From a virus, in the IMG/VR virus record IMGVR_UViG_3300047297_000070, positions 1 to 31,581 of that record: 31,581 nt of DNA; one strand, given 5' to 3'. The notes under the pieces are model-generated. The model was not told the origin of the DNA. It was given only the letters and a program-made list of their open reading frames with translations, and did not search any database. Both the position numbers and the translations under genes were made by a program. How positions within the stretch are numbered: position 1 is the stretch's first letter; each line of letters starts with the position of its first letter. Positions 1-31,581 of the stretch are shown one piece after another.

Positions 1-42
1 AAAGCGGCTTTAATTACGTTTTTTTTTGCTCTTGTATTCCAT
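1..42 (-). pseudogene. Duplicate 5' end of the scaffold-like gene, frameshifted by one T
   Basis: The ATG at 42-40 and the following codons repeat the first residues (MEYKSKK) of the gene that is complete at 30870-31478. The ninth T puts this copy out of frame and gives a stop after ten residues. It is cut by the window edge. It is best read as the redundant end of the contig with a homopolymer error or a minor variant, and not as a separate gene. Confidence 0.75.
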
Positions 43-145
43 ATTTATTTTTGTTAATTACTTACATTTGTAATAACTCGTGCCTCGTTTACATTTGTAA
101 CCGCAGAAACTCCTTGCGATACTAATGCCCCAACACCTTGAGAGA
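1..145. repeat. Left copy of terminal direct repeat (circular junction)
   Basis: Bases 1-145 match 31438-31581 except for one extra T in the poly-T run (nine T at 19-27, eight at 31456-31463). A near-perfect overlap at both ends of a contig is the usual sign of a circular or terminally redundant phage genome, with unique length near 31,436 bp. The genes on either side continue across the join: the 62-residue protein gene is whole at the left and the scaffold-like gene is whole at the right. An assembly overlap is more likely than a biological terminal repeat, because 144-145 bp is in the range of assembler k-mer overlaps. Confidence 0.9.
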
Positions 146-242
146 TTAACTCTCCATCGCAACATTCACTTGAATACGTTCCATCCTTGCAAAGACATCC
201 ACGCTTTGCACTCTTTGGACTTGAATAACTATTTTTCGCCAT
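54..242 (-). CDS. Small Cys-rich protein with GCLCKDGTY motif, function unknown
   Basis: This 62-residue protein has a basic Ser/Lys-rich start, then GCLCKDGTYSSECCDGE (residues 15-31) with four cysteines, then a Gly/Val/Ser-rich tail. It lies between the XkdF-like protease, which it overlaps by 14 bp, and the scaffold-like gene across the junction, so it is expressed with the head genes. I recall similar GCxCxDGTY small proteins in Bacteroidota phage structural regions but know no function. The four cysteines could bind a metal or form disulphides. A related GCYCNDGTY motif is present in the lipoprotein at 16110-16316. Confidence 0.75.
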   Translation of the reverse strand: MAKNSYSSPKSAKRGCLCKDGTYSSECCDGELISQGVGALVSQGVSAVTNVNEARVITNVSN

Positions 243-1125
243 CTTCTAATATGTTTAAAATTTCATCCACTAATTGCTCGTCGGAAATATCTCGTAATGC
301 CTCCGCCTTATTGCTAAAGTAACCCTCAATCGAGAATCCTTTAAACTTGCCTTGCTTTACGTTTTCCCAAGTTGCATCGTCATCGATTTTCATTGAACCG
401 AACCACGATCCGTCAGGAACATCTTCAAAACCAACCATTGGCTTGATTCCACGTTCTGCATCACTAATCCAGCTTTCAAATAACGTAATTCCTTTTAACG
501 CTTTTTTAGGATTGTGCATTTCATTGACATTATTATGCTTGCCTTCTTTGAAATACTTAATCGCTATTTTCTTAATCGTATCCTTTGAGAACATAACGTA
601 AAACTCACGATCTCCTGACTTACGATAAATAGGTGTATCGGCTAATAATAATGCCCCAGATACAATTCTTTGGTCTTCATTCTCAATCTTAAATGCGTAC
701 TTATTTACGATACGTTCTGACCAACTTAATCCAGCTTCGCCACCCCAAGAATCATACATCAATTTTCCGCATCCATCTTCGTAAGATTTAGACGTTTCCA
801 AATCTACTTTGTGTCGGCTTAAATAAGAGTACATCCGTTGAACTGTATCGAAACTAATGCTTTCGCCTTTAGCCAACTGATTTGCTCTTGTCTTGCCTAC
901 TGGTGTTCCACAACTTCCCCAACCATTCTTATCTGCCCAGTCTAATGCTCTTTGTGCCGCGTTCTTAACTCCTTCAGGATAATCACTAAAGGATTCATCT
1001 GCAAACGCTACAAAGTTTCGTTGAATAGCCGGTTTATCTACCAAAGCGATGGCTTCTTGTCCATCTTCATTGTCTGAAATAACTAATTCGACTATATCCA
1101 TAATCGGTAAACCTAATTTTCCCAT
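229..1125 (-). CDS. XkdF-like prohead protease with an embedded extra domain
   Basis: This 298-residue protein resembles the XkdF (PBSX) family of putative serine peptidases that mature phage proheads. Residues 1-45 (VELVISDNE, ALVDKPAIQRNF) and 148-275 (RIVSGALLLADTPIYR, NEMHNP, GITLFESWISD, FKGFSIEGYF) carry the family pattern; H204 and S265 are candidate catalytic residues. Residues about 48-147 look like a separate inserted domain (AAQRALDWADKNGWG, GTPVGKTRANQLAKG, YEDGCGKLMYDSWGGEAGLSW). It lies just upstream of the scaffold-like and capsid genes once the circle is closed, as expected for a maturation protease. The ATG at 1125 follows the tape-measure stop by 16 bp; an internal ATG at 1101 is a possible alternative start. 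Confidence 0.8.
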   Translation of the reverse strand: MGKLGLPIMDIVELVISDNEDGQEAIALVDKPAIQRNFVAFADESFSDYPEGVKNAAQRALDWADKNGWGSCGTPVGKTRANQLAKGESISFDTVQRMYSYLSRHKVDLETSKSYEDGCGKLMYDSWGGEAGLSWSERIVNKYAFKIENEDQRIVSGALLLADTPIYRKSGDREFYVMFSKDTIKKIAIKYFKEGKHNNVNEMHNPKKALKGITLFESWISDAERGIKPMVGFEDVPDGSWFGSMKIDDDATWENVKQGKFKGFSIEGYFSNKAEALRDISDEQLVDEILNILEDGEK

Positions 1126-1141
1126 TTTGTTATATTTTCGT

Positions 1142-2632
1142 TTAACCTAATGTTGCTGCACTAATCTTATTTCGGTCTAATGCTTGAGCAGTTGTAACTT
1201 TACCAGCCACGACATAGGCTTCAATAGGACCAATGCCTTGCAACGTTTGTGCTGCCTGATTCATAGGATTTACCCCTACCACATTAAATCTTGGTGCTAC
1301 TTGATAGCTTGGTGTCATTTGAGCAGTACCAAACGACATTTGTCCGCCTGATGCCGTTCCGCTTTGAATGTCAGAGATACCTTTGCTTGCTGCTGAAATG
1401 GCGGAGGCAACCCCTAAACCTCCAGCCACTAATTCAGCAATACCCATCGGAGTTAAATAACCATATTTAGCCGCATTCTTTTGCGTATTAATGGCAATCG
1501 AAGCAACTGCCGCCGCTTGTTCTAATATGATTCCAGCAATAGCCAATTCTTTATTTTCTCCAGCAATTTGTCTAAGACCTTGACCTATTCGCATTGTATT
1601 TGAAACATACGCTTCTTGCAATGCTAATTTTGCTTCGTTCTCTGCTTTTACTAAATTCTTTCTTTCTTCTGCTTGTTCTTTTGCATCTGCCGTAATATTT
1701 GCCTCATAAGTAGCTAAAGCCTTTTGTCTTGCATCATATTCATCGAATAATGCTTGACCTTGCTCTTGCATTCTTTGATTTTCTTCTTCAGCTAATTTGT
1801 CAAATGCTTTCATTTGCATTTCGCCTTCAATCTGAAGATTTTGGTTTTCTATTTCAACCAATCTTTTGCGTTCTGCTTCCCTTTCTGCTTGCAGTTGCTT
1901 ATATGCTTCATCCCTTGCTTTTTTACGCTTATCTGCTTCTTCTTTTTCAGTTTTGGTTAATTCTCTCGAACCTTCTTGAAAACGTTTTATTGATTCATCA
2001 TAATTTTTGCCAAAATCAGTTACTGATGCCTTTGCAGATTTCCAAGCACCAGAGAAATCTCCTTTAACAAATTTTGCAACTGCACTTCCTAAACTTCCAA
2101 GCGATTGAACAACTGCCGTTACTGATCCATACACGGTTTGCATCGCCTTTGAAACTAATGGCAAAGCACTAACAGCTAAATCGACCAATACATTAAATAA
2201 AGGCTCAATGGCTGAATAAACTCCATTGAAAATCTTTTCTAATTCGATAAATAATGGCTTTAATTTATTAGCCGCTTTCTCTGAATCATTAAACGCAGCA
2301 ACCAATCCACCAACTAAAGAAACAAGCAAGCCAATCCCAGAAGCCTTTAACGCACCGCTAAATGATTGCGTCGCAACCTTAATGCCATTTAAAGCCGAAC
2401 CTAATTGACCAATCGGTCCACCAGCCATAGCCAAAGAATCTACCCAGTCAGAAGATGTATTTTTAGCCGACTTAATTTTGTCTTCTAAGTCATCAATCTG
2501 ATTGTATAAATTTTTAAACGCTTCCGTTCCTACTTCGGTATCCTTTAACTGCTTCTTTAATTTTTTTAATTCGGCAATTGATCCTTCAACGTTGTTGTTT
2601 ACGTTTAAATTTACTTCTACATCTTTCGCCAT
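1142..2632 (-). CDS. Tape measure-like tail protein
   Basis: This 496-residue protein has the layout of a short tape measure: an N-terminal Lys/Glu/Asn helical region with coiled coil (about 15-60), hydrophobic Gly/Ala/Val segments (about 95-115 and 135-165), a long Lys/Glu/Gln coiled coil (about 215-350), an Ala-rich hydrophobic region (about 365-420) and a C-terminal region ending IEAYVVAGKVTTAQALDRNKI. That last pattern is one I associate with Bacteroidota phage tape measures. At about 0.15 nm per residue it would fit a tail of roughly 75 nm. It sits after the tail-fibre genes and before the prohead protease, which is not the usual place. The first 16 bp overlap the 50-residue gene upstream. 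Confidence 0.75.
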   Translation of the reverse strand: MAKDVEVNLNVNNNVEGSIAELKKLKKQLKDTEVGTEAFKNLYNQIDDLEDKIKSAKNTSSDWVDSLAMAGGPIGQLGSALNGIKVATQSFSGALKASGIGLLVSLVGGLVAAFNDSEKAANKLKPLFIELEKIFNGVYSAIEPLFNVLVDLAVSALPLVSKAMQTVYGSVTAVVQSLGSLGSAVAKFVKGDFSGAWKSAKASVTDFGKNYDESIKRFQEGSRELTKTEKEEADKRKKARDEAYKQLQAEREAERKRLVEIENQNLQIEGEMQMKAFDKLAEEENQRMQEQGQALFDEYDARQKALATYEANITADAKEQAEERKNLVKAENEAKLALQEAYVSNTMRIGQGLRQIAGENKELAIAGIILEQAAAVASIAINTQKNAAKYGYLTPMGIAELVAGGLGVASAISAASKGISDIQSGTASGGQMSFGTAQMTPSYQVAPRFNVVGVNPMNQAAQTLQGIGPIEAYVVAGKVTTAQALDRNKISAATLG

Positions 2633-2769
2633 CTTGAAATTCTTTTAATTTGTTTAATTCCTTTTTTTAAAGTAGTTGGTATTTCGTATTTCCCTTTAGC
2701 TATCTCAATCAATTCAGATTGATTATAATACTCTTGCGTCATTAATAAATTAATTACTTCCTTCATCAT
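2617..2769 (-). CDS. Small protein (50 aa), function unknown
   Basis: This short frame fills the gap between the 812-residue tail protein and the tape measure. It begins with two adjacent ATG codons (MMKEVINLLMTQEYY), one base after the upstream stop, and ends KQIKRISRWRKM, overlapping the tape-measure start by 16 bp. It is helical and Lys/Ile-rich with no recognised domain. Its place directly before a tape measure recalls small tail assembly chaperones, but that is inference only. The tight fit between neighbours supports it being real. Confidence 0.6.
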   Translation of the reverse strand: MMKEVINLLMTQEYYNQSELIEIAKGKYEIPTTLKKGIKQIKRISRWRKM

Positions 2770-2770
2770 C

Positions 2771-5209
2771 TTATAAACCTTTTAGTCTAATTACCGTTGT
2801 GAAATTTCCCCAAGTATCTACATCAAATTCTTGATTGCCTTTAGTCTGCAAACGAATCTTGAATGTTTCCTTTGTATAGCCATTATTGAATGGATTTGTA
2901 ATAATTAACAAAGCCTCCGTCCCATCTGCTGATAATTTATAAGCTGAAATAGGTGCCTGACGATTGTAAAGCATTACCGGATAATTTGTATTGTTAGCAT
3001 CTGAATCAGATGTCCACGCACTATTCCAATATAACTGCGATCTAACCCAAGCCGTGTCCGCTGCAACAATATCCCTATTTTGTTCTACTTGCCAATAACC
3101 AACATAAAGCCAATCGAAAACCCCGTTGTCTAATTGCATTAAATTGCCAAAACCATAATAGAAATTCGATAAACTTGTAGGATTATCGCAAGGACCGTGA
3201 TTGTATTCCCCACCCATTGCATTCGGATCATCCCACATTGATAAACCATCGCAGTAGGCAAAACCCCAAACCGCTAACGATTGAAAATGGCTTGCACATT
3301 GTGAAGGATTATCTTTAATAATAGAACCAAATTCAGTCCCCTTTTTTTCGTGATGAAAGTCAGAGAAATAAGGCAATGGTTCCATATATCTCCACGAGTA
3401 TAAAGACGCACGCTTTGTTTTGGCATCATCTACGCTTAATATTTGCCCTAATATCTTTTTAGTAATATCGTAATTATGAACGACAGAATAGAAATACCAT
3501 TTAGTAATTATCGAGTTTAAATACGACGAGCAAAAGAATAACCCCCAACCATTTTTAGCACCTTCATAGAAAGCGTTATAATTGAGCATTGTTGTTCTGC
3601 TTATCGTTCCATTAATATAGTAATTATGATAATCGCTATATAAATCAGTCGTTTTTACCGTTGCAACAGATTCCGTAGGTGCTACATATAACCATCCACT
3701 AGTTCCACTACCAAAATATTCAGATTTGTAAATCCCTTCTTGATAAATACTAAACTTTGGAATTACTCCGCCACTTGCTGCGTAGTTGTTAGCAATTGAA
3801 TAAGCCTTGCAACTTGCAAAAAGTCCATCCATTGCAAGACCAGTATTTAAACGCTTTCTACCAACCCCAATAAACGCTTCTCCATCGTGTTCAATGATTG
3901 CAGCGTGAGATAAGTTATTAGGATTTTCGCCCGTGTTTAATGGCTTAAACATTCCTAAATATTGGTTCGCTGGACTTACATCATAATGACCATCGCCCGA
4001 ATCAATTGCAGTTGTCCATTTGTATGGATTAACTTCATTGTAAGTTTTGTTAATCGTTCCGTTGTTAAATGTCCACGTTGCTCTTTCGCCAGCATCCGTG
4101 ATTAATAACGATTCTAAAACTGCGCAACACCAAGACTGGTCTACTAATGAATCCGTAATATAGTTAGGATCAGATGTTGCACCTCCCGATTTAACATAAG
4201 CAGTTCCGGTACGAATAAACGTATCAGCGTGATGATATAATCTATCTGCAATAGGCACATTTTCATAAACGTTGGCAGTAGCTACCCCATATTCATAGGT
4301 CGTGAAGAAATTTGAATTAACTCCAGATACTTGACCGGGAACAAAGTTCACAAAGAATGTAGGCTTGCGTTTTGTTAATCCCTTGTTTTGTCTTCTTGGA
4401 TTTCTAAAGGTTCTTGTTACTGCACCTGAGCCACCATTTGTAAACGTTCCGCTATCTTTAACCACGCAGTCAAGCAATGGATTAATAAGCATTGCAAACT
4501 CCTTCTTTACTCCATTTCTGTCGTAAATCGGTAACGCATCAGGCATCCTTCTAAAAAATGTCGGATATTCTTCCGCTTCTTTAGGTATTAAATAATCAGG
4601 TCTAAAATAATAGTTTACTTTCCCAACCGTTAGCGTTCTATTTGGATCGGCTGCAATGTGAATTGTTGAACTCAATAATGTACCATCTTCAAAGCCGGTA
4701 ACTCCAAAAACCGTACCCCAATTTCCATTTCTAATCACTAAATCATATCCTTTCATTGCGGATAAATCAATATTTGTAATTGCAGATGATGAAATAGTTC
4801 CGTTTTCAATTAACCATCTTCTGCTCGAACTCCACGTTGTATCAGTCAAAAGATTTGTTGAAGGATTAAGGGAATAAGTAATATCTAATCCGTTATTTGT
4901 TTGTGATCCAGAATCTGAAGAAAAATTCATTATTGAACCATCGGCAAAAGACACATCCATCCCAGCGTTTACCAATTCGGTTTTGCTTCCGACAATCTTG
5001 CCATCACTTCCAAGCGTAACGTAATAGCTTTTGAACTGCGTCGGAATAACATAGTTTCCAGCACTTGCTAAAATCGTTTTGGCTTCATTCGTGTAAAATA
5101 TGGTTGTTGAATCCAACAAGTTATTATTCGCATATAAGATTTGTGAATCTACATCCGTTGTCGTACTTCCTAATTTTGTTCTTGCGTCTGTTATGCTTGA
5201 GAATGCCAT
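2771..5209 (-). CDS. Large tail fibre or tail-tip protein (812 aa)
   Basis: No named family was recognised. The N-terminal 65 residues (DSTTIFYTNEAKT, ASAGNYVIP, GSDGKIVGSK) resemble the short domain repeated at the C-terminus of the adjacent tail protein. The rest is rich in Trp, Tyr, Asn and Gly, typical of beta-rich or carbohydrate-handling surface proteins. The centre (about 330-730) has Cys and Trp clusters such as SLVDQSWCCAVLESL and CDGLSMWDDPNAMGGEYNHG, which could be a glycoside-binding or glycosidase-like barrel; this is a guess from composition. It starts one base after the previous stop. A host-recognition role is likely from context. Confidence 0.75.
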   Translation of the reverse strand: MAFSSITDARTKLGSTTTDVDSQILYANNNLLDSTTIFYTNEAKTILASAGNYVIPTQFKSYYVTLGSDGKIVGSKTELVNAGMDVSFADGSIMNFSSDSGSQTNNGLDITYSLNPSTNLLTDTTWSSSRRWLIENGTISSSAITNIDLSAMKGYDLVIRNGNWGTVFGVTGFEDGTLLSSTIHIAADPNRTLTVGKVNYYFRPDYLIPKEAEEYPTFFRRMPDALPIYDRNGVKKEFAMLINPLLDCVVKDSGTFTNGGSGAVTRTFRNPRRQNKGLTKRKPTFFVNFVPGQVSGVNSNFFTTYEYGVATANVYENVPIADRLYHHADTFIRTGTAYVKSGGATSDPNYITDSLVDQSWCCAVLESLLITDAGERATWTFNNGTINKTYNEVNPYKWTTAIDSGDGHYDVSPANQYLGMFKPLNTGENPNNLSHAAIIEHDGEAFIGVGRKRLNTGLAMDGLFASCKAYSIANNYAASGGVIPKFSIYQEGIYKSEYFGSGTSGWLYVAPTESVATVKTTDLYSDYHNYYINGTISRTTMLNYNAFYEGAKNGWGLFFCSSYLNSIITKWYFYSVVHNYDITKKILGQILSVDDAKTKRASLYSWRYMEPLPYFSDFHHEKKGTEFGSIIKDNPSQCASHFQSLAVWGFAYCDGLSMWDDPNAMGGEYNHGPCDNPTSLSNFYYGFGNLMQLDNGVFDWLYVGYWQVEQNRDIVAADTAWVRSQLYWNSAWTSDSDANNTNYPVMLYNRQAPISAYKLSADGTEALLIITNPFNNGYTKETFKIRLQTKGNQEFDVDTWGNFTTVIRLKGL

Positions 5210-5210
5210 A

Positions 5211-7772
5211 TTATTTTAAAGTATAGAATGTAAATGTTTCAACTGCTGGAGGAATTACTGAACAAGTTCCCCAAGTTGTAATAACTCCGCTTGCATTAAT
5301 TTGAACCCAAGTACCATCGTTGCAATGGTAAACAAATCCGTTACCAGCGTAAGGAACTAATGTACCGGTATTGTTTCCGTAAACCACGACATTCGTGTAC
5401 AATGGTGTTGCCTCTCCATATAATGTCAAGGTGTAATCGGTAATCGGACAAGCCTCTACTGATGTCGCTGAACTTGCATTTGTTACGCTAAACGAATACA
5501 ATGTAGGTGCTGGCGCTGAACCACACGATCCTGTTGATAAAACAACCCCAACTGAATTAATTTGAACATATTTGTTTAACGCAGTTTTAAAGAAATAACT
5601 TCCGCCATTAAATAATGCACCCGTATTCGTGTAGAATGTCGTATTGCTTTCAAAAGTTGGATTCGTTCCGTAAATAGTCAAGGTGTAACTTGTCAAAACA
5701 CAAGCATCGCCACTCGTTGCTGAACTTCCGTTAGTTACTAAGAATGAATAGTAAGTAGTCGGATCAGGAACGGAAGAAGCTACACGGAAATCATTTAATA
5801 ATTCTAAATCAACCTCTCCAGTAGTTAGGTCAGTTGTAAACGAATTAATAATGTACCGCTTATCCCTTATAATTAACCGGTCATTTAGCTTTAAGCTATT
5901 TATCAAGCTAATCGGGAACATTGCCTTCAGCTTCAAGATTCTCGCCTTATCCGTAAAGATATTAGCCAAGTAATTAAGGTAATAATTGTTAAATAATGAC
6001 CTTGTTTCAATCGCATCCGTAAACGTTGATTGTTGCGCACCGAAATTTATTGTATTTATTTGCCCCGAAATCAATGTATCTTGGCCGAATAAATTGTAAG
6101 TCGTTACGGTGTTAGTCGATGTGCCATCATTAAAATGGAAATGCTGACCTCCGCTTAATGTTTGAATTGAATTGTAATCGTATAAGATAACCGGCTTAGG
6201 AATATAAGCATTTAGATCGTGCTTTAATGAATACCCAACTTGCAAATTTGTGTTGGTAAACTTCTGGAATGGCATATTTTCAAATGGCAAACTAACCTCA
6301 AATTCCTCGCCATCATTGTCCAATGTGTATTTCAAATCGCCGTAAGGAACTGCTGAACGTGAAAGAAATTCAGTCGCTAAGATATTCTCGCATTTTTCGT
6401 ATTGAAACGTGATTGCTTTGTATGGCTTTACTCGTTCAATATTTATCTCATCCGAAATAATGTACTTAGATACATCCCGAATCGTTCCAGCAGAATACCA
6501 ATTTTCAATCTGCTCAACCTGATAAACTCCATCAGAAACTGAATAGCAAGTAAGGTTAAACATCTTTAGGATTCCACTAAAGAAATCTTCCGCTTTCATA
6601 TCTGGCATATAATCAGCCACGTTCAAATTTGTTGTCGTAGTCTGACTTGTTCCCGTACACGTTACATCGCTAACAACTGCCGATGTCAACGAGTTTCTTG
6701 TTTCAAACTCATAAACCGATGTGTAAGTAACTGCTGAAGCTGATGAAACATAAAACGAATACGTTCCCGAATCTTCTAATGGTGCTGACAAAGTCATTTC
6801 ACTTGTTTGCGTTAGATAGCTTTGCTCGCTTAGTTTAATTCCATTCTTGTAAACGTATAAATAAAACTCCGTTCCCGATGTCGTGAAAGTCAGTTTAATA
6901 TTTGACTTGCTAAGATAAACCGGAGAATCGGGCTTTACATAGGTCAAAAAACTTCCTGATGGACTTACGTTAAATATCCCTTGCGTTCCAACCGTACTTG
7001 TATTTGTTTGAAATAAAATCTTTTGATGCGTCTGCTTTAACGTAAATGCATCCGTATTTTTTAACCACAAAAAAGCATTTTTGTACTTGTCAGTTGCTAA
7101 AAAATTATCCGTTGGATTGCCTTGAATCGTAATGTTTAAATCCGATGCAATCGTTTCGATGATCTTGCTAACTCTCATCGCTGGGAACAAATCTGTGTAA
7201 GTTATTGGATGAGTATTTTTTGAAATATCCCAATTCTCTTTTGTCGTTCCGTTTGTTCCCCAAGTCCAATTGTTTAACGATGTAATCAAAGGAAATTTAA
7301 CATCATTAGTAACTCCCCCGCTTACTCGGTTTTGAACGACTGCACCAGTATAAGTAAAATTGTAATCTGAATAATCAAAGTCCCTTAAAAACTTGCCACC
7401 GAATAAATCCTTTAATGAAAGCAAACTTCCGAAGAAAGTAATCTGGTAATTATCAATTTCGTTGTTCTTAAATTGTGCCTTTTCAAGCTGAATCTTCCCA
7501 ACTCTAAACGATGCTGAATTTATTTTGATATAAGCTGGCTTTCTTGTCCGTGCATCAAATCCCCCATCAATAGAATTTTCATACCAATGCTGAAAAATCT
7601 CATTGTTATGCTTATTTGCTGGCACCGTAAATGATTGCGAATAGTCCGTAAATACTTTTGAAATGTCATTTACATTCTGAATTGAACTTGTAACGCTAAT
7701 TTTCTCATCGTTAAATAATTCTATTCGCTTGTAAAGTCCATCGCTAAGGATATAAATTGAAGCAGTTATCAT
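5211..7772 (-). CDS. Large tail-tip (baseplate-like) protein with C-terminal repeats
   Basis: This 853-residue protein begins ITASIYILSDGLYKRIELF and carries VFTDYSQSFTVPAN and GGFDARTRKPAYIKI near residues 40-90, a pattern I associate with Bacteroidota phage tail-tip or baseplate proteins. Residues 370-660 look like a hub region (YMPDMKAEDFFSGILKMFNL, RDKRYIINSFTTDLTTGEVD). The C-terminal 180 residues hold two tandem copies of a domain of about 80 residues with a conserved Cys pair. The start overlaps the upstream stop by one base. It likely forms the tail tip together with the 372- and 812-residue neighbours. Confidence 0.8.
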   Translation of the reverse strand: MITASIYILSDGLYKRIELFNDEKISVTSSIQNVNDISKVFTDYSQSFTVPANKHNNEIFQHWYENSIDGGFDARTRKPAYIKINSASFRVGKIQLEKAQFKNNEIDNYQITFFGSLLSLKDLFGGKFLRDFDYSDYNFTYTGAVVQNRVSGGVTNDVKFPLITSLNNWTWGTNGTTKENWDISKNTHPITYTDLFPAMRVSKIIETIASDLNITIQGNPTDNFLATDKYKNAFLWLKNTDAFTLKQTHQKILFQTNTSTVGTQGIFNVSPSGSFLTYVKPDSPVYLSKSNIKLTFTTSGTEFYLYVYKNGIKLSEQSYLTQTSEMTLSAPLEDSGTYSFYVSSASAVTYTSVYEFETRNSLTSAVVSDVTCTGTSQTTTTNLNVADYMPDMKAEDFFSGILKMFNLTCYSVSDGVYQVEQIENWYSAGTIRDVSKYIISDEINIERVKPYKAITFQYEKCENILATEFLSRSAVPYGDLKYTLDNDGEEFEVSLPFENMPFQKFTNTNLQVGYSLKHDLNAYIPKPVILYDYNSIQTLSGGQHFHFNDGTSTNTVTTYNLFGQDTLISGQINTINFGAQQSTFTDAIETRSLFNNYYLNYLANIFTDKARILKLKAMFPISLINSLKLNDRLIIRDKRYIINSFTTDLTTGEVDLELLNDFRVASSVPDPTTYYSFLVTNGSSATSGDACVLTSYTLTIYGTNPTFESNTTFYTNTGALFNGGSYFFKTALNKYVQINSVGVVLSTGSCGSAPAPTLYSFSVTNASSATSVEACPITDYTLTLYGEATPLYTNVVVYGNNTGTLVPYAGNGFVYHCNDGTWVQINASGVITTWGTCSVIPPAVETFTFYTLK
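5262..5753 (-). repeat. Two tandem ~80-residue repeats in the tail-tip protein
   Basis: Residues about 674-757 and 758-837 of the 853-residue protein align by eye: YSFLVTNGSSATSGDAC / YSFSVTNASSATSVEAC, TSYTLTIYG / TDYTLTLYG, YVQINSVGVVLSTGSC / WVQINASGVITTWGTC. The copies differ at many positions, so the duplication is old. Such Cys-flanked beta repeats at the end of a tail protein suit receptor or glycan binding (inference). Confidence 0.85.
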
Positions 7773-8890
7773 TAAATCACGTTGTTTTTAAGGTTATAAG
7801 CGTATTCAAATTCTATCTGGTAATTGATATTTTTATCTTTTAACGATGTTTTTATATCGTTTTGGTTTGTTGTTACTTGCACCGGCTTGCTATCTAATAA
7901 AACCGTATTGCTTAATAACAAATCTTGAATTAAATCTGAATAATTCTCATCGACAAATCCGGTATTTAACACAATTTTTTGTGAACCATTGATATTGAAC
8001 GACTTAAACTGACCTCGACTTGCATTATAATTAACATTGTCCGGTAAAAGATTATGACGAGTTTTTTCAACGCTGATTGAACTTGCTTGCGCTTTAAAGA
8101 AAGTTAGGAATTGCCAACCTCCGTAACGATTGATAAACTGACAAAGCACTGGAGTGTATTTCGGCTCGCAGATAGGTGCAATGTTGTAAGTGTAAAGCGT
8201 TGTTCCGTTGCTCTTGATTCTTAGAATGCTTGACGATGTAAAGCCAACTAATTTCAAAGGCACTTTCATATTATAAACTTGCTTAGTTGCAGAAGCCGCT
8301 AAGATTGTAACCGTTGTCGTTCCAACTGATGTAACGTAGTCAGCCGTAATACTTGTGCCGGTATGATTAATTATCACATTGACATACATATTATCCGTAT
8401 TATTCAGATAGGTAATTGTCTTGCTTGTATCTGCCAAAGCCACGATGTCTGCCGAATTGCTTTGATTATAGCCACCTAAATAATTATTGTAACCATCTAC
8501 CCCAACCCCGATAAGATAATCGCCCATAAACGAGCCTAAGCAATTGTCAGCCTCGTAAGTTCCTGAGTCTGCAATTACCCTCGTCTTAAATGCACTTGTT
8601 CTGTTTGTTCCATTACTAAATGAAACCGCTTTAAAGTTTGCAAATGATGTCGATGATTCAGTCGCTGGTGTCGGATCGTATGTTGGAGTAATATTTTCAA
8701 TATACTCACGAATATAAGGAGTAATGTCGTAATTCGATTCGGTTTGCGTTGACGACGGTGCCGCCTTCGTAAATGAATACGTTGGCGAAGCTGGCTCTGT
8801 TGATCCGTTCCAAACATATAATTGCAAAGTCGTGTTAGTGCTTCCGACGATGGAAATAAAATACGGACTTCGTGCGTTAATCGTTTTCAT
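7772..8890 (-). CDS. Tail protein (372 aa), distal-tail-like, with RVxADxGTxEA motif
   Basis: No named family was identified with confidence. The N-terminus (RSPYFISIVGSTNTTLQLYV) and the ordered beta pattern with ITPYIREYIENI look like a conserved Bacteroidota phage tail protein. The C-terminal half contains INRYGGWQFLTFFKA and YQIEFEYAYNLKNNVI. Residues 101-126 (FKTRVIADSGTYEADNCL) match a short motif also found in two proteins of the portal region. It overlaps the upstream gene by four bases and the downstream gene by one, so the tail-tip genes appear translationally coupled. Confidence 0.75.
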   Translation of the reverse strand: MKTINARSPYFISIVGSTNTTLQLYVWNGSTEPASPTYSFTKAAPSSTQTESNYDITPYIREYIENITPTYDPTPATESSTSFANFKAVSFSNGTNRTSAFKTRVIADSGTYEADNCLGSFMGDYLIGVGVDGYNNYLGGYNQSNSADIVALADTSKTITYLNNTDNMYVNVIINHTGTSITADYVTSVGTTTVTILAASATKQVYNMKVPLKLVGFTSSSILRIKSNGTTLYTYNIAPICEPKYTPVLCQFINRYGGWQFLTFFKAQASSISVEKTRHNLLPDNVNYNASRGQFKSFNINGSQKIVLNTGFVDENYSDLIQDLLLSNTVLLDSKPVQVTTNQNDIKTSLKDKNINYQIEFEYAYNLKNNVI

Positions 8891-9423
8891 AATCCTTTTA
8901 AATTGTAGTCAATAATTGTTTCGACATCTAAACCGAATGCCTTTGCTAAATCCGTATCAATGTACTTCTTATAACCAGCTTCAAATGGCTTGGTAAAAAA
9001 TAAACTTGGCTTTAATCCAGTCATAAAAATACTCCGACTAATAATAAATGCAGTTGATTGATAACTGATAAATTTACCGGTCTTCTTATCTCTAAACTGA
9101 ATCCCTCTTGCCTTTACCCATTTCTCTATTCCATTTGTTAAACCACCTTTCTTACCGCTGCCACTACCAAACTTAAAAGGCGAATTAGGTGCTTTGGCTG
9201 ATTTGAATTTTCCCTTTACACCTTGATCCTGATACTGCCCATAATCATTCATTCTAAATCCGACAATGGCATAGTTATTCTCTTGTACTATCTCGCCTTT
9301 AATCGAATTATATAAATCTTTTGAAACATTCTTGCGTCCTTTAGATAGGTTGGATTTGGATTGTTGAATAACATAATCCCTAAACCTCTTTATTACCGCA
9401 TACGTTTCTTTTAAATCAGCCAT
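8887..9423 (-). CDS. HK97 gp10-like head-tail or tail completion protein
   Basis: This basic 178-residue protein has a helical N-terminus (YAVIKRFRDYVIQQSKSNL), a middle SLYNSIKGEI-type helix followed by a beta strand, and a Lys-rich loop region (GVKGKFKSAKAPNSPFKF). It resembles the HK97 gp10-like/minor tail completion group in size and in place between chaperone and tail-tip genes. Assignment is by pattern and context; no catalytic motif is expected. It overlaps the next gene by four bases. Confidence 0.55.
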   Translation of the reverse strand: MADLKETYAVIKRFRDYVIQQSKSNLSKGRKNVSKDLYNSIKGEIVQENNYAIVGFRMNDYGQYQDQGVKGKFKSAKAPNSPFKFGSGSGKKGGLTNGIEKWVKARGIQFRDKKTGKFISYQSTAFIISRSIFMTGLKPSLFFTKPFEAGYKKYIDTDLAKAFGLDVETIIDYNLKGL

Positions 9424-9878
9424 TAGCAGATTGTCATACTATTTGGAACAACTAAATCAAAAGTAACTGTCCATCCAGCTACCTTATTCTCAAATCTATC
9501 TGTAAATGGTTCGCATAACGCATCTCCTTCTAACTGAACCAAATCAGAATATAACGAACCACGACGCAAGTCGGTAATCATTCTATTTGCTAAAGCCAAT
9601 TGAGTATTCAATACATCAAGTAAGTTATCGTTATTCTCAAAGACATCTGTCGTATCTGACTTAGACAAATCGACAATATCCATAAACAAAACCGATAAAT
9701 TCATCGATAATTGATTCTCCTTTGGTGTTGCATTATTCACAATTATGTGAACCAATGGATAAATGGTCTGTTTGGCTAAATCTATTTCGAATATATCCCC
9801 AGTTGTAACGGTGTTTATAAATCCGTTTGCCTTTAAGTAATCCTTTAACGTACTGACGATGTAATAAAATCCGGTCAT
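9423..9878 (-). CDS. Tail terminator or tail completion-like protein
   Basis: This 151-residue protein starts FYYIVSTLKDYLKANGFI and has the alternating pattern of small tail completion proteins: an N-terminal helix, a strand pair (TIYPLVHIIVNNATP), a central strand (LSVLFMDIVDLS) and a C-terminal strand (VAGWTVTFDLVVPN). It is one base from the gp10-like gene. Head-tail joining or tail termination is inferred from order and fold-like features, not from a specific motif. Confidence 0.55.
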   Translation of the reverse strand: MTGFYYIVSTLKDYLKANGFINTVTTGDIFEIDLAKQTIYPLVHIIVNNATPKENQLSMNLSVLFMDIVDLSKSDTTDVFENNDNLLDVLNTQLALANRMITDLRRGSLYSDLVQLEGDALCEPFTDRFENKVAGWTVTFDLVVPNSMTIC

Positions 9879-10129
9879 TATCTTTGTGATTTAATCATTT
9901 TCATTTCTAATTCATTTTTTTGCTTCTCAAATGTCAAAAAGGTAAGGCATTGGTTAATTGGTAATTTGGTAATTTCATCAAATCGTCTAACATCTCCCTG
10001 AGCAAGTGCATAGATTGAAGAATACCATCCCCACCTTTTTCCAAATTGGCTTTGTTCAGAGTAGCTATCTGCGGATTCTCCACTAAATAATCCATCGTAC
10101 TTTTCAATAATTCTTTCCCTAAATGCCAA
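9878..10129 (-). CDS. Tail assembly chaperone, -1 frame extension (T-like part)
   Basis: This frame has no ATG; it opens with TTG GCA inside the poly-T run, just where a -1 slip from the G-like frame would enter. The resulting fusion would be 163 + 83 = 246 residues. The extension (FGKRWGWYSSIYALAQGD, RRFDEITKLPINQCL, EKQKNELEMKMIKSQR) has the Trp/Tyr plus ALAQGD pattern of chaperone C-termini and ends at the start of the next gene. Alternatives are TTG initiation, or an undercounted T run (ten T would fuse the frames without slipping). Confidence 0.7.
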   Translation of the reverse strand: MAFRERIIEKYDGLFSGESADSYSEQSQFGKRWGWYSSIYALAQGDVRRFDEITKLPINQCLTFLTFEKQKNELEMKMIKSQR

Positions 10130-10617
10130 AAAAAAACCACCGCACCTAAAACTACATCTAAAGGTGCATCCTTCATTTGCTCTGCGTATCGTTCCGTTCC
10201 TTCGTAATCTTCAATCAAATACTTTTCTCCTAACTTCTGCTTGATTGGTCGATACAAAACTGCCATTGCTCGGTGCATATCATCCCAGTTAGTGATGTAG
10301 CCATCCAAATCCATATATTCCCCTGATGACATATCGTCTAAGTTAGGAATGAATCCAAATGTCTTTCCATTCAATTCAAATTTCTGCGTTAGCGATGGCA
10401 TCTGCTTAAATAATCCGCCAATCGTATTGACTGCATCTTCGACATCTTTCTGCCTCATTGCATCAACTATTCTCAAATCAATATCGCAGAAAATCTGCAA
10501 CATCTTATGATTTAAAAAGTCAGATTCCTCGTTCTCGTTCACAATCTTCAAAAACTTCTGGTATTGACTTAATTTAATCTCGTTTAAATTAGTCGGAATT
10601 GAAATTTTTACTTTCAT
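9934..10617 (-). CDS. Tail assembly chaperone, zero-frame product (G-like)
   Basis: The zero frame gives 227 residues beginning KVKISIPTNLNEIKLSQYQKF. It follows the large terminase by 31 bp. At codons 161-164 (GTT TTT TTT TGG, bases 10136-10126 on the minus strand) the frame crosses nine T, which fits a T-TTT-TTT slippery heptamer in the right phase. A second open frame starts there and encodes a typical chaperone C-terminus. Siphophage chaperones of the lambda G/GT type are made this way. Unusually, the zero frame stays open for 64 more codons instead of stopping soon after the slip. Confidence 0.7.
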   Translation of the reverse strand: MKVKISIPTNLNEIKLSQYQKFLKIVNENEESDFLNHKMLQIFCDIDLRIVDAMRQKDVEDAVNTIGGLFKQMPSLTQKFELNGKTFGFIPNLDDMSSGEYMDLDGYITNWDDMHRAMAVLYRPIKQKLGEKYLIEDYEGTERYAEQMKDAPLDVVLGAVVFFWHLGKELLKSTMDYLVENPQIATLNKANLEKGGDGILQSMHLLREMLDDLMKLPNYQLTNALPF

Positions 10618-10648
10618 AACTTATAAACAATTTTGTTTACTATTCGTC

Positions 10649-11851
10649 TTAATAAATATGGTAATTGCCCTGATTTGGATTATCTAAATGGTAAATGATG
10701 TTATACCTCGCCGAATCAATTCCGTGATTCCAGTCGTCAATGTATAGCTTGCTTGCCTTGTTTAAATAACAATAGTTGTTAAATTCTTTGGCTAAGTTAG
10801 TCGATTGCGGATCAAGGATAATCTGGTAGTCTTGCATCCTTACAATCCCCGATTCAATCGTTCCTTTCTTTACTGGTTGAATATTAATCCCTTGATAGCG
10901 TAAGTCATCTATTAATCTTGGTTCTGCTGAATCTGCAATAATTAAACCACCACCAACTTTCTCCTTCATTAAATGAGCTAAAACGTGCGTCTTTAATCCT
11001 CTCTCATAAATCACTTCCTTAATGTAAATGATTTTCTTAGTCTTGTCAATTGCTACCTCTGTCAAAGCATCGGGATCGATTGAGAATCCAAAGTCCATGC
11101 CAAATGATGTTTGCAGTCCATTAGGGTTGAACGTTCCGAATTGCCAATTAGTGAATACAACTCCTTCCGCTTTGTCTAACCATCCTCCAAGTATTGCGTG
11201 CTGATATTTCTTTGGATTGGATTGCTTAATCCGTTCCACCTCATCCAAGAATGACGCATCTAAATGCTCAAGGTTATCTTCATAGGTCGTATGAATATAG
11301 GTAACGTTTCCCTTTCGTCCATTAAACCCGCCTTCAACTCCTTCTTGCTCAAAGAATCGCTTATAAATCCAATGCTCTTTGGTTGTCGGATTAAATATGA
11401 TAATGATTCTATTCTGAACTCCTTTTTGCCTGACTGATAAATTGATTTTGTCAAACGTAGCCTCGTCTGTTAATTCTTCGGCTTCTTCTAATATCCAATC
11501 CGTTACACCTTGCAAGGATTTAAGGTTTGCAGTCTGATCGCCTGACGATGTCTTTAATCCCCTAAATATTATTTCGCTTCCCGATTGCAGATTTATTATA
11601 TCGGTCTTTGTTATCTCAAATTTATCTTCCGATTCGAGTAGCTGAATCTTTTCTTGGAACTCAGGAATAATTGACAAGTGAGCCGATGTCATTGTCTGCC
11701 GAGTGAATAGAATCTTATGTCCTTTCTCGAATGAAAGCAAGCTGGTAAACGTACCTACCCCGAATGATTTAGATGAACCACGACCACCCGATATTATAAA
11801 ATAGCGAGTATCATTCCACAAAGATTTCCATTTATTGTTTAGGACTATCAT
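10649..11851 (-). CDS. terL: Terminase large subunit (ATPase and nuclease)
   Basis: This 400-residue DNA packaging motor belongs to the Terminase_3/PBSX-like type. The ATPase domain shows Walker A GGRGSSKS (residues 22-29) and Walker B WILEEAEEL (119-127) with the catalytic Glu after it. The nuclease domain shows MDFGFSIDPDA (252-262), IADSAEP (305-311) and a C-terminal DDWNHGIDSARY acidic motif. Its length is normal. It overlaps the small-subunit gene by 20 bp. It is next to tail genes here, and the portal lies some 15 kb away. Confidence 0.95.
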   Translation of the reverse strand: MIVLNNKWKSLWNDTRYFIISGGRGSSKSFGVGTFTSLLSFEKGHKILFTRQTMTSAHLSIIPEFQEKIQLLESEDKFEITKTDIINLQSGSEIIFRGLKTSSGDQTANLKSLQGVTDWILEEAEELTDEATFDKINLSVRQKGVQNRIIIIFNPTTKEHWIYKRFFEQEGVEGGFNGRKGNVTYIHTTYEDNLEHLDASFLDEVERIKQSNPKKYQHAILGGWLDKAEGVVFTNWQFGTFNPNGLQTSFGMDFGFSIDPDALTEVAIDKTKKIIYIKEVIYERGLKTHVLAHLMKEKVGGGLIIADSAEPRLIDDLRYQGINIQPVKKGTIESGIVRMQDYQIILDPQSTNLAKEFNNYCYLNKASKLYIDDWNHGIDSARYNIIYHLDNPNQGNYHIY

Positions 11852-12206
11852 CCTTGAATTTAACCAAATCAGATAAATTAAATTCTTTTACCTCGTGTGT
11901 GTTATTGCTTTCAACGTGAGTCATTGATAATTGCTTCAATTCATCTGGGGATGCAATCAGCTTCATCAATCCCATTTGCAAAGTAGGATTTTCGGACTTG
12001 TACCATTTAGAACGCATAGAAACCTTAATTTCGGTTTTGACTTTTAATAGAGCGGATTTTAATGCGTCAGATTCGTGCAATTTATGTTGGTAGAATGTTT
12101 CCTTTGAGCAAGGTAAATAAGCCACTATATCCTCAATAAAGAACAGCTTATGCTTTTCAATCGCTGCCAAAGATTGCTTCAATAAATCGTCAGTTTTATA
12201 AGCCAT
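11832..12206 (-). CDS. terS: Terminase small subunit-like DNA-binding protein
   Basis: This 124-residue protein lies directly upstream of and overlaps the large terminase. It has a helix-turn-helix-like N-terminus (FIEDIVAYLPCSKETFYQH), a central helical segment and NPTLQMGLMKLIASPDELKQL, a pattern typical of small terminases of Bacteroidota phages. It should recognise the packaging site and recruit the large subunit. The acidic-polar C-terminus is likely flexible. Confidence 0.8.
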   Translation of the reverse strand: MAYKTDDLLKQSLAAIEKHKLFFIEDIVAYLPCSKETFYQHKLHESDALKSALLKVKTEIKVSMRSKWYKSENPTLQMGLMKLIASPDELKQLSMTHVESNNTHEVKEFNLSDLVKFKDDSPKQ

Positions 12207-12222
12207 AAGGTTGTCCGTTCTT

Positions 12223-13368
12223 TTAAATTACTATGCTTGGGTCTAACTTCTTCATTCTATCCACAATCACTTGGCAATATTTCGGATCGTATTCAACTAA
12301 ATATCCTTTGCGATTAAGTTGATGGCAAGCAACCATTGTTGTTCCTGATCCTCCAAATGCATCTGCAACTATATCTCCAATCTTAGATGAATTTTTAATC
12401 TGATAGGCAAATAATTCTACTGGTTTCATTGTAGGATGCTCTGCATTTCTTGATGGTCTATTAAAATCTAAAACAGTAGTTTGTTTTCTATCTGAATACC
12501 ATTGATGTGCTGCCCCTTCTTTCCAACCATATAAGCAAGGCTCGTGCTTCCATTGATAATCTTGCCTTCCCATAACCATACTATTTTTAACCCAAATCAA
12601 ACATTGCTTAACCATTATACCAGCATCTTTCATCGCTTGCCTAAAATTAGCACCTTCGCTATCTGCGTGCCAAACATACCAAGCTCCTCCAGCTTTTGAA
12701 TAAGACCCTAAAGCTGTGTAAAAATCATAAAGGAATTGATAAAAATCTTTATCCCCCATATTATCGTTTTCAATAGTTAAGGCATCTTTTGTTTTACCTT
12801 GATAAGCTACATTGTATGGAGGATCAGTTACAACCATATCAGCTAATTGATCTGCAAACAATTTTCCAAAAGTATCTGTTTGAGTGCTATCTCCGCAAAT
12901 TAATCTGTGCTGACCTATTTCAAATATATCACCTAAAACAATATCAGTTTCTATTCCACCTTCTGGAACATCATAGTTGTCATCATCAGCTTCGCCTTCG
13001 TCTTTAATATCAAACACCGGTAAATCTAAACCCCACGCTTCCAATTCTTCTGCATCCCATTCATTGGCTAACATATCCCAATCCCATTCGCCTCCGCTTG
13101 TATTATCCTTAATCAAAAACTCCCTTTGTTTTTCCTCTGATAAATCGGTAACAATAACCGGAATCTCTTTAATGCCAGCTTCTTTGCAAGCACGGAACCG
13201 CATATTACCACCCAAGATTATCATATCCTTATTGACCACAATAGGTCGGATATCTAACATCTCAGGGAAATCCTTAATCGACTGAACTAACTTCTTAAAT
13301 TTATCGTCCTTGATTAATCGAGGATTATTAGGATTCAGTTTAATATCGGTAATCTTTTTTAATTCCAT
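12223..13368 (-). CDS. ParB-like domain fused to DNA methyltransferase
   Basis: This 381-residue protein has two parts. Residues 1-105 form a ParB/sulfiredoxin-like domain (LNPNNPRLIKDDKFKKLVQS, RPIVVNKDMIILGGNMRFRA with the GG-N-R pattern). Residues 140-381 form an N6-adenine/N4-cytosine methyltransferase of the beta order: catalytic TDPPY (181-185) first, AdoMet-binding DAFGGSGTT (336-344) later. It probably protects phage DNA from host restriction, or marks it, at sites set by the target domain. The fusion occurs in phages and mobile elements near terminases, as here. The target sequence cannot be read from the protein. Confidence 0.92.
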   Translation of the reverse strand: MELKKITDIKLNPNNPRLIKDDKFKKLVQSIKDFPEMLDIRPIVVNKDMIILGGNMRFRACKEAGIKEIPVIVTDLSEEKQREFLIKDNTSGGEWDWDMLANEWDAEELEAWGLDLPVFDIKDEGEADDDNYDVPEGGIETDIVLGDIFEIGQHRLICGDSTQTDTFGKLFADQLADMVVTDPPYNVAYQGKTKDALTIENDNMGDKDFYQFLYDFYTALGSYSKAGGAWYVWHADSEGANFRQAMKDAGIMVKQCLIWVKNSMVMGRQDYQWKHEPCLYGWKEGAAHQWYSDRKQTTVLDFNRPSRNAEHPTMKPVELFAYQIKNSSKIGDIVADAFGGSGTTMVACHQLNRKGYLVEYDPKYCQVIVDRMKKLDPSIVI

Positions 13369-13371
13369 AGG

Positions 13372-13560
13372 TTAATTAATTTTATAAACTTCTTCTTGGA
13401 CTAACTTCCAATAAATCTCGTCATCAATCTTTAGCTTCAACCTTGAAATTATTGAAACAAAATACAAAGTACATTCCTTTGCGAATAGCTTTGAACCACA
13501 AAAGTAAACGCAGTTGTTAAAAATATACCTTGCCATCTCATCTGGCTTCTTATTGTCCAT
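13372..13560 (-). CDS. Small hypothetical protein (62 aa)
   Basis: I chose the ATG at 13560 (MDNKKPDEMARYIFNN) because it overlaps the upstream stop by 11 bp; an ATG at 13575 would add five residues inside the upstream gene. The protein has three cysteines and a helical pattern (MARYIFNNCVYFCGSKLFAKE, IYWKLVQEEVYKI). No domain recognised. It lies three bases before the methyltransferase gene. Confidence 0.65.
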   Translation of the reverse strand: MDNKKPDEMARYIFNNCVYFCGSKLFAKECTLYFVSIISRLKLKIDDEIYWKLVQEEVYKIN

Positions 13561-13927
13561 TCTCTTTATATTCAAGGTAAACTTTACGGATTTGGCTAAT
13601 GTAATCCCTCCAGCATGAATCGCAACTTGTCTGCTCTAATTGCTGATTAAAAACATTGTAATAAATCTCAGTTAATCGTCTTTGTTCTAAGATAGAAACC
13701 TGATAACGATCTTGGCTAAACCATCCTACCAAATACTCATAATCTTCTTCCGTTAGGCAATTAATTTTTTTGTAGGGGAATATCTGATTCAACTTTTCTT
13801 TCCGAGCATCACATCCACAATCCCAACCGATTGCTTGTGCCAGCTTTTCAACTCCAGCTTTGATGCCAGTAGCTTCCGTGAATTGTTCGATGGTATCGCC
13901 TAATCCTTGTGCTTTTCTTTTTGCCAT
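13550..13927 (-). CDS. Conserved phage protein with GWDCGC motif (125 aa)
   Basis: The sequence begins KRKAQGLGDTIEQFTEATGI, continues IGWDCGCDARKEKLNQIFPY and has a second Cys pair in TSCDSCWRDY. I associate this arrangement with a widely shared but unnamed protein near Bacteroidota phage terminases. Four cysteines as CGC and CDSC could bind zinc. The role is unknown; its place between the sigma-like gene and the terminase/methyltransferase genes suggests a DNA-related or late-switch function (inference). Confidence 0.8.
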   Translation of the reverse strand: MAKRKAQGLGDTIEQFTEATGIKAGVEKLAQAIGWDCGCDARKEKLNQIFPYKKINCLTEEDYEYLVGWFSQDRYQVSILEQRRLTEIYYNVFNQQLEQTSCDSCWRDYISQIRKVYLEYKENGQ

Positions 13928-14367
13928 TGTATTAACTTTAATTTGCAGTTCTTGATTGTATTATAAATGCTTGTAAAACTTATCCCTGATTCCCTTGCCA
14001 TCTTCCGCATACTAACTCCCTTATTTACATAAACCATAAATAGCATCCTTTCGTAGTCCTCCCACGTTTGGATGTAATCTAAATAAGGCTTGGCAAGTTC
14101 TAAAACAATGTCATCTTCTCCAGAATCAATTAATAAATATTCGATGTCTTTTGTTATTTCTACCTTGACTACCTTCTTGTTGTGAAGGTTCATCGTTAGG
14201 CTTCTTAATGTAAAATAGAAATAAGCAAAATTTACATCTTTGTTTGAATCGATAATCTTAATGTAGGCTTCTTGTACTATGTCCTCAGCGTAGGTCACTT
14301 CTCCAAATCGTTTAACGACTGAAATCCAATGTTTGTGCTTATCGACTAAATGATCTATGCTAATCAT
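13900..14367 (-). CDS. Sigma-70-like (ECF-type) transcription factor, tentative
   Basis: The ATG at 14367 (MISIDHLVDKHKHW) is chosen because it overlaps the stop of the 33-residue gene upstream; an ATG at 14391 is possible. The 155-residue protein has a region-2-like helix (HWISVVKRF, YAEDIVQEAYIKI), an acidic linker and a region-4-like C-terminal helix-turn-helix (WEDYERMLFMVYVNKGVSMRKMARESGISFTSIYNTIKN, residues about 100-140). ECF sigma factors have this length and order. It could direct late transcription. A plain HTH regulator is the main alternative. Confidence 0.65.
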   Translation of the reverse strand: MISIDHLVDKHKHWISVVKRFGEVTYAEDIVQEAYIKIIDSNKDVNFAYFYFTLRSLTMNLHNKKVVKVEITKDIEYLLIDSGEDDIVLELAKPYLDYIQTWEDYERMLFMVYVNKGVSMRKMARESGISFTSIYNTIKNCKLKLIQWQKEKHKD

Positions 14368-14461
14368 CTTCTCGCTGGATGTAAATTGCAAATATCATAA
14401 AGAGAATATAAGCCATTTCAATAGCACCGACAATAATCCCTTCCATTACAAGTTCATCCAT
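14360..14461 (-). CDS. Membrane microprotein (33 aa)
   Basis: This frame fills the gap between the DUF3310 gene and the sigma-like gene. It starts inside the end of the DUF3310 gene (8-bp overlap) and its stop overlaps the next ATG. The sequence MDELVMEGIIVGAIEMAYIL followed by FMIFAIYIQREDD is a single transmembrane helix with acidic ends. Function unknown. Confidence 0.6.
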   Translation of the reverse strand: MDELVMEGIIVGAIEMAYILFMIFAIYIQREDD

Positions 14462-14714
14462 GAAATTTGTCGATTTCTCTGTTCAAATACCAGCAAGCTT
14501 TTTCAAGGTCAATCTTTTTATTTCCTTTCTTATCAGCTCGCAAAATATATTTAATTACGTTACCTAAATTAAAATTCAATTCATAGGCATCTACCACATC
14601 AATTACCTCCATCCCATTTGACTTGTAGTGTTTGGGATGATTGACTAATTCAATTGGTTTATCTTCTTCAGACAATTTCATTAAATCCTTATATTTAATT
14701 GGTCCAGCTAACAT
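14454..14714 (-). CDS. DUF3310 family protein
   Basis: This 86-residue protein shows the full DUF3310 (SaV-like) pattern: VNHPKHYKSNGMEVIDVV, then NLGNVIKYILRADKKGN, then DLEKACWYLNREI. The family is common in phages with no settled function and is often found among nucleotide or DNA metabolism genes. Length is normal. The start gives the usual short lead before NHPKHY. Confidence 0.92.
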   Translation of the reverse strand: MLAGPIKYKDLMKLSEEDKPIELVNHPKHYKSNGMEVIDVVDAYELNFNLGNVIKYILRADKKGNKKIDLEKACWYLNREIDKFHG

Positions 14715-14732
14715 ATTACAAAGTTTAGTTTT

Positions 14733-15080
14733 TTATTTTGAGAATTCCAAATCTAAATCGTATTTTTTAAGCAAGCTATTCAATTCAGTATTAAGGCTTT
14801 GCGATTGTGCCTCCTCTAAATTAGCCATCTTAATCCCTAATCTAAAAAACTCAAGCATATTTTTACCAGCTTCAAAATAATCATCTGAAACCGTTGTATC
14901 TGGATTGTTCTTGTATAGCTGTTGTTCAATCTTTAGCAGCTCATCCAAGACCATATTTGACTTGTTCTTTAATGATTGCTTATTGAATATAGATTGCCTA
15001 AAATCTCCTTCGATGTGATCGATTAAGGAATTTAGTAATCCCAAATAAATCATTACGGTTTCTTCTTCGTTAATTTTCAT
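14733..15080 (-). CDS. Hypothetical helical protein (115 aa)
   Basis: The start at 15080 (MKINEEETVMIYLGLLNSL) lies ten bases after the PAPS-reductase-like stop; the frame is open further upstream but only inside that gene. The protein is charged and mostly helical, with Asp-rich turns and a C-terminal helix (LNTELNSLLKKYDLDLEFSK). No domain recognised. Confidence 0.7.
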   Translation of the reverse strand: MKINEEETVMIYLGLLNSLIDHIEGDFRQSIFNKQSLKNKSNMVLDELLKIEQQLYKNNPDTTVSDDYFEAGKNMLEFFRLGIKMANLEEAQSQSLNTELNSLLKKYDLDLEFSK

Positions 15081-15090
15081 TTTATTATGT

Positions 15091-15912
15091 TTAGTCAGTA
15101 CAAAATCCAGCTTGACATCCACTTCCAGTTCCAAAGAAAAAGTCTTGTTGCAAGCCAATGGTTTTAAATTGATAGTAAGTTCCTTCTTTCTTCCATCGCT
15201 TATTCTTTGATTCTTGCGATGCAAACCATTCCATTTTTTCAGGCTCTAAATCCCAGTTCTTTCTTAATTGTTGCAATGGTTTATGAAAGCATCCAACACA
15301 ATTTGAATCAGCTGGAAATATAAGATTGGTTGTATCTACCCATTTTTTTACATCGTAATGAGTAATTTTATTCTCAATCAAAGGAAAATATCCTTCTCGC
15401 CATTCTATTTCTTCCCATTTGTTCCTTATGCCTCCGCCTTGTTTACCTACTATTCCTTTGAATGATGTTGAAAATCTATCTGCTCGTTCCATTTCATCAT
15501 ATCTAAATCCAATTCCCATCTTTACTTTTTCGCCAATGTTTTTAAACCACCAGTCCCAAATAGGACGCATCTTCATTTCAGTCGTGCAGAATCTCCATTG
15601 TTGATTTGGTAATCCTTTGCCTCCGGTGGCTTTACGATTTACTTCTTCAAATGTGTTACCAGTTACCCAAATTATCTCTTTACCTATTAATTGCTCTAAA
15701 TCAATTACCGCTTTTAATGTAACATCTGATTCAGCCGTAGCAATAAATTCTTGACCTATCTTATCTGAAATAAATTGAATTATCTTTGCATCCTTTGGAC
15801 TGCTATTTTTATCTTCAATTCGTATTAAAGAAAAGATATTAAAGTCTGCTGGATAATGGTAGGCTAAATAACTTGATGTCTTGCCACCACTCAAAGAATT
15901 AATTGTTTTCAT
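15091..15912 (-). CDS. PAPS reductase-like / ATP-pyrophosphatase family enzyme
   Basis: This 273-residue protein starts with the nucleotide-binding PP-loop SLSGGKTSSYLA (residues 6-17) of the adenine nucleotide alpha-hydrolase/PAPS reductase superfamily (CysH/DndC-like). It has Cys clusters: RFCTTEMKMRP, NCVGCFHKP and C-terminal GSGCQAGFC, which could hold an iron-sulphur cluster. Phage members are usually annotated as PAPS reductase, but sulfate reduction is not proven; tRNA thiolation or DNA sulphur chemistry are alternatives. No recognisable DndB/D/E or other sulphur-modification partners are nearby. It overlaps the gene upstream by 14 bp. Confidence 0.85.
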   Translation of the reverse strand: MKTINSLSGGKTSSYLAYHYPADFNIFSLIRIEDKNSSPKDAKIIQFISDKIGQEFIATAESDVTLKAVIDLEQLIGKEIIWVTGNTFEEVNRKATGGKGLPNQQWRFCTTEMKMRPIWDWWFKNIGEKVKMGIGFRYDEMERADRFSTSFKGIVGKQGGGIRNKWEEIEWREGYFPLIENKITHYDVKKWVDTTNLIFPADSNCVGCFHKPLQQLRKNWDLEPEKMEWFASQESKNKRWKKEGTYYQFKTIGLQQDFFFGTGSGCQAGFCTD

Positions 15913-16120
15913 TTTGTAAATAGTCTTTTATTTTCTTGGTTCTGCAAAATGCTGCGTATGAATAATTCCCTCTATCCTCTAATATCTGATTCCGATTTAG
16001 CTTCAATGAATAATGCAGATCGTGAATCGTTTCGCCTTGAATTTTGACTTCCATTGATGGCTTAGTCAGTTGCTCATCTATCCAGTAGATTGCGTGCATA
16101 TAATTCGTCTTAATACCCAT
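15899..16120 (-). CDS. Small hypothetical protein (73 aa)
   Basis: The sequence MGIKTNYMHAIYWIDEQLTK, then VKIQGETIHDLHYSLKLNRN, has no recognised domain. It overlaps both neighbours (11 bp upstream, 14 bp downstream), typical of this dense early cluster. A shorter start at MHAIYWIDEQ is possible. Confidence 0.65.
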   Translation of the reverse strand: MGIKTNYMHAIYWIDEQLTKPSMEVKIQGETIHDLHYSLKLNRNQILEDRGNYSYAAFCRTKKIKDYLQNENN

Positions 16121-16316
16121 AAGTAAATTCTTTTATGCCACCTTTATCCCAACACGGATTGCCAGTAGTCCATCCAGTTTGACGCATAATGTTTTCATCC
16201 CATTTAACATAGGTGCCATCGTTACAATAACAACCGGTCTTTTTCTTTTCGATTGGTTGAATGTCCATTTCTTCACAAGACATTAATCCAAAACATAATA
16301 CTAAAATTCGTTTCAT
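16110..16316 (-). CDS. Small predicted lipoprotein with GCYCNDGTY motif
   Basis: The 68-residue protein has a lipoprotein signal: MKRILVLCFGLMSC, with lipobox LMSC and Cys14 as the lipidated residue. The mature part has KKKTGCYCNDGTYVKW and a second Cys region (TGNPCWDKGG). It should be exported and membrane anchored. The GCxCxDGTY motif also occurs in the protein at 54-242. A phage lipoprotein made early could act in superinfection exclusion (inference; known for some other phage lipoproteins). Confidence 0.7.
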   Translation of the reverse strand: MKRILVLCFGLMSCEEMDIQPIEKKKTGCYCNDGTYVKWDENIMRQTGWTTGNPCWDKGGIKEFTYGY

Positions 16317-16558
16317 AGACTAAAATATTTATCGATTGCTTTAACTGATTCCTCTAATGATTGTACTTCCTCAATCTTAAATTCAAATCCTTTCCAGTTG
16401 TTGATTGGCATATCATAAAATTTGAGTATTAAGTAATGATAGCCTCCACTTGCTCTGAGTATCATATAGTTTTCCGTATCTGGTAATCGCATAAATGGAA
16501 TGTTATTATCAGTCAAGTATTTTTTAACCTTTCCGATTTGGCTTGTAATGTTTCTCAT
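16313..16558 (-). CDS. Small hypothetical protein (81 aa)
   Basis: The sequence has a basic helix (ITSQIGKVKKYLTDNNIPFM), two strands (YMILRASGGYHYLILKFYD) and an acidic C-terminus. No family recognised. It overlaps the upstream zinc-ribbon gene by 35 bp and the lipoprotein gene by four. Confidence 0.7.
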   Translation of the reverse strand: MRNITSQIGKVKKYLTDNNIPFMRLPDTENYMILRASGGYHYLILKFYDMPINNWKGFEFKIEEVQSLEESVKAIDKYFSL

Positions 16559-16748
16559 ATTTCCTAAGTATTAAGAATCCTTTATTTGTTTGTTTTAGCC
16601 TTAATGTCTTTTTGCAGACATCACAAATTACATTTAATTCGGCTGAGTTGTTTGTCATATTCCAAAGGTAATGGATGACTTCGGTCTTTTGTTCTTTAAA
16701 ACAAAACGGACAATCCAATTCATCCTTTCTTATCCATTGATGTCCCAT
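16524..16748 (-). CDS. Small zinc-ribbon protein (74 aa)
   Basis: I chose ATG 16748 (MGHQWIRKDELDCPFCFKEQ) because it overlaps the upstream stop; longer starts run deep into the upstream gene. CPFC and, about 30 residues later, CDVC form a CxxC-CxxC zinc ribbon, followed by a Lys/Arg-rich C-terminus. Likely a nucleic-acid or protein-binding zinc ribbon; target unknown. Confidence 0.7.
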   Translation of the reverse strand: MGHQWIRKDELDCPFCFKEQKTEVIHYLWNMTNNSAELNVICDVCKKTLRLKQTNKGFLILRKYEKHYKPNRKG

Positions 16749-16947
16749 AAGTTTCTTTAAAATAATCGTGTGAATTTTTAACCTTTTTAAAAGAACCAGT
16801 AATTCTACCATCATTGAACGCCATTTTTATATGATTCTCTTCCATTTCTATTGCTTGTTGGAATAGTTCATCAGCCATATCAATCAAGCATTCTGATTGC
16901 AATTTTTTGTAAAGCCAATTAATTGGGGTAATAATGTTATTTTCCAT
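16720..16947 (-). CDS. Small protein of the YYxxTYG group (75 aa)
   Basis: ATG 16947 (MENNIITPINWLYKKLQSE) overlaps the upstream stop by 11 bp. The protein has DMADELFQQAIEMEENHIKM, then FNDGRITGS, and ends DYFKETYGTSMDKKG. This order (helix, acidic helix, Ala-x-x-Gly, aromatic-TYG end) is shared with the genes at 16937-17158 and 17970-18209, so the three look like diverged paralogues. Similar proteins are common in Bacteroidota phages and have no known function. Confidence 0.75.
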   Translation of the reverse strand: MENNIITPINWLYKKLQSECLIDMADELFQQAIEMEENHIKMAFNDGRITGSFKKVKNSHDYFKETYGTSMDKKG

Positions 16948-17158
16948 AAGTTCGATTGTAATATTGTTCTGCATATACTTCTGATTCTTCTAAAGTACCT
17001 GAATCATCACATATCATATACGCACTCATTATCTGTTCTTTTTCCTTTACAACATATACCTCTTTAATAATTTCAATTAAGTATGGCAAAGGTTCATTTG
17101 TTTTATTGAGTTCTAATAACTCAATTAGTTCTTGCATTGCGGTTTGCTTATTTTCCAT
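16937..17158 (-). CDS. Small protein of the YYxxTYG group (73 aa)
   Basis: The sequence has an N-terminal helix (TAMQELIELLELNK), KEKEQIMSAYMICDDSG, then SEVYAEQYYNRTYGK at the C-terminus. It matches the layout of its two presumed paralogues. It overlaps the upstream gene by 11 bp and the downstream one by 11 bp. Function unknown. Confidence 0.75.
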   Translation of the reverse strand: MENKQTAMQELIELLELNKTNEPLPYLIEIIKEVYVVKEKEQIMSAYMICDDSGTLEESEVYAEQYYNRTYGK

Positions 17159-17348
17159 TGTCTACCCATTTTTTAAGTTCATCTAATGTTTTAACCAATT
17201 CTTTCATTGACTCATTTCTTTTTACAATCTGCCTTTCAGATAACAATCCACTACAATTAAGCAAGAATTCATTCCATCTTTCTTCTTGAGTATATTGATT
17301 AGCTTGCTTGGCTTTCTGCTTGCGAATAAGTTTTTTTAATATTCCCAT
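17148..17348 (-). CDS. Small basic/helical protein (66 aa)
   Basis: The ATG at 17348 (MGILKKLIRKQKAKQANQY) lies four bases after the upstream stop; a longer start would sit inside the upstream gene. It begins with a strongly basic helix and ends with an amphipathic helix (NESMKELVKTLDELKKWVDN). No domain recognised. Confidence 0.65.
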   Translation of the reverse strand: MGILKKLIRKQKAKQANQYTQEERWNEFLLNCSGLLSERQIVKRNESMKELVKTLDELKKWVDNGK

Positions 17349-17352
17349 TGTC

Positions 17353-17538
17353 TTACTTTTTAAATCCGTAGTATTTACATCCATAAACTTCCCAAGTAGA
17401 ATCGAAATTGTCTTCAAATATCTCGATTGTATCCTTTGCGATATAAGCCACTTTCTTTGGCTTCTTAGCGTAATCCATTGCGACTAACAAATAAAGCAAT
17501 CCTAAGCAAAATATGGTAGTTATAATCTTCTTTATCAT
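17353..17538 (-). CDS. Small membrane-anchored protein (61 aa)
   Basis: The N-terminus MIKKIITTIFCLGLLYLLVA is a signal anchor; the rest (KKPKKVAYIAKDTIEIFEDN and a Cys near the end) would lie in the periplasm or be exported. It overlaps the nuclease gene by four bases. Function unknown. Confidence 0.65.
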   Translation of the reverse strand: MIKKIITTIFCLGLLYLLVAMDYAKKPKKVAYIAKDTIEIFEDNFDSTWEVYGCKYYGFKK

Positions 17539-17876
17539 CTTATTTTCTTATAGGTTTCTAAACAATTAATTAAATCATCTAAACTTCTGACCACTTCGTA
17601 GCAATACCCAGAATCAAAAGCAATCTTCTCGAAATCCTTCTGGCTTGGTTGTTGTCTTCCGACTGGTGTCTTGACTTCGATAAATAATCCGTGAAATATC
17701 TTATTTGGTAGCATTAAAAATAAATCAGCCACTCCAGCCTTAACTCCTTCGGCTTTCAGCTTCTTAGCAACAATAACGTTTCTTAATCCGCCATTTGCAA
17801 TCGCAAAGAAAGGTATTTTTATTAAGTCAAGATATTGACAGATTGCCACTTGGATTTGATGCTCTTGATTTTTCAT
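17535..17876 (-). CDS. VRR-NUC domain nuclease
   Basis: This 113-residue protein is a stand-alone VRR-NUC nuclease, a PD-(D/E)XK-type fold. Visible motifs are EHQIQVAICQYLDL at the start, LKAEGVKAGVADLFL with D51, FIEVKTPVG with E67 and K69, and the QPSQKDF Gln pair. Phage members are thought to resolve branched DNA during replication and recombination. Its position in the replication cluster fits. Its ATG overlaps the stop of the upstream microprotein (ATGA). Confidence 0.9.
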   Translation of the reverse strand: MKNQEHQIQVAICQYLDLIKIPFFAIANGGLRNVIVAKKLKAEGVKAGVADLFLMLPNKIFHGLFIEVKTPVGRQQPSQKDFEKIAFDSGYCYEVVRSLDDLINCLETYKKIR

Positions 17877-17992
17877 AGGTTTATTACGTTATAAATGATT
17901 GCTGAAATCATTACGACAAACGATATTACTAAAATAATTAGTAATTCCCAAAAACTTTGGTTTGGATTTTTAAATTCCGTAGGTCGATTCAT
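17873..17992 (-). CDS. Membrane microprotein (39 aa)
   Basis: This frame occupies the gap between the 79-residue gene and the nuclease gene. MNRPTEFKNPNQSFWELLII is followed by LVISFVVMISAIIYNVINL, a single transmembrane helix. Its stop overlaps the nuclease ATG by four bases and its start overlaps the upstream gene by 23 bp, which supports translational coupling. Function unknown. Confidence 0.6.
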   Translation of the reverse strand: MNRPTEFKNPNQSFWELLIILVISFVVMISAIIYNVINL

Positions 17993-18209
17993 AGTATATT
18001 TCGGCTAATTCTTCTGTGTTATATTGTCCTGATTTCCAGCATCCTTCGCGAAACGCTTGCTTTATTACTGATTCTTCATCATCTAAAAGGATAGTTAATT
18101 TATCCTTGAATAGCTGATAAACCATTCTTCTATTGACCTCTATGTGATCAATTCGTAATACATCATCGACCTCGTCGATTAACTTTTGGATTGTTGTTTT
18201 GCTTTTCAT
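17970..18209 (-). CDS. Small protein of the YYxxTYG group (79 aa)
   Basis: The sequence runs TTIQKLIDEVDDVL, EVNRRMVYQLFKDKL, ESVIKQAFREGCW and ends ELAEIYYESTYGI. This matches the layout of the genes at 16720-16947 and 16937-17158, so it is probably a third paralogue. It begins one base after the upstream stop. Confidence 0.75.
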   Translation of the reverse strand: MKSKTTIQKLIDEVDDVLRIDHIEVNRRMVYQLFKDKLTILLDDEESVIKQAFREGCWKSGQYNTEELAEIYYESTYGI

Positions 18210-18210
18210 T

Positions 18211-18996
18211 TTATTCTGTTGGTTTGATTTTTCCTTCTTGATCTAATCGACAATCAAAATCAACTAATTGATTTATAAATTGAATATATCCTTGTGTTTT
18301 GCAATGATACTTACGTTCTTCAATGTCTTCGATAGACGAATATTTATTCCAAAGTTCTATTCTTTCTTGCGTTGATAGGGATTGAATGCCAAGTTTATCA
18401 AGATAATCCCATAATACCGATAAACCTCCAGCGATAAAATTGAATGATTTTTCTTCCTTTCTTGCTTTATCTATTTGATCCGCATACATATTAACTGTTT
18501 CAATTGCTTGTTTTTTAAGGTCAGAATCATTTGGTACTTCTTTTTTTTCTTCAACTGGCTTGGCATTTGTTACCTTTCTCATCACTTCACTCTTTTCTAA
18601 ATTGTATTTCTTAACCCAAATCACAAAGTTAGATGGATTCCAAAATACATTTGATTCGTGTTCCTTTAGATAATTACCATCAAGACCATTTTTCAAAGCA
18701 AGCATAACTTCGTCCTCAGTTAAAAAATCAAACTTACCAAGATCCCCAAGTATCATTTGAGTTTCAACGGTATCCTCGTGCTTGGCTCTTTCTTTTAATC
18801 CAAGTCTAACCTTAGCCATTGAAATAATTGTGTTGGCTATTCTTAATTTTTCTTTTTCTGACAAGTACATTATTTTTTGCTTTGTACTTGCCTGATAAAT
18901 TATTGTTTCGGATTTAGTTAGCTTGCTATCTGCTAAGATTGGCTCCGAATATTTTTCAACGCTTTGAGATGTCGAAGGGATTAACGTAAGTTCCAT
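18211..18996 (-). CDS. Replication-associated protein, unnamed (261 aa)
   Basis: No family was recognised with confidence. The N-terminal third (about 45-130) has LSEKEKLRIANTIISMAKV and FDFLTEDEVMLALKNGLDG, then WNPSNFVIWVKKYNL. A Lys/Glu-rich linker follows, then a helical C-terminal region. It overlaps the replication organiser-like gene by 41 bp and they probably act together, for example as initiator and helicase loader; that is inference from order. No Walker motifs are visible, so it is not an ordinary helicase or DnaC-type loader. Confidence 0.75.
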   Translation of the reverse strand: MELTLIPSTSQSVEKYSEPILADSKLTKSETIIYQASTKQKIMYLSEKEKLRIANTIISMAKVRLGLKERAKHEDTVETQMILGDLGKFDFLTEDEVMLALKNGLDGNYLKEHESNVFWNPSNFVIWVKKYNLEKSEVMRKVTNAKPVEEKKEVPNDSDLKKQAIETVNMYADQIDKARKEEKSFNFIAGGLSVLWDYLDKLGIQSLSTQERIELWNKYSSIEDIEERKYHCKTQGYIQFINQLVDFDCRLDQEGKIKPTE

Positions 18997-19735
18997 TTTC
19001 TATTTGTGCTAAAAGTTCTTCATAAATTTTTTGTTGTTGCAAAAGACCTTTGGTCATCTTTCCGATTGGTGGCTCTAAATTAGATTTAGGTTTATTGTTT
19101 TCTTTAGGTGCAAATAATCCTTGATAATTATTTGAGATTGAATGGTTTATTGCTTTCTCTAAATCAATATTACTAAAAGATTCCCATTCTTTAAACAATT
19201 GTTCCTTTCCAATTTGTGTGTACTTAGAACGTTTTTGTTTCTTATAATCAAACCACTTATTAAAAAGAATATCACGTTCCGTAGGAATGTAAAATGCTTC
19301 TTCTTTTTCTTCTTCTTCTTGGTATTCTTTTTCTTTTTCTTTTTCTTCTTCTTCTTGTGGATGTGTATCCATACTGTATAGATACTCTATCAATACTCTA
19401 TTTTTGACCTTTAGAAGCTCTTTATCCACGCAAGCCGTAACTTTAGGCGATGTTGAGTCATTATACTTAACCCAGTTTAATAAAGCGATTTCATTGGTTT
19501 CTTTAGAGAATCTGATTTTGTTTTGTTCCTCAAAGAATGAGATTAATTTCAATACGGTTTCTTGATTATAACCAGTATCAAAAGACATTTTCCGAATTGA
19601 TGTTTCGTAAATTCCACATTGCGTTGTCTTGTCGTTAGTCATCAGATACAAGTAGAAATACTTTTGTTCTGGTGTCAATTCTCCGACAAACGAATCCGAC
19701 CAGAAGGTAACGGAGATTTTGCGAAATGCTGCCAT
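18956..19735 (-). CDS. Replication initiator / replisome organiser-like protein
   Basis: The chosen start is ATG 19735 (MAAFRKISVTFWSDSFVGEL), giving 259 residues; an upstream ATG at 19804 would translate through a terminator hairpin and is rejected. Residues 1-95 resemble the N-terminal winged-helix domain of phage replisome organisers (FWSDSFVGELTPEQKYFYLY, GIYETSIRKMSFDTGY, LLNWVKYN). A Glu/Lys low-complexity linker follows (about 130-150), then a second domain (FNKWFDYKKQKRSKYTQIGK, ISNNYQGLFAPK). It should bind the origin and recruit host replication proteins. The promoter and structured RNA just upstream suggest its expression is specially controlled. Confidence 0.75.
   Translation of the reverse strand: MAAFRKISVTFWSDSFVGELTPEQKYFYLYLMTNDKTTQCGIYETSIRKMSFDTGYNQETVLKLISFFEEQNKIRFSKETNEIALLNWVKYNDSTSPKVTACVDKELLKVKNRVLIEYLYSMDTHPQEEEEKEKEKEYQEEEEKEEAFYIPTERDILFNKWFDYKKQKRSKYTQIGKEQLFKEWESFSNIDLEKAINHSISNNYQGLFAPKENNKPKSNLEPPIGKMTKGLLQQQKIYEELLAQIENGTYVNPFDISKR
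19297..19357. repeat. Polypyrimidine (TTC-rich) tract inside the replication gene
   Basis: About 60 bases are almost pure C/T on the plus strand (TTC and TTTTTC repeats), broken only by one GGTA. On the coding strand this is GAA/GAG/AAA and encodes the Glu/Lys linker of the replication protein. Such tracts can form triplex DNA and are prone to length change. Confidence 0.8.
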
Positions 19736-19744
19736 AATTAATTT

Positions 19745-19803
19745 AAAAATAAAAATGCCTCGTAAATCAATTGGCTCTCGACTTCCAATGTCATTACAAG
19801 GCA
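19745..19803 (-). terminator. Rho-independent terminator/attenuator before the replication gene
   Basis: The minus-strand RNA has a 10-bp stem UGCCUUGUAA (19803-19794) / UUACGAGGCA (19765-19756) with one G-U pair, a 4x4 internal loop UGAC/UGAU with tandem G-A mismatches, an inner stem AUUGG/CCAAU and a 10-nt loop AAGUCGAGAG, then UUUUUAUUUUU (19755-19745). The G-U pair would be a C-A mismatch in plus-strand RNA, so the element acts on leftward transcripts. It ends ten bases before the ATG at 19735 and can limit both promoter-proximal and read-through transcripts. Confidence 0.75.
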
Positions 19804-19841
19804 CTTAAGATTTTGAATCGCTATAATGTCGAGAGGCGATC
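19745..19841 (-). ncRNA. Structured leader RNA / candidate small RNA with kissing loops
   Basis: A transcript starting about seven bases after the -7 box would be near 97 nt. Hairpin 1 is at its very 5' end: stem GAUCGC (19841-19836) / GCGAUU (19821-19816) with a 14-nt loop. Hairpin 2 is the terminator described at 19745-19803. The loop of hairpin 1 contains CUCUCGAC (19835-19828) and the loop of hairpin 2 contains GUCGAGAG (19782-19775): a perfect 8-nt complement, which allows an intramolecular kissing interaction or a dimer. With its own promoter and terminator it could be a free small RNA, an attenuator for the replication gene, or both. No known RNA family was recognised. Confidence 0.6.
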
Positions 19842-19847
19842 TTGATT

Positions 19848-19878
19848 CAAATATAAAACTATTTTTTGGATTTGCAAA
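19848..19878 (-). promoter_or_regulatory. Bacteroidota-type promoter (TTTG-19-TATATTTG)
   Basis: On the minus strand a -33 box TTTG (19878-19875) is followed after 19 bases by TATATTTG (19855-19848), a perfect match to the Bacteroidota primary sigma consensus TTTG / TAnnTTTG. It overlaps the last codons of the 88-residue gene. It points into the structured RNA and the replication gene. Confidence 0.75.
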
Positions 19879-20125
19879 CTCTTCTTTGAAAATATCCTAC
19901 CCAATAAGGATGTTCTTCTTCAAACAATCTTGCGTAATCAGATGAATAACTATTGTTCAATTTCCATCCATCATTACCACTAATCATTGTCTGAAATCTG
20001 ATGTACTCAAAGATTTGCTTGGCACCAATACGTTTGTAGTTTCTGCTAATTAGCATCTTGGCTAACTTCTTAAACTCTTGATAAATTGCTGGATTGCTTT
20101 CGTGATACTTTTCGAAATTTTTCAT
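19859..20125 (-). CDS. Conserved phage protein (88 aa), function unknown
   Basis: The sequence has NPAIYQEFKKLAKMLISRNY, QIFEYIRFQTMIS, WKLNNSYSSDYARLFEEEHP and an aromatic/basic end (YWVGYFQRRV). The pattern of an EYIRFQT helix followed by a LNNSY..YARLF region is common in phage replication clusters, without known function. It follows an A/T-rich leader. The promoter for the structured RNA sits in its 3' end. Confidence 0.75.
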   Translation of the reverse strand: MKNFEKYHESNPAIYQEFKKLAKMLISRNYKRIGAKQIFEYIRFQTMISGNDGWKLNNSYSSDYARLFEEEHPYWVGYFQRRVCKSKK

Positions 20126-20210
20126 CTTTTATAAGTTTTAGTTTACGATAACTATTTTCTAATTCTCTTGACAAGTGTGCTTGCCACTCATTAAATGTTA
20201 ATTGCTTCAT
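20070..20210 (-). CDS. Possible small protein (46 aa) bridging a gap
   Basis: This frame starts with MKQLTFNEWQAHLSRELENS at 20210, inside the end of the 65-residue gene, and covers the 65-bp gap before the 88-residue gene. It then overlaps that gene by 56 bp in another frame. It is basic and helical. The overlap is longer than elsewhere in this genome, so the true frame may be spurious or its last part untranslated. Confidence 0.45.
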   Translation of the reverse strand: MKQLTFNEWQAHLSRELENSYRKLKLIKDEKFRKVSRKQSSNLSRV

Positions 20211-20388
20211 TCTGAATCTCGGTTAATACGTTCTTAATTTCTTCCATCACTTCTGGATAATTGACTTTTCCATAAGCAACTGACTGAACCAGCGGAGTAT
20301 TCCACGATCTCGCGGAAAACGGAAGGATTCCTTTATTATTTAAGTTCTCAGCCACTTGGGCATAAACTGACATCTTGCGTATTTTCAT
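20191..20388 (-). CDS. Small basic protein (65 aa), possibly DNA-binding
   Basis: The sequence MKIRKMSVYAQVAENLNNKG, then FSARSWNTPLVQSVAYGKVN, VMEEIKNVL resembles short helix-turn-helix-like phage proteins, but no family was recognised. An internal start at MSVYAQ is possible. It overlaps the upstream stop by four bases. Confidence 0.65.
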   Translation of the reverse strand: MKIRKMSVYAQVAENLNNKGILPFSARSWNTPLVQSVAYGKVNYPEVMEEIKNVLTEIQNEAINI

Positions 20389-20618
20389 AACTTTAAAATT
20401 TCTTGTTTAACTTCTTGCCAATAACTTATTTGATTGTGCGGAATATCCGTTATATGCCAATCAATTTCTTCTAATATTTCATCAACTAAAATTAAGGCAC
20501 ATTCTTTAGCGTTATTATAATTATGAATCCATTCATCATTATCGCTATCCCATTTAACCATTTGATTAAATTCAAGCAATTTTACTACTATCTCTTTTGC
20601 TTTGTCTTTCGCTTCCAT
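20385..20618 (-). CDS. Small hypothetical protein (77 aa)
   Basis: The acidic protein has AKEIVVKLLEFNQMVKW, NNAKECALILVDEILEEIDW and SYWQEVKQEILKL. The AKxCALIxVDEI and YWQEVKxEI patterns are common in Bacteroidota phages. Function unknown. It lies one base after the SSB-like gene. Confidence 0.75.
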   Translation of the reverse strand: MEAKDKAKEIVVKLLEFNQMVKWDSDNDEWIHNYNNAKECALILVDEILEEIDWHITDIPHNQISYWQEVKQEILKL

Positions 20619-20619
20619 A

Positions 20620-20898
20620 TCAATCCCAAGGTAAATCGTTAGTAGTATCTTTTTGAACTGGTGCTTGCGCTGGTGTCGATGCTTGACCGGTAGGCTTCCA
20701 AGTATCTAATTCAATGTAGTAGTTTCCTTGTTGACCTCTTGCGATGCTTAGATTTACCCAGTCCCCTGATTGATTCTGTGTTAGGAATGGCATTGCATCC
20801 TCTAACTTGATTGATAACTTACCCACCACCCACTCCGGTGCGTTCTCTGAACGTTTAAAATTGAATCCCTTTGCAAATACTTTGTCTTTCTTTTCCAT
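20620..20898 (-). CDS. SSB-like single-stranded DNA-binding protein
   Basis: This 92-residue protein has a compact OB-like core (KGFNFKRSENAPEWVVGKLS, GDWVNLSIARGQQGNYYIEL) then a Gln/Pro/Ala-rich flexible tail ending NDLPWD. That acidic-aromatic tip resembles the DDLPF tip of bacterial SSB that recruits replication and repair proteins. It follows the ERF gene by two bases; annealase and SSB often act together. It is shorter than cellular SSB, so the call rests on the tail, size and neighbour. Confidence 0.7.
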   Translation of the reverse strand: MEKKDKVFAKGFNFKRSENAPEWVVGKLSIKLEDAMPFLTQNQSGDWVNLSIARGQQGNYYIELDTWKPTGQASTPAQAPVQKDTTNDLPWD

Positions 20899-20900
20899 TA

Positions 20901-21527
20901 TTATGATAATTGTTGTTTACGTTTTGAAAATAAATCTTTAATAATTGATTGAGATTGATAAACCGGTTCAATTGTATTCCATAAAATCATTATGCTTTCA
21001 ATCGATTCTCTTTCACTAAGTTGTTTTTCTAAAATATTTAATTCTTCTTTTGAAATACTTAATGGCTTAACACTATACTCTTGACTATGAACTGTGTCAG
21101 CGTCATCAATATCTCCCGTAGGAACAAGGAAAGAATAAAGCAACGCGTATTTAAGTGCATATGTCGTAGCTTTACCAGCACCTTTATCTTGTGAATCAAC
21201 TCCGTGACCATAACCGCATATCTCTTGCGATTCCCCTGATTCGTGCATTAGTAAATAAGTCGAAACAACTTCGGTAAATACTGATTGCTTTTGCTTGATT
21301 TTGCCATAATTATCAGGTTCTTCCCAACGTTCTATTTTAATCGTTGGTTTAACTCCAGTAGGCAATATGCACAATCCGTGCTTTGCCATTGCTGATCCAA
21401 TAATCTTTTTTACTTCTTTATCTGGAACACCTTTATAGGACATTTTCCCTTCGCCAACGGTCATTGATTTTTCAATCCCTTTGACATCATTCATAACTGC
21501 GATAACTGCTTTAATTAGGTTTTTCAT
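20901..21527 (-). CDS. erf: ERF-family single-strand annealing protein
   Basis: This 208-residue protein has the ERF signature GYGHGVDSQDKGAGKATTYA (105-124) then LKYALLYSFLVPTGDIDDADT. ERF proteins anneal complementary single strands during phage recombination and genome circularisation. The N-terminal region (AVIAVMNDVKGIEKS, KGVPDKEVKKIIGSAMAKHG) is also typical. The length is on the short side of normal. It pairs with the SSB-like gene. Confidence 0.93.
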   Translation of the reverse strand: MKNLIKAVIAVMNDVKGIEKSMTVGEGKMSYKGVPDKEVKKIIGSAMAKHGLCILPTGVKPTIKIERWEEPDNYGKIKQKQSVFTEVVSTYLLMHESGESQEICGYGHGVDSQDKGAGKATTYALKYALLYSFLVPTGDIDDADTVHSQEYSVKPLSISKEELNILEKQLSERESIESIMILWNTIEPVYQSQSIIKDLFSKRKQQLS

Positions 21528-21532
21528 TTGGT

Positions 21533-21739
21533 TTATTTATTTGAAAATTGAGTTGGTATATCTATTTCTGAATCGATTGTGAAATCATCGTAATCGATGA
21601 CCTTAGTTCCGTAGAATGCTTGGTCGTGCATCCATTTGTCAAAGTCTTCTTCAACCTTAAAATGCTGAATCGATGTCCAATAATTACGACCATCCCATAG
21701 CCGTAATCTTAAAACGCAAGGATATTTTTGCTTTTCCAT
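21533..21739 (-). CDS. Small hypothetical protein (68 aa)
   Basis: The sequence CVLRLRLWDGRNYWTSIQHF, then DFDKWMHDQAFYGTKVIDYD is aromatic-rich and acidic at the end. Its ATG overlaps the stop of the upstream gene by one base (TAATG). No domain recognised. Confidence 0.7.
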   Translation of the reverse strand: MEKQKYPCVLRLRLWDGRNYWTSIQHFKVEEDFDKWMHDQAFYGTKVIDYDDFTIDSEIDIPTQFSNK

Positions 21740-21885
21740 TATAATTCTTGATAGGTTAAAAATTGTGAGTTTTCTAAAATTTCTTCTTGCTTGATGTAGC
21801 GATTTGCTTCCCGAATGTCAGCGAATGTCATCGTAACAAAGTAGGTGCCAGTACCGTGATACTGGAATTTCATCCGCCAGATCAT
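21739..21885 (-). CDS. Small hypothetical protein (48 aa)
   Basis: The chosen start is the ATG at 21885 (MIWRMKFQYHGTGTYFVTMT), which overlaps the TGA of the 44-residue membrane protein gene in an ATGA arrangement. The longer frame from 21966 lies inside that gene. The C-terminus has FADIREANRYIKQEEILENS, a helix. Its strand-helix pattern resembles a short single-domain protein; function unknown. Confidence 0.65.
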   Translation of the reverse strand: MIWRMKFQYHGTGTYFVTMTFADIREANRYIKQEEILENSQFLTYQEL

Positions 21886-22016
21886 TGTGCTGATAAGATT
21901 ATAGCTGCGAAGGCAAAGAAGCCAATGATACCTACTACAATGATGCCGATGGCTAATGGTATGCACTCAGGATCTTGCTTGTGCATTTCGATGGTGTACT
22001 CGATTAATTTTTTCAT
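21882..22016 (-). CDS. First early gene: membrane microprotein (44 aa)
   Basis: This is the first frame after the early promoter. MKKLIEYTIEMHKQDPECIP is a charged head and LAIGIIVVGIIGFFAFAAII is a single glycine-containing transmembrane helix. Its stop overlaps the next ATG (ATGA). Being first in the early unit it would be made soon after infection. A role at the host membrane, such as exclusion, is only inference. Confidence 0.6.
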   Translation of the reverse strand: MKKLIEYTIEMHKQDPECIPLAIGIIVVGIIGFFAFAAIILSAQ

Positions 22017-22033
22017 TTTGATAAGGTTTATTA

Positions 22034-22065
22034 AATAGCTTTGTTGCTATTGTGATACAAATATA
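22034..22065 (-). promoter_or_regulatory. Early promoter -7 box with 5'-terminal hairpin
   Basis: On the minus strand TATATTTG (22065-22058) matches the Bacteroidota -7 box TAnnTTTG. The region 19 bp upstream is T-rich (TTTT where TTTG is expected). Six bases after the box a hairpin AAUAGC-AACAAA-GCUAUU (22051-22034) begins, probably at the first transcribed bases. The first gene starts at 22016. Confidence 0.65.
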
Positions 22066-22128
22066 GAACGAAGATTTGGAATAAAAAAATATTTTTAAAC
22101 TTTTTTTTAATTTATTTTCATAAACAAA

Positions 22129-22157
22129 AATGCCCCCAAGAATATCCTGAAGGCATT
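22129..22157 (-). terminator. Strong rho-independent terminator ending the late transcripts
   Basis: The minus-strand RNA forms a 13-bp stem AAUGCCUUCAGGA / UCUUGGGGGCAUU with loop UAU, including G-U pairs that would be C-A mismatches in plus-strand RNA; the stem runs into UUUUUG. It lies about 44 bases after the metallophosphoesterase stop and upstream of the early promoter, so it separates late from early transcription. Between it and the promoter lies an A/T stretch (22070-22128) that holds no gene. Confidence 0.8.
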
Positions 22158-22200
22158 AACTTAAATAAACCTATTAAAATGAAACAACCTAAAAACAATA

Positions 22201-23202
22201 TTACAAAATTCTTCCCTCTTTTATCTGATAATTAGTAACTTTTGATTTGCCATCGTCAATCTCCACGATTGCAAAGCCGTGATTATGCATCGAGAAAGGC
22301 ATATACTTAGGCGATAAGACAGTCAAACATCCAGTTGTATAAGTATTAACGTATTCCTTAAATGCCGTTTTCTTTTGCGTTGAAGATGTCCGATGAACGT
22401 GTCCCATCAAAGTATTACAAAGCGTTTTGTTCATTAGATTCTGCGAAGGATTAACTCCACCGGCACCATAAAGCTCGTGTCCGTGAACGACTAACAAGTC
22501 TCCCATCTCCATTCCTTGCCAATCGTTTACCATTGTGAATTGTAACTTATTTAAATTAAAGAATATTTCAAATTGAAGATCGTGAATCTGTGCAAATTCT
22601 TCCGCTTGCAATTGTAATGATCTTGCCCATCGTTGTTCGTGATTGCCCAGCTTATAATAGATAGGAATCGTCGGGAATAAATCACGCAACTTCCTTAAAA
22701 AATCCCTTGACATATCAACTTCCCTTTTGAAATCACGAAGGTCTTTTTCTTTTTCGTGCCGGCTGATTGAATAAAAATCCATTATATCCCCATTTAAATA
22801 AAGGCAATCAATCGACGATTCTTTTAAATGCTTAATGGCAATGGTTAAGGCTTGCAAACTATGATAAGGGAAATGAATATCTGATAAGATACCAATCTTT
22901 TTTAAATGCTTAGGCAATCGCATCGATTCATATTCCTTAGATAATGATTCAGCTATCCCAAAGTTATCAAGTAAGTCAAGGTCGTATTTAACTTCTCCAT
23001 CAATTTTAATCATTCTTTCAGCTTCAAACTTTGACCTTTCAATCATTGTGATTCCGTTCATCGTCATAAACTTCTTTAATTGCTGAGAAGAAGCATATCC
23101 ATATTGTTGATAATATGTACGATAAAATTCCATTTGTCGCAAATTGCAAGAAAAGAAATGATTCCTAACTGCTTCGACTTTGTGTTTTTGACTTTCTCTC
23201 AT
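22201..23202 (-). CDS. Metallophosphoesterase
   Basis: This 333-residue enzyme has all calcineurin-like motifs: LSDIHFPY (D108, H110), NGDIMD (D139, D142), GNHEQR (N187, H188), VVHGHE (H240) and GHVHR (H268, H270). These bind two metals. Residues 1-95 are an extra N-terminal region with helical, possibly DNA-binding character (YRTYYQQYGYASSQQLKKFM). The substrate is unknown; phage members may act on nucleic acid ends or cyclic nucleotides. It is the last gene before the strong terminator. Confidence 0.9.
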   Translation of the reverse strand: MRESQKHKVEAVRNHFFSCNLRQMEFYRTYYQQYGYASSQQLKKFMTMNGITMIERSKFEAERMIKIDGEVKYDLDLLDNFGIAESLSKEYESMRLPKHLKKIGILSDIHFPYHSLQALTIAIKHLKESSIDCLYLNGDIMDFYSISRHEKEKDLRDFKREVDMSRDFLRKLRDLFPTIPIYYKLGNHEQRWARSLQLQAEEFAQIHDLQFEIFFNLNKLQFTMVNDWQGMEMGDLLVVHGHELYGAGGVNPSQNLMNKTLCNTLMGHVHRTSSTQKKTAFKEYVNTYTTGCLTVLSPKYMPFSMHNHGFAIVEIDDGKSKVTNYQIKEGRIL

Positions 23203-23203
23203 T

Positions 23204-23650
23204 TTAGAAAGGTTTAAATCGGAAATATAAATATCCGATTATGATTAACGATTCAAATATAATCGTAATGATTGCCCACGTTGGAACAACTTCTTTGACA
23301 ATAATCTTTTCAAAAAACTTTACTTCTGAATTATATTTTGCTTTGTATTTAGAATCGTAAACATTTGCCACGCTATCTAAGTCTATTGTGGCTTTAATCT
23401 TGCCTCTCTCTGACCTTATAATGACCTTACCTTGTGGAATGGTTATCTTGCTATAAAATCGTGTCAGAAATCCAAGAGAATCACAAGGATTATCAATCGT
23501 TAATGTGTCGTGAATGGCTTTAAATTTTTCAATGGTCTTGACTTCTCGAATTGTATCTACCCGAATCTTTTCTACAACGCTTGTCGTTTGTGTAGATTTA
23601 CACGATGCAAAGATAATCAACGCAAAAATGAGTAGATTAATATTTCTCAT
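23204..23650 (-). CDS. Candidate unimolecular spanin (lipoprotein plus C-terminal membrane helix)
   Basis: This 148-residue protein starts MRNINLLIFALIIFASC, a lipoprotein signal with lipobox FASC (Cys17), and ends with a membrane helix (VPTWAIITIIFESLIIIGYL, about 122-141) and a short basic tail. Tethering in the outer membrane by lipid and in the inner membrane by a C-terminal helix is the plan of T1 gp11-type u-spanins, which fuse the two membranes in the last step of lysis. It follows the endolysin gene and overlaps it by 14 bp. The middle is charged and beta/coil-like. Confidence 0.7.
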   Translation of the reverse strand: MRNINLLIFALIIFASCKSTQTTSVVEKIRVDTIREVKTIEKFKAIHDTLTIDNPCDSLGFLTRFYSKITIPQGKVIIRSERGKIKATIDLDSVANVYDSKYKAKYNSEVKFFEKIIVKEVVPTWAIITIIFESLIIIGYLYFRFKPF

Positions 23651-24101
23651 AGACCGTTTTGCCTTCGTGCTTGATGGCTCTTAATATCTGATTCCGATTC
23701 TTTCCGTTAGCTACATAAGAAACGTGAACCCAATCAGGATTTGTAGATTTCCCAAATTCGAAAATACACTGATCAAATTGAAGATTCTTGATAATAAAGT
23801 CAAATATCATTTTGTTGCTAACTACATTAGCAGATAAGTCGTGATCGATGTCAACCGCTTCGCCAGTTGTATGCTGACTATTCTTTGCCCCACCGATTTC
23901 TGAGTTTAAAGCCTTGCTTCTAAAGCCTGAAGATATTAAGATAGGTATTTGAAAATGTTTTCTAATTGGCTCTAAAACATTAATGCAAAGCTCACGAAGA
24001 TTATCGGTCTGCTCTGCATTTGGAAGATTGTTGATGCCGTTACGTTTAGCGTAATCGCTTCGAGTAAACTCGTTTAAATCAAAATGTTCACTTAGTTTCA
24101 T
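23637..24101 (-). CDS. Endolysin, M15 family peptidase
   Basis: This 154-residue protein is a peptidase M15 (D-Ala-D-Ala carboxypeptidase-like) endolysin. It shows SSGFRSKALNSEIGGAKNSQ, HTTGEAVDID with zinc ligands H77 and D84, and WVHVSY with H126. It cuts peptidoglycan peptide links. The N-terminus (LSEHFDLNEFTRSDYAKRNG) is typical of phage versions. No signal peptide is seen, so release would depend on a holin, and two small membrane proteins lie just upstream. Confidence 0.93.
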   Translation of the reverse strand: MKLSEHFDLNEFTRSDYAKRNGINNLPNAEQTDNLRELCINVLEPIRKHFQIPILISSGFRSKALNSEIGGAKNSQHTTGEAVDIDHDLSANVVSNKMIFDFIIKNLQFDQCIFEFGKSTNPDWVHVSYVANGKNRNQILRAIKHEGKTVYEKY

Positions 24102-24312
24102 CAGTCTTATTGTTTGAAAACTTTGACAAAGTTATAGAAGCTGACGAATATCCAAGCACCGCAATCATTATATTTTGAACTCCGCTATCCTTGTGGTCAT
24201 AAATGTATATGCCAAACACGATAAGCGAACCGATTATGAAGATTAAACGACCGCTTGAATATTCCCCATTCGCTTGAAAGAATTCCTTAATGCTATTTGT
24301 TAGCTTCGGCAT
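24088..24312 (-). CDS. Putative holin (74 aa)
   Basis: ATG 24312 (MPKLTNSIKEFFQANGEYSS) is chosen because it overlaps the upstream stop by 20 bp; a longer start would lie within the upstream gene. The protein has two hydrophobic segments (LIFIIGSLIVFGIYIY and IMIAVLGYSSASITL) and a charged tail. It lies directly before the endolysin gene and overlaps it by 14 bp, the normal place of a holin. Confidence 0.65.
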   Translation of the reverse strand: MPKLTNSIKEFFQANGEYSSGRLIFIIGSLIVFGIYIYDHKDSGVQNIMIAVLGYSSASITLSKFSNNKTDETK

Positions 24313-24490
24313 CCTTGTTGAGTTTGACAATTTGCTTGTAATAGTAAACCATCGCAAAGCTACACGATCCAATAGCAAATAAACCCGATACAATCCCAAC
24401 GATATAACTCAAGGATGTGTAAGAAATTATTGCCGTTGCCCCTCCGATAATTAGGGAAAGTACGCCAGCTGGATGCGATTGGTTTTCCAT
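24293..24490 (-). CDS. Small membrane protein, holin or antiholin candidate (65 aa)
   Basis: Two hydrophobic segments are seen (GVLSLIIGGATAIISY and YIVGIVSGLFAIGSCSFAMV) followed by a basic C-terminus (KQIVKLNKDAEANK). It overlaps the putative holin gene. Which of the two forms the lethal pore cannot be decided from sequence. Confidence 0.65.
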   Translation of the reverse strand: MENQSHPAGVLSLIIGGATAIISYTSLSYIVGIVSGLFAIGSCSFAMVYYYKQIVKLNKDAEANK

Positions 24491-24846
24491 TATTTAGTTA
24501 ATTGCTCGTTATATGCTTGCTCGTAATCTACATCGATTGACGCACCAAAAGAATGGATTCCTACCGGCTCGCACCAAATCTTATAAGATGCAAACGAAGG
24601 TAATTCATCATTCTTCCAAAGGATGTCTACTGAATATTTATCAGACAAAACTGCTTCGGTAACTACATTCATTTCAGCATCCAAAACCGGCGGAGTTATC
24701 ATTATATGACCGATTTCCACAACCGATTCGATGATGTCGTGATTATAAGACAAAATAGTTTCTTCGTCTAATGTATGGCTTACTTGTAAGGTAGCTTTTA
24801 ATTCTTCCCACTTTGTAGGCAAAAACTCATATTTACGGAATTTCAT
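24490..24846 (-). CDS. Hypothetical virion-region protein (118 aa)
   Basis: No family recognised. The sequence (KFRKYEFLPTKWEELKATLQ, VEIGHIMITPP, YSVDILWKNDELPSFASYKI, GIHSFGAS) is compact and beta-rich. It lies between the LamG-like fibre and the lysis genes and shares one base with its downstream neighbour. I have an impression of similar proteins in other Bacteroidota phages at this place. Confidence 0.75.
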   Translation of the reverse strand: MKFRKYEFLPTKWEELKATLQVSHTLDEETILSYNHDIIESVVEIGHIMITPPVLDAEMNVVTEAVLSDKYSVDILWKNDELPSFASYKIWCEPVGIHSFGASIDVDYEQAYNEQLTK

Positions 24847-24847
24847 A

Positions 24848-26065
24848 TTATATAGTCGTTAATGTTGCTAATTCTGAATTTTGTAAACGTGTTTTCCAAA
24901 TGACAGCTGAATTAATTGGATTATTTTCTCCATACGGGTAAGCTTGTTCAGTTGATAGACCAATTTGAGAAAATTGTACTGAACCGCTTGTTGAATTTGT
25001 TGCTTTTTGAACACCATTAACATATAATACATAATCATTTGCTTTATATCCTACTGCAATTTTATATCTTTCATTTGTAGTCAATCCAGTTGCAATTAAA
25101 GTTTTTGTTGAATGACCATTAATAACAAATACAAAACGAGTATTAGAGTTAGACCAATAACCAAAATTATTATATGATCCATCTGAAACCCATATATCTT
25201 CACTTCCTTCACTATTATTTCTTTTGTAATCTAAAAAAATAGTTCCTTCCGATGCACCAAATAATGAACTAATTGATGTTTTGTAGCAACTATCCGCATT
25301 CCTTGTAACGCTTGCCGTAGTAGTAGGGATATATGATGTTGCATAGGAACCGGCTTCTAATTGTGCGCCCCAAACATAATACTTTTCTGTTCCTGCGGAT
25401 GCTGGATTAGTGTTACCTGATGAGTTACAAAAAGCTAAATCAAATAAATGCGATGTATCAGTAGCGGTTGCAGTAATTGTTAATCTAATCCATCCATTGC
25501 CATAATTTTCAATTTTTAATGGATTAGCACTTGAAGCAGTATTATTAATTGTATTTGTGTCAAAATCATAAAAATTAAATGTAGTTCCAGCATATACCCA
25601 TCTAAAACCAATATATCTATAATTATTTTTTTTGACAAAAATACTTGCAGTATAAGTAGTCCCAATAACCGTAGTTATAGTTTTTCTTAAAATATTAAAT
25701 GAGGCATTAGCTGCATTATAAGTATCTGCATCAACCGTACCATCAGGAGAAGCAATGGAGTTTGCCGTAATTGTACCAGCTACTTTAGTCCAAGCTGCAT
25801 TATCAAACTCTTCTGAATAAGTATTTAAATTTGAACGTTGTGGCTCAAGCAATAATTTAGGGCAAGTGCTTGATGTATAATCAAGTCTTGGCTTGTTAGC
25901 TAAAACCGTTTCAATCAATCCGCTTGAATTAACTCTTGTGGCAGTATCTCCGGTTCGTGCGAATGTCATATCCCCAGTGCCATCCGAAGGGATAATGGAG
26001 TAAAGTTTTGATGCTTTATAGCCATTAGGTGTTACAACCAAGCTGGCAGTATCTAATAAATTCAT
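24848..26065 (-). CDS. Receptor-binding or head-fibre protein with LamG-like domain
   Basis: This 405-residue protein has three parts. Residues 1-75 include SDGTGDMTFARTGDTATRVN and NKPRLDY. The middle (about 75-255) includes NTYSEEFDNAAWTKV, YTASIFVKK, NGWIRLTITATAT and VWGAQLEAGSYATSYIPTT, the pattern of phage carbohydrate-binding or fibre domains. The C-terminus (about 270-405) is concanavalin A/LamG-like (EGTIFLDYKRN, YKIAVGYKANDYVLYVNGVQ). Such proteins bind host glycans. It follows the IGWG-repeat protein, so it may sit on the head, neck or tail. Confidence 0.8.
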   Translation of the reverse strand: MNLLDTASLVVTPNGYKASKLYSIIPSDGTGDMTFARTGDTATRVNSSGLIETVLANKPRLDYTSSTCPKLLLEPQRSNLNTYSEEFDNAAWTKVAGTITANSIASPDGTVDADTYNAANASFNILRKTITTVIGTTYTASIFVKKNNYRYIGFRWVYAGTTFNFYDFDTNTINNTASSANPLKIENYGNGWIRLTITATATDTSHLFDLAFCNSSGNTNPASAGTEKYYVWGAQLEAGSYATSYIPTTTASVTRNADSCYKTSISSLFGASEGTIFLDYKRNNSEGSEDIWVSDGSYNNFGYWSNSNTRFVFVINGHSTKTLIATGLTTNERYKIAVGYKANDYVLYVNGVQKATNSTSGSVQFSQIGLSTEQAYPYGENNPINSAVIWKTRLQNSELATLTTI

Positions 26066-26071
26066 ATTATT

Positions 26072-26425
26072 TTAAGATAAATTATTTATAAAACTAATTA
26101 AACAAGTATCGGCTTCAACTACTCCACTATCTAAACCTACTCTGCCTTCAAATAAAAGCGTTTTTGCACCTCCATTAGATAACTCTCCAAGCATTGTATT
26201 GTATAAACAAGAATATGCTTCAAACGTTCCTAAATCAGTAGTAACTCTTGATTGAAAAGCATTCTCGTAAGTTGTTAAATATGCTAAATTACCTAATATA
26301 TCGGTCTGTCCAGCATTGGCATAACGATAGGCATAACCCCAAGCAATGTTGTTATTTACATCGCCTTGTCCCCATCCGATTGAGTTATTGGATGAACCGT
26401 ATCCCCATCCTATGCTATTTGCCAT
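26072..26425 (-). CDS. IGWG-repeat protein with two RVxxDxGxxEA motifs (117 aa)
   Basis: The N-terminus has three imperfect repeats NSIGWGYGSS / NSIGWGQGDV / NNIAWGYAYR (residues 3-33). The second half has two copies of a motif, FQSRVTTDLGTFEAYSCL (57-74) and FEGRVGLDSGVVEADTCL (92-109), also found in the proteins at 28778-29212 and 7772-8890. I recall IGWG repeat proteins in Bacteroidota phages next to fibre genes. A structural or host-binding role is inferred from context. Confidence 0.75.
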   Translation of the reverse strand: MANSIGWGYGSSNNSIGWGQGDVNNNIAWGYAYRYANAGQTDILGNLAYLTTYENAFQSRVTTDLGTFEAYSCLYNTMLGELSNGGAKTLLFEGRVGLDSGVVEADTCLISFINNLS

Positions 26426-26537
26426 TTTCTAACTTGTTTAAATAAACCTTTAATTTTTTAATGTTTTCATCCTTCGGTTTGTAAGTTCCTCTACAACTGC
26501 CAGCCGGAAAAGTCGCTTTGTTTATCTGGGTAGACAT
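26415..26537 (-). CDS. Small basic protein (40 aa) bridging connector and IGWG genes
   Basis: This frame covers the 65-bp gap between neighbouring genes: it starts inside the connector gene (ATG 26537, MSTQINKATFPAGSCRGTYK) and ends over the first codons of the IGWG gene (LKVYLNKLENGK). It is basic with one Cys. The exact fit of the gap supports it. Function unknown. Confidence 0.55.
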   Translation of the reverse strand: MSTQINKATFPAGSCRGTYKPKDENIKKLKVYLNKLENGK

Positions 26538-26991
26538 CTGCGTTTGAATTAGTGTTATATTCTGGGAATAATGACATATTAAAACTCATATAATCAATAA
26601 AGCGTCGTGTGTAATTCTCAGCTATTGACCGTTCTTTTTCTACTAAGAAATCTACTTCTTCCTTACTTACTGTGTCGCTATTCTCTGAATTATGCTTGTA
26701 AACTCCTTTGTTAGCAATCGTATAAGCTGCGAATGGTAAATATTCCACAAGGCTCCAGTGGATTAACATCGGCTTAATATAAACGTTTGTCAATGACAAG
26801 TAATTACCAGCCAAAGTGCCAGCTACGATGTCATCGTTAATCTTCTTAAATAACTTAGTTCCAAGATAATTCTGAATGTGAATATCTTGAGCAACCTTAA
26901 CCCATTGCACAAAATTGTCCACGTCGATGTTGCCATTCAACGCAGTAAACTTTACAATCTCATCACGACTTACAAATAACGCTGTTGCCAT
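26491..26991 (-). CDS. Head-tail connector-like protein (166 aa)
   Basis: The protein starts ALFVSRDEIVKFTALNGNID and continues with helices (VKVAQDIHIQNYLGTKLFKK, SLVEYLPFAAYTIANKGVYK, SKEEVDFLVEKERSIAENYT). The all-helical pattern and place directly downstream of the portal suit an adaptor or connector of the head-tail joint. No catalytic motif. Confidence 0.7.
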   Translation of the reverse strand: MATALFVSRDEIVKFTALNGNIDVDNFVQWVKVAQDIHIQNYLGTKLFKKINDDIVAGTLAGNYLSLTNVYIKPMLIHWSLVEYLPFAAYTIANKGVYKHNSENSDTVSKEEVDFLVEKERSIAENYTRRFIDYMSFNMSLFPEYNTNSNADVYPDKQSDFSGWQL

Positions 26992-26994
26992 ATT

Positions 26995-28785
26995 TTATTT
27001 TGGTAAAAATCCTTGATTTGGCATATTGATAGGTTTGGTATAAACCAATTGACTATCCTTCTTATAATTCTTCCCATCTTCCTTACTAAATGGTGCCGGT
27101 AAGATTTCGCCAGCTTTTCTCGCCTCCGCTGGTGTTATTTCCTTAGCACCTTTCTTGCGTGGATCTGTAAAACGTTTGTAAGTTTCACGAGTCCAAAAAT
27201 GATGGCAAGCTCCTCCACCTTTATACAAAAATATGTCATAGGTATCAGCACCTCGTGGTCCCCAACCCGGATTTGTGCTTGCCTTTTGGCTCATTAACTC
27301 AATGTCTTCCTTCCGATATAACTTATTCATTTGCGTCATCTTTACGCAGAAAGGTCGGCTTTTATCAGTTGTTTCTCCTGAGTATCTATAACGACTGATG
27401 AATAACTTTCCGTCTTGTTCTGACTTTAAATCAGGACGAGCAACACCAGTAGTTACAAATTCATAAACCTTAGAAAGTAATGATTTTTTAGGATTGTTTA
27501 ACGCGTCTAATTCAGCATCCAATCTCGCCTCCTCTTCCATATCATCTACCACTCGTGAATCAATTAACTCCCATTCGTCTAAATCAATATCTTCGCCAAA
27601 TTCTTCGAGTTCCATTTCATCTAAATGCGATGACAATTTAACCCCAGTTTCTTCCTCTGCCGTAGCCTTGTCAGCGATTGGATTCAAATCAACAAACTCC
27701 AATGGCTGCAAAGTTCTGAAATAAAGATTTAAGCTAATTCCATTAAATGCTAAAACCTTATCAATTCCATCGATGAACGTGTCTTGGAAATAACGAATAA
27801 CCATATTATCAAATAAGGTAATCGCGTTCTTCAACTCATCCGCATTCGATGTAAATCCATTCGATGAAGGAATACCAAACTGCAATCCACTTACCACCCC
27901 GTGACCAAGTAAAATCTTTGCTCTTGATTCTTCGCTTAAATATTCGTAATGCTTAGGTGCATCATTCAAAGGAATAGAATCAACCGTAGTCTTTTTGGTT
28001 TCATCGTTATTAAATGAAACAACTACCTTCTTGCCTTTCGATCCAGTCAATGTAGCAGATACTTGTCGGCTAATTAACTCACGCTTTTCTTCGTCAGGAA
28101 TACCATTGTTAAAATTAACAACGCTTGTCGGACTGAATCCGTTCTGCACATCGTTAATCAAATAATCAGCAATTTCTTCCTCTAATTTGGCGTAAGGTAT
28201 TGCACCAATATAATCAACATTCGAGTAATACTTCTGACCAACGGTGTAATTTCCAACATAAAGTATCTCCAAAGTTTTATCCCCGAAACCAAAAGCCGGA
28301 ATACGTTTAGGCGGAAATTTATTAGTATCTTCCCAATTATCTGAATAATAATACGCTTCAATTTCTCCTTTTTTATTGCACTTTTGGGCTCTTAACAACT
28401 GAACTGGAATATGTTCAACACGAATAATAGAATCTTTTGACTTATTATAAATCAATTGATAGGCATATTGCCCAAGTAACTTTAAATCAGCAATTCCTTT
28501 CTTTACAACATCCTTACGGAATAGCATCATCATCTGAGCATATTCATTAGGCTTCTTGCTTGAATCCGTAGCATCTAAGCCACGACCATAAATCAGTTTA
28601 ATAATGTTATTAATTACTGCGTTATTAGTTGTCGATCCGTTGTATCTGTCAATCAAGAATTGAAAGAAATTATTGTTTTCTCCAAATCCTACCCAAGCAT
28701 CCCGATTGTTTTCAGTCGTTTTCGGTGCTGAATACGCTTCCAACTGGATGAAATGAATACCGTTTGAATCCTTCCTCTTATTCAT
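26995..28785 (-). CDS. Portal protein with extra C-terminal domain
   Basis: This 596-residue protein has a portal-like body (about 1-390): NNAVINNIIKLIYGRGLD, FRKDVVKKGIADLKLLGQYA, RVEHIPVQLLRAQK and a stem-like region around GVVSGLQFGIPSSNGFTSNA. An acidic Glu/Asp-rich linker follows (about 385-425). Residues 455-560 form a separate domain: RYRYSGETTDKSRPFCVKM, MNKLYRKEDI, GGGACHHFWTRETYKRF. That tail resembles MuF-type head proteins or minor capsid fusions. The portal ring starts head assembly and is the DNA channel. The start overlaps the upstream gene by eight bases. Confidence 0.85.
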   Translation of the reverse strand: MNKRKDSNGIHFIQLEAYSAPKTTENNRDAWVGFGENNNFFQFLIDRYNGSTTNNAVINNIIKLIYGRGLDATDSSKKPNEYAQMMMLFRKDVVKKGIADLKLLGQYAYQLIYNKSKDSIIRVEHIPVQLLRAQKCNKKGEIEAYYYSDNWEDTNKFPPKRIPAFGFGDKTLEILYVGNYTVGQKYYSNVDYIGAIPYAKLEEEIADYLINDVQNGFSPTSVVNFNNGIPDEEKRELISRQVSATLTGSKGKKVVVSFNNDETKKTTVDSIPLNDAPKHYEYLSEESRAKILLGHGVVSGLQFGIPSSNGFTSNADELKNAITLFDNMVIRYFQDTFIDGIDKVLAFNGISLNLYFRTLQPLEFVDLNPIADKATAEEETGVKLSSHLDEMELEEFGEDIDLDEWELIDSRVVDDMEEEARLDAELDALNNPKKSLLSKVYEFVTTGVARPDLKSEQDGKLFISRYRYSGETTDKSRPFCVKMTQMNKLYRKEDIELMSQKASTNPGWGPRGADTYDIFLYKGGGACHHFWTRETYKRFTDPRKKGAKEITPAEARKAGEILPAPFSKEDGKNYKKDSQLVYTKPINMPNQGFLPK

Positions 28786-29212
28786 AGAAAATTATATTTT
28801 GCGAATGCTGAACGTACTCGTCTTTATTTACGCTATATGAATCAATTTCTTGATTTGTTACAAATACCTTATCCCGATGGACCAAAGTGCTTGTATGGTC
28901 AAAGGATGAAAGGAAAGTGTATAAACACGATTCCGCTTCATACGTTCCTCCATCAGCCACCACTCTCGATGCAAAATTATCAATCGCAGTCTTGTCTGAA
29001 TTTTCGTTTATTGTCAAGGTATAAAAATGACCTTCCTCTAAACTTAATACCTCTGAAAATTTACTATAAAATGATTCCGTTGTGCAATCAATGTACTGAT
29101 TTGTTTCAACGTTTGTAGTTTCGTTTCTTAAAAATAACTCATTTGGCACTCCACTCCGTGTCGGAATGAACTTCACTTCTTGTGCCGTAGCTATCGCCTT
29201 TAATAGAATCAT
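28778..29212 (-). CDS. Virion-region protein with RVxADxGTxEA motif (144 aa)
   Basis: No named family. The first half is beta-like (VKFIPTRSGVPNELFLRNET, HFYTLTINENSD). Residues 80-97 (FASRVVADGGTYEAESCL) match the motif seen in two other genes. The end (HRDKVFVTNQEIDSYSVNKD) is a pattern I recall from Bacteroidota phage small structural proteins. It is the first gene after the 29,250 terminator and is coupled to the portal gene. Confidence 0.7.
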   Translation of the reverse strand: MILLKAIATAQEVKFIPTRSGVPNELFLRNETTNVETNQYIDCTTESFYSKFSEVLSLEEGHFYTLTINENSDKTAIDNFASRVVADGGTYEAESCLYTFLSSFDHTSTLVHRDKVFVTNQEIDSYSVNKDEYVQHSQNIIFYE

Positions 29213-29249
29213 ATACTATAAACCAAAAAAAACGATTTTGTTTTAAAAA

Positions 29250-29279
29250 GGAAAAGTCGGGAACTCTGCCCGACCTTCC
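29250..29279 (-). terminator. Terminator after the tail tube gene
   Basis: The minus-strand RNA has GGAAGGUCGGG / CCCGACUUUUCC with loop CAGAGUU, followed by UUUUU. The G-C core GUCGGG/CCCGAC is perfect and the outer part has G-U pairs. It lies 25 bases after the tail tube stop. It would cap the highly expressed capsid and tube messages and leave partial read-through to the portal. Confidence 0.8.
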
Positions 29280-29303
29280 AACATCTTAACCCGAATTTAA
29301 AAA

Positions 29304-29831
29304 TTATGTTCCAGCAACAACCGTTACTCCGGCAGTAGCTAAGGATGTAATAATCATATTCGCTGGTACTGGCTCCTCGCCAACGATAGTCAAAGTAAAT
29401 CCTGACAAATCGCCCATAGCGGCACCAGTAACAATTGAACCACCAGTAACTTCCATTCCGTTCTTAAGACCGGCATAGAATAGCTTACCATTGTTATCTT
29501 CAACGATAACTTGTGGTCTGCCGTAAGCCAATAACTTGATTTGCTTCAAGTCTTTAGCAGTAATTGACTTTAACGTTAAATTTAATGTTTGCGTAAAGAA
29601 AGTAGTTCCGTTCTCACGGCTTGAATTGATTGTTTGCTCAAAACTTGAGTTCCCTTTCAAATCATATTTATATCCTGAAGGAGTTCCAGCAATCGCCGTG
29701 ATTGCATCGGTATCCGTTGCATCGTAGGTAACGCCAGTAGCATCGCCTTCGTTCATAATATAAACTGCTTTCAATCCACCAACACTTGTTTTGCAAGGTT
29801 CTAACCGACCTAATGAAATATCGCAAGGCAT
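29304..29831 (-). CDS. Major tail (tube) protein
   Basis: This 175-residue protein begins MPCDISLGRLEPCKTSVGGL, continues KAVYIMNEGDATG, FTQTLNLTLKSITAKDLKQI, and ends with GAAMGDLSGFTLTIVGEEPV. I associate this with a Bacteroidota phage tail tube group: a small beta-rich protein with a C-terminal strand pair. Its position just after the capsid gene and its own terminator fit an abundant virion protein. Confidence 0.75.
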   Translation of the reverse strand: MPCDISLGRLEPCKTSVGGLKAVYIMNEGDATGVTYDATDTDAITAIAGTPSGYKYDLKGNSSFEQTINSSRENGTTFFTQTLNLTLKSITAKDLKQIKLLAYGRPQVIVEDNNGKLFYAGLKNGMEVTGGSIVTGAAMGDLSGFTLTIVGEEPVPANMIITSLATAGVTVVAGT

Positions 29832-29858
29832 AATGTTTGTATTTTAGAGATTGAAAAT

Positions 29859-29885
29859 AAGCGGGACAAATGAATGCCCCGCCTT
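29859..29885 (-). terminator. Hairpin between capsid and tail tube genes (weak terminator)
   Basis: The minus-strand RNA forms AAGGCGGGGCA / UGUCCCGCUU with a bulged G, one G-U pair and loop UUCAUU, followed by AUUUUC. The U tract is short, so this may be a leaky terminator or an RNA-stabilising 3' hairpin that raises capsid message over downstream genes. It starts eight bases after the capsid stop. Confidence 0.6.
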
Positions 29886-29892
29886 AACCTAA

Positions 29893-30846
29893 TTAGTTAG
29901 CTGAGTTAGTGATACCGTAAGTTACGATGTCAGAAGCAAAGCCGTATTGAACTCCAGCAGTCATACGCATAACCACACGAACGTTTTGTGATCCGTCGAT
30001 GTCAGCCATATCGATAACTTTAACTTCAGTCAAGTCAGAGATAAGACCAGTACCGAAATATAAGTTAGACTTCTGAGCAGCGATTGCTTTAGTAGAAGCA
30101 AGACCATCAGCAACGAACAATTTGATACCATCGAATGACAATGATCCGTTGTTGTACCATTGAGTTCCCATTGAGTTTGTACCGTTAGCACCTAAACCAG
30201 AAGCACCGAATCCACCCAAAGCACGAACGTATGAACGAGCAATTGATTGAGAAACATAGATGTAAAGATCATCCTTAGTGTAAAGAGCAGAAGGGATAGC
30301 ATCAGCAATCTTACCTAATTCAGTAATTACGTTTGCAGCAGTTACAGTAGTTCCAGCAACCTCGTTAGCTGAAGGCAAAGAAGCGTCAGCAGCCAATAAA
30401 GTAGTCAAACCATCAAATTCTCCTGCGTTAGCAGTTACACCTTCCCAGATGTTAGTTTCGTTCTTTGCAGCAACTTTAGAAGCAACGTGAGCTACCAAGA
30501 AATCTTGGAAAGTCTTAGGCAATACTTTAAAAGCAGAATATCCTTGCTCAACTGCCAACCAGTCAGAAGCGAAATCTTTCTTACACAATTGTAAATTCAC
30601 TTGGAATTCTTCTGGTTGTAAGATTTTCTCAGTCAAAGTGATTGTAGATGTAGCATCAAAATCGCAAGTTGCGTTCTTCAAGATTGCATCAGTAGCCAAA
30701 CGCTTAATTACTTGCTTGTAACGAACGTTAGGTTTTACTTCAATACCACCACGATCGATAGTAGGTGAAGACAATAAAGCGGCAGCGATGATTTTGTTTG
30801 CAAATTCACCAGCGTACGTTGTGGTAATACTTGTTGTAGTAGCCAT
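29893..30846 (-). CDS. Major capsid protein (HK97-like fold)
   Basis: This 317-residue protein has the features of a small HK97-like capsid protein: N-terminal TYAGEFANKIIAAALLSSPT, an E-loop-like region (PNVRYKQVIKRLATDAI), the long helix region (WLAVEQGYSAFKVLPKTFQD) and C-terminal strands (VRVVMRMTAGVQYGFASDIV). It lies downstream of the protease and scaffold-like genes. Codons are more uniform (GCA, GTA, AAC, TTC frequent) than in neighbours, as in a highly expressed gene. A hairpin terminator follows. Confidence 0.85.
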   Translation of the reverse strand: MATTTSITTTYAGEFANKIIAAALLSSPTIDRGGIEVKPNVRYKQVIKRLATDAILKNATCDFDATSTITLTEKILQPEEFQVNLQLCKKDFASDWLAVEQGYSAFKVLPKTFQDFLVAHVASKVAAKNETNIWEGVTANAGEFDGLTTLLAADASLPSANEVAGTTVTAANVITELGKIADAIPSALYTKDDLYIYVSQSIARSYVRALGGFGASGLGANGTNSMGTQWYNNGSLSFDGIKLFVADGLASTKAIAAQKSNLYFGTGLISDLTEVKVIDMADIDGSQNVRVVMRMTAGVQYGFASDIVTYGITNSAN

Positions 30847-30869
30847 TTTTTAATTTAATTTGTTAATTG

Positions 30870-31478
30870 TTATGAAAAGATTTTTGAAAACACACTATCT
30901 TGGATTGTTTCAGGACGATTTTGTCCGAATGAAAATCCTTCTACTTTTTCCTCAGGCTCAGGATTTTGAACGATTGGTTCAGCACCTTCCTCTTGAGCAT
31001 TTAATTTAACTTCTAAAACTTCTTTCTCTGCTTTAACCGATTCTAACTCAGCTTTTACTGACTTTAATTCTTCGATTTGTGCTGAAAATTCAACCTTTAG
31101 TTTCTCAATTTCTGCAAAGAAAGTTTCCTTGCTAACTGATTCCACGATACGCTTTGGCGATGGTGCTTGTGGCTCTGCCTCTGCTTCTACATTGATTTCT
31201 ACCGGTGCTTCTTCCATTGGTGCTTCTTCGGCTTCTGCTTCTTTAACCTCAGCAATAATACCTTCAACCGCAACCACTAAGATTTTACCATCTTCCAACT
31301 TGTACTCGCCAACTGGCATCGGTACAATTCCATCAGCCGTTACAATTCCCACCGAGTAATCTGGCTCAAATGATTCAGCTTCAACGATGGTAATTCCATC
31401 TTCTAACTTCATTTGCGCTAAATTAACTTGGAAACCCAAAGCGGCTTTAATTACGTTTTTTTTGCTCTTGTATTCCAT
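30870..31478 (-). CDS. Scaffold-like head assembly protein
   Basis: This 202-residue acidic protein has an N-terminal beta region (VNLAQMKLEDGITIVEAESF, GEYKLEDGKILVVAVEGIIA), an Ala/Glu/Pro-rich linker, a coiled coil (ETFFAEIEKLKVEFSAQIEE, KSVKAELESVKAEKEVLEVK, about 118-160) and a C-terminal tail with FGQNRPETIQDSVF. Its place between protease and capsid and its coiled coil fit a scaffolding protein removed by the protease. The repeated KLEDGxxxV segments recall a small embedded domain. Start at ATG 31478; the other end of the contig holds a frameshifted copy of its first codons. Confidence 0.65.
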   Translation of the reverse strand: MEYKSKKNVIKAALGFQVNLAQMKLEDGITIVEAESFEPDYSVGIVTADGIVPMPVGEYKLEDGKILVVAVEGIIAEVKEAEAEEAPMEEAPVEINVEAEAEPQAPSPKRIVESVSKETFFAEIEKLKVEFSAQIEELKSVKAELESVKAEKEVLEVKLNAQEEGAEPIVQNPEPEEKVEGFSFGQNRPETIQDSVFSKIFS

Positions 31479-31581
31479 ATTTATTTTTGTTAATTACTTA
31501 CATTTGTAATAACTCGTGCCTCGTTTACATTTGTAACCGCAGAAACTCCTTGCGATACTAATGCCCCAACACCTTGAGAGA
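31438..31581. repeat. Right copy of terminal direct repeat (circular junction)
   Basis: This is the second copy of bases 1-145, with eight instead of nine T in the homopolymer. The eight-T version keeps the scaffold-like gene open, so it is probably the correct reading. Confidence 0.9.
31490..31581 (-). CDS. 3' part of the GCLCKDGTY small protein, second copy (partial)
   Basis: This is the same gene as 54-242, cut by the right end of the window. It encodes the last residues (from about SQGVGALVSQGVSAV to ITNVSN). It is present only because of the terminal overlap. Confidence 0.85.
   Translation of the reverse strand, partial: SQGVGALVSQGVSAVTNVNEARVITNVSN

Follow-up and report, generated by a model that had tools for sequence, protein, structure and literature searches.

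In the attenuators of pT181 repC and pIP501 repR (see also PMC4878617; PMC4981023), a hairpin leader with an intrinsic terminator stands directly before the replication initiator, and loop pairing is central to control. The locus analyzed here likewise has a leader terminator directly before a replication initiator gene. It appears to differ from the plasmid systems in two ways. They use an antisense RNA from the opposite strand, whereas here both complementary loops lie in one sense RNA; and they alternate between a terminator and an antiterminator fold, whereas the best fold of the window RNA keeps the terminator. By reading, a promoter of the TTTG/TATATTTG type was seen on the sense strand only.

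The pRNA of phi29, also a phage RNA, has a pair of complementary loops that change in concert from phage to phage, and covarying complementary loops of two hairpins are found here too. However, pRNA loops pair between molecules on the portal ring, and pRNA is longer, serves packaging and has no terminator hairpin as partner, whereas the element presented here adjoins replication genes and not packaging functions. The large terminase of the window contig belongs to families (phrog_3717, phrog_2) other than the phi29 type. The CI RNA of phage P4 and the C4 immunity RNAs of P1 and P7 are small RNAs that end transcription into replication or early genes by pairing. Those RNAs pair with separate leader targets, whereas the partner indicated here is the RNA's own terminator loop. 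In HK022, an early transcript of the phage opens at its 5′ end with the two hairpins of the put RNA, which act on transcription, but the put hairpins antiterminate through the polymerase and have neither loop complementarity nor a terminator hairpin. Purine and lysine riboswitches resemble the element in having a kissing-hairpin leader, and some of the elements described below carry a loop-E-like AGUA/GAA; in contrast to those riboswitches, no multi-helix junction, conserved ligand pocket or Rfam match was seen here.

The sequence-only reading had recognized no known family, and our searches agree. Rfam 15 at gathering score gave no match in the whole window or in 14 relatives including isolates (146,614 bases), and no description of such an element was found in the open-licence literature searched. 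Weak Rfam matches near the element at loose E-values (MIR821, IS009) look like chance. No credible close DNA relatives were found among annotated phages and plasmids. A covariance model (R1) returned no match in 395 Bacteroidota genomes, which is uninformative given its strict filters and lack of a positive control.

Results

Anatomy of the Locus

The window is the whole 31,581-base virus record. Direct reading of its minus strand from 19878 to 19745 gives a two-hairpin element running from a promoter to a U-tract, and all features below lie on that strand. The −33 element TTTG (19875–19878) sits inside the 3′ end of the upstream gene and is followed, after a 19-nt spacer, by the −7 element TATATTTG (19848–19855). 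The TTTG/TAnnTTTG promoter is the Bacteroidota type; from it, and from the relatives described below, we infer which host the window phage has. The RNA is expected to start near 19841–19844; the predicted product (19745–19841) would be ~97 nt long and end ~10 nt before the replication initiator gene. At its 5′ end, hairpin P1 (19816–19841) is predicted to fold with the stem GAUCGC/GCGAUU (19841–19836/19821–19816) and a 14-nt loop. In this loop lies K1 (19828–19835; DNA CTCTCGAC, RNA CUCUCGAC), defined by sequence and covariation and followed by a conserved AUUAUA. A linker of 9 nt leads to the terminator hairpin P2 (19753–19806), folded as an outer stem, an internal loop UGAC/UGAU, an inner stem and a 10-nt apical loop that holds K2 (19775–19782; DNA GTCGAGAG, RNA GUCGAGAG). 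K1 and K2 are exact complements over 8 nt, and a search of the window for a second copy of the K2 region found this single site. P2 continues into UUUUUAUUUUU, with the terminator U-tract and expected 3′ end at 19745–19755; it is thus the G+C-containing hairpin followed by a U-tract of an intrinsic terminator, although a simple terminator scan, whose loop limit is 8 nt, misses it.

The downstream gene (18956–19735, minus strand, ATG at 19735) encodes a DnaA-like/DnaD-like replisome organizer of 259 aa (phrog_6251, 8.9e-44; phrog_1701, 4.5e-30), and no promoter is seen from the U-tract to this start codon. The upstream gene in the ORF list (19859–20125, minus strand) encodes an 88-aa protein of unknown function (phrog_13625, PHROG match 2.5e-19), with homologues in Polaribacter, Pelagibacter, Prochlorococcus, Mesorhizobium, Tunturiibacter and Mycobacterium phages. 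Elsewhere, the window encodes a fusion of a ParB-like nuclease and a DNA methyltransferase (12223–13368) and a phosphoadenosine phosphosulfate reductase-like protein (phrog_424; 15091–15912).

A second promoter lies upstream at ~22055, the genes are co-directional, and transcripts from it would also run into P2. This arrangement would fit a plain insulating terminator between two early operons, coupled to a promoter, in which loop pairing merely strengthens the terminator. We consider such an insulator very improbable, because the promoter precedes the terminator instead of following it, and a plain terminator needs neither P1 nor a kissing partner. This second promoter, also of the Bacteroidota type, lies in a region (22016–22180, minus strand) where a 5′ hairpin (AATAGC/GCTATT) is present but a terminator is not; its leader contains AATAAACC, which is complementary to GGTTTATT on the upstream side of the promoter.

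Folding of the Predicted RNA

RNAfold returned P1 and P2 with open loops at −24.5 kcal/mol (z −2.85), and none of 200 shuffles was as stable. Sequence reading and folding thus bear out the sequence-only reading in its proposal of a promoter-driven RNA of ~97 nt with two hairpins and 8-nt complementary loops. The terminator hairpin that it placed at 19756–19803 is also present, with a slightly longer extent. A nested K1–K2 helix reaches −13.4 kcal/mol, against the −24.5 of the two hairpins. Because forced nesting costs 11 kcal/mol, the K1–K2 pairing in the window is best understood as a kissing contact added to intact P1 and P2 hairpins. Since the best fold contains both hairpins and leaves their loops free, such kissing is compatible with termination. 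No evident alternative antiterminator fold emerged from folding the window RNA. Of the attenuator with a loop-pairing switch suggested earlier, the position before the replication gene stands, whereas these energies lend no support to a classical loop-pairing antiterminator switch in the window. The loops of Tenacibaculum phage JQ and Flavobacterium phage 11b are longer or richer in G+C, and there the nested form can compete with the hairpins (−20.0 vs. −15.8 in JQ, −20.3 vs. −16.2 in 11b), so that a switch between folds is possible in these phages.

For two random AT-rich loops as large as these, the chance of a perfect 8-nt complement is ~0.0006. A descriptor combining promoter, P1, terminator and a loop complement of at least 7 nt matched 70 times (59 with promoter) in 1.39 Mb of AT-rich sequence and 30 times (3 with promoter) in 8.35 Mb of Markov-shuffled control, a ratio that shows reality and not independence, as many of the real matches are relatives. 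Strict scans of the whole genomes of JQ, Freya_1 and Danklef_1 gave one match each, always at the replication module. Pattern scans of viral contigs at the DNA level (exact loops or type B terminator, see below) returned mostly unrelated contigs and are biased to fixed loops; for this reason, conservation is judged here mainly from loci retrieved through their proteins.

Occurrence among Viral Relatives

The replication protein of the window fetched 58 viral loci and the upstream protein 8. In many of them the element immediately precedes the initiator or is separated from it by one small ORF. Two forms predominate. Type A is the window form, with a pyrimidine-rich K1. Type B has K1 sequences such as GUGAGAG, GUAGGAG, GUCGGAG, GUCAGAG and GUGGUAG, with a matching K2 in a GCCAG/CUGGC terminator. 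In a third form (L039–L045) the loops are GUUGCAG/CUGCAAC or GUCGCAU/AUGCGAC. One locus (L002) has flanks near-identical to those of the window (94% and 96% protein identity), yet carries a type B element and an extra gene. No element was found at the more distant initiators L046–L059.

A second, distant initiator (phrog_2562, query L067) yielded 80 loci, in 76 of which the start could be placed. The element is present in all 76, either at the corresponding position or with an inserted gene in between, 68 of them found by scan within 700 nt and the remaining 8 by reading or farther upstream. A third initiator (query L062) yielded 80 loci, 54 close and 26 divergent. All 54 close loci have the element (49 by scan, 4 by reading and one on a contig cut inside the element); among the divergent ones (L460–L485), where most initiators directly follow the upstream gene, 4 have it (3 by scan, L473 by reading) and 22 do not. 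The element is thus not needed for replication, being missing from relatives in which the initiator abuts or overlaps the gene before it. The comparison thus presents an element that is common but dispensable, in loci that are clustered in few lineages and with several assignments resting on reading and not on the scan.

The replication origin of related phages often lies in or near the initiator gene. A constant association with initiator genes of different families could accordingly indicate a transcript at the origin that serves as primer or in origin opening. We give this origin-linked role hardly any credence, since the terminator ends the element before the initiator gene, extra copies precede HNH and MBL-fold genes, and some relatives do without it.

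Covariation of the Loop–Loop Pairing

In the type B alignment (n = 26), 28 pairs have 99.0% of their cells paired and 16 are changed on both sides; its loop–loop helix of 7 pairs is 100% paired, with 3/7 (24 cells) changed on both sides. The covariation score was reached by 0 of 500 shuffles, and sliding by 1–3 columns destroys it. In the type A alignment (n = 15), the loop–loop helix of 8 pairs is also 100% paired, 5/8 (25 cells) show compensatory change, and again 0 of 500 shuffles reached the score. Pairs of P1 are changed on both sides in 4/6 cases for type A and 9/11 for type B, and kinship among the aligned sequences inflates all of these counts. Unconstrained RNAalifold on the type A alignment, in which P2 is partly misaligned, returned the loop–loop helix alone. 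The compensatory changes that the first reading had proposed to look for in relatives are thus seen in both loops and in P1, and the loop complementarity, whose loss would have spoken against that reading, is kept in full in both alignments. In both types, it stops at the edges of the loops or close to them.

Two relatives, L117 and L330, differ at 4 of 16 loop bases, which make up two compensated pairs, and at none of 80 other bases. Judged from its sequence, this pair is a natural mutation test of loop pairing. The proposal that loops evolve faster than the rest holds for this pair and fails for type B as a whole (0.032 differences per site in the loops vs. 0.062 elsewhere). Two further candidates were dropped: a fixed trans-target seed, since type B has no conserved unpaired stretch, and an antiterminator pairing of the type B P1 5′ arm AAGCC with the terminator, as the arm is present in some members only.

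A two-pair switch of this kind fits a change of specificity, as might be seen if the RNAs made from many phage genome copies paired in trans with nascent leaders and altered termination, a dosage sensor giving copy-number feedback like that of pT181 and pIP501 from a self-complementary sense RNA. The location before replication initiators is in line with this, as are the presence of both complementary loops in every RNA and the unrelated loops of second elements within one phage (L314, L216, Freya, tooticki). We nevertheless find dosage sensing improbable, because cis pairing should beat trans pairing and type B loops do not change faster than the remainder.

Cultured Phages

Eleven isolated flavobacterial phages (elemoA, phi13:2, phi19:3, 11b, Harreka, tooticki, lillamy, hattifnatt, Freya, Danklef and JQ) carry before replication genes the same architecture, which occurs with ~20 different loop sequences. 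The earlier-seen isolates were JQ (GCAUCCUAC), the Polaribacter phages Freya and Danklef (GGUGGAA) and 11b (CGGGCAGG, relaxed scan). As a test of prediction, more cultured phages were fetched via the 11b replication protein, and the region before the replication gene was inspected. Seven carriers were found in this way: Cellulophaga phi13:2 and phi19:3 (CUCUCACAA/UUGUGAGAG, with a weak P1 stem), Flavobacterium elemoA (UGAGAGC/GCUCUCA), Olleya Harreka (GUGGUGG/CCACCAC), and Flavobacterium tooticki, lillamy and hattifnatt (GUGAGACG/CGUCUCAC). They amount to about four independent cases, because the three LMO6/LMO9 phages share an element, as do phi13:2 and phi19:3, and all but Harreka and lillamy were identified partly by reading the gap, as the limits of the scan missed them. 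Flavobacterium phage 1/32 has no element and no gap before its initiator, and none was found in a Porphyromonas phage, a Bacteroides LoVEphage, or Geobacillus, Lactobacillus, Vibrio and Enterococcus phages with related initiators.

In nearly all forms, P2 is built in two tiers, with outer stem, internal loop, inner stem and K2 in the apical loop, and this is kept among type A relatives. The tandem G·A internal loop (UGAN/UGAN) pointed out at first is present in the window, in JQ and in the second element of tooticki and hattifnatt; it does not extend to most near relatives of the window, which have UGAA/UGGA instead. Harreka, L218, L473 and 11b have AGUA/GAA, a loop-E-like pattern. Only a few ordered P2 internal-loop motifs occur across phages (L320, L495, L218, L473; window 19766–19793), and they are perhaps protein-binding or bending sites.

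Position, Promoter and Downstream Genes

Position was assessed in 83 distinct element cores, a few of them probably spurious. An ORF starts 4–24 nt (median 14) after P2 in 79/83. TAnnTTTG was found between P2 and the start codon in 0/83 and, as an exact match, in the leader just before P1 in 65/83; a TTTG lies 18–21 nt from the −7 box in 41/83. With this spacing and no promoter box in the gap, the downstream gene appears to depend on read-through. The element therefore holds the place of an attenuator, since transcription of the next gene must pass the terminator, and it should limit that transcription unless read-through is allowed. The tight spacing may merely reflect compact phage genomes. 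What follows the element is most often a replication initiator, from one of several PHROG families; the other genes in this place are small inserted ORFs, HNH endonucleases, the DnaG-type primase of L314 and the MBL-fold gene after the second Freya element. Inserted ORFs are placed after the terminator and start again ~14 nt beyond it.

Some genomes have more than one element. In L314, a Saprospiraceae MAG contig, two kissing elements with unrelated loops (2067–2190 and 3910–4001) stand one before the DnaG-type primase and the other before the initiator. Freya_1 has a second element (L317:32530–32625; CCGCCAAG/CUUGGCGG) before an MBL-fold gene, and Danklef has homing-endonuclease genes in that place instead. 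Kissing elements also directly precede HNH endonuclease genes (L496:106–185, L499:106–185, L216 ~3076–3160 and L061 after 3290), which suggests that homing genes insert behind, or carry, kissing leaders.

The element could also be a stable small RNA, free and with a promoter and terminator of its own, acting in trans on phage or host RNA or protein, protected by its kissing fold and placed before replication genes as a reflection of early expression. Such an RNA would be suited by a hairpin at the 5′ end, a terminator at the 3′ end and a compact fold, and so would it be by the variety of downstream genes (replication genes, HNH endonucleases, small ORFs) and the exchange of type A and B elements between near-identical flanks (L002 and the window). 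Against it, there is no conserved single-stranded seed, the type B linker varies apart from the loop complementarity, and the next gene still needs read-through, as no other promoter was seen. We therefore regard an independent trans-acting RNA as rather unlikely, if the strongest of the alternatives.

Discussion

In our opinion, somewhat the better bet is that the element is a leader RNA of the phage and attenuates the transcription that enters the replication module. It is supported by an element that tracks replication-initiation genes of several different PHROG families and by the confirmation of its predicted place in isolates. Termination in vivo, regulated read-through and an influence of kissing on termination are what we infer from this arrangement. 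RNA polymerase would start at TTTG-19-TATATTTG, making P1 at once and then P2. As the apical loop of P2 leaves the polymerase, the waiting P1 loop would pair with it over 7–10 bp to give a compact kissing fold around the terminator. Most transcripts would then end at the U-tract as the ~97-nt RNA, and the replication initiator would be reached by read-through only. In relatives, the gene so reached would be a different initiator, a primase, an early gene inserted there or an HNH endonuclease. At termination, the kissing helix could make P2 fold faster or more stably, or it could be a site where something acts. Negative feedback by released copies pairing in trans is speculation. Read-through could also be constitutive or driven by a phage antiterminator protein, in which case the short RNA would be a mere by-product.

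To our knowledge, hardly anything is known of how tailed Bacteroidota phages time and limit replication. In this regard, the fuller proposal, which we put forward tentatively and hold at somewhat less than an even chance, is that the element represents a class of phage leader RNA that has not been described before and is general among phages of Flavobacteriia; its 5′ hairpin would kiss the loop of its own terminator and set read-through into the replication genes, and the co-changing loops would define specificity types, perhaps as a copy-number or superinfection signal in trans. RNA parts could be drawn from the natural sets of matched loops. If true, the design would be unusual for an attenuator, with a hairpin kissing its own terminator, and the presence of so compact an RNA device at the replication module of cultured phages makes the control of their replication directly testable by end-mapping and reporters.
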